The notes beneath the pieces were generated by a model, which was not told the DNA's origin, did no database searches, and saw only the letters and a program-made list of their open reading frames with translations. Below are positions 1 to 64,000 of a stretch of 64,000 nt of DNA, in pieces. Positions within the stretch are counted from its first letter, which is position 1, and each line of letters begins with the position of its first letter. Position numbers and translations under genes: made by a program. Origin of the DNA: Anderseniella sp. (lineage in GTDB: Bacteria > Pseudomonadota > Alphaproteobacteria > Rhizobiales > Aestuariivirgaceae); the NCBI GenBank assembly GCA_030626025.1, contig DAOUPT010000004.1, positions 1 through 64,000 of the forward strand. The letters run 5' to 3'.

Positions 1-282
1 ACATAAGACACCTTTGCTAGTGCTTGCGAAAGTGATGCACGGCAACCCGGCGCAAATTCCGGGCTTTCGGGAATTACCCTAGCCGCGCAAACTGATTATA
101 CTCCAAAATGAAACAACATGAAACAAACCACGAACGGTTATGCCGTAAACAGGGATGTACTGTTGATAAGTGGGGATTAGTGAAATTGTGCCAGATACGC
201 AAAAACCGGCTTCGTTTGTGACCACAGTGTGACCACAGAGCAAAACCGGCTAAATGCGAAACCGCTAAGTCATTGAAATGAT

Positions 283-359
283 TGGTACAGCTGGATGGTC
301 TCGAACCATCGACCTCCGGATCCACAATCCGGCGCTCTAACCAACTGAGCTACAGCTGC
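283..359 (-). tRNA. tRNA-His (GTG anticodon)
   Basis: Read on the minus strand, the sequence folds as a complete cloverleaf. The acceptor stem is GCAGCTG/CAGCTGT, the D stem GCTC/GAGC, the anticodon stem CCGGA/TCCGG with loop TTGTGGA (anticodon GTG), and the T stem GATGG/CCATC with loop TTCGAGA. CCA is encoded. The base before G1 is T, so no G-1 is encoded; position 72 is U (opposite G1) and the discriminator is A73. Canonical bacterial tRNA-His has G-1:C73. The altered form is the one known from the Rhizobiales/Rhodobacterales/Caulobacterales group, and it is read by a divergent HisRS, also encoded in this window (41540-42997). Confidence 0.96.
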
Positions 360-627
360 ATACCATCAAAGAGCCCCGGCAATGCCATGAACTCTGGCGT
401 GCATATTTATGCTGAACATCGGCAATTGGCAAGCCCTCATCGCCCCTTGAACCGAATAAATTTGCCGCATTGATCCACAGGCCAGGTTTTCATAGTTAAA
501 AATTCGTAAATAAAGTGTAGACGAGACAGGTAAAAATTAGCTATTTCTTTATCTGTTGGATGCGGCAACAAATGTTAGTGGGCTGGTTTTGTATTTATGC
601 ACAACCTGCTCAAAGGAGTTTTAATAA

Positions 628-1971
628 GTGACAAAAGTAGTCGCACCCAGTCTTGACGAGCTTTTGACAAGCGAAAACCCAGCGTGGTTGTGGGATGGTG
701 AGCGGGCCCGTATCGTATGGGCCAATGCAGCAGGAACATCATGGTTCGGGGTTGAAACATTGTTCGACTTGCTTGAAGTGGTCTTTGATACCAGCGAGCC
801 CGGTGTTGCAAGCATCAAGGATTTGTCCAGTCGCCTGCCTCGTGGCGAAAGTGCTACTGTTTCCCTGACGTTTGCTGACGTGCCAACCGGCCGGCAACTT
901 GATTGCACCTGTTATGTGCACGCTCTGGCCGATGGCCGAACCGGCCTTTTGGTATGTGCTGATTCGACCACCGATTCTGCTGAAGCACTGCCTGCAGCTG
1001 TTCAGGCGATGGCGCTTGGAGCGTTTCCACTACCGATTTGCGTTGTGACCGGCGGCGGTCAGGTGATATTTTCTAATGAGGCCTTGCAGGAAATACTGCC
1101 GACAAAAAGCGATTATGGTTTTGCTCGTGACTTGATTGAAAAAAGTTTTGCTGCCGGATCAACCAGCGGCCTTAAATCACTAAAGACCAAACACGGCAAA
1201 CGCGACATCCGGATTATTGTCCAGCCGCTTGAAAAGGCAGACCGGCTGGCTGATGCCAGTTTTTTGCTGGTGCTGGAAGATGTAACCGAACGCCGCACAT
1301 TAGAGCGCTCATTGCTTGCTGCAGCTGAACGGGCAACAGATGACCAGCTGGCAACACCGGAAAACACTGATGCGCCGGCCCCAACAGCAGCCATAGACGA
1401 ACCTGTCAGCAAGAAAGTTTCTGAACCTTCGGTCGATAATGAAGTTGTAAAAGCGCTGAATTCACTCCGATTGGAAATCGAAAAACAAACCTCTGCGACG
1501 GTGGATGAAAAACCTGCGGCACAACAGGTGGCCCCGGCACAAAAAGAAGTCGCCAACGCAGAAAAAGAAGTCGCCACAAAAGACGAATCAGAAACTGATG
1601 CCGCTGTTCCTGACATTGTCAGTTCGACGCTGAATAGTCTGCCGCAACCTTTGGTTCTGATTGATCAGGCCGGAACTGTTTTGTTTGCAAATGATGTTGT
1701 GGTGGAATTGATGGGGGTTAAAACCTGGCAGGAAATTGCCGAAATTACCACCCTTGGAGATGCCCTGACCGCCCTTGAAGGCGAGGATGGCGCCATTTCA
1801 TTGTTCACAGCAAAAGATGAGCCGATCAATCTCGATGTCATCATATCAACTTTCCCCTGGAAAGATGGACCGGTATTTCAGGCAACACTGTCACCTGGCA
1901 GCGATGGTGAGGAAGCCGACAACAGGCGCGCCGTCGACGGTAAAAAAAAAACGAAAAAACTGAGACAGTAG
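628..1971 (+). CDS. N-terminal part of a split PAS sensor histidine kinase
   Basis: This 447-residue product starts at GTG with AAAGGAG 9 bases upstream. The N-terminal third looks like a degenerate PAS-type sensor (a WANAAG motif near residue 32). Residues about 230-320 form an Ala/Glu/Lys-rich linker, and a second PAS-like domain follows (about 330-420). There is no kinase domain: the frame stops 18 bases after an A10 run (1942-1951). The frame used by the downstream kinase ORF is open from 1944, directly through that run. I infer that both ORFs are one kinase of about 860 residues of the PdhS/PleC/DivJ type, disrupted by an indel in the homopolymer or rejoined by slippage. Confidence 0.8.
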   Translation: MTKVVAPSLDELLTSENPAWLWDGERARIVWANAAGTSWFGVETLFDLLEVVFDTSEPGVASIKDLSSRLPRGESATVSLTFADVPTGRQLDCTCYVHALADGRTGLLVCADSTTDSAEALPAAVQAMALGAFPLPICVVTGGGQVIFSNEALQEILPTKSDYGFARDLIEKSFAAGSTSGLKSLKTKHGKRDIRIIVQPLEKADRLADASFLLVLEDVTERRTLERSLLAAAERATDDQLATPENTDAPAPTAAIDEPVSKKVSEPSVDNEVVKALNSLRLEIEKQTSATVDEKPAAQQVAPAQKEVANAEKEVATKDESETDAAVPDIVSSTLNSLPQPLVLIDQAGTVLFANDVVVELMGVKTWQEIAEITTLGDALTALEGEDGAISLFTAKDEPINLDVIISTFPWKDGPVFQATLSPGSDGEEADNRRAVDGKKKTKKLRQ

Positions 1972-1985
1972 CTGAAAAGTTAACT

Positions 1986-3218
1986 GTGCTACCACTGGCT
2001 GCAAGCCGGGATAATGTGGTTTCTTTACGCCCCGAGCATTCAGATAAGCCTGATTGTGGGCCTTCTGACAGCGAGTTGCGGGCTATTCTGGACACTGCCA
2101 CTGATGGAATTGTGACGCTGGACGGCAAGGGAAAAATCTGCAGTTTCAGCGCCGGAGCCGAAGCCCTGTTTGGTTATCGCAGTGCTGAAGTGACCGGTAA
2201 ATCTTTCGCAAAGCTTCTTGATGGCGACAGCCGGAAAATAATCAAAGACTATCTTGAGGCTCTTTCGGGCAGCGGGCTTGCCGCGGTTTTTAATGATGGC
2301 CGCGAAGTTGAGGCAAAAGTCAAACAAGGCGGACTTATCTCATTATTTCTAACGATTGGCCGTCTGGAAACAGACCGCCATAAATCTGGCATCAACAGCG
2401 ACGGCACCGCTGCTTTTTGCGTGGTGGTGCGTGACATCACGCAGTGGAAAAACACCGAAGCCGATCTTCGAAAGTCCAAAGAAGCAGCGGAAAAATCCAA
2501 TGCGCAAAAATCGATGTTTCTGGCCAATATAAGCCATGAACTACGCACTCCACTCAATGCCATTATGGGCTTTTCAGAAGTGATGCGCTCGGAACGGTTT
2601 GGCGAAATCGAGAACGAAAAATACCTTTCCTATGCCAATGACATTCACACCAGCGGCGCTCATTTACTGGCTCTGATCAATGATTTGCTTGATCTTGCCA
2701 AAGTTGAGGCGGGTAAACTCGAGCTTAATTTCACCAGCGTTAACCTGCTTAATATTGTCGATGAAGCGATGCATTTATTGCAGGAGCAAGCAACCGATAA
2801 CCGGGTATTGCTGCGCAAATCCATTGCTGGCGATCTGCCCAATGTGGTTGCAGACATGCGTTCGATGAAGCAGGTTTTGCTCAATTTGTTGTCGAATTCG
2901 GTCAAGTTTACCAAACCGGGTGGTCAGGTGATTATCTCAGCCAAGCTGGAAGACGACGGACAATTGCTGTTAACGGTCAAGGATACCGGGCGCGGCATGA
3001 ACAATGATGAATTACAGCAGGCGCTGGCACCCTTTCAACGGGTTGAACCGGTCGGTGGTTCCGGCAATGGCGGCAAGACGCAAGGTACCGGTCTTGGTCT
3101 GCCGTTGACCAAGGCGCTGGTTGAAGCAAATCGGGCCAAATTTACTATTACCAGCGCACCCAAGAAAGGCACGCTGGTCGAGATCGAATTTCCGACCACA
3201 AGGGTTTTGGCAGAATAA
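1986..3218 (+). CDS. C-terminal PAS-HisKA-HATPase part of the split histidine kinase
   Basis: Residues about 28-155 form a PAS domain. A HisKA domain follows with the phospho-acceptor His184 in ISHELRTPLNAIMGFSEV, then a HATPase domain with the N box (NLLSNSVKFT), G1 (DTGRGM) and G2 (GTGLGLPL). The GTG at 1986 has no clear ribosome-binding site, and the same frame is open back to 1944, inside the A10 run that ends the upstream ORF. The dimerisation region resembles the alphaproteobacterial PdhS/DivJ/PleC cell-cycle kinases. There is no receiver domain and no adjacent response regulator. Translation may depend on frameshifting from the upstream ORF; alternatively, the assembly may have lost or gained one A. 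Confidence 0.88.
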   Translation: MLPLAASRDNVVSLRPEHSDKPDCGPSDSELRAILDTATDGIVTLDGKGKICSFSAGAEALFGYRSAEVTGKSFAKLLDGDSRKIIKDYLEALSGSGLAAVFNDGREVEAKVKQGGLISLFLTIGRLETDRHKSGINSDGTAAFCVVVRDITQWKNTEADLRKSKEAAEKSNAQKSMFLANISHELRTPLNAIMGFSEVMRSERFGEIENEKYLSYANDIHTSGAHLLALINDLLDLAKVEAGKLELNFTSVNLLNIVDEAMHLLQEQATDNRVLLRKSIAGDLPNVVADMRSMKQVLLNLLSNSVKFTKPGGQVIISAKLEDDGQLLLTVKDTGRGMNNDELQQALAPFQRVEPVGGSGNGGKTQGTGLGLPLTKALVEANRAKFTITSAPKKGTLVEIEFPTTRVLAE

Positions 3219-3312
3219 TCTCACCAAGAAAAAGTGCTGCAATTCACTTCAGATCAGTTATACAGCAGCAATACTAAACCTTTCACTAAATGTTTTCTGT
3301 GGACCTGAAGCT

Positions 3313-4884
3313 TTGACCTACAAAATCCGTCGCACCTTTGCGATTATTTCCCACCCCGATGCGGGTAAGACAACGCTGACTGAACGCCTGCTGGTGGCTG
3401 GTGGCGCTATTCATCTGGCCGGTGATGTCAAGGCGCGGGGTGACCGCCGCCGGGCTCAATCTGACTGGATGAAAATCGAGCAGGAACGCGGTATTTCGGT
3501 GACCTCATCGGTAATGACTTTTGATCATGGCGGTTATGTTTATAATCTGCTTGATACGCCGGGCCACGAAGATTTTTCCGAAGACACCTACCGGACCCTG
3601 ACCGCCGTTGACAGCGCCATCATGGTGATAGATGCGGCCAAGGGTATCGAAAGCCAAACGCTGAAACTATTTGAAGTGTGCCGGTTGCGTGACATTCCAA
3701 TTATCCTGATGGTCAACAAGGTCGACCGTGAAGGTATTGATCCTTTTGGTTTACTTGATGATGTCGCTGAAACCTTGCAGCTAGATCTTTCTCCCCAGAT
3801 GTGGCCGGTTGGTATGGGGTCGGATTTTTATGGCGTTTACGATTTGCAGAAGAATGAGTTCCATACCTCAAGCAAAGCCCGCGGCGCTGCTTGTGATACG
3901 GTGATCAAATGCAAAGATGTTTATGACAGCCAATTGGATGACCTGGTGCCTGAACACATTTTGACCTCAGCGCGCGAGGAACTTGAGCTGGCGGCCGAAG
4001 GCTATGCGCCATTTGATCGTGAGCAATTCCGGGCTGGCAATCTTGCCCCGGTAATTTTCGGCAGTGCCCTGCGCGATTATGGCGTCAAGCGCCTGATTGA
4101 ATTGATCGGGGCTCATGCGCCCGAGCCACAACCACGTCCGGCTGACACACGGGTGGTCGACCCAAGCGAAAAGCCGGTCACCGGTTTTGTTTTCAAGATG
4201 CAAGCTAATATGGACAAAAACCACCGCGACCGGGTGGCCTTTGTGCGCCTTTGTTCAGGCCATTTCAAACGCTCGATGAAACTGCATCAGGTGCGCACCG
4301 GCAAGGATCATATCATTCATTCACCAATGCTGTTTCTAGCCCAAGAACGCGAAGTAGCTGACGACGCATGGCCAGGCGATGTGATCGGCATTCCCAACCA
4401 CGGTACCATGCAGGTGGGAGATACCTTCACTGAAGGCGAGAAATTACGTTTTACCGGCCTGCCCGCTTTTGCACCGGAGATTTTGCGACGGGTGACTTTG
4501 GGTGATATGACCCGGGTCAAGCAATTGCGTGCCGCTCTTAAAGACTTGTCCGAGGAAGGTCTCATACAGGCGTTCAAACCGTCAATCGGCTCGCACTGGA
4601 TTATCGGCGTTATTGGTATTTTGCAACTCGATGTGCTCAAAGACCGGGCCAAGCAGGAGTATCGCATCGATATAAACTTCGAACCGGTGGCCTATGAAGC
4701 AGCTCGCTGGATCAAAAGCGATGATGAAAAACTGCTGGAAGAATTCATCAAGCGTAATTCTTCGTCAATTGTCACCGACCGCGATGAAAGTCCGGTGTTT
4801 ATGGCCAAGAGCGTTTGGGAAGCCAACTATGTGGTCGAGCGCAATCCCGACATTTCGTTTATGAAGACCAAGGAACTGGAGTAA
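3313..4884 (+). CDS. prfC: peptide chain release factor 3
   Basis: A translational GTPase of 523 residues that recycles RF1/RF2 from the ribosome after termination. It has G1 SHPDAGKTT, G3 DTPGHEDF and G4 NKVD, followed by EF-Tu-like domain 2 and the RF3 C-terminal domain. An open frame extends upstream to 3121, but homology begins at TYKIRRTFAIISHPDAGKTT, so the TTG at 3313 is the likely start; it gives the usual family length (about 525). The ribosome-binding site is weak (GGACCTGAAG). The gene is separated from the kinase by 94 bases. Confidence 0.95.
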   Translation: MTYKIRRTFAIISHPDAGKTTLTERLLVAGGAIHLAGDVKARGDRRRAQSDWMKIEQERGISVTSSVMTFDHGGYVYNLLDTPGHEDFSEDTYRTLTAVDSAIMVIDAAKGIESQTLKLFEVCRLRDIPIILMVNKVDREGIDPFGLLDDVAETLQLDLSPQMWPVGMGSDFYGVYDLQKNEFHTSSKARGAACDTVIKCKDVYDSQLDDLVPEHILTSAREELELAAEGYAPFDREQFRAGNLAPVIFGSALRDYGVKRLIELIGAHAPEPQPRPADTRVVDPSEKPVTGFVFKMQANMDKNHRDRVAFVRLCSGHFKRSMKLHQVRTGKDHIIHSPMLFLAQEREVADDAWPGDVIGIPNHGTMQVGDTFTEGEKLRFTGLPAFAPEILRRVTLGDMTRVKQLRAALKDLSEEGLIQAFKPSIGSHWIIGVIGILQLDVLKDRAKQEYRIDINFEPVAYEAARWIKSDDEKLLEEFIKRNSSSIVTDRDESPVFMAKSVWEANYVVERNPDISFMKTKELE

Positions 4885-4896
4885 GCCAAGAGCAAC

Positions 4897-5346
4897 ATGA
4901 CGGTCAGACCTAAAGCAAAACTGGTTCCTGAACTTGCCTGCCGAGATGCAGCAGCCAGCATGCGGTTTTATACTGAGGTACTAGGGTTTCGCGTACTCTA
5001 TGATCGCCCTGAGTTTGGGTTTTATTACCTTGAACGGCAAGGGGCTGAGATTATGATTGAACAATTGTCTGACAGCAGTTGGCTTTCCGGGCAGCTTGAA
5101 CCTCCTTTTGGCCGAGGTCTGCACTTCCAAGTTATGGTCGATGATCTGGAAAAATTGTATGAGGCTTGTAAATCCAGCGAAGTGATGATTTTTCGCAAAT
5201 GGGAAGAGGCATGGTATCGCGCTGCTGATCATTATGTTGGCCAGAGTCAGTTTATAATCTGTGACCCTGATGGTTATATGTTGCGTTTTGCACAAGACCT
5301 TGGAGCACGGTCCACACCGCCGCACACAGGACGGACAGTTGGCTGA
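4897..5346 (+). CDS. VOC-family (glyoxalase/bleomycin resistance-type) protein
   Basis: A 149-residue protein with the paired beta-alpha-beta-beta-beta modules of the vicinal oxygen chelate fold. It opens with an ELACRDAAASMRFYTEVLGF segment and closes with DPDGYMLRFAQDLG, which carries the usual C-terminal strand. The overall layout is that of bleomycin-binding-like members of the family. The substrate cannot be inferred. Its stop overlaps the start of the next membrane protein gene by one base (TGATG), suggesting translational coupling, and it follows prfC by 12 bases. Confidence 0.8.
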   Translation: MTVRPKAKLVPELACRDAAASMRFYTEVLGFRVLYDRPEFGFYYLERQGAEIMIEQLSDSSWLSGQLEPPFGRGLHFQVMVDDLEKLYEACKSSEVMIFRKWEEAWYRAADHYVGQSQFIICDPDGYMLRFAQDLGARSTPPHTGRTVG

Positions 5347-6395
5347 TGATGTCTTACTGGCCTGATCGTCAAACTATTATCGTTACGCTCTACACTCTTG
5401 TTGTCGGGGCGATTGGGGCGGGAGTGGAGTACTGGCTTTCTTTGCCGGTGTTTATTTTGACTGGTCCGGCCATTTTGGTCAGTTTTATGGGTGTTACCAA
5501 TATTCGCTTTGCGGTGGCTGATGTTGTTCGCGATGTTGCATTCGTATTTATTGGTATTGGCATCGGTGCGAGTGTGAACGCGCAAGCAACGGCAGCTTTC
5601 CTCGCCTGGCCGCTGGCGTTTGTCGGTTTGGTCATTATGCTGGTTGCGATTGTGGTGATATGCCGATTTCTACTGACCAATTATTTTGGCTTTGACCGCC
5701 GTAGTGCCGTTCTGGCAGCAACCCCCGGTCATCTCAGTTTCGTCATCAGCCTTGGCAATGCGCTCAATCTAAATGTTGGCAAGGTCGCTGTTGTACACTC
5801 AGTTCGGCTATTGGCGCTGACGCTTCTGGTGCCGTTCACTGCGGTTACGTTCGGGGTGGAAATTGAACCCAATATTTTACCACCGGGGATGCCGATGCAA
5901 AATCACCACCTGATTGCACTGCTGGCTGCTTCTCTGACGTTTGGCTTGGTCTTAAAGCGATTTAACGTTCCTGCTGCACTTTTGATCGGCAGTTTGGCTG
6001 TCTCATCATTTGCCCACATAATGGATATCACCCCCGGTGTGCTATCGCCTGCAATTGCATTGCCGTGCTTTATGATCATGGCGACGATGATCGGCACACG
6101 GTTTTCCGGCGTTACATTCAGCCTGCTAAAACAGGGACTGCTAGCCGGGCTGGCCACCACTGCAGTTGCCAGTCTGCTCGCAACCATCGCAGCGCTACCC
6201 GTAGCTGCAATTCTTGGAATGCCCGTTACTCATGTTATTGTGGCCTTTGCCCCCGGTGGCCTTGAAACCATGATCGCCATGGGGGCCGTCCTGGGCGCCA
6301 ATCCGGGCTTTGTTGCCGCCTGCCATGTGGGACGGCTATTATTCTTGACTGTGCTGGTACCATTTTTTCTCGGCCGCAAAATAAAGGCTGATTGA
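5346..6395 (+). CDS. AbrB-family membrane protein (duplicated PF05145 type)
   Basis: A 349-residue protein with about ten hydrophobic segments in two repeated halves. The repeats are visible as the paired motifs AATPGHLSFVISLG near residue 125 and FAPGGLETMIAMGAVLG near residue 300. This is the pattern of the AbrB family often annotated as putative ammonia monooxygenase, a label with no functional support. It is probably an inner-membrane transporter of unknown substrate. It starts inside the stop of the VOC gene, so the two are co-translated. Its 3' end is 4 bases from that of the convergent GT87 gene. Confidence 0.8.
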   Translation: MMSYWPDRQTIIVTLYTLVVGAIGAGVEYWLSLPVFILTGPAILVSFMGVTNIRFAVADVVRDVAFVFIGIGIGASVNAQATAAFLAWPLAFVGLVIMLVAIVVICRFLLTNYFGFDRRSAVLAATPGHLSFVISLGNALNLNVGKVAVVHSVRLLALTLLVPFTAVTFGVEIEPNILPPGMPMQNHHLIALLAASLTFGLVLKRFNVPAALLIGSLAVSSFAHIMDITPGVLSPAIALPCFMIMATMIGTRFSGVTFSLLKQGLLAGLATTAVASLLATIAALPVAAILGMPVTHVIVAFAPGGLETMIAMGAVLGANPGFVAACHVGRLLFLTVLVPFFLGRKIKAD

Positions 6396-6399
6396 GGCT

Positions 6400-7629
6400 T
6401 CAGACTTGGACTGGACCTGTTTTACCGATACCAACCATACTATCCTTTGAAAACCTTACACACCGAAAGACCATTAACCCGGTAAATCCGATCAAAAAGA
6501 GCACCGCAAATGGCATAAACAAATACTCGGCAACGACATGAATGAAAGGCAGCGCGAACACAGCATATGCAAACAAACGTTCCACTACAGAATATGAGGG
6601 GGCATTTAACCGGCAAATAACCATTGCAGCAATTACCGTTGCAGCGGGGAAATCGTAGTGCATGATGTAGGGTGAAACAAGGTAACTTAAAAGAATGTAA
6701 GTAGCCATCTTACTCGCGACATTGATATGAGAGCGGGCAACCAGATAGGCTGCAATCAGACAAAGCAATGCCATTGCCCCCTGCACTGCCAATGCAATCT
6801 GATGTCCAGCGCCCAGTGCTGTTATAAAACCATAAACCGTCATCATGGTTCCAGCCGACTGCGATGCAATGTGTTCCATAAGTGCCGTGGATGATCCTTC
6901 GAGCATGCCTGTGAAATATTGCTTCCAGACATCCACACCCAACCACAATGCTGACGCTGCAATCAAAGCAATGGTCGTTAAACCGGCTACGGCAAAGGTT
7001 AGGAACTTTCGCTCAAATATCAAAATAAATGGAACCAACAATCCGAGTTGGGGCTTAATCGTCAAACAACCAAACAGAATTCCGGCAATAACAGGACGTG
7101 TTGGCAACAGCAAAAAGGCACCAAGCAATAAGGCTGAGACCAGAAGACCAGTTTGGCCCTGCATAAGACAAATGAAGGTTGCCGGAGAAACAGCACACAA
7201 CAACACCATCCTTGATTTGATGGGAAAATTTTTGGCAACGACTAAAAGATAGGCAACCACCGTGACAGCGCAAAAAACCAGCCAGCCAAGTGCATAGCTC
7301 AGCTTGCTCAATCCGGTGTATAAAAACAATATATGCGGAGGATAGAGCCAGGTGGCATCTTTAAACCCGGCCCCGACATTTTGAATTATGCTGGCTTTCA
7401 GCTTGGCCATGTCGTAAAGCTCTAAAGCTCTGCCAAGGCCGGTCTCAATGCCGGCAAACCAGAAAATCAGATAGTCCCCACCGCCGGTATTTCCTGTCAG
7501 TGGATTATCGCTATGATCGAAAAAACTGGTCGAAGGCAAGAAAACCAGAATCACCATGATCGGCCAGAAAATAGAAAAGTAAAATTCTATTTTTGTTATT
7601 GGATGCATCTCATTGGATTTTGGTTCCAC
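6400..7629 (-). CDS. GT87/DUF2029-type polytopic glycosyltransferase
   Basis: A 409-residue membrane protein with about ten to twelve transmembrane segments. A periplasmic loop after the first segment contains GGGDYLIFWFAGIETGLG, with an acidic residue where GT-C enzymes keep their catalytic Asp. GT87 enzymes use polyprenyl-phosphate sugars on the outer face of the membrane. The gene diverges from a GtrB-type/methyltransferase/GtrA operon 184 bases away, so it could be the acceptor-specific transferase of that module. Exact sugar and acceptor are unknown. The start ATG lies close to the alternative downstream MHPITKIEF. Confidence 0.72.
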   Translation of the reverse strand: MEPKSNEMHPITKIEFYFSIFWPIMVILVFLPSTSFFDHSDNPLTGNTGGGDYLIFWFAGIETGLGRALELYDMAKLKASIIQNVGAGFKDATWLYPPHILFLYTGLSKLSYALGWLVFCAVTVVAYLLVVAKNFPIKSRMVLLCAVSPATFICLMQGQTGLLVSALLLGAFLLLPTRPVIAGILFGCLTIKPQLGLLVPFILIFERKFLTFAVAGLTTIALIAASALWLGVDVWKQYFTGMLEGSSTALMEHIASQSAGTMMTVYGFITALGAGHQIALAVQGAMALLCLIAAYLVARSHINVASKMATYILLSYLVSPYIMHYDFPAATVIAAMVICRLNAPSYSVVERLFAYAVFALPFIHVVAEYLFMPFAVLFLIGFTGLMVFRCVRFSKDSMVGIGKTGPVQV

Positions 7630-7813
7630 AATTTAAAAGCCTCAAAGTTTCCTGCCAATTAAGATATAGACTCGGGGTGGTTAAAACCAATTTAAGAAAA
7701 TTCATGAATTAAAATTTCTGCCAACTAACAATTTGGACGACGCAAGCAGGTTACGAAACTTCTAATTAACTAATAGCTGGTACTCATTCCTTGTTAGTTT
7801 AAGAGGTTTGAGT

Positions 7814-8905
7814 ATGAATATTGTCGATGGATTTTCACAGGCAGAAACAAGATCAGAGCAGTCGGGTGGCGTTGAATTATCCATCGTGGTTCCCATGTGG
7901 AACGAAGAAGACTCGATAGACATATTCTTTGAGAAGATTGAACCTGTTCTTGGTGGGATCTGTGAAAACTATGAGATCATCTGTATTGATGATGGCAGCA
8001 CCGATAGCACATTAGCACTCTTAACTGCTCATCGGGTGCGTGATCCGCGCATCAAGGTTTTGTGTTTGTCGCGAAATTTTGGCAAGGATATTGCCCTGTC
8101 TGCCGGTTTGAACCATGCCCATGGCACCGCTGTTGTGCCGATGGATTGCGATCTTCAGGATCCGCCCGAAGTCATTGCTGAAATGTATGAACGCAAACAG
8201 CAAGGATTTGATGTGGTGATTGCAGTTCGTGCGTCACGCCGGTCAGACACCTGGCTCAAACGCCTGACGGCCAATCTTTTTTACCGAGTTCACAACTCCA
8301 TGGCAGACGTTACAATCCCCCATGATACCGGGGACTTCCGGATGCTCGACCAAAAAGTGGTTAACGTTCTTCGCCAGCTGCCTGAACGCAGTCGCTTTAT
8401 GAAGGGCTTGTTTAGCTGGGTTGGCTTTACCCATACAACGGTTGAATATGAACGCCAGCCCCGGGCTGCCGGCACAACCAAATGGAAGTATTGGAAGCTG
8501 TGGAATTTTGCCCTTGATGGCATTACGAACTCATCCACACTACCATTACGGATATGGACTTATCTTGGTATGGCTGTTTCAACCATGGCGTTTTTGTATG
8601 CAGCTTATCTGGTCATATCAGTCTTGGCTTATGGCGTTGATTTGCCCGGCTATGCCTCGATCATGGTCACAATCTTGTTTCTTGGTGGTGTCAATATTAT
8701 CGCCACAGGCATTTTGGGCGAATACCTTGGTCGCGTCTACATTGAAACCAGAAACCGCCCCTTATATGTGGTGCGTGAAACACACGGCCTGGACAGCAAT
8801 AACGGAGACAATGAATGGAAAGACAGGTCTATGACAGGCTCGACGAACTACAGGGCAAGCACTGGTGGTTCCGGTCACGACGCGAAATCCTCAGCGGCAT
8901 CTTAA
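7814..8905 (+). CDS. GtrB/DPM1-like polyprenyl-phosphate glycosyltransferase (GT2)
   Basis: The product has an N-terminal GT-A domain (LSIVVPMWNEEDSI, IDDGSTDST, the DxD-type DCDLQDPPE) and two C-terminal transmembrane segments (about residues 240-300), as in GtrB-like enzymes that load a sugar onto undecaprenyl phosphate. A TTG is in frame at 7808, but the ATG at 7814 has AAGAGG at the right distance. The last 30 or so residues, after RPLYVVRE, are low-complexity and lie in a 91-base overlap with the next gene; family members usually end near that point. First gene of a three-gene operon with a methyltransferase and GtrA. Confidence 0.88.
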   Translation: MNIVDGFSQAETRSEQSGGVELSIVVPMWNEEDSIDIFFEKIEPVLGGICENYEIICIDDGSTDSTLALLTAHRVRDPRIKVLCLSRNFGKDIALSAGLNHAHGTAVVPMDCDLQDPPEVIAEMYERKQQGFDVVIAVRASRRSDTWLKRLTANLFYRVHNSMADVTIPHDTGDFRMLDQKVVNVLRQLPERSRFMKGLFSWVGFTHTTVEYERQPRAAGTTKWKYWKLWNFALDGITNSSTLPLRIWTYLGMAVSTMAFLYAAYLVISVLAYGVDLPGYASIMVTILFLGGVNIIATGILGEYLGRVYIETRNRPLYVVRETHGLDSNNGDNEWKDRSMTGSTNYRASTGGSGHDAKSSAAS

Positions 8906-9579
8906 ATCGACTGCAACTGCCTTCGTTAACACCGTCGATACTGGAAGCTGGCTGCGGGACAGGTGGCAATCTTGGCATGCTAAGTGAGTTTGGCATTGTA
9001 ACTGCTTTTGAGCACGACGCCGGTGCATTAGAAATGGCCCGTAAAAAGGGGACATGCAAGATCGAGCAAGGCACCCTGCCCCAGGCAACGCCTGATTATA
9101 GCGATCCGTTCGACCTCGTGGTTGCTTTTGATGTTATTGAACATGTCAAAGAAGACGTTGAAAGTCTGAAAAAGCTGCGTTCAACATTAAAACCAAATGG
9201 CAAAATGGTTATGACTGTCCCTGCTTTCCCATTCTTGTGGAGTAAGCACGATGAAATTCACCATCACTTTCGTCGCTATACCCGCCCGCAACTGACACAG
9301 AATCTGCGGGACGCCGGTTTTGAAGTTGAGTACATCTCCTATTTCAACTCGTTGTTGTTTCCGGTGGTCATTGCAATGCGATTTGCCAAGAATATTCTGG
9401 GCATGGAAGAGACACCCGATGATGGCATGCCACCTAAAGGCTTGAACCGGATATTACACTCAGTGTTTTCAAGCGAACGTCACTGGATCGGAAAAATTTC
9501 TGTTCCTTTTGGTGTGTCGCTGGTTGCGGTTGCTCAAAACCCCGCGCTCGACAATCAGACAAGTCGAAATACAGCATGA
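8815..9579 (+). CDS. class I SAM-dependent methyltransferase
   Basis: A 254-residue Methyltransf_11/23-type enzyme. The N-terminal HWWFRSRR signature is typical of the subgroup found in surface-polysaccharide clusters. SAM motif I is LEAGCGTGGN, followed by FDLVVAFDVIEHV. The start at 8815 is supported by GGAG just upstream and by conservation of the HWWF segment, even though it places 91 bases inside the preceding glycosyltransferase gene. The stop overlaps gtrA by ATGA. It probably methylates a lipid-linked sugar or its precursor, but the acceptor is not identifiable. Confidence 0.85.
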   Translation: MERQVYDRLDELQGKHWWFRSRREILSGILNRLQLPSLTPSILEAGCGTGGNLGMLSEFGIVTAFEHDAGALEMARKKGTCKIEQGTLPQATPDYSDPFDLVVAFDVIEHVKEDVESLKKLRSTLKPNGKMVMTVPAFPFLWSKHDEIHHHFRRYTRPQLTQNLRDAGFEVEYISYFNSLLFPVVIAMRFAKNILGMEETPDDGMPPKGLNRILHSVFSSERHWIGKISVPFGVSLVAVAQNPALDNQTSRNTA

Positions 9580-10001
9580 GTGATACGGCGATCAAAACTA
9601 CACTGCCCGGCCAAATCAGCCGCTTTGCGGTGATTGGCTTGATCGCCAGCGCTTTACATGTGACAGTTGCTGGAGGTTTTTATTATGAGGTTCATTTCCA
9701 TCCGCTGATTGCCAATTTTACTGGCTTTGTATTTGCATGGATTGTATCGTTTGCCGGGCATTATTTCTGGACGTTTGATCGGGTTTCAACAATGCGACGA
9801 GCCATGCCACGCTTCTTGCTGGTGTCGCTTTTCGGGTTGCTTCTCAATCAGGTTATTGTTTGGCTAGTGGTCAGTTTTCTTGGACAGAGTTTCACGCTGG
9901 CAATGGCTCTGGTTGTTGTCATTATCCCGGCTACATCGTTTATAATCTCAAAGTTATGGGCCTTTCGTGCAGAAGGCCGTGTTGGGGTTAAGGCGCCATA
10001 A
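9576..10001 (+). CDS. GtrA-family membrane protein
   Basis: A 141-residue protein with four predicted transmembrane helices (RFAVIGLIASALHV, LIANFTGFVFAWIVSF, FLLVSLFGLLLNQV, FTLAMALVVVIIPAT). It ends in the SKLWAFR motif characteristic of GtrA/PF04138. GtrA proteins are proposed flippases for undecaprenyl-phosphate-linked glucose or arabinose. The start overlaps the methyltransferase stop by four bases. Together with the GtrB-type and GT87 genes it forms a candidate Gtr-like surface glycan modification module. The 3' end overlaps the convergent GST gene by 14 bases. Confidence 0.86.
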   Translation: MSDTAIKTTLPGQISRFAVIGLIASALHVTVAGGFYYEVHFHPLIANFTGFVFAWIVSFAGHYFWTFDRVSTMRRAMPRFLLVSLFGLLLNQVIVWLVVSFLGQSFTLAMALVVVIIPATSFIISKLWAFRAEGRVGVKAP

Positions 10002-10647
10002 GTTTCGAGACATAAGACTTTCTATTCAACAAGAATTGCCGTAACCGGTCGTGATAATCTTGTGGTGCAGCGTTGCTTACCGATGGGCGGGTTGATATTT
10101 TTTTGCGCCATGCTGTTGTTTTCTTCAGGCCCGCGAGCAGGCCAAAATCTTCGATTTCGTCAAACACATCGAGATAACGAAACACGGTTCCCCACACGCC
10201 GTCAATCATGTGGAAATCCTCACCCTCAAAAAACGGACCGGTCAATTCTTGTTCTATACGGGCAAATTTTGCCTGTAGTCCGGCGCTTTTAATTTCGAAC
10301 CTTTCAAAATCCGGCGCATTATAGAAACCGCCAATAGCATTGAGTGTTTCTGATGCAAACTCTATCCATGAACGGTGGCGAGCCCTTTTGAGCGGGTCGC
10401 GCGAGTGGAGCGAACCGGGAGTTATTTCATCAAGATATTCAGCGATCACCTGGCTCTCAAACAACACCGCACTATTAGCCTGCAAAAGTGGCACCCGGCC
10501 GAGCGGCGAGATTTTTACGAACCAGTCGGGCTTATCGGCCAGATCAATATTGGTGCGCTTATAGCTTAAGTTTTTCTCGGTCAACACGATAACCGCACGC
10601 TGAACATAGGGGCATAAATGATGGCTGATGAGATGAAATTTTGACAC
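9988..10647 (-). CDS. glutathione S-transferase family protein
   Basis: A 219-residue cytosolic GST. It has an N-terminal thioredoxin-like domain with SHHLCPYVQRA (the Cys in the omega/beta-class catalytic position), the cis-Pro in GRVPLLQ, and the ESQVIAEYLDE glutathione-binding segment. An all-helical C-terminal domain follows. The start is GTG with GGAG about 9 bases upstream. It is transcribed divergently from a marR gene across a region holding a 46-bp palindrome, so the MarR protein is its likely repressor. It is probably a detoxification or quinone/electrophile-response enzyme. Confidence 0.88.
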   Translation of the reverse strand: MSKFHLISHHLCPYVQRAVIVLTEKNLSYKRTNIDLADKPDWFVKISPLGRVPLLQANSAVLFESQVIAEYLDEITPGSLHSRDPLKRARHRSWIEFASETLNAIGGFYNAPDFERFEIKSAGLQAKFARIEQELTGPFFEGEDFHMIDGVWGTVFRYLDVFDEIEDFGLLAGLKKTTAWRKKISTRPSVSNAAPQDYHDRLRQFLLNRKSYVSKLMAP

Positions 10648-10649
10648 GG

Positions 10650-10695
10650 GTATTCTCCATATTTAGATGCATTTGCATTTATATATGGAGAATAC
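10650..10695. promoter_or_regulatory. 46-bp near-perfect palindrome, candidate MarR operator
   Basis: Left arm 10650-10672 and right arm 10673-10695 pair at 20 of 23 positions. The outer 13 bases are perfect (GTATTCTCCATAT / ATATGGAGAATAC), and the core is ATGCATTTGCAT (10667-10678). The outer arm on the GST side contains the GST ribosome-binding site. The core recurs once, 42 bases away. The position between divergent GST and marR genes is where an autoregulating MarR protein normally binds. Confidence 0.75.
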
Positions 10696-10708
10696 TTCTT
10701 GAATGTCA

Positions 10709-10720
10709 ATGCACTTGCAT
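10709..10720. promoter_or_regulatory. second ATGCAYYTGCAT operator-like site
   Basis: ATGCACTTGCAT repeats the dyad ATGCA-NN-TGCAT found at 10667-10678. Centre-to-centre spacing is 42 bp, about four helical turns, so both sites face the same side of the DNA. It overlaps an alternative marR start codon (ATG 10719) and would block marR expression when bound. Confidence 0.6.
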
Positions 10721-10733
10721 GTATTATTTTAAA

Positions 10734-11162
10734 ATGACCGAACCATCAGCAACAACAATCGATATCTGGATAAAGCTGTCACGCTCGTACCAGGCTATTC
10801 TTTCATTCATCGAAGCTTCGTTGAAACAAGCAGAGCTGCCGCCATTATCATGGTACGATGTGTTGCTCGAACTCGACCGGGTCGCCAGCACAGCAATCCG
10901 TCCCTTTGAGCTTCAGGAAAAACTGCTTCTGCCCCAATACAGCCTGTCCCGCCTGCTCAACAAAATAGAGAAAGCGGGATATCTGCAACGCCTGCCCTGC
11001 AATGAAGATGGCCGCGGCCAGCGGGTGGTTATTACCCGGGAAGGCAAGACGATGCGCAAACGCATGTGGGCGGTTTATGGTGCAGCGCTTGAGCAGGCTG
11101 TCGGGAGCAAAGTTGCCCGGGAGGACAGAGAGAAATTATTGGGACTTTTAAAACTATACTGA
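10734..11162 (+). CDS. MarR-family transcriptional regulator
   Basis: A 142-residue winged-helix regulator. The recognition region is EKLLLPQYSLSRLLNKIEKA, and the wing contains CNEDGRGQRVVITREGK, the usual D-x-R-x-R-type MarR wing. The frame is open upstream, but MTEPSATT at 10734 is the best-placed family start; ATG 10719 is an alternative, and neither has a clear Shine-Dalgarno site. The gene diverges from the GST gene and is flanked by two ATGCAYYTGCAT sites, so autorepression and control of GST are likely. The ligand is unknown. Confidence 0.87.
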   Translation: MTEPSATTIDIWIKLSRSYQAILSFIEASLKQAELPPLSWYDVLLELDRVASTAIRPFELQEKLLLPQYSLSRLLNKIEKAGYLQRLPCNEDGRGQRVVITREGKTMRKRMWAVYGAALEQAVGSKVAREDREKLLGLLKLY

Positions 11163-11287
11163 TTAAAGGCATTCCTGCGCCCAAGTCCGTTTACTAATTT
11201 TTTCGAAACCGGGCGTTGATGTGCTGGACGGTGATGCGGATTTCTGCCACTAGTGGTTTTACATAAACTAGATTAGGGAACGGTACT

Positions 11288-12511
11288 TTGAACAACATAA
11301 CACCCACTTTAAAAGCAAAAGACAAACCCGATCTGGCCAGATTTTCCTGGGATGATGCGCTGTTTATTGAAACTCAGCTGAACGAAGATGAACGGATGAT
11401 CCGCGATTCTGCCCGCACCTACGCGCAGGAAAAATTACAACCACGGATCATTGATGCTTACCGCGAAGAACAAACCGATCCGTCTATTTTCCGCGAAATG
11501 GGAGAAATGGGCTTACTCGGGATTACGGTGCCGGAAGAATATGGTGGCCTTGGTGCCGGCTATGTTGCCTATGGTCTGGTGGCACGCGAGGTTGAACGGG
11601 TTGATTCCGGTTATCGCTCGATGATGAGCGTACAATCTTCACTGGTGATGTATCCAATTTATGCTTATGGCACCGAGAAACAACGGCAAAAGTATCTACC
11701 TGGACTTGCGTCCGGTGAATTGATTGGTTGTTTCGGGTTAACCGAACCTGATGCGGGTTCTGATCCGGGAGGAATGAAAACCCGGGCTGAAAAAACCTCC
11801 TCGGGTTACAAGTTGACCGGGAACAAGATGTGGATTTCCAACAGTCCGATTGCCGATGTTTTTGTAGTCTGGGCTAAGTCTGACGCACATGACGGAAAAA
11901 TTCGCGGGTTTGTCCTTGAAAAAGGTATGAGCGGATTGAGCACCCCGAAAATTGGTGGCAAATTGTCCTTGCGGGCTTCGATCACCGGTGAAATCGTTAT
12001 GGAGGGTGTTGAGGTGTCAGAAGATGCGCTGTTACCCAATGTCGAAGGCCTTAAAGGCCCGTTTGGTTGTCTGAACCGGGCGCGTTACGGCATTGCCTGG
12101 GGTGTGCTGGGAGCGGCTGAGTTTTGCTGGCATGCGGCGCGCCAATACGGCCTTGACCGCAAGCAGTTCAAACGGCCTCTGGCGCAGACGCAGCTGTATC
12201 AGAAAAAGCTAGCCGACATGCAGACCGAAATTACCCTGGGATTGCAAGCTGCATTGCGGGTCGGGCGGTTGATGGATGAAGCCAATGCGGCACCGGAAAT
12301 GATCAGCCTGATAAAACGCAACAATTGCGGCAAGGCTCTCGACATTGCCCGTCAGGCGCGCGACATGCACGGCGGCAATGGCATCTCTGAAGAATTTCAG
12401 GTTATGCGCCACATGTGCAATCTGGAAACGGTAAACACCTATGAAGGGGCTCATGACGTGCATGCCCTCATTCTTGGGCGGGCCCAGACCGGTTTGCAGG
12501 CATTCTTCTGA
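11288..12511 (+). CDS. gcdH: glutaryl-CoA dehydrogenase (acyl-CoA dehydrogenase family)
   Basis: A 407-residue FAD enzyme converting glutaryl-CoA to crotonyl-CoA in lysine/tryptophan or dicarboxylate degradation. It carries the family signatures [10 protein letters not shown] and [15 protein letters not shown], and the C-terminal [15 protein letters not shown] with the catalytic Glu. The FSWDDAL...[16 protein letters not shown] opening is typical of GcdH rather than short-chain acyl-CoA dehydrogenases. The start is TTG with an AGGGAA site. It stands alone 113 bases before soxB; no CoA-transferase gene is adjacent. Confidence 0.9.
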
Positions 12512-12624
12512 TCCGACAAATTTGGTAAAAAATGCTAAACATGGTCTTATTGGAACAAGAATTCTCCAAACGGTGATGGCACATTCCTGAAATAACAAGC
12601 TTTCGCTATCAATAAGAGTCAACA

Positions 12625-13875
12625 ATGAAGTATTCGGTTTTCTCGTTACTGAAAAACACCCTTTCCGGCCACAGAAACTGGACACCGGCATGGCGTGAGC
12701 CCGATCCCAAAAAGCACTATGATGTCATCATCGTTGGTGGCGGCGGGCACGGATTGGCAACAGCATATTATCTGGCCAGGCAGCATGGCATTACCAATGT
12801 GGCAGTGCTGGAAAAAAGCTACATTGGTTCGGGTAATGTGGGCCGCAACACAACAATCATTCGCTCAAATTATCTATTGCCGGGCAACGAGCCCTTTTAC
12901 GAATGGTCGTTGAAACTGTGGGAAGGGCTTGAGCAGGATTTCAATTTTAATGCCATGGTCTCGCAACGCGGGGTGATCAATCTCTTTCATTCCGATCCAC
13001 AACGCGATGCTTTTGCCCGGCGTGGAAATTCTATGCGTATGCACGGGGTGGATGCCGAACTGCTTGATCGCGACAGGTTGCGCGAGATGGTGCCGTATCT
13101 TGATTTTGACAATGGCCGCTTTCCTATTTATGGCGGATTGCTACAGAAACGCGGTGGCACGGTGCGTCACGATGCGGTTGCCTGGGGATTTGCCCGCGGG
13201 GCTGATATGGCCGGGGTTGATATTATTCAAAACTGCGAAGTAAGCGGTTTTAGATTTGATCAGGGGAAAGTTGTCGGGGTTGAAACCAGCAAAGGCTTTA
13301 TCGGTGCCAGTAAAGTCGGCATGGCCGCTGCCGGACACTCCGGTCAGGTTGCTGAAATGGCAGGCATGCGGTTGCCGATTGAAAGCCATGTTTTGCAGGC
13401 CTTTGTCTCGGAAGGTCTCAAACCTTACATCAACAATGTGGTGACCTTTGGTGTCGGCCATTTTTATATTTCCCAGTCTGATAAAGGCGGGCTGGTGTTT
13501 GGTGGTGACCTTGATGGTTATAACTCCTATGCCCAGCGTGGAAATCTGCCGATGGTGGAACATGTTGTTGAAGCGGGTATCGCCATGATGCCCGGCCTTA
13601 GCCGTATCAAGGTTTTGCGCTCGTGGGGCGGGGTGATGGATATGTCGATGGATGGTTCGCCGATTATCGATAAAACCCATATTGACGGGCTGTATATCAA
13701 TTGCGGCTGGTGCTATGGCGGCTTTAAAGCCACCCCGGCGTCGGGTTGGTGTTTTGCCCACACCATCGCCAATGATGCTCCGCATGAGCTTAATGCGGCG
13801 TTCCGGCTTAACCGTTTTGCCACCGGTGACATGATTGATGAATCGGGCAATGGCCCCACCCCGAACCTTCATTAG
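12625..13875 (+). CDS. soxB: sarcosine oxidase subunit beta
   Basis: A 416-residue FAD-dependent DAO-family subunit of heterotetrameric sarcosine oxidase, which oxidises sarcosine to glycine and transfers the C1 unit to tetrahydrofolate. The dinucleotide motif VIIVGGGGHGLATAYYLA lies near residue 35. His182 in RHDAVAW matches the histidine that covalently binds FMN in characterised SoxB. The C-terminal INCGWCYGGFKATPASG segment is diagnostic of SoxB. First gene of soxBDAG, in the standard order. Confidence 0.96.
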   Translation: MKYSVFSLLKNTLSGHRNWTPAWREPDPKKHYDVIIVGGGGHGLATAYYLARQHGITNVAVLEKSYIGSGNVGRNTTIIRSNYLLPGNEPFYEWSLKLWEGLEQDFNFNAMVSQRGVINLFHSDPQRDAFARRGNSMRMHGVDAELLDRDRLREMVPYLDFDNGRFPIYGGLLQKRGGTVRHDAVAWGFARGADMAGVDIIQNCEVSGFRFDQGKVVGVETSKGFIGASKVGMAAAGHSGQVAEMAGMRLPIESHVLQAFVSEGLKPYINNVVTFGVGHFYISQSDKGGLVFGGDLDGYNSYAQRGNLPMVEHVVEAGIAMMPGLSRIKVLRSWGGVMDMSMDGSPIIDKTHIDGLYINCGWCYGGFKATPASGWCFAHTIANDAPHELNAAFRLNRFATGDMIDESGNGPTPNLH

Positions 13876-13888
13876 GAAGCATAAACCA

Positions 13889-14176
13889 ATGCGTATCAAT
13901 TGCCCCTATTGCGGTCCGCGTCCCAACGAAGAATTCAACGTGCTCGGCGACGCCACAAAAACCCGACCTGATGCTGACAAGGCAACAGCACAAGACTGGC
14001 TTGATTATGTTTATGAGCGGGATAACCCCAAAGGGCGGCTTGAAGAATATTGGCATCATGCCAGCGGCTGCCGCAACTGGCTGGTGGTTAAGCGCAATAC
14101 TGTTACCCATGAGGTTTATTCTGTTGTGGCGGCACGTGATTACAAGAAAACACACCCTGAGGGCGTAAAGAAATGA
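13889..14176 (+). CDS. soxD: sarcosine oxidase subunit delta
   Basis: A 95-residue zinc-binding small subunit. CPYCG at the N-terminus plus HHASGC further on supply the Cys/Cys/His/Cys zinc ligands known from SoxD. AGGAAG lies 9 bases before the ATG, which fixes the start although the frame is open upstream to 13835. The stop overlaps the soxA start by ATGA, indicating coupled translation. Confidence 0.95.
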   Translation: MRINCPYCGPRPNEEFNVLGDATKTRPDADKATAQDWLDYVYERDNPKGRLEEYWHHASGCRNWLVVKRNTVTHEVYSVVAARDYKKTHPEGVKK

Positions 14177-17127
14177 CCGGATATCGTCTTGCATCAGGCG
14201 GGTTGATCAACCGTGAAAAATCGGTTTCATTTTCTTTTGACAATAAAATCTACTCCGGCTTTGAGGGCGACACGCTGGCTTCTGCCTTGCTTGCCAATGG
14301 CGTTTCCCTAATGGGTCGCGGTTTTAAATATCATCGCCCGCGCGGACCGTTGACCGCTGGCTCGGCTGAACCCAATGCTTTGGTTGGGGTCGGGCATGGT
14401 GCGCGCCGTGAACCAAATGTGCGGGCGACAACACTGGAAATAAGCACCGGACTGGTAACCACAAGCCAGAACTGCTGGCCATCGCTGCGGTTTGATATTG
14501 GAGCAATGAACCAGACTGTTTCACCATTTCTGGTGGCGGGTTTTTATTATAAAACATTTATGTGGCCCAAAAGTTTTTGGGAGAAGGTTTACGAACCGAT
14601 TATCCGCGCCGCTGCCGGATTGGGAACCGCCAGCCATGAGGCCGACCCTGACCGCTATGAAAAAGCATATGCACATTGCGAAGTGCTGGTGATTGGTGCC
14701 GGGCCAAGCGGCCTGATGGCAGCGTTGACCGCAGCAAGGGCTGGCGCACGGGTTATCATTGTCGATGAAGGGGCCAGACCCGGCGGATCGCTGCTTTTTG
14801 AAGATGATGACATTAACGGTGTTTCTGCCCATGACTGGACCGATGGCATCATTGCTGAACTTGACAAAAACGACAATGTACGGATTTTTACCCGCACCAC
14901 AGTTTTTGGTCGCTTCGACGGGAATATGTTTGGAGCACTCGAGCGGGTGCAAAAACACCTTACGGAACCTGACCAAGACCGGCCGGTCGAACGTACCTGG
15001 CGAATTTTCACCAAAAAGGCCGTACTGGCATCGGGGGCTGAAGAGCGGCCCCTGGTTTTTGGTGACAATGACCGGCCTGGTATTATGCAGGCCAGCGCGG
15101 TTCGCCATTATGTAAAACGCTATGGGGTTTCACCGGGCAAATGTTGTGTGGTTTTTACCAATAATTCCTCGGGCTACCGCACCGCCAAATGTCTGGTTGA
15201 TTACGGCGTAAAAGTTGCCGCCGTGATCGACAGTCGAAGCAATCCACCCGAAGAAGATGCCGGTGGTGTGAAGGTAATTACCGGCGCGGTTATTAGTAAA
15301 GTAAAAGGCTCAAAAACTGTTTCCGGCATACTGGTCACTCGGGAAGGCGATCTCGAAAATATTGATTGCGATTTTATCGCCATGTCCGGTGGTTGGAATC
15401 CTAATGTGCACCTTGCTTGCCAACTGGGTACAAAACCAGTGTGGGATGAAACCATCGCAGCATTTGTGGCTCCGGAAACCGGTAGTGATTTTTTATCGGT
15501 CGGCGCCGTGGCCGGTCGTTTTTCTTTAACTGAATGTCTAAAGGATGGTGCAGAGGCAGGCGCAAAGGCTTCTAAAGCCTGCGGACATAAACCCAAACCA
15601 ATTGAACATTTCGAAACTTCATCCGACAATTTATTTAGTATCGAACCGCTATGGAATATTGAACAGTCAACTGGCAAGGCGTTTATTGATTTTCAGAATG
15701 ATGTCACCTCAAAAGATGTACCGCTGGCTGCGCGTGAAGGCTACAGGGATGTTGAGCTGACCAAACGCTACACCACCCTTGGCATGGCGACCGATCAAGG
15801 CAAGCTATCAAACATAAATGGTTTGGCCATTCTGGCTGGCGCGACCGGAAGATCCATTGCCCAGGTTGGAACAACAACCTTCCGGCCATTTTATACACCG
15901 GTAAGTTTTGGCGCCCTGGCCGGTGCCAATAGGGGCCAACACTTTAGACCGGTTCGAAAAACGCCGGTGCATAATTGGGCGCAGGAACAGGGCGCGGTGT
16001 TTGTTGAAAACGGTTTGTGGTTGCGGGCACAGTGGTTCCCGCAACAAGGCGATGAAAGCTGGTTCACCGCCATGAAACGTGAAGTGAAAAACACCCGTGA
16101 GAATGTCGGGGTTTGCGATGTTTCAACGCTTGGAAAAATCGATCTACAGGGACCCGACGCAGCAGAGTTTATGAACCGGCTTTATTGCAACGGTTTTAAA
16201 CTTTTGCAGGTCGGCAAGGCGCGCTATGGTTTGATGCTGCGCGAAGACGGGATTGTTTTTGACGATGGCACGGCCAGTCGGTTGGCCGAGGATCATTATT
16301 TTATTACCACAACGACCGCCAATGCCGGCCCGGTGATGACCCATATGGAATTTTGCCATCAGGCCCTTTGGCCAGAGTTCGATGTTCAGTTTTCTTCGGT
16401 CAGCGATCAATGGGCACAGTTGGCGGTGGCTGGACCAAATGCACGCAAGACCTTGCAAAAACTTATTGCAGAGGATTTGTCAAACGAAGCTTTTCCATTC
16501 ATGGGCGCACAGACCGTGACCGTCGCCGGTAGCATAAAAGGTCGATTATTCAGAATTTCGTTTTCCGGTGAGTTGGCTTATGAGCTGGCCGTTCCAGCTG
16601 ATTATGGTGACAGTGTCGTTCGTGCCATTATGGCAGCGGGTAAAGAGTTTGGCATTCTGCCCTACGGCCTTGAAGCCCTGTCGACCATGCGAATTGAAAA
16701 GGGCCATGTGGCCGGTGGTGAACTGAACGGCACCACCACGGCTTATGATTTAGGTTTGGGAAAAATGATGTCGACCAAAAAGGATTATATTGGTCGGGCG
16801 CTGGCAGCACGTGAAGCATTTCACCGCGATGGCCGCTGGAACGTGGTGGGTCTTTTGCCGGTGGATAAAACTCAAAAAATCCATAGCGGGGCGCACATTC
16901 TAAATATTGAGACCAAACCCTCTATGAAAAATGATCAGGGCTATGTAACCGCCGTGGCTTTTTCCCCGATGGTTGGGCAATGGATTGGACTGGCGCTGAT
17001 TAACGATGGCACTAATCGCAGAGGTGATGAGGTGGAGGTCTGGGATGCTCTGCGTGACAGCTATGTACGGGCAAAAATTTGCGACCCGGTTTTTTATGAC
17101 AAGGAGCATGTGAAACTCCATGCCTGA
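14173..17127 (+). CDS. soxA: sarcosine oxidase subunit alpha
   Basis: A 984-residue alpha subunit. Residues about 15-100 form the ferredoxin-like domain (GRGFKYHRPRGP). An NAD-binding pyridine nucleotide-disulfide domain follows (VLVIGAGPSGLMAALTAA near residue 175). The last 380 or so residues are a GcvT-like domain that holds tetrahydrofolate and yields methylene-THF. Length and domain order match the family. It overlaps soxD by 4 bases and soxG by 8 bases. Confidence 0.96.
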   Translation: MTGYRLASGGLINREKSVSFSFDNKIYSGFEGDTLASALLANGVSLMGRGFKYHRPRGPLTAGSAEPNALVGVGHGARREPNVRATTLEISTGLVTTSQNCWPSLRFDIGAMNQTVSPFLVAGFYYKTFMWPKSFWEKVYEPIIRAAAGLGTASHEADPDRYEKAYAHCEVLVIGAGPSGLMAALTAARAGARVIIVDEGARPGGSLLFEDDDINGVSAHDWTDGIIAELDKNDNVRIFTRTTVFGRFDGNMFGALERVQKHLTEPDQDRPVERTWRIFTKKAVLASGAEERPLVFGDNDRPGIMQASAVRHYVKRYGVSPGKCCVVFTNNSSGYRTAKCLVDYGVKVAAVIDSRSNPPEEDAGGVKVITGAVISKVKGSKTVSGILVTREGDLENIDCDFIAMSGGWNPNVHLACQLGTKPVWDETIAAFVAPETGSDFLSVGAVAGRFSLTECLKDGAEAGAKASKACGHKPKPIEHFETSSDNLFSIEPLWNIEQSTGKAFIDFQNDVTSKDVPLAAREGYRDVELTKRYTTLGMATDQGKLSNINGLAILAGATGRSIAQVGTTTFRPFYTPVSFGALAGANRGQHFRPVRKTPVHNWAQEQGAVFVENGLWLRAQWFPQQGDESWFTAMKREVKNTRENVGVCDVSTLGKIDLQGPDAAEFMNRLYCNGFKLLQVGKARYGLMLREDGIVFDDGTASRLAEDHYFITTTTANAGPVMTHMEFCHQALWPEFDVQFSSVSDQWAQLAVAGPNARKTLQKLIAEDLSNEAFPFMGAQTVTVAGSIKGRLFRISFSGELAYELAVPADYGDSVVRAIMAAGKEFGILPYGLEALSTMRIEKGHVAGGELNGTTTAYDLGLGKMMSTKKDYIGRALAAREAFHRDGRWNVVGLLPVDKTQKIHSGAHILNIETKPSMKNDQGYVTAVAFSPMVGQWIGLALINDGTNRRGDEVEVWDALRDSYVRAKICDPVFYDKEHVKLHA

Positions 17128-17731
17128 AATATCCAAAAACCCAAAGCGCCTTTCGCCGCTTGAAAATATTGCCCTGCCTGGAAAATATGGCGCAATCAAC
17201 AATGAGACACCCGGTGTTATTCTTTCGGTTTGTCCGGCCCGGTCAGTCGTATCAATTGGTGCTCGTAAGAATATGGAGGCGAAGGTTTCGGCGGTGTTCA
17301 AAAAGCAATACGCCCTGATCGCCCCAAAACCTGGCCGCTCAGAATATACCAAAAATCTGGCAGTGCATTGGGCTGGACCGGAGCAATGGTATGTTATTAC
17401 CAATTCCTGCGAAGAAGGGACGCTATATGACAAACTTGCCAAGCAATTTTCCGGTATCGCAAGTATTATTGATCAGAGCCATGGACGGGTAACCATAAAA
17501 GTATCGGGTCGTAACGCTTGTGATTTAATGGCCAAAGGAACGCCGGTTGATTTGCACAAAAACGCATTCACCAAAGGGTGTTGTGCGGTTACGGAAATGG
17601 CGCATATAACAGTTCATCTGGCAGAGATTGCAGACGACGAATTTGAGGTGTCGGTATTTCGTGGGTTCGCCGAAAGCTTTTGGCAGTGGCTAACTGAAAT
17701 GTCGCTGGAATTTGGCTATGAGGTTAAGTAG
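17120..17731 (+). CDS. soxG: sarcosine oxidase subunit gamma
   Basis: A 203-residue subunit of the same heterotetramer, distantly related to GcvT/YgfZ. The segments LAVHWAGPEQWYVIT and SHGRVTIKVSGRNACDLMAKG match the family pattern. It starts inside the last codons of soxA and closes the operon. Unlike many alphaproteobacterial loci, no purU, folD or glyA follows; the next gene is on the other strand. Confidence 0.93.
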   Translation: MPEISKNPKRLSPLENIALPGKYGAINNETPGVILSVCPARSVVSIGARKNMEAKVSAVFKKQYALIAPKPGRSEYTKNLAVHWAGPEQWYVITNSCEEGTLYDKLAKQFSGIASIIDQSHGRVTIKVSGRNACDLMAKGTPVDLHKNAFTKGCCAVTEMAHITVHLAEIADDEFEVSVFRGFAESFWQWLTEMSLEFGYEVK

Positions 17732-17934
17732 CAAATTAAAGCGTTGATAGTTTGCTGTAATCAGAAATATCAAGCACCTCAAGCCGGTTTGCTGTCCGTC
17801 CAGCCAACAACTTTTAAAGCATTAGCTGCTTTTGTTTTATATTTTTGCAAAAGGTGCCAGCACACTGCATCAAGCGCGGCAACATCTGCATGACCGTTTA
17901 CTGTCCTGCCAGTCATACATGGGCAAGAAGGCAA

Positions 17935-18858
17935 TCATGGTTCCCGGTGCATTGTTGGGTGAAAGACAGGTTGCTTCTTGCGAAAGGCAAATTGCTGAAT
18001 AACTGATCCGTAACCTTTGAATCGATAGCCACCATTGGCTGTCAGATACTTTTGTTTATCTGTGCGATAAAGTTTTGGTAACTCATACCAGGCTGCATGC
18101 GGGTGGGTGTGGTGAACTATATGGAGATTATTATTGAGAAACAGCAATCCAAAAAATGGATGTGCTTCGACAATAGCCGTTCGGCCTCCAACGGTTTCGC
18201 AGGCTTGATGCTCGGCAAAAGACCGGATTAAAACCCATGAAACGCCTGGATAGATAACCAGTAAAGTATAGAGCCAAAATGGGATGTGACAGATATAACT
18301 TATCCAATAATAGACGACCAAACACCCTATGAGATGAAGAATCCATGCTTTACGAACGCCCTTTTCTCCGGCGCGAAGGCGTGAAAACTCGGTTCCATAA
18401 AACCCCCACAAACCTAACGGTGGACCCAAAACCATGCGACCAACAAAGGTATTGTTCAGTCCAAGCAAAAACAGTTTTATCGGGCCAACTTTTTCCTGCT
18501 CACACTCAGCCCAGAAATAACTCTCAGGATCCTGGTAAGGATCGGTAAGGTTCTTGTCGTTGTGATGTTTCAAGTGTAATTGCCGGTAGCGCTGAAACGG
18601 ATATACAAAAATCAGAGAAGGAAAAACCAGCGCCTCATTGACAAGAGGCCACGGGGTTGGGTGGTCGTGGACAACTTCATGTTGAAGCGATGTATGAAAT
18701 GCTGTCGCCAAAGCCGTAACAACAAACAACATCAGACATGCTGTGGCAGGGCCCCAGTTTTCATTGATTGATTGAAAATTCCAGGTTGTAACAATCCATA
18801 GAGAATAACAAATAACAACCATGATTAATGTCTGCCATTCCAGTTTTCGCAACTTCAT
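17935..18858 (-). CDS. membrane fatty-acid-desaturase-family protein
   Basis: A 307-residue diiron membrane protein with the three histidine boxes of the family: HTSLQHEVVH, HLKHHND and HIVHHTHPH. They are interspersed with about four to six hydrophobic segments. The start at 18858 (MKLRKLEW) has AAGGAC upstream; the frame extends 40 codons further but without support. Last gene of a minus-strand operon after a PLP aminotransferase (13-base gap) and a TPP enzyme. The family includes desaturases, hydroxylases and ketolases, so the substrate is open. Its association with amino-acid-type enzymes suggests a modified lipid or secondary metabolite rather than bulk fatty acid metabolism. Confidence 0.82.
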   Translation of the reverse strand: MKLRKLEWQTLIMVVICYSLWIVTTWNFQSINENWGPATACLMLFVVTALATAFHTSLQHEVVHDHPTPWPLVNEALVFPSLIFVYPFQRYRQLHLKHHNDKNLTDPYQDPESYFWAECEQEKVGPIKLFLLGLNNTFVGRMVLGPPLGLWGFYGTEFSRLRAGEKGVRKAWILHLIGCLVVYYWISYICHIPFWLYTLLVIYPGVSWVLIRSFAEHQACETVGGRTAIVEAHPFFGLLFLNNNLHIVHHTHPHAAWYELPKLYRTDKQKYLTANGGYRFKGYGSVIQQFAFRKKQPVFHPTMHREP

Positions 18859-18871
18859 TTGTTGTCCTTCC

Positions 18872-20074
18872 TTAATCCAACTGCAACACTGCCTTCTTAA
18901 TCCTTGCGATACCCTCATCAAGATCAGCATCGCCTGTGGCTGTTGAAATTCGAAAATGTGGATCGTGCTCAAAAGCACTACCTGACACTACAGCAACTGA
19001 CCATTCGTTCAAAAGGTAATTGGCAAAATCAAGTGATGAATTGATTGTTGCTCCACCGGGTATGTGTTGGCCAATGACCCCGGCACAGGATGGATAAAGA
19101 TAGAAAGCGCCTTGTGGCAACAGGCAATCAATACCCGGTGTCTGGTTGAGCGCACGAACCGAGCGGTCGCGCCGGGCCTGATAGGTTTTGACAAGTTCAT
19201 GCACGCACTCAATCGGGCCATCAAGCGCCGCGATTGCAGCAACCTGGCTGATGGAACAGGGACAACCGGTTGCCTGCGACATGACTTTGCGAACAGCATC
19301 CATTAAAATTTGCGGTCCGGCCGCATAACCGATGCGCCAACCGGTCATGGCATAGGCTTTGGAAACCCCATTTACGACAATGGTCCGGCTGGCCAAATCC
19401 GGCGCGACATTGAGAATTGAGTGGAATTGGTGATGGTCATAAATGATGTGCTCGTAGAGATCATCGGTGATGATCCACAGGTCTGGGTATCGGTGCAACA
19501 CTTCGGCAATGGCCAGCAAGTCTTGTGATGAGTAAACCGCGCCGGTCGGGTTGGAGGGCGAGCAAAGCAAGATGGCACGGGTGTTCTTTGAAATCGAGGC
19601 TGCAAGTTTCTCAGGCTGGAGAATGAAACCATCGGCCTGATCAGCCTTTACAAAAACCGGCTTTGCCCCGGCCAGTTCAATCATGCCCACATGGGACGGC
19701 CAGCATGGTGCGGCCAGCACAATTTCATCGCCCTGACTTGCCATTGCCCTGATGATATCAGCAATCAGCGGTTTGGCACCGGTTGCAACGATGATTTGTC
19801 CAAGATCAAAACGCAGATCGTTCTCGCGTTCAAATTTGCGTTGTACCGCCTGGCGAACAGCGATGGTGCCATCGGTCGGAGAATACTTTGTTTGGCCCTG
19901 CCTGATGGCCTCCGTGGCTGCCTGTTTGACGTGTTCGGGCGTATCGACATCGGGCTCGCCGGTGGAAAAATCATAGAGCTTTTTCCCTTCGGCCTGCATC
20001 AAAGCGACGGTACCCATCATGCCGGAAATTGCCGACGGTTTAAAACGATCAAGGAGAGGTGACAGTGGTGGCAT
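18872..20074 (-). CDS. class I/II PLP aminotransferase
   Basis: A 400-residue fold-type I aminotransferase. The PLP lysine lies in GVSKAYAMTGWRIGYAAGP, and the segments TKYSPTDGTIAVRQAV and LLCSPSNPTGAVYS are typical of aspartate/aromatic aminotransferase subgroup I-gamma. The start MPPLSPLLDRF at 20074 lies 4 bases after the TPP-enzyme stop with CTCAAGG ahead; the upstream open extension is not supported. Its donor and acceptor are unknown. Within the operon it could supply, or remove the amino group from, a 2-oxo acid handled by the TPP enzyme. Confidence 0.86.
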   Translation of the reverse strand: MPPLSPLLDRFKPSAISGMMGTVALMQAEGKKLYDFSTGEPDVDTPEHVKQAATEAIRQGQTKYSPTDGTIAVRQAVQRKFERENDLRFDLGQIIVATGAKPLIADIIRAMASQGDEIVLAAPCWPSHVGMIELAGAKPVFVKADQADGFILQPEKLAASISKNTRAILLCSPSNPTGAVYSSQDLLAIAEVLHRYPDLWIITDDLYEHIIYDHHQFHSILNVAPDLASRTIVVNGVSKAYAMTGWRIGYAAGPQILMDAVRKVMSQATGCPCSISQVAAIAALDGPIECVHELVKTYQARRDRSVRALNQTPGIDCLLPQGAFYLYPSCAGVIGQHIPGGATINSSLDFANYLLNEWSVAVVSGSAFEHDPHFRISTATGDADLDEGIARIKKAVLQLD

Positions 20075-20078
20075 TGTT

Positions 20079-21740
20079 TTAGCCTTGAGATTTTTTAAGG
20101 GCTGAAATGCTGGTGTCCGGGCCAAAGCTATCGGAACCAACACGTATCTCGATTAAGGTTGCCTGTTTTGCAGCAAGGGCGCGTTCAAAGGCCGGGATAA
20201 ATTGCTCGGTTGTCTCAACGATTTCACCGTTGGCACCAAATGACCGGGCAAAGGCGGCAAAATCAGGATTAACCAGATCGGTTCCGCTTACTCGGCCCGG
20301 GTGGCGGGTTTCCTGATGCATGCGGATGGTGCCGTAGCTGGAGTTGTTGATCACCAGAATAATCGGATTAACACCATATTGTACGGCAGTGGCAATCTCC
20401 TGACCGTTCATCAGAAAATCACCATCACCGGCAAAACTGACGACAATGCGGTCCGGGTATGCCACTTTGGCCGCAACGGCCGAAGGAACGCTGTAACCCA
20501 TAGCACCGGATATCGGTGCAAGGGTGGTGCGTGGTCCGCGATAGGTGAACATTTTGTTGGGCCAATCGGCGTAATTACCAGCACCATTGGTGATGATGGC
20601 GTCAGTTGGCAAGCTGGCCCGCAGATATTCCATGACCTTGCCCATGTCCACCGGCCCGGTTTGCGGCCCGAGGATCAGCGCAGACTGGAATTCTTTTCCC
20701 AATGTTTTAGTTTGTGCTGCCCAAACAGGTTTATCAATGGTGACGGCACTGTTTACGCCCTGCGCAAACAGATTGGGGTCGCAACAGATCGCCAGATCAG
20801 GGGTTAACACCCGACCCAGTTCTTCGGGTGCCGACAACACATGAATGAGTTTTTGCTGTGGCTTGGGCGCACTGACCAGCGTGTATTTTCTCACCGTTGC
20901 ATCGGCAAGACGCGAACCCACAGCGATGATCAGATCGCAGGAAGAAACATAGTCAAGCAATTGTGGGAAGCTGCCAAAGCCGAGATTGCCAATATAGCAG
21001 GGATGAGCATTATCGAAGGTATCCTGTCGGCGAAACCCGGTTGCAACCGGCAGATGATTGCGACTGGCAAAATTGTGGATGGTGCTGCGTCCTTCATCAT
21101 TCCAATTTGACCCGCCAATAACCAGCAAGGGTTTTTTTGCAACTTCAAGAAGTGTTTGTATCTGATCAAAACTATCGGCTTGCGGTGCGGATTTGACATG
21201 AAGAGCGGCTGGAAGATCGTCCACTTGAGCCAAATCAAGCAACATATCTTCGGGCAATGCCAGCGCCACCGGACCGGGACGGCCATTGTTGGCAATGGCA
21301 AAAGCGCGATTGATGAATTCAGGAATACGCTCGACCTCATCAATTTGCGCAACCCATTTTGTCATCGGTCCAAGCATCTGCTTGTAGTCGATTTCCTGAA
21401 ATGCCTCACGCTCTGTTTGATGGCGGGGTATTTGGCCAATAAGCAAGAGCATCGGTGTGGAGGCTTGAAAAGCTGAATGCAAACCGATACTGGCATTGGT
21501 CACACCAGGACCGCGGGTAACAAAACAAACGCCGGTTTTTCCGGTGGCATTGCCGTAGGCATCAGCCATGTAAGAAGCCCCGCCTTCCTGGCGGCAGGTG
21601 ATAAATGCAATCTGGTTTTGACGCTCGTGGATCGCATCAAGAGCTTCGAGATAGCTTTCTCCCGGCACGCCAAAAATTTTATCGGTGTTGTTAGCAATCA
21701 GGGCATCGATAAGAATCTGGCCACCGGTTCTTTGTTGCAT
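20079..21740 (-). CDS. thiamine-pyrophosphate-dependent, acetolactate synthase-like enzyme
   Basis: A 553-residue three-domain TPP enzyme. The catalytic Glu is in CRQEGGASYMADAYG, and a central FAD/DHS-like domain holds LLVIGGSNWNDEG. The TPP motif is GDGDFLMNGQEIATAVQYG...NNSSYG. It resembles AHAS-like proteins, but there is no regulatory subunit gene beside it, and the partners are an aminotransferase and a desaturase rather than ilv genes, so a biosynthetic AHAS role is doubtful. It is the promoter-proximal gene of the operon and diverges from the PhnZ/TmpB-like gene 181 bases away. Confidence 0.85.
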   Translation of the reverse strand: MQQRTGGQILIDALIANNTDKIFGVPGESYLEALDAIHERQNQIAFITCRQEGGASYMADAYGNATGKTGVCFVTRGPGVTNASIGLHSAFQASTPMLLLIGQIPRHQTEREAFQEIDYKQMLGPMTKWVAQIDEVERIPEFINRAFAIANNGRPGPVALALPEDMLLDLAQVDDLPAALHVKSAPQADSFDQIQTLLEVAKKPLLVIGGSNWNDEGRSTIHNFASRNHLPVATGFRRQDTFDNAHPCYIGNLGFGSFPQLLDYVSSCDLIIAVGSRLADATVRKYTLVSAPKPQQKLIHVLSAPEELGRVLTPDLAICCDPNLFAQGVNSAVTIDKPVWAAQTKTLGKEFQSALILGPQTGPVDMGKVMEYLRASLPTDAIITNGAGNYADWPNKMFTYRGPRTTLAPISGAMGYSVPSAVAAKVAYPDRIVVSFAGDGDFLMNGQEIATAVQYGVNPIILVINNSSYGTIRMHQETRHPGRVSGTDLVNPDFAAFARSFGANGEIVETTEQFIPAFERALAAKQATLIEIRVGSDSFGPDTSISALKKSQG

Positions 21741-21921
21741 TGAGTTTCTCGCTGGTTTTGACGGTATTTATTGATTTGGCGTCGCTGCAATATTGATATT
21801 GACAACCTGCAAATGGTAGCCTGAACTATTGAGTTTGTTAAACACGGCAAGCGACTATTAAGAGGTTATCAACGGCAAACTGGTGGTAGAACATCCTTAG
21901 TTAGCAAACAGGAACATGCTG

Positions 21922-22488
21922 ATGGTTGAAGTAAAATGGACCCGAATGGAAGACGGCACTAAAGAGGAATTCGAATATTTGATGACCGTCGAGGAGGAGT
22001 ATAACGCCGATCTGGTTGATCGTATTCTTGACCAACTCAAACAACTTGATGTTGACTGGGGTGGCTACAAGATCAACCGCTATCAACACAGTCTGCAATC
22101 AGCAACACGCGCTCATCGAGATGGTGCCAGTGACGAAATGGTTGTTGCCGCCCTGTTGCATGATATCGGCGATATTATCGCACCCTATAATCACAGTGAA
22201 CTGGCCGCAGCGATGCTTAAACCTTATGTCAGTGACAAAATCCATTGGATTATCGAAAATCACGGCATTTTTCAGGGTTATTATTTTCATCACCATTTGG
22301 GTGGCGACCGCAATGCCCGAGACCGCTTTAAAGACCATCAGTGGTACGATGATTGTGTGCATTTTTGCTATAATTACGATCAGAACAGTTTTGATCCGGA
22401 TTATGACACACTGCCGATATCGTTCTTTGAACCAATGGTACGCAAAGTCTTTGCGCAACCAAAGGGCCATATGGAAGTTTCAGAATAG
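21922..22488 (+). CDS. HD-domain protein, PhnZ/TmpB-like mixed-valent diiron oxygenase candidate
   Basis: A 188-residue protein. The motif YQHSLQSATRAHRDGASDEM followed by AALLHDIGD resembles PhnZ. All six PhnZ-type iron ligands have counterparts: His56, His80-Asp81, His91, His114 and Asp153. PhnZ and TmpB use such a site with O2 to cleave 1-hydroxy-2-aminophosphonates, and myo-inositol oxygenase uses a related one. The start at 21922 is chosen because AGGAAC lies at the right distance; an ATG at 21916 is too close. No Fe/2-oxoglutarate hydroxylase (PhnY/TmpA partner) is visible nearby, so the substrate is open. The 3' end overlaps the convergent gene by 9 bases. Confidence 0.72.
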   Translation: MVEVKWTRMEDGTKEEFEYLMTVEEEYNADLVDRILDQLKQLDVDWGGYKINRYQHSLQSATRAHRDGASDEMVVAALLHDIGDIIAPYNHSELAAAMLKPYVSDKIHWIIENHGIFQGYYFHHHLGGDRNARDRFKDHQWYDDCVHFCYNYDQNSFDPDYDTLPISFFEPMVRKVFAQPKGHMEVSE

Positions 22489-23202
22489 AAATTGTGAGCC
22501 TATTTCCCGCAGCAGCTTGCGGCGCATTGCGGTTTCGAAACTATCGTAGTCGCGAGCCTGTTCCACAAAAGGTGCATCGCCGCCGATAACGAATCTGGTG
22601 TAGAAATCAACCAATGGCAGCGCCTCGCCGATAATTGCCAGGCCATTGATGGTGATACCGGATTTAACCGTTATATCGCGCTCAAGCGAGGGCGAAGCAT
22701 TGACGTTATTTGTGCCATCTCCAGCTATATCGATGGTTTTTCTGACCGCTGAAAAGGGCGCCGAATGAACAAGCTCGCGGCTGTATTTTATCGCCCCGCC
22801 AATATCAGTAGCGCCGCCTTTGTAGCGACGGGTCATCGCCCGAACTCGAGTAGCGAGACTCACTAAATCGTTGCGATTCGCTACTCTTGTCCACTTGATT
22901 TTAACCGTTTGTTCCTGAAATCCAGACCATTGCATAACACCAATGGCGATAGCGCCGTGTTTGCCAGCACGAATGGCCTGGGTAACCTGTGCTGATAAAA
23001 GGGCGTTGGCCAGCCCCTGGCTCATGAGTTTGTATTCGCTGGCATCGACGCTGGCTGACACATCAAGTGCCAGTAAAAGAACCAGGTCGACTTCACTTGC
23101 AGCTCGCCCCTTTTGACTGAACAAGAGGCCGGTCGTCACCATCAGGGCAATCAAAAGGGCAAGTACCGTGCGTGGTATTTTTGCCAGTTTTTGATTTTGC
23201 AT
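22480..23202 (-). CDS. DUF1194 von Willebrand A-like exported protein
   Basis: A 240-residue protein with an N-terminal hydrophobic signal or anchor (VLALLIALMVTTGLLFS), then a VWA-like domain with the MIDAS-type motif LALDVSASVD and DIAGDGTNN. This matches DUF1194, a family of unknown function common in alphaproteobacteria. The start at 23202 (MQNQKLAK) has AGGAAA upstream. It is the last gene of the ABC transporter operon, 14 bases after the UspA gene. Confidence 0.78.
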   Translation of the reverse strand: MQNQKLAKIPRTVLALLIALMVTTGLLFSQKGRAASEVDLVLLLALDVSASVDASEYKLMSQGLANALLSAQVTQAIRAGKHGAIAIGVMQWSGFQEQTVKIKWTRVANRNDLVSLATRVRAMTRRYKGGATDIGGAIKYSRELVHSAPFSAVRKTIDIAGDGTNNVNASPSLERDITVKSGITINGLAIIGEALPLVDFYTRFVIGGDAPFVEQARDYDSFETAMRRKLLREIGSQFLF

Positions 23203-23216
23203 ACTTTTTCCTGAAT

Positions 23217-23660
23217 TTATTTCACCACCAGAACCGGGCACTTTGCGAGGGTCTCTACGCGGTGCGAGACACCACCACGAAGAATGCCTTCCATATCGCC
23301 CATGCCACGCGAGCCAATGACAATCAAATCGGCCTTGTATGATTTTGACCGGTCAATGATCGAACGAGCGATCGGGCCTTCATCGGTTTCAATTTCCACA
23401 TCTTTTAAACCGGCTTTTCGGGCCTCACTCAAAGCGCCAGCCAACAGATATTGCGCGCCCTTGCGGAGCAACTCAGGATCAAAGGTGGCCAAGTGTTCGG
23501 CCTTTGCGAAAACGCGCAAAGCGTCCGGTAATTTGTAGGGTTTGACAACGTGATAAAGCAACACCTGCGCGTCCATTGCCTTGGCAATTGCTGCACCATA
23601 GGCAACGCTGACCAAAGAGTGTTTGGAACCATCAACGGCTATCAGGATTTTTTTAATCAT
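23217..23660 (-). CDS. universal stress protein (UspA family)
   Basis: The product has one Usp domain: the N-terminal strand IKKILIAVDGSKHSL and the C-terminal ATP-binding loop GSRGMGDMEGILRGGVSHRV. The G-x2-G-x9-G-S pattern suggests an ATP-binding member. ATG 23660 has AGAGGA about 10 bases upstream; an in-frame TTG three codons earlier is less likely. It sits between the transporter ATPase and the DUF1194 gene in one operon, an unusual place for a stress protein. Confidence 0.86.
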   Translation of the reverse strand: MIKKILIAVDGSKHSLVSVAYGAAIAKAMDAQVLLYHVVKPYKLPDALRVFAKAEHLATFDPELLRKGAQYLLAGALSEARKAGLKDVEIETDEGPIARSIIDRSKSYKADLIVIGSRGMGDMEGILRGGVSHRVETLAKCPVLVVK

Positions 23661-23683
23661 GGCAAGCAATCCTCTTTAAAAAT

Positions 23684-25576
23684 TCAATGGGCTTTTGCCG
23701 CTTTGTCACCATCGGGATCAGCTTTTTCAAAGCCGTGTAATACTTGCTGTGGCGCGTTTTCGGCGGCTTCAATTTCTTCCATTGAGCGATGACAGGAGAT
23801 GAAATGATCGGGATGTGGTTCCTGTGTCGGGGCAGTTTCAAGATTGCAGGTTCCATCTATTGCTATCGGACAACGATTATAGAACGGGCAACCGGTGTCA
23901 GTGATTTCAACACCGCGGGCAATCCCCACTGCCATTTCGCGTTTTTGCATGGTTTCTTCCAGCCAGCCAACACGCAGTTCAGGTACTGATGAAATCAACA
24001 GGCGCGTATAAGGATGATAAGGTGGGGCCAGCACATGGTCCACCGGTCCCTGTTCCACCACCCGACCAGCATAAAGCACAACGATCTCGTCTGCAAATGA
24101 CCCGACTGTTGAAAGATCATGTGAAATGAAGACAAAAGAAACACCAGTTTCGTCACGCAGCTTTTTCAACAGTTTAATAACATTGGAACTGACAATGGAA
24201 TCAAGCGCTGAAGTCACCTCATCACACAACATTATTTCTGGTTTTGCCGCCAGTGCCCGGGCCAAGTTTACCCGTTGTTTCTGGCCGCCAGACAGTTCTG
24301 AGGGATAGCGGTTTTCAAACTCAACCGGCAGTTCGACCAAACGAAGCAACTTGGCAACTTCCTCGCGCCGTTCCTTGCCTTTTATGCCGCGGTAAAACTC
24401 AATCGGGCGACCAAGAATATCGCTGATCATCTGGCGCGGGTTGAGGGCGGTATCTGCCATCTGATAAACAAACTGAACTTTTTGAAGCTCCTCGGCCGAC
24501 CTGTGTTTCAAATCAGCTTCCAGTTTTTTCCCATCAAGGAAAACTTCGCCCTTGGCCGCCGGCAGCAATCCTGCAATAACTCGAGCCAGTGTGGATTTAC
24601 CGCAACCAGATTCGCCAATGACACCGACAACATGGCTGTTTTTGATTTTAACATTGATATCGCGCAACACAGTAATCACCGGTTTACCGTTAACAATGCC
24701 GCCATAACCGGCGGTCATGTTTTTGACTTCTATGTTGGGAATATCCCGGGAGTGCTCTTCATCCAATTTCTCGCCCATGCCAGCTTTTGGCGTTGGCTTG
24801 ACTGCCGCCATTAGACGTTTGGTATAGGGGTGTTTGGGGTTATTGATAATCTGCTCGGTCGGTCCCTGTTCCTGTACTTCACCAGAATAAAGAACAACAA
24901 TATGGTCGGCAACCTGAGCCACCACCGCCAAATCATGGGTCACGTAAATAGCCGCTGAGCCTTCTTCCTGAATAACTTTCTTGAAGGCTTTGAGCACTTC
25001 AATTTGCGTGGTTACATCAAGGGCTGTTGTCGGCTCATCAAGGACCAATAGATCAGGGCTTGAAACCAGCGCCATCGCCGCCATAAGGCGTTGCAATTGA
25101 CCGCCGGAAACCTGATGAGGGTAGCGTCGACCAAGCCGTTCAGGGTCGGGTAATTCAAGAGCATGATAGAGGGCAACCGCACGTCGGTTGGCTTCTTCCT
25201 GGGTTAGAGTACCGTGCAGCACCGCCGCTTCGGTTACCTGCTCACCAATGGTGATGGCCGGGTTGAAGGTCGCTGCTGCACTTTGCGCCAGATAGGCAAC
25301 CTTGTTGCCACGTATGCTGCGCTGGTCCTGCGGGTCCATGGACAAGACGTCCTTGCCATGCAGGCGCACTTCGCCGCCGGGAAATTCCAGACCCGGTCTG
25401 CAATAGGCCATGGTTGCCATTGATATGGTTGATTTGCCGGAACCGGATTCGCCAATCAGGGCGACCACCTGTCCAGCTTTTACATTGAAACTCACACCCT
25501 TGACGATGGGAATGGGTGTGCCATCTTCCTTGCGGGCCTGGATTTGCAGGTTGTCTATCTCGAATAATTCACTCAT
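23684..25576 (-). CDS. dipeptide/oligopeptide-type ABC transporter, fused double ATPase
   Basis: A 630-residue protein carrying two complete ABC domains, equivalent to DppD and DppF fused. Domain 1 has Walker A GESGSGKST, signature VSGGQLQR and Walker B LLVLDEPTTALD. Domain 2 has GESGCGKST, LSGGQKQRVNLARAL and IMLCDEVTSALD. Each domain is followed by the oligopeptide-type C-terminal extension; the second has the cysteine cluster CPFYNRCPIAIDGTC, which in relatives binds an Fe-S cluster. It sits 14 bases after the second permease. Confidence 0.94.
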   Translation of the reverse strand: MSELFEIDNLQIQARKEDGTPIPIVKGVSFNVKAGQVVALIGESGSGKSTISMATMAYCRPGLEFPGGEVRLHGKDVLSMDPQDQRSIRGNKVAYLAQSAAATFNPAITIGEQVTEAAVLHGTLTQEEANRRAVALYHALELPDPERLGRRYPHQVSGGQLQRLMAAMALVSSPDLLVLDEPTTALDVTTQIEVLKAFKKVIQEEGSAAIYVTHDLAVVAQVADHIVVLYSGEVQEQGPTEQIINNPKHPYTKRLMAAVKPTPKAGMGEKLDEEHSRDIPNIEVKNMTAGYGGIVNGKPVITVLRDINVKIKNSHVVGVIGESGCGKSTLARVIAGLLPAAKGEVFLDGKKLEADLKHRSAEELQKVQFVYQMADTALNPRQMISDILGRPIEFYRGIKGKERREEVAKLLRLVELPVEFENRYPSELSGGQKQRVNLARALAAKPEIMLCDEVTSALDSIVSSNVIKLLKKLRDETGVSFVFISHDLSTVGSFADEIVVLYAGRVVEQGPVDHVLAPPYHPYTRLLISSVPELRVGWLEETMQKREMAVGIARGVEITDTGCPFYNRCPIAIDGTCNLETAPTQEPHPDHFISCHRSMEEIEAAENAPQQVLHGFEKADPDGDKAAKAH

Positions 25577-25590
25577 CTGACCATCTTCCC

Positions 25591-26529
25591 CTAAATCATT
25601 TTCTTGGCAAGATCGCCACCGGACTTGGCCGAAATATCATCAACGATGAGGTTGATAGCAATAGTGAAAGAGGCAATGGCAAGGGCTGGCCAAATTGGTG
25701 CCAGTATGCCCCATCCTTCAGCGTATTGCATCGCTTCGAGGTTGCCACGCACCATGGAACCCCAGTCAGCATTTGGCGGTTGAATGCCAAGGCCCAAAAA
25801 GCTCAGTGACGATATGAACAGCACCACGAACACCAGTCGTAAGCCGAAGTCAGTGGCCAGTGGCATGGCCGCATTGGGCAACACTTCCCTGAAGATGATC
25901 CACCAGATGGTTTCGCCACGCGCCTGCGCCGATTCCACATAATCCATCACCATGATTTCCTGGCCATAGGCCCGAGCAATCCGGTAGACACTGGAAGCAT
26001 AAATGATCGCAGCAGTGCCGATCAGGATCGGGATTGAGGAGCCAAGTGCCACCACGATCAACAGACCCAGCATAATCGTTGGCAGGGATAAAATTGCGTC
26101 ATTGATGCGGCTGAGGATCATATCGATCCAGCCTTTTTTGACCGCCGCAGCGATACCGGCCGTAACGCCCATAAGGTAGGCAAGCAGCGTTGCAAAAAAC
26201 GAAATGCCAACGGTCATGCGAGCACCCCACAAGACGCGTGACAGGATATCACGTTCATTGTTATCAGAACCAAGCCAGTGAGTGCCTCCGCTATCAATCT
26301 CGGCACCCGGCGGCAGGTAACTGTCCATGTCAAGAATTTCAGCCTGATCATAGGGCGCAATCCATGGCCCTATGACGGCAATAATCACCCAGAAAGCAAC
26401 GACGATGACACCGAGTTTGCCGGTCCATGTCAGTTTCAGTTTTTTCTTTGGCGGTGCATCGGGCAATTCGTCATAAATCGAGGTTTCCTGATCGCTTTCT
26501 GATGCTGCAGCTTGAGTTGTATCTGTCAT
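25591..26529 (-). CDS. DppC-type ABC transporter permease
   Basis: A 312-residue inner-membrane permease. An N-terminal cytosolic tail is followed by the first helix (LGVIVVAFWVIIAVIGPWIA) and the OppC_N region ending in HWLGSDNNERDILSRVLWGAR. A BPD_transp_1 domain contains the EAA loop ESAQARGETIWWIIFREVLPN that contacts the ATPase. It is 9 bases downstream of the other permease in the operon. Confidence 0.93.
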   Translation of the reverse strand: MTDTTQAAASESDQETSIYDELPDAPPKKKLKLTWTGKLGVIVVAFWVIIAVIGPWIAPYDQAEILDMDSYLPPGAEIDSGGTHWLGSDNNERDILSRVLWGARMTVGISFFATLLAYLMGVTAGIAAAVKKGWIDMILSRINDAILSLPTIMLGLLIVVALGSSIPILIGTAAIIYASSVYRIARAYGQEIMVMDYVESAQARGETIWWIIFREVLPNAAMPLATDFGLRLVFVVLFISSLSFLGLGIQPPNADWGSMVRGNLEAMQYAEGWGILAPIWPALAIASFTIAINLIVDDISAKSGGDLAKKMI

Positions 26530-26538
26530 GATCAGGTC

Positions 26539-27486
26539 CTATTTCGGGTTGCGCAGCCGTGGGTTGGCCAAAATGGCCGCCACATCCGCCATAATAATGA
26601 GTACTACATATGTGCCGCAAAAGATCATCGCGCAGGCCTGAACCAGCGGCAGGTCACGGGTTTGCACTCCGTCAATCATCAGCTTTGCCAGGCCGGGGTA
26701 AGCAAAGATCGTCTCAACAATCACCACGCCAGAGACCAGATAGGCCAGATTGAGCGCAATCACATTAACGATCGGACCGATGGTGTTGAAAAACGCATGG
26801 CGCAGAATAATCCGTTTGCGCCGCACGCCTTTTAGAATAGCCATTTCGATGTAAGGCGAGTTCATCACATTAAGAATACCGGCTCTGGTCATGCGGATCA
26901 TCTGCGCGGCTACCACAATGACCAGCACAATCAGCGGCATGGCAATACCACGGGCCATTTGCCAAAAGGTATTTTCAGGGGCCACACTGGCAATTGCCGG
27001 TAACCAACCCAATTGTACAGCCAGGATCAAAACGGCAAAGGTTGCAATGAAAAAGTCGGGAACCGATATCAGCGCCAGTGTGCCAAATGTCAGGGAACGA
27101 TCGATCCATGTACCCGGGTACATGGCAGCCAACAAGCCCAATGCCACCGACAACGGCACAGAAATAAGGGCAACAAGCCCGGCCAGAAACATGGTGTTTC
27201 CAAGTCGCCCGGCTATCAGGTCGTAAATTTTGGCACCACCGGCCTTGGAGACGCCCAGATCGCCGGTCACCATGTTGGCCAACCAACCGAAATATTGAAA
27301 AATCAGCGGTTGATCCAGGCCGTTTGCAGCACGATACGCCGCCAATGTTTCAGGCGTTGCTGCTTGGCCAAGAACAATTGAAGCCACATCACCTGGCAAC
27401 AGTGATGTCATGATAAAGACCAGCACTGACACCACCCACAAGGTGACCAGTCCGATAAGAATACGTTGAATGACCATGCGTTGCAT
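26539..27486 (-). CDS. DppB-type ABC transporter permease
   Basis: A 315-residue permease with the usual first helix (ILIGLVTLWVVSVLVFIMT), the segment LPGDVASIVLGQAATPETLAA typical of DppB/OppB, and five further helices with the EAA loop EMAILKGVRRKRIILRHAFFN. The start MQRMVIQR at 27486 has GGGAGG upstream; the open extension to 27552 is not supported. A 12-bp stem-loop lies between it and the binding-protein gene. Confidence 0.93.
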   Translation of the reverse strand: MQRMVIQRILIGLVTLWVVSVLVFIMTSLLPGDVASIVLGQAATPETLAAYRAANGLDQPLIFQYFGWLANMVTGDLGVSKAGGAKIYDLIAGRLGNTMFLAGLVALISVPLSVALGLLAAMYPGTWIDRSLTFGTLALISVPDFFIATFAVLILAVQLGWLPAIASVAPENTFWQMARGIAMPLIVLVIVVAAQMIRMTRAGILNVMNSPYIEMAILKGVRRKRIILRHAFFNTIGPIVNVIALNLAYLVSGVVIVETIFAYPGLAKLMIDGVQTRDLPLVQACAMIFCGTYVVLIIMADVAAILANPRLRNPK

Positions 27487-27561
27487 GATTTGAACCTCCC
27501 ACCTCAAATTAGAGGAAACTGTTCCGCCACCTTGCTCTTTTTTTGTTGGCAAGTTTTAAAT

Positions 27562-27590
27562 CACTGGCCTGAGGTAATCTCAGGCCAGTG
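27562..27590 (-). other. intercistronic stem-loop after the binding-protein gene
   Basis: A perfect 12-bp stem (CACTGGCCTGAG / CTCAGGCCAGTG) with a 5-base loop lies between the stop of the substrate-binding protein gene and the first permease gene. On the transcribed strand it lacks a long U run, so it is more likely an mRNA-stabilising or partial-termination hairpin. Such structures keep binding-protein mRNA above permease mRNA in many ABC operons. Confidence 0.7.
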
Positions 27591-27610
27591 TGTATTGTTA
27601 GTGATATGTT

Positions 27611-29254
27611 TTAGACGTCTGTGCGCCAGGCAAACTCGGGCCATTCATAGCCACCAAGTGAACCAAGAGGCATACGTCCGATACCTTCAACTTTGTCGGA
27701 CTTGGCATCAACGTAGTTACGGTGAGCCGGAATGACCATACCGCTTGGTGGATGATCATCGCTGCCAACAGAGATGATTTTCTGCATTTCACAATACATC
27801 TCATGGCGTTTTGCAGCATCTTTAACACCGCGGCTTTCCACCAGCAACTTGCCAAGACGTTCGTTTTTCCACAGCGTGTCATTCCAGGGTGCATCAGGTG
27901 CAAAAGCCAGATTCATCATAACATTTGCTGTTGGACGCATGTTCCAAGTCACCACATTAAGTGGTGTCTTCATCCATACAGCGCCCCAGTAACCATCATT
28001 CGGCACTTTCTTGATTTTGAGGTCAAGGCCGATTTTACCGGCTTCGCGCTGGGCCAGCAAACAGATGTCTGTCATACCCGGAGCCACTTCAGCAACATTC
28101 AACTCAGCTGATGTGATGCCAGATTTTTTCAGATGGAATTTGGCCTTGTCCAGATCATGGGTGCGCTGTGCCAATTCTGAACAATGATCGGCGCCATAAG
28201 CGATATTGATCGGATGGTCATTACCGACAGTACCCTGACCCTTGAGGATCGACTTGACGATTTTCTTGCGACGTTGGATATGTTGAAGAGCCAGCACGAA
28301 ATCGCGATTGTTACCGGGCGATGTGTTGGTCATGGCGCAAATGCCGAAATAGGCACCCGAAGCAACTGACCAGATACCAACACCAGGTGTTGATTCAACT
28401 TTTTTGATCGCTTTTGGATTAAGGCCCTGCATTAAATCAATATCACCGGACAGCAAGGCACTCAAACGCGCTACTGGGTCGGTAATAGCTGTAACTTCGA
28501 TTAGATCAACATTACCTCCATCACGCCAATAATGTTCATTACGCACACAGATAGAACGCACACCCGGATTGAACTCTGTCATCTTGTAAGGGCCGGTGCC
28601 GTTAGCTTTCTGAAATTCCGTGGTGCCATCCTTGATGATTTTAAAGTGTGGCGTACCTAGAATAACAGGCAGGTCGGCATTGGGACCTTTCATGATTGCC
28701 TTGACCGTGTGACTGTCGACCTTCTTCCATTCCTTAACATCCGCCACCAGTGATTTGGCTTTCGATGTGGATTTTTCGCCGTAGTGACGGCTCATGGTGT
28801 AGATCACATCATCGGCGGTAAAATTGCTACCATCGTGAAATTTTACACCCTTGCGCAGTTTGAATGTCCACTCGGTATTATCAGGATTGGCAGAATATTC
28901 TTCAGCAAGCTCAGGCCGCGTCGACAAATCATCATTAATTTGTGTCAGGCTGTTGTAGACTGAACGGCCGCGCGAGTAGTCAATTGTCGAAGTATTCAGT
29001 CCCGGGTCCAGCGTATCAGACGGTCCATGCAGGTCGGACGCAAATTTTAGCTTGCCGCCCTTTTTAGGTGTTGCAGCCAGCGCGGTTTTTGCTGATGAAA
29101 CAATTGAGCCTGCTGCTGCAATTGTTGCACCGCTGGCCATCAGCCACGTCATAACCTCGCGCCGGGTTGCCCCGCGCTTCAGTCCGGTTTCAACAATTTC
29201 ACGGTCTGCGCCCGACAAACTGTCTATTGTTGGCAAATTTCTGGAATCTGTCAT
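27611..29254 (-). CDS. SBP_bac_5 substrate-binding protein with Tat-type signal
   Basis: A 547-residue periplasmic binding protein of the oligopeptide/nickel family. A long N-terminal tail leads to a twin-arginine motif (TRREVMTWLM) and hydrophobic core, ending near KTALAA, which indicates export by Tat. The mature part has the cluster 5 pattern: LDPGLNTSTIDYSRGRSVYNSL, WTFKLRKGVKFHDG, and GTGPYKMTEF. First gene of the transporter operon and divergent from a lysR gene. The ligand is not predictable; this family includes peptide, opine and amine binders. Confidence 0.92.
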   Translation of the reverse strand: MTDSRNLPTIDSLSGADREIVETGLKRGATRREVMTWLMASGATIAAAGSIVSSAKTALAATPKKGGKLKFASDLHGPSDTLDPGLNTSTIDYSRGRSVYNSLTQINDDLSTRPELAEEYSANPDNTEWTFKLRKGVKFHDGSNFTADDVIYTMSRHYGEKSTSKAKSLVADVKEWKKVDSHTVKAIMKGPNADLPVILGTPHFKIIKDGTTEFQKANGTGPYKMTEFNPGVRSICVRNEHYWRDGGNVDLIEVTAITDPVARLSALLSGDIDLMQGLNPKAIKKVESTPGVGIWSVASGAYFGICAMTNTSPGNNRDFVLALQHIQRRKKIVKSILKGQGTVGNDHPINIAYGADHCSELAQRTHDLDKAKFHLKKSGITSAELNVAEVAPGMTDICLLAQREAGKIGLDLKIKKVPNDGYWGAVWMKTPLNVVTWNMRPTANVMMNLAFAPDAPWNDTLWKNERLGKLLVESRGVKDAAKRHEMYCEMQKIISVGSDDHPPSGMVIPAHRNYVDAKSDKVEGIGRMPLGSLGGYEWPEFAWRTDV

Positions 29255-29382
29255 GTGGTCTTTCTCCCTTGGTAAAACAGTGTTTTTTTGATTGCATCTA
29301 TTCCCAGTTTCGAGTGTTGCGCTATTGCAAGCAAATTGGAACTGTAATAATAATCATAGTAAGTATAATTTGAGGTAATAAC

Positions 29383-30324
29383 ATGCTCAGACGACAGCTT
29401 CCATCACCCAATTCCCTGTTTACATTTGAAGCGGTGGCGCGACTGGGCAGCTTTTCAGCTGCGGCCAACGAGCTAAATGTTACCCAGCCGGCAATCAGCC
29501 GCTCGATCAGTTCATTTGAATTGCACTTGGGTTACACATTATTCAAACGTCATGGCCGCTGGATTGAATTAACGCAAAATGGCGACAAACTTTTTCGGGC
29601 AACTTCGACGGCGTTTAACACGGTTATGGATTCGCTGCGCGAAATTGATCATCGCGAAGACAATCAGGAAGCGGTGTCAATTTCGATGTCGCCAGTGGCC
29701 GTCAATTATTGGTTTATTCCGCGAATGGCAGCGTTCAGAGAAAAATTTCCGCGCGTCAGTTTAACATTCCGGGAATACTCCAAAGACAGTGAAGCCCTGC
29801 TGCGCGACGTTGATCTTAATATCCGGCTCTCCAACCCCAAAGACGCCGACATGCACCGCTGGCCTTTTGCTGATGAGCGAATCATCGCGCTGTGCTCACC
29901 CGAGTACTTGGCAACCAATGGAGCACTGGATAAAATCAGAAATAATCAGTCCCATTGTTTTCTTGAATGGCGCCAGCAGCGCTATGGACTGGATGAATTT
30001 TTACATGTCACCGGATTACAAATGCCGCCAAATTCATCATTCACCAGATTTTCAGATTACTCCAGCGTACTTCAATCGGCTGTACAAGGCCACGGTATCG
30101 CACTGGCATGGGTAACAGAATGCTCAATGCAAATTATTGCTGGCACACTTGTTCCGGCCTGCGCTCAAGTGGTTAAAACCGGCAGACGATATCATATCCT
30201 TGCCTCAAACCTTAACCCCATGCGCCCGGTTGTTGAAGATATCCGGGACTGGCTGATCAGTGAAATGCGCAGTGATGAAAAAAAGATTACCACCATTCTC
30301 AAGGCAAATTGGGATTTGTTCTAG
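29383..30324 (+). CDS. LysR-family transcriptional regulator (GcvA-like)
   Basis: A 313-residue LysR protein with an N-terminal winged HTH (FEAVARLGSFSAAANELNVTQPAISRSISSFE) and a periplasmic-binding-protein-like effector domain. PSPNSLFTFEAVARLGSFS is typical of the GcvA-like subgroup. It diverges from the binding-protein gene across 128 bases, so it probably regulates the ABC transporter operon. The intergenic region is A/T-rich, as expected for a LysR target, but I cannot fix a site. Confidence 0.9.
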   Translation: MLRRQLPSPNSLFTFEAVARLGSFSAAANELNVTQPAISRSISSFELHLGYTLFKRHGRWIELTQNGDKLFRATSTAFNTVMDSLREIDHREDNQEAVSISMSPVAVNYWFIPRMAAFREKFPRVSLTFREYSKDSEALLRDVDLNIRLSNPKDADMHRWPFADERIIALCSPEYLATNGALDKIRNNQSHCFLEWRQQRYGLDEFLHVTGLQMPPNSSFTRFSDYSSVLQSAVQGHGIALAWVTECSMQIIAGTLVPACAQVVKTGRRYHILASNLNPMRPVVEDIRDWLISEMRSDEKKITTILKANWDLF

Positions 30325-30330
30325 ACAATT

Positions 30331-30366
30331 TATTCCGCTCACGGCTATTCCTCGCCTGCTCGGGCC
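30331..30366. repeat. short intergenic repeat, copy 1
   Basis: This stretch just after the lysR stop aligns with 48754-48791 just after hslO. Both contain CGCTCACGGC, then TATTCCTC or TATCCTC, then TCGGGCCT; about 30 of 37 positions agree. Copies at the same place relative to two unrelated stop codons suggest a dispersed intergenic element. Confidence 0.5.
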
Positions 30367-30464
30367 TCCACTAGGGCGGCGCATAAGCACCGGGCCGCAG
30401 TCGCGACCTTGTCGTCATAGTTAGGTCGGATTTATAGAACCTTTTATGCTTAAAATGTAAGGCT

Positions 30465-31502
30465 CTAAACAGTTCCAACCCTGCGGTCTTTGGATGGGGT
30501 CGAGGCAAAGTAGTCTTTGTAGCGTCGCGAGAAATGTGATTGGGATGAAAACCCGGCAGCAATTGATATTTGCAAAAGTGACATGCCGGTGTGAAAGACC
30601 AGATATCGAGCCCGGTTTAAGCGCAACTCCAAATAATAACGATGAAGTGTTTTGCGCCGGTGTTTGGTAAAAAGCCGCTCCAACTGGCGCCGGGAGAGAC
30701 CTATATGGTTGGAGATTTGTTTTGATGACAGGGGGTTTTCTACATTGGCCATCATCAATTCAATTGCTTTTGCCAGTTTGGGTGAACGCCTTTGGGCCAG
30801 TTGCAGTTCAGCCTTGCGCTGCATCTCGCCCGGGGTCCGTGACGGGGAATGGATAAATTGTTCGGCGATTGCTGTAACAAGATACTCATCATTGGTCCGG
30901 GCAATCCAGCCCAGCATCATGTCCAGTGCCGCTATGCCGCCAGCCGCTGTAATTCTTTTTCGACTCATTTCATATATACCACCTGTCAGGATTGCTTTTG
31001 GGTGATTTTCGCGAAAGCTCTCTTCGTTTTCCCAGTGAATGGTACAACGGCAATCATCAAGCAGGCCGGCATTTGCCAATATTTCAGGCCCGGTGCTGAT
31101 GGCACCCATTGTACAGCCCCGACTGGCCTGCTTGCGCAACCAGTCGAGCAAGCGGGTTGAATTGGCCATTTTGCGATCGAAAAACCCGGCGCAAACAATA
31201 ATTAGATCGTACCCGGTTGGGCGCTCGGCAATTGAATAATCAGCCGGTATCGAAAACCCGCTGCTTGATCCCGGCACCTGACCGTCAACCGATAAAAGCG
31301 AAATGTCATACAACTGACTGCCAGCCAACCGGTTGGCAACATGCATCGGCTCGACCGTTGCACTGAAGCCGATCATCGAGAACCCGGGAACAAGCAGCAA
31401 CCCGACTTTTTGCGCCTCACTTTGGCTCACTTTTTGCGCCTCGCTTTGGCTCACTTTTTGCGCCTCGCTTTGGCTCGGTGATTTTACTTTCTGTAGCATC
31501 AT
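30465..31502 (-). CDS. GlxA/GbdR-type AraC regulator with DJ-1/PfpI domain
   Basis: A product of about 345 residues with an N-terminal class I glutamine-amidotransferase-like domain (VGLLLVPGFSMIGFSATVEPMHVANRLAG) and a C-terminal AraC double HTH (ISNHIGLSRRQLERLFTKH; ISIAAGFSSQSHFSRRYKDYF). This is the architecture of GbdR, CdhR and relatives that control glycine betaine, carnitine or arginine catabolism. It diverges from the dimethylglycine dehydrogenase-like operon and is its likely activator. Three in-frame 24-base repeats encode an N-terminal (SQSEAQKV)-type tail absent from typical members. The start is uncertain: MMLQKV near 31500 has no clear ribosome-binding site, and the frame is open further upstream. 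Confidence 0.88.
   Translation of the reverse strand: MMLQKVKSPSQSEAQKVSQSEAQKVSQSEAQKVGLLLVPGFSMIGFSATVEPMHVANRLAGSQLYDISLLSVDGQVPGSSSGFSIPADYSIAERPTGYDLIIVCAGFFDRKMANSTRLLDWLRKQASRGCTMGAISTGPEILANAGLLDDCRCTIHWENEESFRENHPKAILTGGIYEMSRKRITAAGGIAALDMMLGWIARTNDEYLVTAIAEQFIHSPSRTPGEMQRKAELQLAQRRSPKLAKAIELMMANVENPLSSKQISNHIGLSRRQLERLFTKHRRKTLHRYYLELRLNRARYLVFHTGMSLLQISIAAGFSSQSHFSRRYKDYFASTPSKDRRVGTV
31405..31476. repeat. three tandem 24-bp repeats in the regulator's 5' coding region
   Basis: Three consecutive 24-base units (31405-31428, 31429-31452, 31453-31476) differ at a single base. Each encodes eight residues (SQSEAQKV) in frame, so changes in copy number lengthen or shorten the N-terminal tail without shifting the frame. 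They lie within 110 bases of the divergent operon's start codon. Confidence 0.9.
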
Positions 31503-31585
31503 GTGAAAACATGAAACAAAATGTCGCAAAAATGCAAATAGAATTTTCAAAAATGAGCACACTAAATCAAAAAGGGAGTGGATTA

Positions 31586-34009
31586 GTGAAATCTCATGCA
31601 AGAGCGGTTGTCATCGGTGGTGGTGTCGTTGGGTGTTCGGTGTTGTATCATCTGGCCAAACTGGGTTGGAAAGATGTTGTTCTTCTGGAACGCGATGAAT
31701 TGACATCAGGCTCAACCTGGCACGCAGCCGGTGGCATGCATACGATTAACGGTGATCCCAACGTTGCCAAATTGCAGCAATATACTATCGACCTTTACAA
31801 GGAAATTGCTGAATTATCGGGTCAAGAAACCGGTGTGCATATGACCGGTGGTGTCATGCTGGCAGCTACTGAGGCACGGCTTGACTGGTTAAAAAGTCTG
31901 GTTTCCAAAGGTTCTTATCTGGGCATCAAGGCTGAAATCATTACTCCCGAAGAAGCTTTCGAGCTCATGCCGCTGCTTGATCCGTCACAATTTGCCGGCG
32001 CCATGCGCACCTATGTGGACGGCCACCTTGATCCGTCCGGTGTCACCCACGCCTTTGCCAAAGCAGCCCGCAAGCTTGGGGCAGAAATTGAACGTTTCAC
32101 CAAGGTGGAAAGTCTTGCGCAAACCAGCGATGGTGCCTGGAAAGTCACAACCAACAAGGGCGATATTATTGCCGACCATGTGGTTAATGCCGGTGGACTT
32201 TGGGCCCGCGAAGTGGGTCGCATGGTCGGGCTGGAACTGCCGGTTCTGGCCATGGAGCACATGTATCTAATTACCGAAGATATGCCGGAAGTCATTGAAT
32301 GGAACGAGAAAACCGGCAAGGAAGTTATCCATGTCGTTGATTTTGATGGCGAGCTTTATTTGCGCCAGGAGCGCAACGGCATGTTGATGGGGACATATGA
32401 GCAGGCCTGCAAACCCTGGTCCCCCAAGACAACTCCGTGGGATTTTGGCCATGAGCTGCTTGAACCTGACCTGGACCGGATTGCACCCTCTCTGGAAGTT
32501 GGCTTTGAACACTTCCCGGCTTTTCAAAACGCCGGTATCAAGCAGATCATCAATGGCCCTTTTACTTTTGCTCCTGATGGCAATCCGCTGGTCGGGCCGG
32601 TGCGGGGCCTGCAAAACTACTGGTGTGCATGTGCTGTCATGGCCGGGTTCTCACAAGGTGGCGGGGTTGGGCTGGCACTGGCCAACTGGATGATTGATGG
32701 TGATCCGGGCATGGATATCTGGGCGATGGATGTGGCCCGTTATGGTGACTGGGCGACACCTGAATACACCAGCAAGAAGGTTCAGGAAAATTACAAGCGC
32801 CGCTTTTCAATTCGTTTTCCCAATGAAACGCTACCGGCGGGCCGCCCGCTTAAAACCACACCAATCTATGGAAAACTCAAAGCGGCCGGAGCGCAATTTA
32901 ATGATGCCTGGGGGCTGGAAAGCGCCATGTGGTATGCGCCCGAGGGTGTAAAAGACGAGTTCTCGTGGTATCGCTCTACAGATTTTGAGCATATTGCAGC
33001 CGAAGTTAAAGCGGTGCGCGAAAGTGTCGGCCTGATCGAAATCTCCTCCTTTGCCAATTATACCGTAACCGGCGAGGATGCCCACGACTGGCTCGATACC
33101 ATGCTGGCCTGCAAGATGCCAAAAGAGGGCCGCATGACCCTGGCACCGATGCTGAAAGAAGATGGCAAAGTCATTGGTGATTTTACCCTTGCCAATCTCG
33201 GCGATGATACGTTTTTTATCGCCGGATCGGGCATCGCCGAAGACTATCACATGCGCTGGTTTGAACAGCATCTGCCTAATGATGGATCGGTGCAAGTTGT
33301 TGAACATGGTGCCAGTATGACCGGTGTCTCTATTGCCGGACCAAACGCCCGCAAGGTTCTGCAAGCTGTTACTGATCATGATGTCTCTCATGAAAATTTC
33401 AAATTCATGGCAATTGAAGAAATCAATATTGGCATGGCATCAGCCCTTGTCGGACGGGTTACATTTACCGGTGATCTTGGTTATGAAATCTGGTGTGAGC
33501 CGGAATATCTCAATCATATTTTCGACGAATTGATGGCCGCTGGTAAAGACTACGACATCAGATTGTTTGGCTCTCGCGCCCTTAATTCACTGCGCTTTGA
33601 AAAAGGATATGGTAGTTGGGGCAGTGAGTATCGGCCTGTTTATGATCCGGTCGAATGCGGTCTCGACAGATTTGTCTGCGCCGACAAGGAAGCTGACTTT
33701 ATTGGCAAGGCCGGGCTTGCTGACAACAAGCAAAATCAAAAGTACCGCCTGCGTACTTTTATTGTCGAAACCGACAACGCCGATACCGTTGCCAATGAAC
33801 CGATTTACTTCAATGATGAAGTCAAGGGCTGGGTAACCTCCGGCGGCTACGCGCACAATTGCGGCATATCAGTTGCCCTTGGTTATGTTCCAGCAGAGCT
33901 TGCTGACCAACATGACGGCTGGGAGATCGAAATAATCGGCAAACGTCAAAAAGCTGTTTTGCAACAGGAAGCGCTTTTTGATCCTGATAATTTAAAAATG
34001 CGGAGTTAA
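31586..34009 (+). CDS. dimethylglycine dehydrogenase-like FAD/GcvT fusion protein
   Basis: An 807-residue protein. The N-terminal DAO domain opens with the FAD motif VVIGGGVVGCSVLYHLA and ELTSGSTWHAAGG. A linker (FAO_M type) follows, then a C-terminal GcvT folate domain (about residues 430-800: GVSIAGPNARKVLQ, TFTGDLGYEIW, SLRFEKGYG). These enzymes demethylate dimethylglycine or sarcosine and pass formaldehyde to tetrahydrofolate. The GTG at 31586 has GGGAG 7 bases upstream and begins just before the FAD motif, so it is preferred over the open extension to 31478. First gene of an operon with MttB-like and DddP-like genes. Confidence 0.9.
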   Translation: MKSHARAVVIGGGVVGCSVLYHLAKLGWKDVVLLERDELTSGSTWHAAGGMHTINGDPNVAKLQQYTIDLYKEIAELSGQETGVHMTGGVMLAATEARLDWLKSLVSKGSYLGIKAEIITPEEAFELMPLLDPSQFAGAMRTYVDGHLDPSGVTHAFAKAARKLGAEIERFTKVESLAQTSDGAWKVTTNKGDIIADHVVNAGGLWAREVGRMVGLELPVLAMEHMYLITEDMPEVIEWNEKTGKEVIHVVDFDGELYLRQERNGMLMGTYEQACKPWSPKTTPWDFGHELLEPDLDRIAPSLEVGFEHFPAFQNAGIKQIINGPFTFAPDGNPLVGPVRGLQNYWCACAVMAGFSQGGGVGLALANWMIDGDPGMDIWAMDVARYGDWATPEYTSKKVQENYKRRFSIRFPNETLPAGRPLKTTPIYGKLKAAGAQFNDAWGLESAMWYAPEGVKDEFSWYRSTDFEHIAAEVKAVRESVGLIEISSFANYTVTGEDAHDWLDTMLACKMPKEGRMTLAPMLKEDGKVIGDFTLANLGDDTFFIAGSGIAEDYHMRWFEQHLPNDGSVQVVEHGASMTGVSIAGPNARKVLQAVTDHDVSHENFKFMAIEEINIGMASALVGRVTFTGDLGYEIWCEPEYLNHIFDELMAAGKDYDIRLFGSRALNSLRFEKGYGSWGSEYRPVYDPVECGLDRFVCADKEADFIGKAGLADNKQNQKYRLRTFIVETDNADTVANEPIYFNDEVKGWVTSGGYAHNCGISVALGYVPAELADQHDGWEIEIIGKRQKAVLQQEALFDPDNLKMRS

Positions 34010-34013
34010 TATC

Positions 34014-35555
34014 ATGGCGCGCCCAAATACAACGAGACGTGGACGCAGGCGTTCGCCGGACACCTCTCCACAAATCGATCAATTGCCATGGAAGCAACCG
34101 CAGATAAACTTTCCACCGCTAGAGCTTTTAAACAGCGACCAACTGGAAACCATCCATCTGGCATCTCTTGAGATTCTCAAAGATATCGGCATGGAGTTCA
34201 TGTCAACCGATGCACGAGAGTTACTTAAAAAGGCCGGAGCGGATGTTGATGAAACAACCCACATGGTTCGCTTTGACCCGGCCATGGTTGAAGAAACCAT
34301 CAAGACAGCTCCTTCAAGCTTTCGCCTGCATGCCCGAAATCCGCTCAAACATCTTGAGATTGGCGGAAATTATATCACCAATGGTTGTGTTTCCAGCCCA
34401 CCTAATGCGTCTGATATGGATAATGGTCGCCGTCCCGGCAATACCGTTGATTATCAAAACCTGCTGCGGTTGTCTCAATACTTTAACATCATCCACCTGA
34501 TTGGTGGTTACCCGGTAGAGCCGCTGGACCGACACGTCTCGACCCGCCATTTGCTTAACACCAGAGACATGATTACTCTGACTGACAAGGCAATTTCAGG
34601 GTATTGCCTTGATCGAACCGCCATTCGCGACGTTATAGAAATGACCCGAATTTCCCGACAACTGACAGATGATCAGCTGGATCAGGAGCCCTCATTATTC
34701 AGCGTCATCAATACCAATTCACCACTGAAATTTGATGGGGCGATGCTTAACGGTATCATTGAAATGTCATCACGCAATCAGGTTATTTGTGTGACACCCT
34801 TTACGCTGGCAGGTGCCATGGCGCCGGTTACGCTGGCTGGCGCTCTTGCCCAACAAAATGCTGAGGCACTGGCAGGATTGGTCATGACACAACTGGTCAG
34901 GCCCGGCGCCCCATTCGTTTACGGTGGTTTTACCTCCAATGTGGATATGAAGTCAGGGGCGCCTGCCTTTGGCACGCCTGAGTATATGAAAACAACTGTT
35001 ATCGGCGGACAGCTGGCTCGGCGCTACAATGTTCCTTATCGGACATCGGGTGTCAGTGCGTCTAACACCGTTGATGCCCAGGCTGCCTATGAATCCGTAT
35101 TTTCCCTTTGGGGCACGACGATGGGCGGTGGCAACGTTATCAAACATGCTGCGGGCTGGATGGAAGGCGGGCTGGTTGCTTCTTTTGAAAAATTTATCCT
35201 TGATGTAGACTTGCTGCAAATGGTGTCGCAATTCCTTGAGCCGGTCGTCGTTGATGATGAGACCCTGGGTCTGGATTCAATTGTTGAAGCGGGCGTTGGC
35301 GGGCACTTCTTTGGTACAGCCCATACACAGGCGCGATACAAAGATGCATTTTATTCACCACTGATTTCTGACTGGCGCAATTTCGAAAACTGGCAGGAGG
35401 CTGGCTCGCCGCAGAGCTCGGAAAAAGCCAACAAGGTTTGGAAGCAGGTTCTTGAGGTTTACGAGGAACCAGCGATTGATACAGCCATGCTGGAAGAGCT
35501 TGACGCCTTTATCGCCAAGCGGATTGAAGAAGGCGGCATTGCCACTGATTTTTAA
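34014..35555 (+). CDS. MttB-superfamily (trimethylamine/glycine betaine) methyltransferase
   Basis: A 513-residue TIM-barrel protein of the trimethylamine methyltransferase superfamily. Conserved segments include ISGYCLDRTAIRDVIEM, CVTPFTLAGAMAPVTLAGAL and PFVYGGFTSNVDMKSGAPAF. There is no in-frame amber codon, so it is a non-pyrrolysine member like MtgB, which moves a methyl group from glycine betaine to a corrinoid protein. No corrinoid protein or methyltransferase-2 gene is in the window. It starts 4 bases after the DMGDH-like gene, so substrate flow betaine to dimethylglycine to sarcosine is plausible. The acceptor in this organism is unknown. Confidence 0.88.
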   Translation: MARPNTTRRGRRRSPDTSPQIDQLPWKQPQINFPPLELLNSDQLETIHLASLEILKDIGMEFMSTDARELLKKAGADVDETTHMVRFDPAMVEETIKTAPSSFRLHARNPLKHLEIGGNYITNGCVSSPPNASDMDNGRRPGNTVDYQNLLRLSQYFNIIHLIGGYPVEPLDRHVSTRHLLNTRDMITLTDKAISGYCLDRTAIRDVIEMTRISRQLTDDQLDQEPSLFSVINTNSPLKFDGAMLNGIIEMSSRNQVICVTPFTLAGAMAPVTLAGALAQQNAEALAGLVMTQLVRPGAPFVYGGFTSNVDMKSGAPAFGTPEYMKTTVIGGQLARRYNVPYRTSGVSASNTVDAQAAYESVFSLWGTTMGGGNVIKHAAGWMEGGLVASFEKFILDVDLLQMVSQFLEPVVVDDETLGLDSIVEAGVGGHFFGTAHTQARYKDAFYSPLISDWRNFENWQEAGSPQSSEKANKVWKQVLEVYEEPAIDTAMLEELDAFIAKRIEEGGIATDF

Positions 35556-35584
35556 TTTTATGTTTTTAAACGGGAGAATGAACC

Positions 35585-36844
35585 ATGCTTAAAGTCTTTT
35601 CCGATGAGCGAAAAAAAGAATACCCAAACTTTGAGGGTGCTGACAAACCGTTGAGAAATCCGATCAAGGCTGAGACCGTTGCAAAGGTACGCGCCTATCG
35701 TCATGACCGGATCAAGCAAAAAGTTATTGAGCATGATTGCGCCGCCATCCTTCTCTATGATCCGTTGAATATCCGCTATGCGACAGACTGTTCTGACATG
35801 CAGGTCTGGACCATGCACAATGCATCGCGTTACACCATTGTTTGCGCTGATGGCCACACCATTTGTTTTGAATACAAGAACGCCATGCATCTGGCAGAAG
35901 GCCTTGACCGGGTCAATGAAGTGCGCCCGGCAGTTAGCTGGTTTTATTTTGGCGCCGGTCCTCTGGTTGATGAAAAGACCAAAATCTGGGCTGCCGAGAT
36001 TGCCGATGTTGTGCGCCAGCATGGCGGTGGCAATATGCGTCTGGCTGTTGACAAGATGGAACCTGGCGGGGTTGATGCTTTGCGGGCGCACGGCATCGAG
36101 ATTGTCGAAGGGCAGGAACTGACTGAAACCGCGAGGATGATTAAGTCGCCTGATGAAATCGAAATTATGCGCTGGACCATCAGGGTTTGTGAGCAGGGCA
36201 TGTGGCGAATGCGTGAAAACTCCGTTGCCGGTAAATCCGAAAATGAAATCTGGGCTGAGTTACATTATGAAAACATTCGCAATGGTGGCGAATGGATTGA
36301 AACCCGTTTGCTGGCCATTGGCGAGAGGACCAATCCATGGTTTCAGGAATGTTCAGACCATGTGGGCAAGGATGGCGATCTTTTATCTTTTGATACCGAC
36401 CTTGTCGGGCCCTATGGCTATTGTTCAGATATTTCGCGCTCATGGACCATCGGCCTGGTGCCTCCAACCAATGAACAGCGGGTGATTTACAATTTTGCCA
36501 AATCTGAAATTGAACACAACATGGCTTTGATACAACCGGGTATGAGCTTTGCCGAGTTTTCTGAAAAATCCATGCGTATACCTGAACATTATCACGATAA
36601 CCGCTATTCATGCGCCTTTCATGGGGTTGGATTATGCGACGAATACCCTTCAGTTCCAACTCATGTGGATATGGCGTTGGGTAAAGGATATCCGGGAACC
36701 ATCGAAGAAGGCATGGTTTTATGTGTTGAAAGCTGCACCGGGCTGAACGGCGGGCGTGAATGTGTCAAGCTTGAGGTTCAAGTGCTGGTTACAGATAAAG
36801 GTGTGGTGCAGCTCGATACATTTCCATTTGAAGACTGGGGATAG
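35585..36844 (+). CDS. M24-fold protein resembling DMSP lyase DddP
   Basis: A 419-residue creatinase/prolidase-fold protein. An N-terminal domain holds LLYDPLNIRYATDCSDMQVW, and the C-terminal pita-bread domain holds NGGEWIETRLL, RTNPWFQEC and FDTDLVGPYGYCSDISRSW. All six DddP metal-ligand positions are present: Asp270, Asp272, Asp282, His346 (FHGVGL), Glu382 and Glu397 (KLE). From memory these segments match DddP more closely than creatinase or prolidase. DddP cleaves dimethylsulfoniopropionate to acrylate and DMS. Third gene of the operon, 29 bases after the MttB-like gene; it could act on DMSP or another onium compound. Confidence 0.72.
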   Translation: MLKVFSDERKKEYPNFEGADKPLRNPIKAETVAKVRAYRHDRIKQKVIEHDCAAILLYDPLNIRYATDCSDMQVWTMHNASRYTIVCADGHTICFEYKNAMHLAEGLDRVNEVRPAVSWFYFGAGPLVDEKTKIWAAEIADVVRQHGGGNMRLAVDKMEPGGVDALRAHGIEIVEGQELTETARMIKSPDEIEIMRWTIRVCEQGMWRMRENSVAGKSENEIWAELHYENIRNGGEWIETRLLAIGERTNPWFQECSDHVGKDGDLLSFDTDLVGPYGYCSDISRSWTIGLVPPTNEQRVIYNFAKSEIEHNMALIQPGMSFAEFSEKSMRIPEHYHDNRYSCAFHGVGLCDEYPSVPTHVDMALGKGYPGTIEEGMVLCVESCTGLNGGRECVKLEVQVLVTDKGVVQLDTFPFEDWG

Positions 36845-36948
36845 ATCCTTCATATACGAATTCTCCTGCGGTTCCCGAAAATGTTGCAGCAACGATAACG
36901 TTGAAGCTACTTTTCAGGCACAACAATTAACCAAATCCATCAAACCAC

Positions 36949-36977
36949 TTGACGAAAAGCATCTGGCTTACTATGTC
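36949..36977 (+). promoter_or_regulatory. promoter of groESL
   Basis: TTGACG and TATGTC are separated by 17 bases and lie just upstream of the CIRCE element. The CTTGAC / CTATGT context also fits the RpoH heat-shock consensus of alphaproteobacteria, so it may be read by sigma-70, RpoH or both. Confidence 0.7.
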
Positions 36978-36989
36978 ATCTGCTTGATG

Positions 36990-37016
36990 TTAGCACTCTC
37001 TATCTTTGAGTGCTAA
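36990..37016. promoter_or_regulatory. CIRCE element (HrcA operator)
   Basis: A perfect match to the CIRCE consensus: TTAGCACTC, nine bases, GAGTGCTAA. It begins 13 bases after the -10 box, the usual position for HrcA repression of groESL. Confidence 0.97.
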
Positions 37017-37109
37017 CAACTACTCCAAAGCCGGGTTCGAGAGGCGGACCGCGGGGAGTCTTTGGAGGAAACGGCACTTCGCTCAAAACAGTTTAGTAGG
37101 AGAAGTTAT

Positions 37110-37397
37110 ATGAAGTTCCGCCCTTTACACGATCGCGTCGTTGTTCGTCGCATCGAGGAAGCAACAACCACTGCCGGTGGTATCATTATTCCAGACAACG
37201 CCCAGGAAAAACCAAGCCAGGGTACAATCATTTCTGTAGGCCCCGGTGCCCGCGGTGAAGACGGTGCTATTGTCGCTCTGGATGTTAAAGCAGGCGATAC
37301 TGTCCTGTTTGGCAAATGGTCAGGCAATGAAGTCAAGATTGACGGCGAAGACCTGTTGATCATGAAAGAATCAGACATCATGGGTGTTTTAGAATAG
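37110..37397 (+). CDS. groES: co-chaperonin GroES
   Basis: A 95-residue Cpn10 that caps the GroEL ring. [20 protein letters not shown] and the mobile loop [19 protein letters not shown] are diagnostic. ATG 37110 is preceded by TAGGAGA; the frame is open upstream to 37062 but homology starts here. It is controlled by CIRCE and followed, before groEL, by a stem-loop with a T6 run. Confidence 0.98.
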
Positions 37398-37405
37398 TTT
37401 TATTG

Positions 37406-37428
37406 GCGCTAGTTTTTAGCGCTTTTTT
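37406..37428 (+). terminator. intrinsic-terminator-like hairpin between groES and groEL
   Basis: Stem GCGCTA/TAGCGC, loop GTTTT, followed directly by TTTTTT. It lies 8 bases after the groES stop and about 50 bases before the groEL start. The stem is short, so only partial termination is expected, or the hairpin may be a processing site. Confidence 0.65.
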
Positions 37429-37451
37429 CTATTCAAATTCTCAAAGTTTAA

Positions 37452-39131
<1,680 letters not shown>

Positions 39132-39168
39132 GCCAAACCCTTACCCACGCATCTACAAACAATAACAC

Positions 39169-39207
39169 AAGGGCCGCTGGAGAATATCCAGCGGCCCTTG
39201 GTCTTTT
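39169..39207 (+). terminator. terminator of groESL
   Basis: A perfect 13-bp stem (AAGGGCCGCTGGA / TCCAGCGGCCCTT) with a 5-base loop is followed by GGTCTTTT, 38 bases after the groEL stop. Confidence 0.85.
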
Positions 39208-39542
39208 GCAAACACCATCACAGGCCTTGCCCTGAAAAATGCTCTACGGATCGGGGGCATTGACCGCAAAGCACCAACAATTTGGGCTCGTCCCGATAAG
39301 ATGATGCTGCGCAAGATCGTCAGATCAACATCTCACTGTCCCGGTTTGGAACAGTTTCATTACCTAGTAAATACAACTGCAAATTTCATTCCTACAAATG
39401 CACAACTTATAATTCTGCTTTGCAGGCCATATACGCATTCATGTTAATCTGGCTGGTAAAAAATTGCGTATGATCAAACCAGCGAGCCTTGGTTCATAAG
39501 CATAACGAAGGCAAAAAGATGGCGGTACAACCGGTATAAACT
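39208..39542. other. intergenic region between groEL terminator and hisG
   Basis: About 335 bases between convergent transcription units. One plus-strand frame is open for roughly 80 codons up to the TAA at 39445-39447, but it has no start with a ribosome-binding site and no recognisable motif. I see no RNA gene, repeat or strong promoter. Confidence 0.5.
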
Positions 39543-40238
39543 CTAACCGATGGCTTTTTGCAGTCTGTTCTGCATTTCGGTAATGCGGGGATCGGCCATT
39601 GCAGCTTTGGTTACCCCCAGTACAGCTTCTGACTGGAAGATCAAACCATCGTCCAGAATTTTCAGATTGTTGGCCGTCAGGGTAGAGCCGGTTGAGGTGA
39701 TATCGACAATCACCTGGGCTGTACCTGACGCAGGAGCGCCTTCAGTGGCGCCAAGACTTTCAACAATACGATAGCCTGTAACACCTTTATCAGCGAAAAA
39801 CCGGCGGGTGATACGCAAGTACTTTGTCGCTACTCTCAAGCGCCTGCCATGCCGCGCGTACCAGGTTTCGCAGACTTCATCGAGATCAGCCATGGTGGAG
39901 ACATCAAGCCAACACTGCGGCAAGGCAACGATAACGTCGGCATGACCAAAGCCGAGACGAACAGACATATCAACAACGGCATCAGCATCGGGAATAGTTT
40001 CGCGCAGCAGGTCTTCGCCGGTCACACCGACATCGATGGTGCCGTCCATCAGCGACTGGGCGATTTCACCGGCAGACAGAAAAGCAATTTCGGCATTTTC
40101 CATGCCGGAGATTTCGCCTTGATAACCACGCGCAGAACCGATACGCGAGATCTCATATCCAGCTTTAGAAAAAAGCGACTGTGCCTTTTCCATCAACCGG
40201 CCTTTTGAAGGCAGGGCTATGATCAGATGTTTGCTCAT
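39543..40238 (-). CDS. hisG: ATP phosphoribosyltransferase, short form
   Basis: A 231-residue catalytic subunit for the first step of histidine synthesis. [15 protein letters not shown] and the PRPP-binding [17 protein letters not shown] are the family motifs. It lacks the C-terminal regulatory domain of long HisG, consistent with a HisZ partner, whose gene overlaps its start by 4 bases (hisZ stop inside the hisG start). Confidence 0.97.
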
Positions 40239-41413
40239 GAACCCTGACCCTTAACTGCCGCTAATAATCGTTCGGCATAAATCGCACTGCCGACTGCCGG
40301 GACGGATTGACAATTACCGATGTCAGAAATCAGATCATCATAGCGGCCACCACCGGCAATCACCAATGGTCCGCCATCCGTGTCGGTTACCTCGATTTGA
40401 AACACAAAACCGGTGTAGTATTCGAGCGAGCGGCCAAACTCGGCAGCAAAACTGATGGTGCCGTTTTTCATAGCCGCAAGATCAAACAGTTTGGTGCGGC
40501 GGGCCAGGCTTTCGACACCATCGGCAAACTGGCCCTGCTGTTGCCTGCTGATACCATGCAAACTTTTTTCAACCGTTGCCAGTTCACCGTGCACATTAAG
40601 ATAGGTGTTAATCAGCGCGGCACTGTCTTTATCGAGCGGGTGACTGTTTTTATCAGCAGCTTTTTCACTCAATCGCGCCGCAATTTCATCTCCGGTCCGG
40701 CCCGGCACCAACGGCCAGTCATTTTTGTCCAGAACGTTGTCGACCAGTTGTTTGGCGTTACCGGGTTCCATTGCTGCCAGCGTTTCCACCAATGCCGATG
40801 ATGATGTCACGACTTGTGGCTGCTCGCCGGTCAGATGCCGCAGCAATTTGTAGAAGGCGCGCGGGTTCCAGAACTCACGGGCCAAACGGCGGCGCCAGCG
40901 CTCGGGCATCTCCATCGACGCCAGCAAGGCGTTGAACAGGCCAAGGTCGCCGATCCTGACGGTGTAGTTTTTTAATCCGGCGGTTTCCATCGCGGCGATG
41001 GTCAGATTAAATATTTCGGCCTCTGCGGCCTCGCTCTGAGATGCACCGAACCATTCCAGACCTAGCTGATCAAATTCTCTTGGCGCATTTGAGCCCGCTT
41101 TGGTGCCATGATGGCGAAAGGCCGGGCCGCTGTAGCAATAGCGGGCCTCGGTCTGCGGGGTTTGAGCCTTGGCAAGGTGATAGCGGCAGGCAGGTACGGT
41201 AATATCAGGACGCAAGCACAGTTCGTTGCCATCGGGGTCGGTGAAAACATAGGTCCGCGAACGGATATCCTCACCGGCGCGTTCAAGGAATACGTCAGCC
41301 GGCTGAATGATATCAGGTTCGATAAATTCGTGTCCGGCGGATTCAAACAGTGCAAGCAAGCGCTTGTTCTGGCTGGCCAGTTCCGTGCGGAGGGTTGAGG
41401 ATTTACCGGGCAT
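40235..41413 (-). CDS. hisZ: ATP phosphoribosyltransferase regulatory subunit
   Basis: A 392-residue HisRS paralogue that lacks aminoacylation function and makes short HisG active and histidine-sensitive. It retains class II synthetase-like segments ([42 protein letters not shown]) but has a reduced C-terminus with no anticodon-binding domain. It lies between hisS and hisG; a 126-base gap holding an inverted repeat separates it from hisS. Confidence 0.95.
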
Positions 41414-41433
41414 AACAACTATGTCCCTATTCT

Positions 41434-41520
41434 GTCATTCCAGCGAAAGCTGGAATCCAAAAACTAACTTTCAAGGAAACTGAGAGCGGGTTTGTGGATT
41501 CCAGCTTTCGCTGGAATGAC
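41434..41520. repeat. inverted repeat of 26-bp palindromic arms between hisZ and hisS
   Basis: Arms 41434-41459 and 41495-41520 are perfect reverse complements around a 35-base spacer. Each arm is itself a hairpin (TTCCAGC GAAA GCTGGAA). The core resembles the GTCATTCC-type palindromic units scattered in many proteobacterial genomes. There is no transposase and no target duplication visible. In the hisS-hisZ transcript it would form a strong structure. Confidence 0.88.
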
Positions 41521-41539
41521 GGTTTAAAGAGAATACGTT

Positions 41540-42997
41540 TCACACCGCATCTCCACAATAGCGATTCAATACTTTGCGAACTTCTGCGACCAGATCTGCT
41601 TCAGGTACAGGGAATTGAGCTGCTCTTGCCTCTGTCCATTCCTCACGACTTTCAATTTCTGCGGCGATTTTCTTGCCTTCCAGAAGGTCCTTGATCTGCA
41701 CCTCACCTTTGTCACGCTCATCAGCGCCCTGGATGATGGCGATAGGACAGCCGCGTCGGTCCGCATATTGCAATTGCTTGCCAAAATTCTTCGGATTGCC
41801 CTGAAACATCTCAGCCCGAATGCCAGCTTCGCGCAGAGACTGCACCATTTTCTGATAACGCCCCAGGCTCTCGGTATCGCGATCCATAACACAAACCACC
41901 ACCGGTGCAAGGGCCTCTTCGGCCCCCAACTTGCCAAGGTTCTTCAATGCTGTCATCAAGCGGGAAACGCCGATTGAGAAACCGGTGGCTGGCACCGCCT
42001 GCCCCATAAACCGCTGCACCAGCCCATCATAACGACCACCACCACCGACGGAACCAAATTGGACCTTCTGGCCTTTTTCGTTGGTGACATCGAACAGGAG
42101 TTCTGCTTCGAAAACGGGGCCTGTGTAATATTCAAGGCCACGGACGCAAGAAGGGTCTATTTTTATGCGGTCTTCATCATATCCGGCGGCACGTACTAAT
42201 TTATCAATATTTGCAAGCTCGGTTACGCCTTCGTTTCCGTCGACATCACCTGTCTCTATGTAAGCAATCACTTGTTTTGTCTGCTCACCATTCAGGCCTG
42301 CACCTTTGGTAAAATCACCACTTTCATCTTTGCGACCTTCACCGAGTAGTAAACTAACTCCTTCGGTTCCAAACTTGTCAAGTTTGTCGATCGCCCGCAA
42401 GACGCTCAAGCGCTTATCTGCATCCTCGTCCCCGCCAATACCAATGGCTTCCATAACCCCATCAAGCACCTTGCGATTGTTGACGCGAATAACGTAGTCA
42501 CCACGCGCAATCCCCAGTGCTTCCATCGTGTCAGCCATCATCATGCACATCTCGGCATCGGCTTGCACGCCCGGGGCGCCAACGGTATCTGCATCGAACT
42601 GCATGAACTGTCTAAAGCGGCCGGGGCCCGGCTTTTCATTGCGGAATACCCAACCATTGCGATAGGTGCGATAGGGGAGGTTTATGTTTTGGAAATTTTC
42701 GGCAACGTGGCGGGCCAGTGGTGCTGTGAGGTCATAACGCAGGCTCACCCACTGGTCGTCGTCGTCCTGCAAGGAGAAAACACCGGCGTTTGGGCGGTCG
42801 GTGTCGGGGAGGAATTTTCCGAGAGCCTCAGTGTATTCAAACATCGGGGTTTCAACCGGATCAAAACCGTATAATTCATAAACTTTGCGAATTTTGGCCA
42901 CCATCTCGTCAGTCGCCCTGATATCACTTGGCGACCGGTCGCCAAAGCCGCGCGGCAAGCGGGCTTTGGGTTTGAAAGTTTTTTGTTTTTTGGCCAT
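41540..42997 (-). CDS. hisS: histidyl-tRNA synthetase, alphaproteobacterial type
   Basis: A 485-residue class II synthetase. Motif 1 lies near the N-terminus ([12 protein letters not shown]). Motif 2 reads [20 protein letters not shown], where canonical bacterial HisRS has QFHQ and a different loop. The histidine motifs are [16 protein letters not shown] and GGGGRYDGL, and a C-terminal anticodon domain follows. These are the signatures of the divergent alphaproteobacterial enzyme that charges tRNA-His lacking G-1, matching the tRNA at 283-359. First gene of hisS-hisZ-hisG. Confidence 0.96.
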
Positions 42998-43093
42998 GGC
43001 CGGGTACCGATTTTGTGATTTTGAATTATGGCGTTGCTTCTAGCCCAATGATCAACACAGGGCAATAGCGAGCAATAGCTGCAACCAACAGCC

Positions 43094-44725
43094 TTATGGC
43101 AGCATGATACCGCGGATTGTGAAGTAGAACATGGCTGACATGGCAGCAGCAGCAGGTACGGTTATTACCCAGGCAGCAGCGATTTTATAGACCAGCGAGC
43201 GCTTAACCAGTTCTTTCTTGTGGGCCTTGCTAAGGCGCTTGCTTTCGGCTTTGTCAAAGATCGCCGCATCTGATTTTTGGGCCTTTTTCAACTCGGCCAA
43301 CATCTCGCCACGCTCGTCAAGGTCGGCCTGTTCATAGCGCTCAAGAAATCCGTCGACATCATCATGGGCATCGTCACTGAGCTGTTTTCTGATTTTTGCA
43401 ACTGCCATCAAATGGTTGGCATCAAGAAACTCGCGCAGAAACCCGACACCGAAAACACCGCCCACCGCGATATGGGTGGAACTGACCGGCAAGCCTAGCT
43501 GTGAGGCGATGATCACGGTTATAGCTGCTGCCATGGCCACGCAAAACGCTCTTATCATATCAAGCTCGGTAATTTCCGAACCGACGGTTCGAATGAGCTT
43601 TGGCCCATACAGCGCCAGACCAAGCGCAATGCCTGCTGCACCAATAACCATCACCCACAGTGGAATAGCGGCTTTTTTGACAATTTCACCGGAAGAAAAC
43701 GCATCATTGATTGCTGCCAGAGGCCCCACAGCATTGGCCACGTCATTGGCACCGTGAGCAAAGCTTAATAAAGCGGCGGCAAACACCAGCGGAATGGCAA
43801 AAAGACGGTTGACGCTGGCCCGGTCATTGGGCAGCTTGTCAGCCATCCGGGCAATCAGGGGTTTGATAATAAAAAACACCATGACCGCTATAATCAGGCC
43901 GATGAGTGACGCCGATAGAAAATCAAATTTCCAAAGCTTTTTCAGGCCTTTTAAAATCAGATAAGTACTGAACGCCAAAGCCATCGCCGATAACAGCAAT
44001 GGTACAATTTTCTTGGCCGCAGCCAGCTTGTCTCTTCTATAAACAATTTTGTTCTTGATCAGATAAAGAACCGAAGCAGCAATCACCGCCCCCAACACCG
44101 GCGAGATCACCCAACTGGCAGCAATTTTGCCCATTGTCATCCAATTAACGATGCTCCAACCGCCAGCAGCAACACCAGCGCCCAATACACCACCAACAAT
44201 CGAGTGGGTGGTAGAGACTGGTGCGCCGACAAGTGTAGCCACATTGAGCCAGATTGCAGCAGCCAGCAAAGCGGCCATCATGGCCCAGACAAAGGTTGCA
44301 CTGTCCTTGATCAGCGCCGGGTCGATAATACCCTTCTTGATCGTGCTGACCACATCACCACCGGCAATCAAAGCACCACCAGCCTCAAAGAAGCCGGCGA
44401 TTATGATGGCACTGAGCATGGTCATGGCACCGGCACCAACGGCGGGACCAACATTGTTGGCGACATCATTGGCACCGATATTCATCGCCATATAGCCACC
44501 GATTACCGCGGCAATGATCAGCAAATGGCTTCCTTGGACATCGGGCGCAACCCAGCCGCCGGTAAAGAAATAAATCGCGATCAAAAAGACCAGGGAACCA
44601 ACAAGACGCCTGAATTTGCTGGTTTTAAGAAAATCTATGCCGGGCATTTTGCGGTGTCTCTTTGTTTTATGCACTTTTTCGTCCGAAAACCGGTTATCGC
44701 TTGTCGGAAAATGCTCGAAAATCAT
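43094..44725 (-). CDS. PiT-family inorganic phosphate transporter
   Basis: A 543-residue low-affinity phosphate/cation symporter. The duplicated PHO4 signatures are MNIGANDVANNVGPAVGAGA in the N-terminal half and FAHGANDVANAVGPLAA in the C-terminal half; a soluble tail lies between the last helices. ATG 44725 is preceded by AGGAG, but that site lies in the 3' arm of a 24-base perfect palindrome, so translation may be controlled by the hairpin. MPGIDFLK (about 27 codons in) is an alternative start with a poor ribosome-binding site. No phoU-like DUF47 gene is adjacent. Confidence 0.93.
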   Translation of the reverse strand: MIFEHFPTSDNRFSDEKVHKTKRHRKMPGIDFLKTSKFRRLVGSLVFLIAIYFFTGGWVAPDVQGSHLLIIAAVIGGYMAMNIGANDVANNVGPAVGAGAMTMLSAIIIAGFFEAGGALIAGGDVVSTIKKGIIDPALIKDSATFVWAMMAALLAAAIWLNVATLVGAPVSTTHSIVGGVLGAGVAAGGWSIVNWMTMGKIAASWVISPVLGAVIAASVLYLIKNKIVYRRDKLAAAKKIVPLLLSAMALAFSTYLILKGLKKLWKFDFLSASLIGLIIAVMVFFIIKPLIARMADKLPNDRASVNRLFAIPLVFAAALLSFAHGANDVANAVGPLAAINDAFSSGEIVKKAAIPLWVMVIGAAGIALGLALYGPKLIRTVGSEITELDMIRAFCVAMAAAITVIIASQLGLPVSSTHIAVGGVFGVGFLREFLDANHLMAVAKIRKQLSDDAHDDVDGFLERYEQADLDERGEMLAELKKAQKSDAAIFDKAESKRLSKAHKKELVKRSLVYKIAAAWVITVPAAAAMSAMFYFTIRGIMLP

Positions 44726-44731
44726 AAAAAC

Positions 44732-44755
44732 ACGCTCCTGAAATTTCAGGAGCGT
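44732..44755 (-). promoter_or_regulatory. hairpin enclosing the ribosome-binding site of the phosphate transporter
   Basis: A 24-base perfect palindrome whose 3' arm on the transcribed strand contains AGGAG, followed by GTTTTT and the ATG. Upstream on the same strand are TTGATT (44784-44789) and TAAACT (44761-44766), 17 bases apart, so the mRNA would begin at or near the hairpin. It can act either as the gcrA terminator or as a translational lid. Confidence 0.7.
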
Positions 44756-44789
44756 TTATAAGTTTATTCCTTGTAGCAACTGTAATCAA

Positions 44790-45335
44790 TCAACCATGTG
44801 CGATTTTCTTGGGTCTGCGTCGTTCGTGCGCAGGTTGATAGGCGATACTTGCGTGATAGTCACAATAAGGGGTGCCATCTTGTGGTGTTTGACCACAAAA
44901 GCAAAACTCATCAGAACCGGGGTCACCCAGCGGCCAACGACAGGTTTTTTCGGTCAATGACAGAATACCGATACGCTCACCAACCGGGATATCAACCAGC
45001 CGAATAGGTTCCAGAGCCGGTTCAGAACGGCGAGCAGGCGAAACGGCGGTTTTTGCTTTCAAAGCCGCATTGCCGCTGGTCGGCATGCGTTTTGGTGCGC
45101 TTGGTTGACGGGGCCGCCTTGTACGCGGACGCGCCGCCCGCGTTGGGCTACCACGCCCGGACAGGCCAAGACGATGCACTTTGCCGATTACCGCGTTACG
45201 GGTAATACCATCGCCAAGCTGGGCGGCGATTTGACTGGCGCTCAGGCCATCCAGCCACAATTTCTTCAATATTTCGACCCGCTCATCCGGCCAGGTGTTC
45301 TTTCTTGGCTTTTTGATGCCTTGTGTTCCACTCAT
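44790..45335 (-). CDS. gcrA: cell-cycle regulator GcrA
   Basis: A 181-residue GcrA protein that binds CcrM-methylated GANTC sites and sigma-70 RNA polymerase to control cell-cycle genes. The N-terminal helix-turn-helix (TWPDERVEILKKLWLDGLSA; GDGITRNAVIGKVHRLGLSG) and the C-terminal sigma-binding part (CRWPLGDPGSDEFCFCG) are well conserved. The middle is a basic, Pro/Arg/Ala-rich linker. The ribosome-binding site GGAGGGATTC overlaps a GANTC site at 45342-45346. Two more lie upstream (45460-45464, 45564-45568). Confidence 0.97.
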   Translation of the reverse strand: MSGTQGIKKPRKNTWPDERVEILKKLWLDGLSASQIAAQLGDGITRNAVIGKVHRLGLSGRGSPTRAARPRTRRPRQPSAPKRMPTSGNAALKAKTAVSPARRSEPALEPIRLVDIPVGERIGILSLTEKTCRWPLGDPGSDEFCFCGQTPQDGTPYCDYHASIAYQPAHERRRPKKIAHG

Positions 45336-45598
45336 TGGGTAGAATCCCTCCTTGTTCGGAGAAGCCCCATGGCCACCCCGTTTTTTATACGCTTTACAAT
45401 TACGCTACATGTCGTGCTTGATGAGGATCAACCTACTATATCAAGGGTTTCAGACGCAAGAATCAGACGCCGTTTTTATCAAGTTTTCCCCAGCAAGTTC
45501 TCTTTTCATCGTGGTTAACAAAAAGTAAAGCCCATCACGGGGGTCGGGTCCATGCGGCGTTCTGACTCAGGAGGGATAAAATTGACAATGCGGCCTAA

Positions 45599-45627
45599 TT
45601 GACCCGTGCTTGATAACAGACTATAAA
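45599..45627 (+). promoter_or_regulatory. argD promoter
   Basis: TTGACC and TATAAA are separated by exactly 17 bases, predicting transcription from about 45634. The transcript would enter a GC-rich hairpin with a T6 run almost at once. Confidence 0.75.
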
Positions 45628-45641
45628 CTGCAGCCTGATTT

Positions 45642-45674
45642 ATGCCATGCCGCCGAACCGGGCGGCTTTTTTAG
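45642..45674 (+). promoter_or_regulatory. candidate arginine leader peptide overlapping a terminator
   Basis: A 10-codon frame, ATG to TAG, encodes [10 protein letters not shown] with three arginine codons. It lies across the hairpin GCCGCC/GGCGGC (45649-45666) and its T6 run (45667-45672), which has terminator form, 15 bases before the argD start. A ribosome stalled at the arginine codons would prevent the hairpin. No Shine-Dalgarno site is visible; the frame would be almost leaderless. Arginine codons could also be a by-product of the GC-rich stem. Confidence 0.45.
45649..45672 (+). terminator. terminator/attenuator hairpin upstream of argD
   Basis: Six G-C pairs (GCCGCC/GGCGGC), a six-base loop and TTTTTT follow the argD promoter directly, so it would act on transcripts heading into argD. 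No other plus-strand gene lies upstream for it to terminate. Confidence 0.7.
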
Positions 45675-45688
45675 TTTTGGAGCACAAC

Positions 45689-46879
45689 ATGACATCCGCC
45701 CTGTTGAAAACCTATAATAGAACCCCTGTAGCGTTCGAAAGCGGACAGGGTGCCCACCTTTATTCATCCCAAGGTGATACTTATCTGGATTTTGGCGCCG
45801 GTATCGCCGTTTCAAGTCTTGGTCATTCCCACCCTCACCTGGTTGAAGCGCTAAAATCGCAGGCAGAGAAACTCTGGCACACCTCCAATCTGTATCAGAT
45901 CCCGGATGGCGAGCGTCTGGCCACCCGACTGGTGGAAAATACTTTTGCTGATGTGGTGTTTTTTACCAATTCCGGAGCCGAGGCTCTGGAATGCACCATC
46001 AAAATGGCGCGCAAGTATCATTCATCGCAAGGGGCACCGGAGAAATATCGTTTTATTACCTTTGAGGGGGCTTTTCACGGTCGCACACTGGCAACTATTG
46101 CTGCGGGTGGTAAAGCGCAATATTTGGAAGGTTTTGGCCCGGCTGTCGATGGTTTTGATCAGGTGCCATTGGGTGATCTTGAAGCGGTTAAGGCAGCGAT
46201 TACTGATGAGACGGCAGCGATCCTGATTGAACCTGTACAGGGTGAAGGTGGCATTCGCACGGTTTCCAACGGGTTTTTAAAATCTTTGCGTCAGCTTTGT
46301 GATGAGCACGGACTATTGCTGGCCTTTGATGAAGTGCAGTGCGGTGTCGGTCGGACCGGCAAGCTGTTTGCTTATGAATGGGCCGACATTGAGCCTGACA
46401 TCATGGCGGTGGCAAAAGGCATTGGTGGCGGATTTCCGATGGGGGCTTGCCTTGCAACGCAAAAGGCCGGTTCAGGCATGACCGCTGGTGTGCATGGCAC
46501 TACATTTGGTGGCAATCCGTTGGCGATGGCTGTGGGCAATGCCGTGCTGGATGTGGTTCTGGCTGACGGATTTCTGGAAACTGTTAATCAACGTGGCATC
46601 AGACTGAAACAAAAGTTGGCGCGACTGGCTGATGAATTCCCTGACATTATCGAAGAAGTTCGCGGCGTTGGCCTGATGATGGGACTTAAATGCAAAGTAC
46701 CAAATAGCGACGTTGTTGAGGCATTGTTCAACGAGAAAATGCTCACCATACCTGCTGGTGAAAATGTTGTGCGGATTATTCCACCGCTAATCATCAGCGA
46801 TGATGATCTTGATGAAGCAATCGGTAAAATTGAAACTGCATGTGCAAAGCTGCGCATTTCAGAACAGGAGGCCAAGTGA
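45689..46879 (+). CDS. argD: acetylornithine/succinyldiaminopimelate aminotransferase
   Basis: A 396-residue class III PLP aminotransferase in arginine (and possibly lysine) synthesis. [41 protein letters not shown] and the PLP lysine in [15 protein letters not shown] are present. TTGGAG precedes ATG 45689; the in-frame ATG at 45647 lies inside the upstream hairpin and is rejected. The stop overlaps the argF start by one base. Confidence 0.95.
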
Positions 46880-47802
46880 TGGCGCCTAAACATTTTTTAG
46901 AAGTTTCACAGTTCGATACTGCAACACTGACCGGTATTCTGGATTCTGCCCAAGCCATGAAGGATGCCCGTGACGGTCAGCCCAAAGGTGTGGCGGACGC
47001 AGATTTGCCGCTGCAGGGCAAGGTGCTGGCGATGATTTTTGAAAAACCCTCAACTCGCACCCGGGTTTCATTTGATGTCGGGATGCGCCAGCTTGGTGGC
47101 CAGACGCTGGTCCTTTCAAGTCATGATACACAACTTGGTCGCGGTGAATCCATTGCTGATACGGCACGGGTTTTGTCGCGCTTTGTCGACGGCATCATGA
47201 TCCGTACTGACCAGGACGATAAATTGGTGGAAATGGCAAAATATGCTGACGTGCCGGTTATTAACGGCCTGACCGATGACAGCCACCCCTGCCAGATTAT
47301 GGCTGATATGCAAACCTTGCGCGAAAAAAAGGGCGACCTTGCCAAATTGAAAATAGCCTGGCTTGGCGATTTCAACAATGTCACCACTTCATTTATTCAC
47401 GCTGCCGGTCGCTTCGGTTTCAAGCTGGATATCGCTTTTCCCCCAGAAGTTACGCCGGTTGCCGAGGCGGTAAAATGGGCCAAAGACAACAATGCCGATA
47501 TCAGGCTTGGCCATGATGCCAAAGCAGCAGTTGAAAATGCAGACTGTATTGTCACCGATACCTGGATCTCCATGGGTGATGATGAAAACCAAAATTTGCA
47601 CAACCAGTTTCAGCCCTTTCAGGTTAATGCCGCAATGATGGCCAATGCCAGGGACGATGCCATTTTCATGCATTGCCTGCCGGCCCACCGCAATGAAGAA
47701 GTTACCGATGAGGTGATGGATGGCCCCCAGTCTGTCGTATTTGATGAGGCTGAAAACCGGTTGCATGCCCAAAAGGCCATTTTGAAATTCTGCATGGGTT
47801 AG
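46879..47802 (+). CDS. argF: ornithine carbamoyltransferase
   Basis: A 307-residue enzyme joining ornithine and carbamoyl phosphate to citrulline. It has the carbamoyl-phosphate motif FEKPSTRTRVSFDVG, the ornithine-side SMGDD and the HCLPAHRNEEV motif. AGGAGG lies 7 bases before the ATG. It is translationally coupled to argD and followed by hslO 3 bases later, an order common in Hyphomicrobiales. Confidence 0.96.
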   Translation: MAPKHFLEVSQFDTATLTGILDSAQAMKDARDGQPKGVADADLPLQGKVLAMIFEKPSTRTRVSFDVGMRQLGGQTLVLSSHDTQLGRGESIADTARVLSRFVDGIMIRTDQDDKLVEMAKYADVPVINGLTDDSHPCQIMADMQTLREKKGDLAKLKIAWLGDFNNVTTSFIHAAGRFGFKLDIAFPPEVTPVAEAVKWAKDNNADIRLGHDAKAAVENADCIVTDTWISMGDDENQNLHNQFQPFQVNAAMMANARDDAIFMHCLPAHRNEEVTDEVMDGPQSVVFDEAENRLHAQKAILKFCMG

Positions 47803-47805
47803 AAA

Positions 47806-48750
47806 ATGTCTGAAACACTCGTTCCATTCGATGACAGCGTTTTGCCGTTTGAGGTCAAACCGCTGGATGTTCGCGGTCGCATCGTTCGCCTTGGCGGTGT
47901 GATTGATGAAATCATCTCAAAACATGATTATCCTGACAACGTCTCAACGGCACTTGCGCAAGCTGTTGCACTGGTCGCCATGCTCGGAAATTCGCTTAAA
48001 TTTGAGGGTAAGCTTATTCTGCAAACCCGCAGTGATGGGCCACTGTCAATGCTGGTGGTAGATTACACCACGCCGGGAAAAATGCGTGGATACGCCCATT
48101 TTGACCGACAAGCGGTTGAAGGCGTTGATGACATGAGCGCCCTGCTTGGCAAGGGTCATCTGGCGCTGACCATTGATCAGGGTGATGACATGGACAATTA
48201 TCAGGGCATTGTAGCGCTGGATGGCAAAGTATCAGGCGATCAGGTGCTTGAAGATGCCGCCCATCATTATTTCCAACAATCAGAACAAATTCCCACCAGC
48301 CTGAAGATCGCTGCCGGCCTTTTAACCAATGAAGCAGGTAAAACATGGCGTGCCGGGGCGATTATGGTTCAGCATGTGCCCGACAGCGGCCCGGCCAGCC
48401 CGATCGAGTTTTCATCTGGCGATGTACCCGCCGGCCAGGAAGACAAAGTAGTTGAGGATGACAATTGGACAAAAGCACGTCTTTTGCTCGAAACAACTGA
48501 AGCCCATGAGCTGCTTGATCCAATGCTTGAATCAGAGCGGCTGCTCTATCGATTGTATCATGAAGATGGTGTTACCGTTTACACCACCTCGGGTCTGAAC
48601 CATGAATGCACCTGCTCAAAAGAGCGGGTACTTGATATGCTGGCCAGTTTTTCGAGTAAGGAACGCGCCGATATGATCGTTGATGGGCAAGTGGAGGTTG
48701 TCTGCCAGTTCTGCTCAAACGTACACAGGTTTAAACCCGAAGAAGTTTGA
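47806..48750 (+). CDS. hslO: redox-regulated chaperone Hsp33
   Basis: A 314-residue holdase activated by oxidation. The zinc-binding redox switch is formed by HECTCSK and VVCQFCSNVHRF near the C-terminus. The N-terminal domain shows ALAQAVALVAMLGNSLKFEGKLILQ. It is the last gene of argD-argF-hslO. Downstream are two intergenic repeat elements before the convergent kinase gene. Confidence 0.95.
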   Translation: MSETLVPFDDSVLPFEVKPLDVRGRIVRLGGVIDEIISKHDYPDNVSTALAQAVALVAMLGNSLKFEGKLILQTRSDGPLSMLVVDYTTPGKMRGYAHFDRQAVEGVDDMSALLGKGHLALTIDQGDDMDNYQGIVALDGKVSGDQVLEDAAHHYFQQSEQIPTSLKIAAGLLTNEAGKTWRAGAIMVQHVPDSGPASPIEFSSGDVPAGQEDKVVEDDNWTKARLLLETTEAHELLDPMLESERLLYRLYHEDGVTVYTTSGLNHECTCSKERVLDMLASFSSKERADMIVDGQVEVVCQFCSNVHRFKPEEV

Positions 48751-48753
48751 ATC

Positions 48754-48791
48754 TATTTCGCTCACGGCATATCCTCCCTCTGGTCGGGCCT
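48754..48791. repeat. short intergenic repeat, copy 2
   Basis: Partner of 30331-30366. It begins 4 bases after the hslO stop and shares CGCTCACGGC and TCGGGCCT with it at the same spacing, with a few substitutions and two one-base gaps. Confidence 0.5.
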
Positions 48792-48833
48792 GCGCGGTCG
48801 CGCCGCATTCGCGGCGGCTGGCAGTTTGCTCGC

Positions 48834-48938
48834 TAGAGCATTTCGGGTTCAGAATGAATATGAAATGCCAGTCTAAGTAACTGGCATTGTTGCGTTTCTA
48901 ATTGAGTTTGTATTTCAAACTAAACCAGAAATGCTCTA
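48834..48938. repeat. nested inverted repeat after hslO
   Basis: Outer arms TAGAGCATTTCGGGTT (from 48834) and AACCAGAAATGCTCTA (48923-48938) pair with one mismatch. Inside is a perfect 9-bp stem (AATGCCAGT 48864-48872, ACTGGCATT 48880-48888). The AGAGCATTTC ends resemble intergenic palindromes often seen in Hyphomicrobiales genomes. It lies between the convergent hslO and kinase genes and may act in transcription termination. Confidence 0.8.
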
Positions 48939-48957
48939 ATAGACACCTATAAAAACA

Positions 48958-50451
48958 TCATTCTCCGGCGGCCAATTCTCTTTGACCGCGCCTGCCGGGG
49001 TGCAGTTCTGTTATCCGGTCGGGAAGAACCACCCAAAAGATTGCGCCCATTTCAGCGTCGGTGATCAGCCGCAGTTCGCCGCCGTGGGCGCGGGTAAGCT
49101 CGTTGGCGATGGCAAGACCCAGACCGGTACCACCGGCCCTTGCACCGCCCTTGAAGGCTTCAAACAGATGGTTACGGGCTTTATCGGGCACACCCGGGCC
49201 ATTGTCACGAACCTCAATGGTGATGACGCCGCCGTCCCGCCAGGCTTTGATCCGCACAGCGCATTCACGCAGAGCAGTTCCGTCTTTAATTGAAGCTTCC
49301 AAGGCCTGAACAGCGTTGCGGGTTAAATTCATCAGAATTCGAAATAATTGTTCGCGATCCGCGTCAACAACCAAATCCTTGGCAACATCATTGTAGAGTA
49401 AAACATGACTGGAAGCCTGTATTACGGCCATGTCGACAATTTCTTCTGTTAACGACCTCAGATTAAACCAGTCCCGGGAAGGTGGTGCTTCACTGGCCCG
49501 ACCAAATTTAAGCGTCTGGGCACAAAAACCAATGGCGCGATCAAGCGACAAGATCAATTTAGGGGCAAATCGTTGCACCGTTGGATCATCAACCATAGCC
49601 AGACGGTCAGAAATCAATTGTGCCGTTGCCAGCATATTGCGCAAATCATGCGATATTTTTGATACTGCCAACCCCAAGGCCGCCAGCCGGTTTTTTTGCT
49701 GTAGTGTATTTGATAACTCCACCTGCATATGCTGCAATTCGCGCTGGGCGATGCCGATTTCATCCTGCCTGTTACCGGGTACAATGATCCGGCTTTGATC
49801 TTCGGGGTCGTTGGCAAAGCGCAGCATGTTAAAGGTGAACTTGCGTAACGGCCGCACCAAAACATAGTTGAGCGCCAGAAAAACCATTGCTGCAACGACA
49901 ATGGACAGGATGATCGACAGCGAAAGAATATTGACCGAGAATGCCAGCATGGCATCTCGCAAGGGTTTTTCATCCAGCACAATTTCGATGTCTGTTCCGG
50001 TCATTTTAGGAGGGTGATCTGTAAGTCCGATCAGGCGGTTTTCGGTGCGAAACAATACTTTGAAAGCCTCTGTGATTGGAGTCAGCCATTCTCGCTGGCG
50101 CAAATCAAATCGCTCTGCAATCATCAAGTCGCCATCGGCCTGCAACATCAAGTGGCGTGAGGTTCCACGTTTTAACGCTATAACCTTAACCTCTGCTCCG
50201 CGCAGCAGTTCAAGTCGCAGTTTGTCGGAAATCATATTATCGGCGGTAGCATCAACCACGAGAGCAGCAATTTCTGACGTTGCAATTCTGCTTTTTAGCC
50301 AGGTAATTCGGAAATTGGCAATAGAGGGCAGGAATATCAAAACCTCACCCAACATGACAAAAATAATCGTCAACATCAAAACTTTGCCGGAAAGGCCACG
50401 CCAAAGGCGTGCTTTTAGCGCCTGTTCTGATGTTTTGCTATGATCGTTCAT
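48958..50451 (-). CDS. membrane sensor histidine kinase
   Basis: A 497-residue kinase with two transmembrane helices (about residues 22-44 and 172-196) enclosing a sensor domain of about 125 residues. A HAMP-like region follows, then a HisKA-type helix with His268 in KISHDLRNMLATAQL, and a HATPase domain (NLTRNAVQAL, RDNGPGVP, GGTGLGLAIANEL). HDLRN is a variant of the usual HELRTP. There is no adjacent response regulator, so it is an orphan. It starts 2 bases after the oxidoreductase stop. Confidence 0.9.
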   Translation of the reverse strand: MNDHSKTSEQALKARLWRGLSGKVLMLTIIFVMLGEVLIFLPSIANFRITWLKSRIATSEIAALVVDATADNMISDKLRLELLRGAEVKVIALKRGTSRHLMLQADGDLMIAERFDLRQREWLTPITEAFKVLFRTENRLIGLTDHPPKMTGTDIEIVLDEKPLRDAMLAFSVNILSLSIILSIVVAAMVFLALNYVLVRPLRKFTFNMLRFANDPEDQSRIIVPGNRQDEIGIAQRELQHMQVELSNTLQQKNRLAALGLAVSKISHDLRNMLATAQLISDRLAMVDDPTVQRFAPKLILSLDRAIGFCAQTLKFGRASEAPPSRDWFNLRSLTEEIVDMAVIQASSHVLLYNDVAKDLVVDADREQLFRILMNLTRNAVQALEASIKDGTALRECAVRIKAWRDGGVITIEVRDNGPGVPDKARNHLFEAFKGGARAGGTGLGLAIANELTRAHGGELRLITDAEMGAIFWVVLPDRITELHPGRRGQRELAAGE

Positions 50452-50453
50452 GT

Positions 50454-51878
50454 TTATCCAAAAAATTTTAACCAGCTTATAGCACGCCTGACCATGGGAT
50501 TAGCAGGAAATTGCGCATAATTTGTGATGGCAACCCGGCGGTTGACTTCACCCCACGTGGGATATGCCACGATTTGGTCAATCATTGCCTTGATTTTAAG
50601 GCCTGATGAAATTGCCAACGCCCAGGGCTGGATCAGTTCACCGGCATTTGGGGCGGTGATTGTAGCGCCAAGTATTTTGCCATTCTTGGCAATCACCACC
50701 GTTATCAACCCATAGGTAGCGCGTTCTGCCCTGGCCCGGTCATTTTCTGCAAAAGACCATTTCAGCACTTTGTGGGAAATGTTTTTTTCTGTTGCCATGG
50801 CAACGCTCATGCCCACATGGGCCAATTCAGGATCGGTATAGGTTACCCATGGCACATGATCTGTTTTAGCGTTTATGGGCAATCTGAACAGAATGTTTTT
50901 GACCACCAGCCCGGCGTGGTAACCAGCCACATGGGTAAATTGCAGACCACCGGCAACATCACCAATTGCATAGACATTACGGTTGCTGGTGCGCAGACCC
51001 TGGTCCACCTTGATGCCACGTCTTGAGTATTCAATACCGGCTACTTCAAGTCCCAACCCTTCAACATTGGCACTGCGACCAGCGGCAACCAAAAGATGCG
51101 AACCGGTAATGCTGCGTTGAGCGCCATTGTCATCCAGGTCGATCTGTATATCGCTCTTGGTTTGGACTATTTGACTGATCTTAACACGGGAAAGTATTTC
51201 TATGCCTTCGCCTTTTAATTTTTCCAAAACAATGGAAGTATGCTCTGGATCGTCCTTTCCAAGCGGATCGAACGCTTCCAGCACGATCACATTTGAGCCA
51301 AGCCGGGCATGGGCCTGGGCCATTTCCATGCCGATGGGACCACCGCCAATAATGATCAGCCGTTCGGGCAATTTGCGCAGTTCAAAAATTGTCTCATTGG
51401 TCAGAAACCCAACCTGATCAAGCCCGGGAATTGGTGGAGCCGCTGCGGACGACCCGGTAGCAACAACAAACCGGCGCGCCTTGATGGTTTCACCGCCTGC
51501 CTGAACGGTTTGGGCATCAATAAATTTTCCCGCTGCGCTGATCACCCTGACCCCAAGACTCTCAAAACGTTCTACCGAGTCATGAGGGGCTATTCCAGCA
51601 ATAACGCTTTTGACGTGATCATTGACCCTGGCAAAATCCACCTTTGGTTTTTGCACCTTTATGCCAAACTCCTCACCGCTGGAAAAGGCGTGGGCATGTT
51701 TAGCTGCTGCCAACAGCGATTTGGAGGGAACACAGCCAGTATTAAGGCAATCACCACCCATTTTGTCTTTTTCAATCAGCACGACTTTCTGACCGAAACT
51801 GGCGGCGGCGGCCGCTACGCTCAAACCACCGGAGCCGGCACCAATCACACAGATATCGTATGTTGTCTTTTCACTCAT
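50454..51878 (-). CDS. FAD-dependent pyridine nucleotide-disulfide oxidoreductase (mercuric reductase-like)
   Basis: A 474-residue flavoprotein with the FAD motif DICVIGAGSGGLSVAAAAA, the redox disulfide GGDCLNTGCVPSKSL and the NAD(P) motif LIIIGGGPIGMEMAQAHA. The dimerisation domain follows. The C-terminal catalytic His-Glu dyad of lipoamide dehydrogenase and glutathione reductase is altered: the segment reads VAYPTWGE, with Tyr where His is expected. That makes a lipoamide dehydrogenase role unlikely. It follows a TVP38 gene in the same operon, a recurrent pairing. Confidence 0.85.
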   Translation of the reverse strand: MSEKTTYDICVIGAGSGGLSVAAAAASFGQKVVLIEKDKMGGDCLNTGCVPSKSLLAAAKHAHAFSSGEEFGIKVQKPKVDFARVNDHVKSVIAGIAPHDSVERFESLGVRVISAAGKFIDAQTVQAGGETIKARRFVVATGSSAAAPPIPGLDQVGFLTNETIFELRKLPERLIIIGGGPIGMEMAQAHARLGSNVIVLEAFDPLGKDDPEHTSIVLEKLKGEGIEILSRVKISQIVQTKSDIQIDLDDNGAQRSITGSHLLVAAGRSANVEGLGLEVAGIEYSRRGIKVDQGLRTSNRNVYAIGDVAGGLQFTHVAGYHAGLVVKNILFRLPINAKTDHVPWVTYTDPELAHVGMSVAMATEKNISHKVLKWSFAENDRARAERATYGLITVVIAKNGKILGATITAPNAGELIQPWALAISSGLKIKAMIDQIVAYPTWGEVNRRVAITNYAQFPANPMVRRAISWLKFFG

Positions 51879-51911
51879 AAATTTTCCTGTCAGGAAGGAA
51901 TCAAAGGGATT

Positions 51912-52736
51912 TTATTTTGCTGTTGTACCGGCAGTGTGTGCCTTCCAGCGCTTTAATGCAACGGGGATGAGTGCAACAACGCCAAGGGCGGCAAAAGCTG
52001 CTAACAATTGTGGCGTCAACAATGCGCCAACGTCGATATCAAAAGTGCAAGCAGCAGCGCCTTTTTGCGCCACGCAAGCATCGTAAATCGCCCGTTGCTT
52101 GTCGATTACGCTTCCCAGGCCCGACCCTAAAAGGGCGATGGAAAATGTACCCGGAATAATCCCCAGGAATGTTGTAATCAGATAAGTTCGTAAATTAACG
52201 CCAAATAATGCCGGAGCAATATTTACCAGCCAAAAAGGAAATACCGGCACAAGGCGCAAAAACATTAAATATCCAAAAGCATCATTATTAAAACCTTCTG
52301 TCAGTTTTTTGACAAATGGCCCCGCTTTCTGCCGCAAAAACTCACCCAATGTAGATTTTGCAACAACAAACACCAGCGTAGCACCGGCAGTAGCTGAAAA
52401 CACAGTAACCGAGCCTGCGACCACCCAGCCAAACAAAAATCCACCGATTATTGTTAGAATAGCCCCAACAGGTAAAGACAGAGCTGTTGTAAGTGCGTAA
52501 ACACCTGCATAAGCCAAAACCGCCCATAGCCAGTTTTCAGTGACAAAATTACTGTAAAACTCGCGGTTTTCCGCCAATAGCTTTATCGATAAATATTTAT
52601 GCCATCCCAGCGAGTAAGCAACAACCATAATTGTTGCCAAGGCAATTAACGGCCACCACAGTTTTAATCCAGACTTGCCTTTTTGACATGTCTGTTGTTT
52701 ATCGGCACTCATGAACGTTCCCAGTTTTTCAGTCAT
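51912..52736 (-). CDS. TVP38/TMEM64-family membrane protein
   Basis: A 274-residue protein (266 if the second Met at 52712 is used, which has GGGAA upstream) with five to six transmembrane segments. The VTT/SNARE-associated core reads ALSLPVGAILTIIGGFLFGW, and FLRLVPVFPFWLVNIAPALFGV is the conserved re-entrant region. The family is thought to scramble lipids or move small solutes. First gene of a minus-strand operon with the disulfide oxidoreductase and the histidine kinase. Confidence 0.85.
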   Translation of the reverse strand: MTEKLGTFMSADKQQTCQKGKSGLKLWWPLIALATIMVVAYSLGWHKYLSIKLLAENREFYSNFVTENWLWAVLAYAGVYALTTALSLPVGAILTIIGGFLFGWVVAGSVTVFSATAGATLVFVVAKSTLGEFLRQKAGPFVKKLTEGFNNDAFGYLMFLRLVPVFPFWLVNIAPALFGVNLRTYLITTFLGIIPGTFSIALLGSGLGSVIDKQRAIYDACVAQKGAAACTFDIDVGALLTPQLLAAFAALGVVALIPVALKRWKAHTAGTTAK

Positions 52737-53042
52737 ATAAGTTAAGCTCTTCGTTCTGGTGAACGCAAGTTTATTTTGTCCACAAAGCTAGTTTCCGCAA
52801 CTGATCCCACTCCATACCAACACCATCATTGATAAAAGAAACAGGGGTGGTCACTGCTTTGTGAAGTTAATTCACACTATGTGACGATTTGGGTTGTTAG
52901 CGAACGCCTATGTCTGCTTATGCATATTGACTTTGCACCGGGTTTTCATGTATATGCCACCTTCGAATTTCATTGCTGTCAGGTCGCGATCAAAGTGCGG
53001 GCTGAAAACGGCAAAATTACCGCCTTTTGGAGAATTAAGTAA
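52737..53042. promoter_or_regulatory. intergenic region with the rpmH promoter
   Basis: About 306 bases between divergent genes. TTGACT (52927-52932) and TATATG (52951-52956), 18 bases apart, form a likely promoter for rpmH-rnpA-yidC-engB. A small dyad GTGAA-GTTAA-TTCAC lies at 52861-52875. No gene or RNA is visible. Confidence 0.55.
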
Positions 53043-53177
53043 ATGAAACGTACCTTTCAGCCCAGTAACCTTGTTCGCAAGCGTCGTCACGGGTTTCGTG
53101 CCCGCATGGCAACCAAAGCTGGCCGTCGGGTAATCACCCGCCGTCGTCAAAAAGGCCGTGCGCGGCTTTCTGCCTAA
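53043..53177 (+). CDS. rpmH: 50S ribosomal protein L34
   Basis: A 44-residue, Arg/Lys-rich protein beginning [20 protein letters not shown], the standard L34 sequence. GGAGA lies 9 bases before the ATG. The gene opens the conserved rpmH-rnpA-yidC-engB block. Confidence 0.98.
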
Positions 53178-53206
53178 AATCAGTTTAACAAATTCGCGGG
53201 AGTTTC

Positions 53207-53551
53207 ATGCAGCGCATCAGACACCGCAAAGATTTTCTTGCCGCCGCGCGTGCTGTTACAATCAGAGCGCGCGGTGTTGTTATGCAGGCCCGCAATCGCG
53301 GCGATGACAACCCGGCACGTATCGGCTTTACGGTTACCAAAAAAATCGGCAATGCAGTCATTCGCAATCGTTACCGGCGACGTTTGAAAGAAGCGGTACG
53401 ACTGGAACTGGCGGAAATTGTCCGGTCGGGTTGTGATTATGTCTTTATCGGGCGGGCAACAACCGGTGAACGGTCATTTAAAGCCTTGCAATCAGACCTC
53501 AGATTTGCTGTAGACAAGTTCAATTGCACTATCAAAGCCGGCGATCATTAG
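53207..53551 (+). CDS. rnpA: ribonuclease P protein component
   Basis: A 114-residue basic protein that assists the RNase P RNA in tRNA 5' maturation. The RNR motif is IGNAVIRNRYRRRLKEAVR, and RIGFTVTKK precedes it. It lies 29 bases after rpmH. No yidD gene lies between it and yidC. Confidence 0.96.
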   Translation: MQRIRHRKDFLAAARAVTIRARGVVMQARNRGDDNPARIGFTVTKKIGNAVIRNRYRRRLKEAVRLELAEIVRSGCDYVFIGRATTGERSFKALQSDLRFAVDKFNCTIKAGDH

Positions 53552-53590
53552 GCCACAATAACTTTAAAACGGTCAGGACTATTTTTTCTT

Positions 53591-55399
53591 ATGCAACATG
53601 ACAGTAAAAACTTTATTCTGGCGATTGCCCTTTCGATCGGCATTATCGTTATCTGGCAGATGTTTATCGCCAAACCACGGATAGAACGGGAACGTCAAGC
53701 GATTGAATTAGCAGAGAAAACCCAGAACCCTGTCGATAGCAGCAAAATAACAGGTGTACCACAAGCGCCGCAATCAGGTCCGGTTGCGGTTCCAACCACC
53801 GTTTTACCGACCGAACTGGTTATTGCAAAAACACCGCGGATTGAAATCTCCACAGCAAAGCTGGATGGCACCATAAACCTTGCCGGCGCGCGGCTTGATG
53901 ACTTGCACCTTAAAGATTATCATGAGACCATTAAAAAAGGCAGTCCGGAAATCACCCTGCTTGCTCCTTCTGGTACCAAACACGCGTTTTTTGCCGAACA
54001 AGGCTGGCAGCCGGCAGCCGGACAATCAATAAAAGTTCCCGGTGAGAAAACCATTTGGAACGTTGCAGGCAATAAAACACTCACCGAGAGTTCTCCGGTC
54101 ACGCTAACATGGGACAATGGCGAAGGTCTTGCGTTCAAACGCACAATATCCATCGATGACCATTACATGTTCAATATTACTCAGGAAGTGACAAACACCT
54201 CGGGCAAGCCGGTAGCACTTTTCCCCTACGCCCGCGTCCAGCGCCAGGAAACCCCAAAGCTTATTGGCGTGTTCGTTATTCATGAGGGGCTGATCGGAGC
54301 GCTTGGCGATGATGTACCTGAGCTTGGGTATTCAGACGCGAAAGAAGGCGAGAAAATTTCTCAAAGCTCTACTGGCGGCTGGATTGGTATTACCGACAAA
54401 TATTGGGCGGTAGCGGCTATTCCAGATCAAACCCAGGAATTTGATGGGGTGTTGCGCTATATTCCGCTGGCCAATCGCGATGGTTACCAGACCCATTATG
54501 TTCTTAAAAAACCAATCACCATTGCTGATGGTCAAACCGGAAAGTACGAAAATCAGGTTTTTGCCGGTGCGAAAGTGGTAAACACCATCAATTCTTATGA
54601 AGATAAATATAAGATCAAAAAATTCAGCAACCTTGTTGACTGGGGTTGGTTTTATTTTATCACCAAACCGATGTTCTGGTTGCTACAAGCCATTCAGGGC
54701 ATTGTTGGCAATTTTGGTATTGCTATTTTGCTGATCACAGTGATCGTTAAAGCTGCATTTTTCCCGCTAGCCAACAAGTCATACAAATCCATGGCGCAGA
54801 TGAAAATGCTGCAACCGGAAATGGCCAGATTGAAAGAACTCCACGGTGATGACCGGGCCGAAATGCAAAAGAAAACCATGGAGCTCTATAAAAAGGAAAA
54901 AGTTTCACCAATGGCCGGGTGTTTACCCATGCTGCTGCAAATTCCGGTGTTCTTTTCGCTTTACAAGGTTTTGTTCGTAACCATCGAAATGCGCCATGCG
55001 CCATTTGTGTTGTGGATCAAAGACCTTTCCGCTCCCGACCCGACTTCAGTTTTTAACCTGTTTGGGTTGTTGCCGATTTCATTGCCGGCATTTTTGATGA
55101 TCGGGGTACTACCGCTGATCATGGGTATCACCATGTGGATTCAGATGAAACTCAATCCGGCTCCAACCGACCCCATTCAAGCCCAGATGTTCAACATCAT
55201 GCCGATTGCCTTTACCTTCCTGCTTGGAACCTTTCCAGCCGGTTTGGTGCTCTACTGGGCATGGAACAATTTCCTGTCGATCATTCAACAATATACGATC
55301 ATGAAAAAGCAGGGTGTTGACATTACCCTGATGGACAACATTCGCGATGGTCTGCCCGGCTTTTTGAGCGGGCGCGGCCAGAAAAAGGATAGCAAGTGA
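53591..55399 (+). CDS. yidC: membrane protein insertase YidC
   Basis: A 602-residue inner-membrane insertase. The N-terminal helix (FILAIALSIGIIVIWQMFI) is followed by a Pro/Thr/Val-rich linker and the large periplasmic P1 domain to about residue 345. The five-helix 60KD_IMP domain follows, with FPLANKSYKSMAQMKMLQPE and MAGCLPMLLQIPVFFSLYKV. Length is typical for alphaproteobacteria. The stop overlaps the engB start (GTGA). Confidence 0.97.
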   Translation: MQHDSKNFILAIALSIGIIVIWQMFIAKPRIERERQAIELAEKTQNPVDSSKITGVPQAPQSGPVAVPTTVLPTELVIAKTPRIEISTAKLDGTINLAGARLDDLHLKDYHETIKKGSPEITLLAPSGTKHAFFAEQGWQPAAGQSIKVPGEKTIWNVAGNKTLTESSPVTLTWDNGEGLAFKRTISIDDHYMFNITQEVTNTSGKPVALFPYARVQRQETPKLIGVFVIHEGLIGALGDDVPELGYSDAKEGEKISQSSTGGWIGITDKYWAVAAIPDQTQEFDGVLRYIPLANRDGYQTHYVLKKPITIADGQTGKYENQVFAGAKVVNTINSYEDKYKIKKFSNLVDWGWFYFITKPMFWLLQAIQGIVGNFGIAILLITVIVKAAFFPLANKSYKSMAQMKMLQPEMARLKELHGDDRAEMQKKTMELYKKEKVSPMAGCLPMLLQIPVFFSLYKVLFVTIEMRHAPFVLWIKDLSAPDPTSVFNLFGLLPISLPAFLMIGVLPLIMGITMWIQMKLNPAPTDPIQAQMFNIMPIAFTFLLGTFPAGLVLYWAWNNFLSIIQQYTIMKKQGVDITLMDNIRDGLPGFLSGRGQKKDSK

Positions 55400-56037
55400 C
55401 GCTTGCCCAGTTCAGCCCGGAAGAGATTGAAGCTGCCCGCAAGGTTTTTGCCGGTGAAGTCCAGTTTTTAATGGGCGTTGTCAAGCTTGAGCAGCTTCCA
55501 GATGCCTTTGAAACGGAAGTGGCTTTTGCCGGGCGCTCTAATGTTGGCAAGTCGTCGCTGCTGAACGCCCTGACCGGGCGAAAAGACATTGCCCGGACTT
55601 CCAACACCCCTGGTCGCACTCGAGAGTTAAACTATTTTCTGGTCACCGATGATCTGGCGATTGTTGATATGCCCGGCTACGGCTATGCAAAAGCGGGAAA
55701 ACAACTGATCGCCGGTTGGCAGAAACTTATCGTTGAGTATTTGGTCGGCCGTCCGGGCCTGCGCCGGGTTTTTGTTTTGATTGATGCCCGGCACGGTTTG
55801 AAAAACACTGATTTTCCAACCCTTGATATGCTTGATAAAGCAGCGGTCAGTTACCAGATCGTTCTGACGAAAGCTGACAAGCTTAAAAGTGACGAGCGCG
55901 AGAAAGTTCTCGCCAGTACCATTGCCCAGATCGCCAAACGTCCGGCCGCACATCCAATCGTACATTTAACATCGAGTATCAAATCTACCGGAATTGCCGA
56001 ATTGCGCGCCGAGATATGTCAGCTGGCAGCAGGGTAA
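55396..56037 (+). CDS. engB: ribosome biogenesis GTPase YihA/YsxC (EngB)
   Basis: A 213-residue GTPase for 50S assembly. G1 is GRSNVGKSSLLNALTG, the G2 Thr lies in RTSNTPGRT, G3 is DMPGYGYA and G4 is LTKADK. The GTG start overlaps the yidC stop. In relatives argB often follows; here a palindromic repeat and a convergent small gene follow instead. Confidence 0.96.
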   Translation: MTLAQFSPEEIEAARKVFAGEVQFLMGVVKLEQLPDAFETEVAFAGRSNVGKSSLLNALTGRKDIARTSNTPGRTRELNYFLVTDDLAIVDMPGYGYAKAGKQLIAGWQKLIVEYLVGRPGLRRVFVLIDARHGLKNTDFPTLDMLDKAAVSYQIVLTKADKLKSDEREKVLASTIAQIAKRPAAHPIVHLTSSIKSTGIAELRAEICQLAAG

Positions 56038-56039
56038 TC

Positions 56040-56094
56040 GATTCTAAAAGGTTGGTGCAACTTATCTGCACGCATCGGCGTGCAGGTTGAACTA
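56040..56094. repeat. small palindromic repeat, copy A
   Basis: Fifty-five bases beginning GATTCTAAAAGG and containing AACTTATCTGCA, the inner stem CGC-ATCG-GCG, and TGCAGGTTGA. It matches the reverse complement of 62841-62895 at about 51 of 55 positions. Its last three bases are the stop codon of the convergent small gene. A T7 run follows at 56099, so it may also help end engB transcription. Confidence 0.85.
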
Positions 56095-56319
56095 GTTGCT
56101 TTTTTTGCTGTGCTTTTTTTCAGGCGCACAATAGATTCTGACGTAATCAGAATTAGCGTCGCTGGGATAGGGTATTGTGGACAGCGTTAATTTGAAGTTG
56201 TCCTGAGGAGCTTTGGCTGGTTTTTTCTTGCTGGACCCCGCTGCAAAACTCTCAGCCGACGAAACCGCCAGCGCCGCCAAAGCCAAGCAAAACAGCCATT
56301 TTCTAATTCTTGTGTTCAT
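56092..56319 (-). CDS. small exported protein of unknown function
   Basis: A 75-residue product with an N-terminal signal peptide (RKWLFCLALAALAVSSAESFAAG). A short Lys/Ala/Pro stretch is followed by FKLTLSTIPYPSDANSDYVRIYCAPEKK, then a Lys/Ser tail. I do not recognise the family. The ATG at 56319 is chosen because it starts directly before the signal; no good ribosome-binding site is visible, and the frame is open to 56367. It is convergent with engB and divergent from the EAL-like gene. Confidence 0.6.
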   Translation of the reverse strand: MNTRIRKWLFCLALAALAVSSAESFAAGSSKKKPAKAPQDNFKLTLSTIPYPSDANSDYVRIYCAPEKKHSKKSN

Positions 56320-56408
56320 AGCTGAACGTGTAACATGGCTCTTTGCATAAAGCCATGGCATAGTCATTCACGATACCGACATTGGCTTTTTTGATTCGCA
56401 ACACCACC

Positions 56409-57575
56409 ATGAGAATGAACCAGACATCACACAAGACAGGATTGAGCATTTTTTTTGCGGTTCTTTGTGCGGTGGCAATTTTTGCCGGCATATGGGGTTT
56501 TTTGACCGGTAATGGCGCAATTCCTGCACTTGTAGCAGCGGTATTGTTGCTGGTTGCCGCCCAATTGCTGTTGTTTTTTATCATGACTGACCGCCAAGAT
56601 ATTGATCGAGAGAATGATGACAACAGTATCGATGGTTTTGAACAAATCAATTCACGACTCGCCGGGCTTGAGCAACAGATCAAACAGTTAAGTCGATTGA
56701 AGGTGGTCGAAAATCCGGTTGCTCAGGTAAAACAGATTGCAAAAGTTGAACCTGAATTGCCGGCACCATCGCTTAAACCAACTGCAGCGGCGGCGCCAAA
56801 GACCGAACAAGTCCATATTGAAGCGGCCTACCTTGATGACACACGCCTATCATTATATCTTGAGCCTGTTGTTGATTTATCATCTTTAAAGACTGCATTT
56901 TATCGGGCAGAACTCGCCTTTGAAGCCGGGCCGGCCCAAAGGGTTCGTATTACTGACATGGCCGAGAAAATTGCCGAAGGCGGACATAGTGCGGCAGTGG
57001 ATATGAAACTGTTCAACCGGCTGGGACCTGTTATTGATCGATTGAAGCAAAAGGGACAATTGGCCGGTGTCATTTGTCCGATGTCACAGCATTCATTTTC
57101 CAATCAGCTTTTTCTGGAAGAACTAACACGCTATCTGAAACATTACCCCGAGTTGGCCCGGGTCCTGATCATTGAAATCAGTCAGGCAAATCTGGCTGGC
57201 CTTGATCAGGATGGAATGGCAGGCCTGGCGTTTCTGGCCCAAATCGGCGCAACATTTTCCCTTGGCGGAGCCGGGCTTGAAAGCCCTGATCTGGGCAGTC
57301 TGGCATCGCTGGGCTTTCGCTATCTCGATCTGGATTATGCCGACAATATCGGGCGCTACAGCCTGCAGGCATTTGCCTCATCAGGACCAGCAGCACAATT
57401 ACGTGACCTGGCTTTAGGCGTCGGTATTCAACTCATTGGGTCAGGCCTTGCCCGCAAAAGTCAGCATGATGCACTCAATCATATTATCAGCTTTGGACGC
57501 GGAACGGCGTTCTCTGCAGCACGTCTGGTGCGGACCGATTTTGCCAGACAAACAACACAGACCAAAGCTGCTTGA
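56409..57575 (+). CDS. degenerate EAL-domain membrane protein (TipF-like)
   Basis: A product of about 388 residues with two N-terminal transmembrane helices (LSIFFAVLCAVAIFAGIWGF; ALVAAVLLLVAAQLLLFFI). A coiled-coil segment follows (INSRLAGLEQQIKQLSRLK), then a linker and a C-terminal EAL fold. The catalytic EAL/ExLxR motif is lost (FYRAELAFEAG), as are the metal-binding Asn/Glu and the DDFGTG loop (SLGGAGLES). It should therefore not hydrolyse c-di-GMP but could bind it. TM pair, coiled coil and degenerate EAL match Caulobacter TipF, a flagellar assembly effector; no flagellar genes are nearby. Start uncertain among 56382 (TTG), 56409 and 56415. Confidence 0.72.
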   Translation: MRMNQTSHKTGLSIFFAVLCAVAIFAGIWGFLTGNGAIPALVAAVLLLVAAQLLLFFIMTDRQDIDRENDDNSIDGFEQINSRLAGLEQQIKQLSRLKVVENPVAQVKQIAKVEPELPAPSLKPTAAAAPKTEQVHIEAAYLDDTRLSLYLEPVVDLSSLKTAFYRAELAFEAGPAQRVRITDMAEKIAEGGHSAAVDMKLFNRLGPVIDRLKQKGQLAGVICPMSQHSFSNQLFLEELTRYLKHYPELARVLIIEISQANLAGLDQDGMAGLAFLAQIGATFSLGGAGLESPDLGSLASLGFRYLDLDYADNIGRYSLQAFASSGPAAQLRDLALGVGIQLIGSGLARKSQHDALNHIISFGRGTAFSAARLVRTDFARQTTQTKAA

Positions 57576-57635
57576 CGTTGATTGAAAGACCCTATAGCCA
57601 AGGCTGACAATTATTCAAGAAAGAGCAATTCTCCC

Positions 57636-58508
57636 ATGGCTGAAAACCCGGATAACTCGTTGGCAAAAAACGGTCGTGAACTCTCGTCCCGGTTCCAAAT
57701 CTGGCTTTGTGATATTTGGGGCGTTGTTCACAACGGTGAAGCAGCCCACCCGGTTGCCTGTGAAGCATTGCAGGCTCATCGCGACGATGGCGGGGTGGTT
57801 GTCCTGATTACCAATGCACCACGCCCCGCTCCGGCAATCGTTGCTCAACTCGATGGCCTAAATGTTCCGCGCACCTGCTATGACGCCATTGTCTCATCGG
57901 GCGATGTAACACGCGAACTGGTCATGAAATTTTCCGGCGGCAAAGTCTTTTTTCTGGGACCGGAACGCGATGCCCCCCTGAGAGAGGGGCTTGAGGTTGA
58001 GTGGTCGGCTATGGACGAGGCAGATGCGGTCCTTTGCTCAGGACTTTATGATGACCATAACGAGCAACCTGAAGACTACAACGACATGCTCAGGGAAATG
58101 CTCGACAAAAACCTGAAAATGATTTGTGCCAACCCTGATCTCATCGTGCAGTTTGGTGACCGTCTCATTCCTTGCGCCGGAGCGCTGGCCAAACTCTATG
58201 AAGAAATGGGCGGTAAAGTGGAAATGGCCGGAAAGCCCTTTGCGCCGATTTATGACGTAGCGATTGCCCGGGCAGTTGATGCAACCGGCAGTGAGATTGA
58301 CCGGTCGCAGGTCCTAGCCTTGGGCGATGGCATGAAAACTGATATCACCGGTGCCCGTGATAATGATTTAGCTGTCGCTTTCATTACTGGCGGTATCCAT
58401 GATGAAGAAATTGGAACTGATGGCAGCGTACTCGATATGGCAAATATCGCCCGCGATGCCGTTAAGGGTGTAAATGTGGCTGGTGCCATGAGAAAGTTGG
58501 AGTGGTAA
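57636..58508 (+). CDS. HAD-superfamily class IIA hydrolase (TIGR01459 type)
   Basis: A product of about 290 residues. HAD motif I is LCDIWGVVHNG, motif II the Thr in LITNAPRP, and motifs III/IV the Lys in AGKPFAPIY and LALGDGMKTDITGA. The WGV variant of motif I identifies the NagD-like TIGR01459 group found in alphaproteobacteria. It is probably a small-molecule phosphatase; the substrate is unknown. ATG 57636 gives the normal length; a TTG at 57582 would add 18 residues. It lies upstream of MaoC and ribF genes in an arrangement usual for Hyphomicrobiales. Confidence 0.88.
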   Translation: MAENPDNSLAKNGRELSSRFQIWLCDIWGVVHNGEAAHPVACEALQAHRDDGGVVVLITNAPRPAPAIVAQLDGLNVPRTCYDAIVSSGDVTRELVMKFSGGKVFFLGPERDAPLREGLEVEWSAMDEADAVLCSGLYDDHNEQPEDYNDMLREMLDKNLKMICANPDLIVQFGDRLIPCAGALAKLYEEMGGKVEMAGKPFAPIYDVAIARAVDATGSEIDRSQVLALGDGMKTDITGARDNDLAVAFITGGIHDEEIGTDGSVLDMANIARDAVKGVNVAGAMRKLEW

Positions 58509-58509
58509 A

Positions 58510-58944
58510 ATGAACCATAAAGTAGGTTTTTATATCGAGGATCTGGAAGTTGGCATGACAGCTTCTTTTGAAAAAGTTTTGGGCGATGCCGAAGTCAGGC
58601 AATTTGCCGAACTGACCGGTGACAACAACCCCATCCACCTTGATGAGGACTTTGCCAAAGAGACGATGTTCAAACAACGCATTGCCCACGGCATGCTGAC
58701 AGCCAGTTTGATATCAACCATTCTGGGTACAAAATTGCCCGGTACCGGTGTAATTTACATGTCACAGAATATCCGGTTTCGCGCCCCTGTTTTCATTGGT
58801 GACAAGGTTGTTGCAACTGTAACAGTGACCGAAGTGAACGAAAAACGCCGTACTGCAACACTGTCGTGTGAATGCCATGTAGGTGACAAACTGGTTCTTG
58901 ATGGCGAGGCCAAGGGTATGGTTCCATCAAAAGCTCAAGGGTAA
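58510..58944 (+). CDS. MaoC-family (R)-specific enoyl-CoA hydratase-like protein
   Basis: A 144-residue hot-dog-fold protein. The hydratase 2 motif is visible as LTGDNNPIHLDEDFAKET...RIAHGMLTASLIS, with the catalytic Asp and His in GDNNPIH. The (R)-enoyl-CoA hydratase role, often linked to polyhydroxyalkanoate or fatty acid metabolism, is inferred from family. It starts one base after the HAD stop with GGAG overlapping the end of that gene. Confidence 0.9.
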   Translation: MNHKVGFYIEDLEVGMTASFEKVLGDAEVRQFAELTGDNNPIHLDEDFAKETMFKQRIAHGMLTASLISTILGTKLPGTGVIYMSQNIRFRAPVFIGDKVVATVTVTEVNEKRRTATLSCECHVGDKLVLDGEAKGMVPSKAQG

Positions 58945-58949
58945 ACCTG

Positions 58950-59954
58950 ATGTATGTGATGCCTGAAAAACAATCCGTACCATCAGGCTGCAAGGAAGCC
59001 GTTGTCGCCATCGGCAATTTTGACGGCGTACACCTTGGGCACCAAAAACTTATTGAGGCGGCTGAGCAGCAGGCGAAAAAACTAGGCAAACCGCTGGGTG
59101 TTTTGACTTTTGAACCACATCCGCGCTCGTTGTTTCGGCCAGATGAACCGGTATTTCGCTTGTCATCACCGGCATGGAAAGCACGACTGTTGAAAGGGCT
59201 TGGTGTCCAGTATCTCGATGTTGCTCCTTTTGATCGCGATTTGGCCGGTCTGGAAGCTGAAGAATTTGTTCGCCGTATATTGGTTGAGCGCCTGGCAGTC
59301 TCCCATGTGGTGACCGGTTATGATTTTCACTTCGGACGCGGTCGAAAGGGCAGCCCTGATACCATGCGCAAGCTTGGTGAAAAATACGACTTTGGCGTCA
59401 CTATTGTTGATCAGGTTACTGATGATGATGGCGTTGCCCCCTTCTCCTCCAGTGCCATCCGCACGGCATTGCGCCGGGGCCATGTGCAAAAGGCCGCCAC
59501 ACAACTTGGCCATTGGTGGAGCATTATGGGCACTGTGGTCAAAGGCGATCAGCGCGGGCGCACTATTGGCTATCCAACTGTCAATATTGCACTGGAGCCT
59601 GGTTGTGAGCCTCATGAAGGCATTTACGCGGTGCGGGTGCGCCTGGCCTACAAGGGAGCCAAAGAGATCTGGAACGGGGCCGGATATATCGGCTATCGCC
59701 CGACCTTTGACACTGACCGGTTGTTCCTTGAGGTTTTTATTTTTGATTTTGATGATGATGTTTATGGACAGGAACTCATTGTGGAATTCATTGATTTCAT
59801 CCGCCCTGATAAAAAGTTTGATACGATTGAGGCTTTGCTCGAACAGATGAAAACCGACTGTGATGAAATCAGGGTTAAGCTGGAAAAATTGCACGAGAAC
59901 AATCCAGTTAAGAACCATCCGTTAGGTGCATTGCAAGTCACCGGTGAGCTGTAA
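58950..59954 (+). CDS. ribF: bifunctional riboflavin kinase/FAD synthetase
   Basis: A 334-residue enzyme making FMN and FAD. The N-terminal adenylyltransferase domain has AIGNFDGVHLGHQKLI, GYDFHFGRGRKG and SSSAIRTAL. The C-terminal kinase domain has GDQRGRTIGYPTVNI and the LEVFIFDFD catalytic region. AAGGG lies 7 bases before the ATG. Its product supplies cofactors for the window's many flavoproteins, although it is grouped with HAD and MaoC genes by conserved order rather than by pathway. Confidence 0.96.
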   Translation: MYVMPEKQSVPSGCKEAVVAIGNFDGVHLGHQKLIEAAEQQAKKLGKPLGVLTFEPHPRSLFRPDEPVFRLSSPAWKARLLKGLGVQYLDVAPFDRDLAGLEAEEFVRRILVERLAVSHVVTGYDFHFGRGRKGSPDTMRKLGEKYDFGVTIVDQVTDDDGVAPFSSSAIRTALRRGHVQKAATQLGHWWSIMGTVVKGDQRGRTIGYPTVNIALEPGCEPHEGIYAVRVRLAYKGAKEIWNGAGYIGYRPTFDTDRLFLEVFIFDFDDDVYGQELIVEFIDFIRPDKKFDTIEALLEQMKTDCDEIRVKLEKLHENNPVKNHPLGALQVTGEL

Positions 59955-59962
59955 ACAGCGCA

Positions 59963-60919
59963 TCAAAGGCGCTGGTAGAAACGCTTCATTATGATCGGGG
60001 TGAGATACATTGGTATCTGATAACAAGCTATAAAAAGTAATAGCGACTGGGTTGTTGCCGCTGGCAAGGCCGTCAGAAACAGGGCGATGTTTCGATTGCC
60101 GGCTATGATACCAATCGGGACGGTGTAATGTGAGGCTTTGCTTTTTGACAGAATTACAGCGGTAATGATTTGCAATCCAAAGTTGATGCCAGTTGCAACG
60201 GCCAATGTCAGCAATACATTCATTGGATTGCTGGTTAGTTCGCTTTGTATTGCCGCCATCAACCCAACCACCACAACGGCCAGCAAAATGGTTGACGCAC
60301 CATCCACTTGCATCAAATGATCAGGCGACGGTTTTTTCATAATGGTTAGCCTGATTGTAAATGCAATAACTGCGGCAACGATAATAACGGCCAACAAACG
60401 CAACGATGCCCAAACTATTGCATCGATACTTCCGGTTTCAGGCAACAGGGCAAAGACTGGTATGATTGTCAGAGGCAACAAGGCCGTACCGACCACTAAT
60501 TGGCGCAAGGCAGGTGCTGGCTCAAATCCCATTAGCGTTACCAGATGGGGGCTGCCTGACAGGGCCGGGGCAGAGGTCAGCAATACCAGTGCAAAAACCA
60601 GTGTGTGCTGAACCCCGGCAAGCCACGAAACCAGCGCAACAAGCAGCGGCAGGCAAATTTGCAGTATCGCGGTGAAGGCAAGACTGGCCTTCACATCGCG
60701 TATCGCTCCAAGGACCTGATGCGGACCAACCCGCAAACAGGCAGCAAAGAGTAAAAATGCAATGAGAATATCAATGTGCGGTTTGATCAACCCTGCAAGG
60801 GTACTGCTGGTCAGGCCGACCACAAGACTGGCCACCAATATCAGGCGACCATGTCTTGCACAAAGTATTAGCAGATGGCGTGTCAACCGGGTCGGGTTCG
60901 CATGTTGTCGGGCAACCAT
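59963..60919 (-). CDS. BASS-like membrane transporter
   Basis: A 318-residue protein with about nine to ten transmembrane helices. Its pattern resembles the bile acid:sodium symporter superfamily: LTSAPALSGSPHL near the middle and GIIAGNRNIALFLTALP near the end, where BASS proteins have their crossover motifs. The 5' end overlaps the 3' end of the TRAP large permease gene by 37 bases, so it is probably part of that operon. The substrate is unknown; an anionic organic acid is likely from family. Confidence 0.68.
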   Translation of the reverse strand: MVARQHANPTRLTRHLLILCARHGRLILVASLVVGLTSSTLAGLIKPHIDILIAFLLFAACLRVGPHQVLGAIRDVKASLAFTAILQICLPLLVALVSWLAGVQHTLVFALVLLTSAPALSGSPHLVTLMGFEPAPALRQLVVGTALLPLTIIPVFALLPETGSIDAIVWASLRLLAVIIVAAVIAFTIRLTIMKKPSPDHLMQVDGASTILLAVVVVGLMAAIQSELTSNPMNVLLTLAVATGINFGLQIITAVILSKSKASHYTVPIGIIAGNRNIALFLTALPAATTQSLLLFIACYQIPMYLTPIIMKRFYQRL

Positions 60920-62193
60920 GTGGCTAATTCGGGAAACAGTATCAGGATAAATACCATCAGCACCATAATTGCGAACATCGGTAATGCAGCCCGGGCGATG
61001 TAATTCATCTGGTGGTGTGTCATGCCCTGTAGCACAAACAGATTAAAGCCAATGGGCGGCGTGATCTGAGCCATTTCGACCACTACGACGATGAAAATAC
61101 CAAACCAGATCAAATCAATACCAGCCTGACGGATCATCGGTTCAACCACGGCCATGGTCAACACCACTGATGAAATACCATCAAGGAACATGCCGATTAC
61201 AATATAAAAAACCAGGAGAGCCAGTAGCAGTTGGAATTTTGAAAGCTCCAGAGAGGCAATCCACTGAGCCAGCGAACGTGGCAGTCCGGTGAAACCCATT
61301 GCCAGCGACAGAAAAGCCGCGCCCATCAAAATAAGGGCAATCATGGCTGACGTTCTGGTGGCGCCAAGCAGGCTTTCACGAAACGACGACAAATCGAGCG
61401 AACCCTGCACGGCCGCCAAACCCAACGAGCCAAGAACACCAAAGGCGGCAGCTTCTGTTGCGGTGGCAAAGCCCAGATACATGGAACCGATCACCAGTGA
61501 AACCAGCGTAATGACAGGAATAAGCAAACGGGCTTCTTTCAGTTTTTCAACAAAACTCATTTTAGGTTCGCGCGGAGGTACCTCGTCTTTTTTAAATACC
61601 GACCACAGTGCGACATAGCCCATGAACATACTGGCCAAAACAATACCCGGCAGGATACCGGCCATGAACAGTTTTGAAATCGATTCATTAATGGTGACGC
61701 CATAAACAATCAATGTCAGTGATGGCGGAATCATCAGGCCGAGGGTGGCCGCGCCAGCCAATGTGCCAATGATCATCATTTCGGGATAGCCGCGCTTGCG
61801 CAGTTCCGGGATAGACATTTTTCCCACGGTGGTAAGGGTTGCAGCAGAAGAACCAGATACGGCAGCAAAAATTGTACAGCCGACAATATTGGTGTGAATC
61901 AATCCACCAGGCAGTCGCGCCATCCATGGTGCTAACCCCTTAAACATATCTTCTGATAATCGCGTTCGATAGAGTATTTCGCCCATCCAGATAAACAGCG
62001 GTAGTGCCGTTAAAGTCCATGACGATGACGATGACCAGATTGTAGTGATCATGGTGTCGCCAACCGGTCGGGTGGTGAACAGTTCCATGCCAACGAAAGC
62101 CACACCCAAAAGAGCAAGACCGACCCAAATGCCCGAACCTAAAAATAGAAAGAGTACAAAGAGAAAAATCGCGGTGAGGTAAAACTGTTCCAT
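60883..62193 (-). CDS. dctM: TRAP transporter large permease (DctM)
   Basis: A 436-residue DctM subunit with about twelve helices, the main transport channel of a sodium-driven TRAP system. Typical segments are FAAVSGSSAATLTTVGKMSIPELRKRGY and LMIPPSLTLIVYGVTINESI. It starts 2 bases after the dctQ stop. The unusually hydrophobic C-terminal third ends inside the start region of the BASS-like gene. Confidence 0.94.
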   Translation of the reverse strand: MEQFYLTAIFLFVLFLFLGSGIWVGLALLGVAFVGMELFTTRPVGDTMITTIWSSSSSWTLTALPLFIWMGEILYRTRLSEDMFKGLAPWMARLPGGLIHTNIVGCTIFAAVSGSSAATLTTVGKMSIPELRKRGYPEMMIIGTLAGAATLGLMIPPSLTLIVYGVTINESISKLFMAGILPGIVLASMFMGYVALWSVFKKDEVPPREPKMSFVEKLKEARLLIPVITLVSLVIGSMYLGFATATEAAAFGVLGSLGLAAVQGSLDLSSFRESLLGATRTSAMIALILMGAAFLSLAMGFTGLPRSLAQWIASLELSKFQLLLALLVFYIVIGMFLDGISSVVLTMAVVEPMIRQAGIDLIWFGIFIVVVVEMAQITPPIGFNLFVLQGMTHHQMNYIARAALPMFAIMVLMVFILILFPELATWLPDNMRTRPG

Positions 62194-62195
62194 GA

Positions 62196-62738
62196 TTATT
62201 GCCCCTCTGCTTTGACAAGCTCTGCTTCGATACCATGCTCACCATGAACGACGATGCGATACAGATTATCCAGGAAAGCAATGAACAATAGCGTCGTGCC
62301 TATCCCCATGACGATTTGTGGTATCCACAACGGGGTTGCATCCTGGCCTTGCGAGATATCGTTGATCATGATCGATATTTTTACCGCCTGCCAGGCGTGC
62401 CAGCAAAAAAAACCGGAGAAAAAACTGGCAATTGAGAAACACCATATTTCGCCCAACCGCTGATGCTTTCCCATTTTTGTTAGCAACAGGGTGACACGAA
62501 TATGGGCACCATGGTTTAAAGCATAGGCGAGTGAAAAGAATGAAGCGCCTGCCATGCAATAACCCGCATAAGCTGTCGAGCCGGGTAAAACGAATCCCGT
62601 CCAGCGCGCCACCATCTGAGCGACAATAATCAAAAGAATCAGGATTAGAAAACCGGCTCCGATCATGCCGCCGGTGAAATACAATCCATCCAGAAAACGT
62701 CTTATGCCGCTTCTGGAATCTCTACTGGAATCCGTCAT
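62196..62738 (-). CDS. dctQ: TRAP transporter small permease (DctQ)
   Basis: A 180-residue DctQ subunit with four helices. It keeps the family pattern VAQMVARWTGFVLPGSTAYAGYCMAGASFF and the segment GAHIRVTLLL. ATG 62738 (MTDSSRDS) has GGGAG upstream; the frame is open to 62762. It is separated from dctP by 212 bases that hold two palindromic repeats. Confidence 0.9.
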   Translation of the reverse strand: MTDSSRDSRSGIRRFLDGLYFTGGMIGAGFLILILLIIVAQMVARWTGFVLPGSTAYAGYCMAGASFFSLAYALNHGAHIRVTLLLTKMGKHQRLGEIWCFSIASFFSGFFCWHAWQAVKISIMINDISQGQDATPLWIPQIVMGIGTTLLFIAFLDNLYRIVVHGEHGIEAELVKAEGQ

Positions 62739-62840
62739 TCTCCAACTCCCACAAAATCTCATTATTAGACAGATATCTTCCTGTCTTAAAATCCGGGCGG
62801 CACAACACTGCCCGAATTGTTTTCGTCAATTATTGCCTCT

Positions 62841-62895
62841 TAGTGCAACCTGTACGCCAATGCGTGCAGATAAGTTGCACTAACCTTTTAGAATC
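62841..62895. repeat. small palindromic repeat, copy B
   Basis: The reverse complement of this stretch matches copy A (56040-56094) at about 51 of 55 positions, including TCTAAAAGGTT and AACTTATCTGCACGCA. The inner stem is GCGTGCAG against CTGTACGC with one G-U-type mismatch. It is arranged head-to-head with copy C in the dctP-dctQ gap. Confidence 0.85.
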
Positions 62896-62898
62896 CGA

Positions 62899-62946
62899 TC
62901 AACTTATCTGCAATCAGTTGACTCCAACTGATTGCAGGTTGACCTA
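62899..62946. repeat. small palindromic repeat, copy C with a different stem
   Basis: It keeps the flanks AACTTATCTGCA and TGCAGGTTGA..CTAG of copies A and B but has an unrelated inner stem (ATCAGTTG-ACTC-CAACTGAT). The resulting stem is a perfect 13 bp (62908-62920 with 62925-62937). It lies 5 bases after the dctP stop and abuts copy B. Confidence 0.85.
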
Positions 62947-62950
62947 GAGT

Positions 62951-63943
62951 TTACTTCATTGATGAATAGGCTTTAACGATTGCAGCACCTGCTTCACCGG
63001 CAGCTTTTGACCATTCGGCTGACATTGTCGCGCCAATTGCCTTCAATTCAGCCGCAAGCTTTTCACCCGGTCCGCCAACTTTCATGCCGTTGGCAGCAAG
63101 TTGGGTCAGGTACCAGCCGGTCAATTGCTCAGAACGGGCTGTTCCTGCAGCACCCGCCAGCATGGCTGAGGATTTCAGACAATTCTGCGCCGTTTTTGGC
63201 AATGCATCAAAAGCTGCTTTATTAGCAAACACGGTGTTGCGCGGCAACCAGGCCTGGGTGTCATAAAAGTGTGACAGATGCTCCCAAACTTTTTTGTCAT
63301 AACCGGTTGAACCGGAAGAAATAAAGGAATCTGCAACACCAGTGGCCAACGCTTGTACCAATTCTGCCGCTTCAATCTGAACCGGAAGCATGCCAGACAG
63401 TTCAGCCAGACGAGCCGTTGCAGCATTGTAAGCACGGAACTTGATGCCTTTCATGTCAGAAACTGAGTTGATTGCTTTTTTGAAATACAACCCTTGTGGC
63501 GGCCATGGCACAGAATACAACAAAACAAGGTTTTGCTTGGCCAATATGTCTGTCAATGTGCTATTGGCGGCTTTTTTCAGTTTTTCAGACGCGCTGAAGG
63601 ATGTGGCCAAAAATGGCACTGAGTCGAAACCGAAAACAACATTTTCATTGGCATGAGCAGAGAGCAAACGCTCACCAATTTGTGCCTGACCGGTCCGTAC
63701 GGCCCGTTTGATTTCATTGCCTTTAAACAATGAACCACCGCCGTGCACTGTAATTGTCAGTTCACCACCAGTACATGTACCTACGGCTTCAGCAAATAAC
63801 TTGCCGTTTTTAGTGTGAAAATTGCCATCATTGTAGGCCATTGGCATATCCCACTTTTCAGCGGCAGTTGCGCCAAAAGAGGCCGCACCAAAAGCAAAGC
63901 TGGCAGCAGCTGTTGTCATTACGAGTTTTTTTACGAACTTCAT
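62951..63943 (-). CDS. dctP: TRAP transporter substrate-binding protein (DctP)
   Basis: A 330-residue periplasmic receptor. The Sec signal peptide (KLVMTTAAASFAFGAASFGATAA) is cleaved near ATAA-EKW. The mature part contains the ligand-carboxylate Arg in GIKFRAYNAATARLAELSG, preceded by PWPPQGLYF. This supports an organic acid ligand; the exact compound is unknown. Promoter-proximal gene of the TRAP operon, with its start about 55 bases inside the window edge. Confidence 0.94.
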   Translation of the reverse strand: MKFVKKLVMTTAAASFAFGAASFGATAAEKWDMPMAYNDGNFHTKNGKLFAEAVGTCTGGELTITVHGGGSLFKGNEIKRAVRTGQAQIGERLLSAHANENVVFGFDSVPFLATSFSASEKLKKAANSTLTDILAKQNLVLLYSVPWPPQGLYFKKAINSVSDMKGIKFRAYNAATARLAELSGMLPVQIEAAELVQALATGVADSFISSGSTGYDKKVWEHLSHFYDTQAWLPRNTVFANKAAFDALPKTAQNCLKSSAMLAGAAGTARSEQLTGWYLTQLAANGMKVGGPGEKLAAELKAIGATMSAEWSKAAGEAGAAIVKAYSSMK

Positions 63944-64000
63944 TCTAGTCTCCCTGTCTGCCTGTTAATTCAGAAGACTTTTCTGTTTGGCAGAAAACAG

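Follow-up and report, generated by a model that had tools for sequence, protein, structure and literature searches.

DddP, a DMSP lyase of the M24 fold that forms DMS and acrylate, with two crystallised representatives (RlDddP, 4rzy; RdDddP, 4b28) and a curated model (NF043017), is the described enzyme closest to the protein considered here. Catalytic roles for its Tyr366 and Asp377, and a role in substrate contact for Trp95, are proposed in two papers (PMC4108388, PMC5395565). The latter further holds that DddP has lost peptidase activity through the exchange of two histidines conserved in M24 enzymes for Asp and Phe, describes RlDddP as not cleaving Val-Pro and, in a table, gives high Km values for DMSP (14-22 mM) for both DddP and DddQ (PMC5395565). 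The PF16867 'DMSP_lyase' cupins (DddQ/DddL type) have a fold unrelated to that of DddP-like proteins. The M24 fold itself is shared by creatinase, the ectoine hydrolase DoeA and prolidase, and the feeding of sarcosine demethylation by creatinase is well established. Betaine demethylation of the MttB/DMGDH type involves, to our knowledge, no M24 enzyme in any known pathway, and in the open-licence literature, which was partially covered, no report was found of a DddP-like enzyme together with MttB or DMGDH.

Here, we describe a gene for a DddP-like M24-fold protein from Anderseniella sp. that follows genes of these same two families within the window (the whole stretch of 64,000 nucleotides that was analysed, positions 1 to 64,000 of contig DAOUPT010000004.1). 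We draw a distinction between the family to which this protein belongs, which can be read directly from sequence and tree, and the reaction it may carry out, for which we tentatively propose the removal of nitrogen rather than sulfur.

A DddP-like protein in a separate clade

The 419-residue protein carries the Pfam domains M24 and Creatinase_N. In a phmmer search of the PDB it matched the two DddP structures (4b28, E-value 2e-105; 4rzy, 4.8e-105), as against 1.3e-13 for the next M24 protein and for the best solved M24 peptidase, a likeness to DddP far beyond chance, and it is 43-44% identical to the crystallised DddPs over about 390 residues. Its predicted structure (pLDDT 89, pTM 0.88) is also nearest to DddP, both in Foldseek (E-value about 1e-48; next 2e-23) and in fold comparison, where DddP reaches Z 43.2 with an rmsd of 2.2 across 398 residues and the next structure Z 32.3, with creatinase, DoeA and prolidase at Z 31-32 and 15-23% identity. 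Seven other M24 rows, among which there is no verified creatinase, fall outside the DddP-like family in the tree (support 100). Sequence, tree and predicted fold thus all mark the protein as DddP-like, and neither as a peptidase nor as a creatinase.

All six metal ligands of DddP, noted already in a sequence-only reading of this DNA, align with those of the crystallised enzyme (RlDddP/window protein: D295/D270, D297/D272, D307/D282, H371/H346, E406/E382 and E421/E397), and in the alignment the equivalents of Tyr366, Asp377 and Trp95 are Tyr341, Asp352 and Trp75. The two segments that the same reading had singled out as DddP-like, LLYDPLNIRYATD and RTNPWFQEC, are both present in the translation. 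Its use of the six ligands as an argument for a DMSP lyase does not survive comparison, as they occur in 86 of 89 aligned DddP-like rows, most of which lie outside the DddP clade. The Tyr366 and Asp377 equivalents are both kept in 84 of the 89, one or both being lost at loci L029, L033, L034 and L035 and in one of the two L101 copies. Since ligands and Tyr/Asp pair are common across the DddP-like family, these residues are not diagnostic of a DMSP lyase, and we rejected them as proof of that activity.

Where, then, does the protein stand relative to DddP proper? On the curated DddP model it scores 448.7 bits, below the cut-off of 600. In a 106-row tree, built by a quick method with SH-aLRT support only and containing neither the fungal DddPs nor the named Oceanimonas DddPs, it belongs to a clade of 36 rows (support 100; here the window clade), and the two crystallised DddPs lie in a separate clade of 32 rows (support 100). 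Both clades were recovered under a mixture model with 63 rows (window clade, 22 rows, support 100; DddP clade, 99). An AU test, in which the groups had been picked after the first tree, rejected nesting of the window clade with the crystallised DddP core (p-AU 0.00015) and was compatible with a grouping of the window clade and the whole DddP clade (p-AU 0.256), so that the former may be the sister of the latter.

Individual columns can be read in the same terms. The position of DddP A103 (Y83 in the window protein) is Ala in 19/19 core rows and 13/13 other DddP-clade rows, and Tyr in 36/36 window-clade rows and 25/28 other DddP-like rows, whereas that of W313 (T288) is Trp in the DddP core and Thr in all 36 window-clade rows but in none of the 28 other DddP-like rows; W197 stands where the core has C217. 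To judge from the sequence, T288 and Y83 may be pocket residues. At many of the differing columns the other DddP-like rows share the state of the window clade, a pattern suggesting that the derived state is that of the DddP core. We conclude that the window protein is a DddP-superfamily homologue in a separate clade and not DddP itself. The earlier description of a DddP-like DMSP lyase candidate is therefore sound in its first part (sequence, tree and fold) and unsupported, in the narrow sense, in its second (449 bits against 600, separate clade), and the phylogeny that it had called for sets the protein apart from the other M24 rows, as a DddP-like protein, and also outside the 32-row clade of DddP proper.

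The betaine-type operon and its recurrent neighbours

The gene array had been described as betaine-type, and this holds. The dddP-like gene is third in a tight array behind co-oriented DMGDH-like and MttB-like genes, with gaps of 4 nt (DMGDH-like/MttB-like) and 29 nt (MttB-like/DddP-like), and we assign it to a betaine-type N-demethylation operon whose co-transcription is predicted from these close, co-oriented genes (Table 1). The MttB-like frame is open without an in-frame TAG, and its closest solved structures are 4yyc, then 2qne and the glycine betaine methyltransferase 9yce. The same gene order occurs at L013 (where the DMGDH ORF is in two pieces) and L014, both of which also have the AraC-type and the LysR-type regulator; in the window the ORF of the former is divergent from, and overlaps, the DMGDH ORF. 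On the other side, the CIRCE element and groES/groEL mark a separate unit. No strong terminator was found directly 3' of the dddP-like gene, terminator-like sites being no commoner than in shuffled sequences.

Table 1. Features surrounding the dddP-like gene (positions in the window)
Feature	Position	Strand	Basis or remark
ABC permeases and fused double ATPase, oligopeptide/dipeptide type	23684..27552	-	
ABC solute-binding protein, family 5 (peptide type)	27611..29254	-	tied to the operon by position only
LysR-type regulator	29383..30324	+	GcvA-like, 196 bits (cut-off 288)
DJ-1/PfpI-AraC regulator, GbdR-like	30465..31601	-	299 bits (cut-off 480); start uncertain
DMGDH-like flavin/folate N-demethylase	31478..34009	+	Pfam DAO, FAO_M, GCV_T and GCV_T_C; start uncertain, the true one probably internal
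MttB-superfamily methyltransferase, 513 aa	34014..35555	+	Pfam MTTB
DddP-like M24-fold protein, clade 'W'	35585..36844	+	PDB search, Pfam, NCBIfam, tree, alignment, predicted structure
CIRCE inverted repeat	36990..37016		perfect, TTAGCACTC-N9-GAGTGCTAA; just 3' of the operon
groES	37110..37398		
groEL	37479 onward		

Neighbours were counted up to a distance of 8 kb with fixed score limits, and DMGDH, MttB, OYE-type and Rieske genes were taken as N-demethylases. By this measure an N-demethylase gene lies near 21 of the 36 window-clade loci (DMGDH 16, MttB 8, OYE 7, Rieske 3), 4/19 DddP-clade loci, 7/25 other DddP-like loci and 0/12 anchored loci of ordinary M24 controls (13 given). The 36 context loci comprise 34 rows of the tree clade and the near-copies L020 and L122, which had been thinned from the tree (the tree-clade rows L181 and L182 are without context), and they are not independent, L128-L131 and L120-L125 being groups of close relatives. 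At 15 of the 36 no demethylase was found within 8 kb (10 with full flanks, 5 with a short flank); among these are the Novosphingobium and Dongia groups, L120/L122/L125 and L136. The binomial odds of the DMGDH linkage are 3.5e-14 for 16/36 loci and 9e-7 for 6/11 lineages, or 3e-4 at a 10% background, values that are rough because gene density was taken from one genome and the lineages were drawn after the data had been seen.

In a DMGDH tree, from which pieces shorter than 650 aa were dropped (the split gene of L013, L130, L101 and L222), 24 of the 25 DMGDHs adjoining DddP-like genes form one subfamily, the exception being L113. Five of six other placed DMGDHs of the window genome fall outside it, and the branch also holds one window-genome paralogue (contig C104, beside an MttB gene). 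The sequence-only reading had offered either a new onium substrate or the parallel use of both osmolytes, and linkage to a single DMGDH subfamily fits the former better and the latter less well. The DddP-clade loci L143, L147 and L151 carry DMGDHs of this same subfamily, so this neighbour does not separate DddP from the window clade, and the partnership is either older than the clade split or crosses it. At L143 (4236-8041), the gene immediately after a DMGDH of the window's subfamily encodes a DddP that passes the curated cut-off with 867 bits.

Other neighbours are less frequent. A corrinoid protein and DUF1638 are encoded between the dddP-like gene and MttB at 3/36 loci (L103, by Pfam; L027 and L106, by relatives). 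A DddP-corrinoid fusion suggested by a single ORF of L106 was rejected, the first part being out of frame. Rieske, OYE, MR_MLE, MttB and GbdR neighbours, which could otherwise indicate the substrate, all score under their NCBIfam cut-offs. A proline-betaine pathway was considered for these neighbours and set aside: the Rieske protein of L133 is closest to carnitine monooxygenase, the OYE scores are under cut-off and the MR_MLE protein of L128 is closest to uncharacterised Roseobacter-group structures. Directly upstream of the dddP-like gene, L133 (3843-4640; with a Pfam scan for this locus only) and L136 (10660-11481) have a gene of a HalD-like 2-oxoglutarate/iron oxygenase family.

The PF16867 cupins occur at 11 of the 36 window-clade loci, often as tandem pairs, and, at the same limit, at 0/19 DddP-clade, 0/25 other DddP-like and 0/13 control loci. 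Their identity to one Rhodobacteraceae PF16867 protein is 24-29%, from which a DMSP function does not follow. Rhodobacteraceae-type genomes have a PF16867 match in 71 of 149 cases, and among 20 hand-picked PF16867 loci of this type 6 have DMGDH and 5 have DMGDH with Rieske (L214, L215, L216, L218 and L220, DddQ-type), the DMGDHs of such loci lying outside the DddP-linked subfamily. Two 'DMSP lyase' families of unrelated structure are thus found repeatedly next to N-demethylases. L218 and L220 also carry MR_MLE enzymes, those of L220 resembling cis-3-hydroxyproline dehydratase (under cut-off).

The window genome has 8 M24 genes, one of them DddP-like; no true DddP was found elsewhere in it (next NF043017 match 38 bits), nor any PF16867 cupin. 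Its acuI gene is over the cut-off, a DmdA-like gene reaches 372 bits (cut-off 410) and two corrinoid proteins are both under cut-off. There are three MttB-DMGDH pairs, the window's own counted; L251 (contig C104) and L252 (contig C57) are pairs with no DddP-like gene in the stretches fetched.

Possible reactions of the DddP-like protein

In light of this protein being DddP-like but not DddP, what might its role be? Our proposal, which we put at a little short of an even chance, is that it is a DddP-type dinuclear-metal eliminase in the catabolism of an N-methylated betaine. A betaine-type carboxylate would be bound at the two-metal centre formed by D270, D272, D282, H346, E382 and E397, Asp352 would abstract a proton, the onium head being surrounded by Tyr341 and Trp75, and an N-methylated amine would be eliminated, or the C-N bond of a betaine-like compound opened; MttB and the DMGDH-like protein would remove methyl groups from the substrate or its product. 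We infer that the reaction is an elimination in which nitrogen, and not sulfur, leaves, and we also infer the sequence of the steps. DddP-type chemistry is plausible because the active-site set is kept, and the proposal is favoured by the separate clade and its specific residues, the score below the curated cut-off, the recurrent N-demethylase neighbours, the GbdR-like regulator and the named carriers of the family (Novosphingobium, Sphingopyxis, Dongia and a groundwater MAG). It is weakened by the 15 demethylase-free loci, the DMGDHs of the DddP clade, the neighbours under cut-off and acuI.

This last gene fits the formation of acrylate from DMSP, and together with the DmdA-like gene it means that DMSP may be used. 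The protein could accordingly be a divergent DddP that works as a DMSP (or DMSOP) lyase and is co-transcribed with genes for glycine betaine demethylation since both osmolytes are met and taken up together. The entire DddP active-site set is kept, the identity to RdDddP is 44% over 390 residues, the predicted fold resembles DddP much more than any other (Z 43, next 32), a sister relation to the whole DddP clade is compatible with the AU test, and the bacterial and fungal DddPs tested cleave both DMSP and DMSOP according to PMC10686828. We nevertheless find this rather doubtful, given a score under the curated cut-off, a position outside the DddP clade, the change of fixed residues (A103, fixed in the DddP clade, to Y83; W313, fixed in the core, to T288), the non-marine relatives and the recurrent N-demethylase partners. 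Quite unlikely, in our view, is an M24 hydrolase of creatinase or prolidase type that would free sarcosine or dimethylglycine from an imported amide, peptide or guanidino compound, for DMGDH then to demethylate. The precedent of creatinase, the M24 fold, the rank of creatinase and prolidase as the next folds after DddP, and the peptide-type ABC transporter alongside (relatives of its solute-binding protein, at 90 bits or more, are close to 9/36 clade loci, the window counted) would all suit such an enzyme, yet the window protein keeps both the Asp (D352) and the Phe (F253, an assignment made in the present analysis) of the DddP-type replacement, along with the lyase pair Tyr/Asp.

Distribution and significance

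A DddP-like match at 1e-60 was found in 78 of 385 genomes of a class sample, with the curated cut-off passed in 12, and in 41 of 398 genomes of a phylum sample, with the cut-off passed in 17. The protein is found in 0/3 other genomes of the genus and its closest copy (G425, 89% identity) belongs to another family of the order, which indicates a patchy spread. Copies within the same family are at most 71% identical, and this difference from the 89% across families is a hint of horizontal transfer of the dddP-like gene.

A gene such as this one could be miscounted as producing DMS, the gas behind the smell of the sea. The window protein reaches the identity and coverage part of published survey thresholds (44% over 390 residues), as do 27/36 window-clade rows and 17/25 other DddP-like rows in a comparison against the two crystallised DddPs, and those thresholds would count the window gene as dddP. 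If nitrogen osmolytes are the substrates of these enzymes, counts of DMS potential are too high and betaine catabolism includes a step that has been overlooked. A broader reading, which we consider unlikely, is that the DddP-like clade consists of C-N lyases, the nitrogen counterparts of the DMSP lyase, with the DMSP activity of DddP a derived or side specialisation and the cupins part of the same pathway. Were it true, there would be an onium-lyase family older than DddP, with a quaternary or tertiary ammonium betaine as its target. The high Km values of DddP and DddQ for DMSP are a known puzzle that would be easier to understand if there had been an older native substrate.
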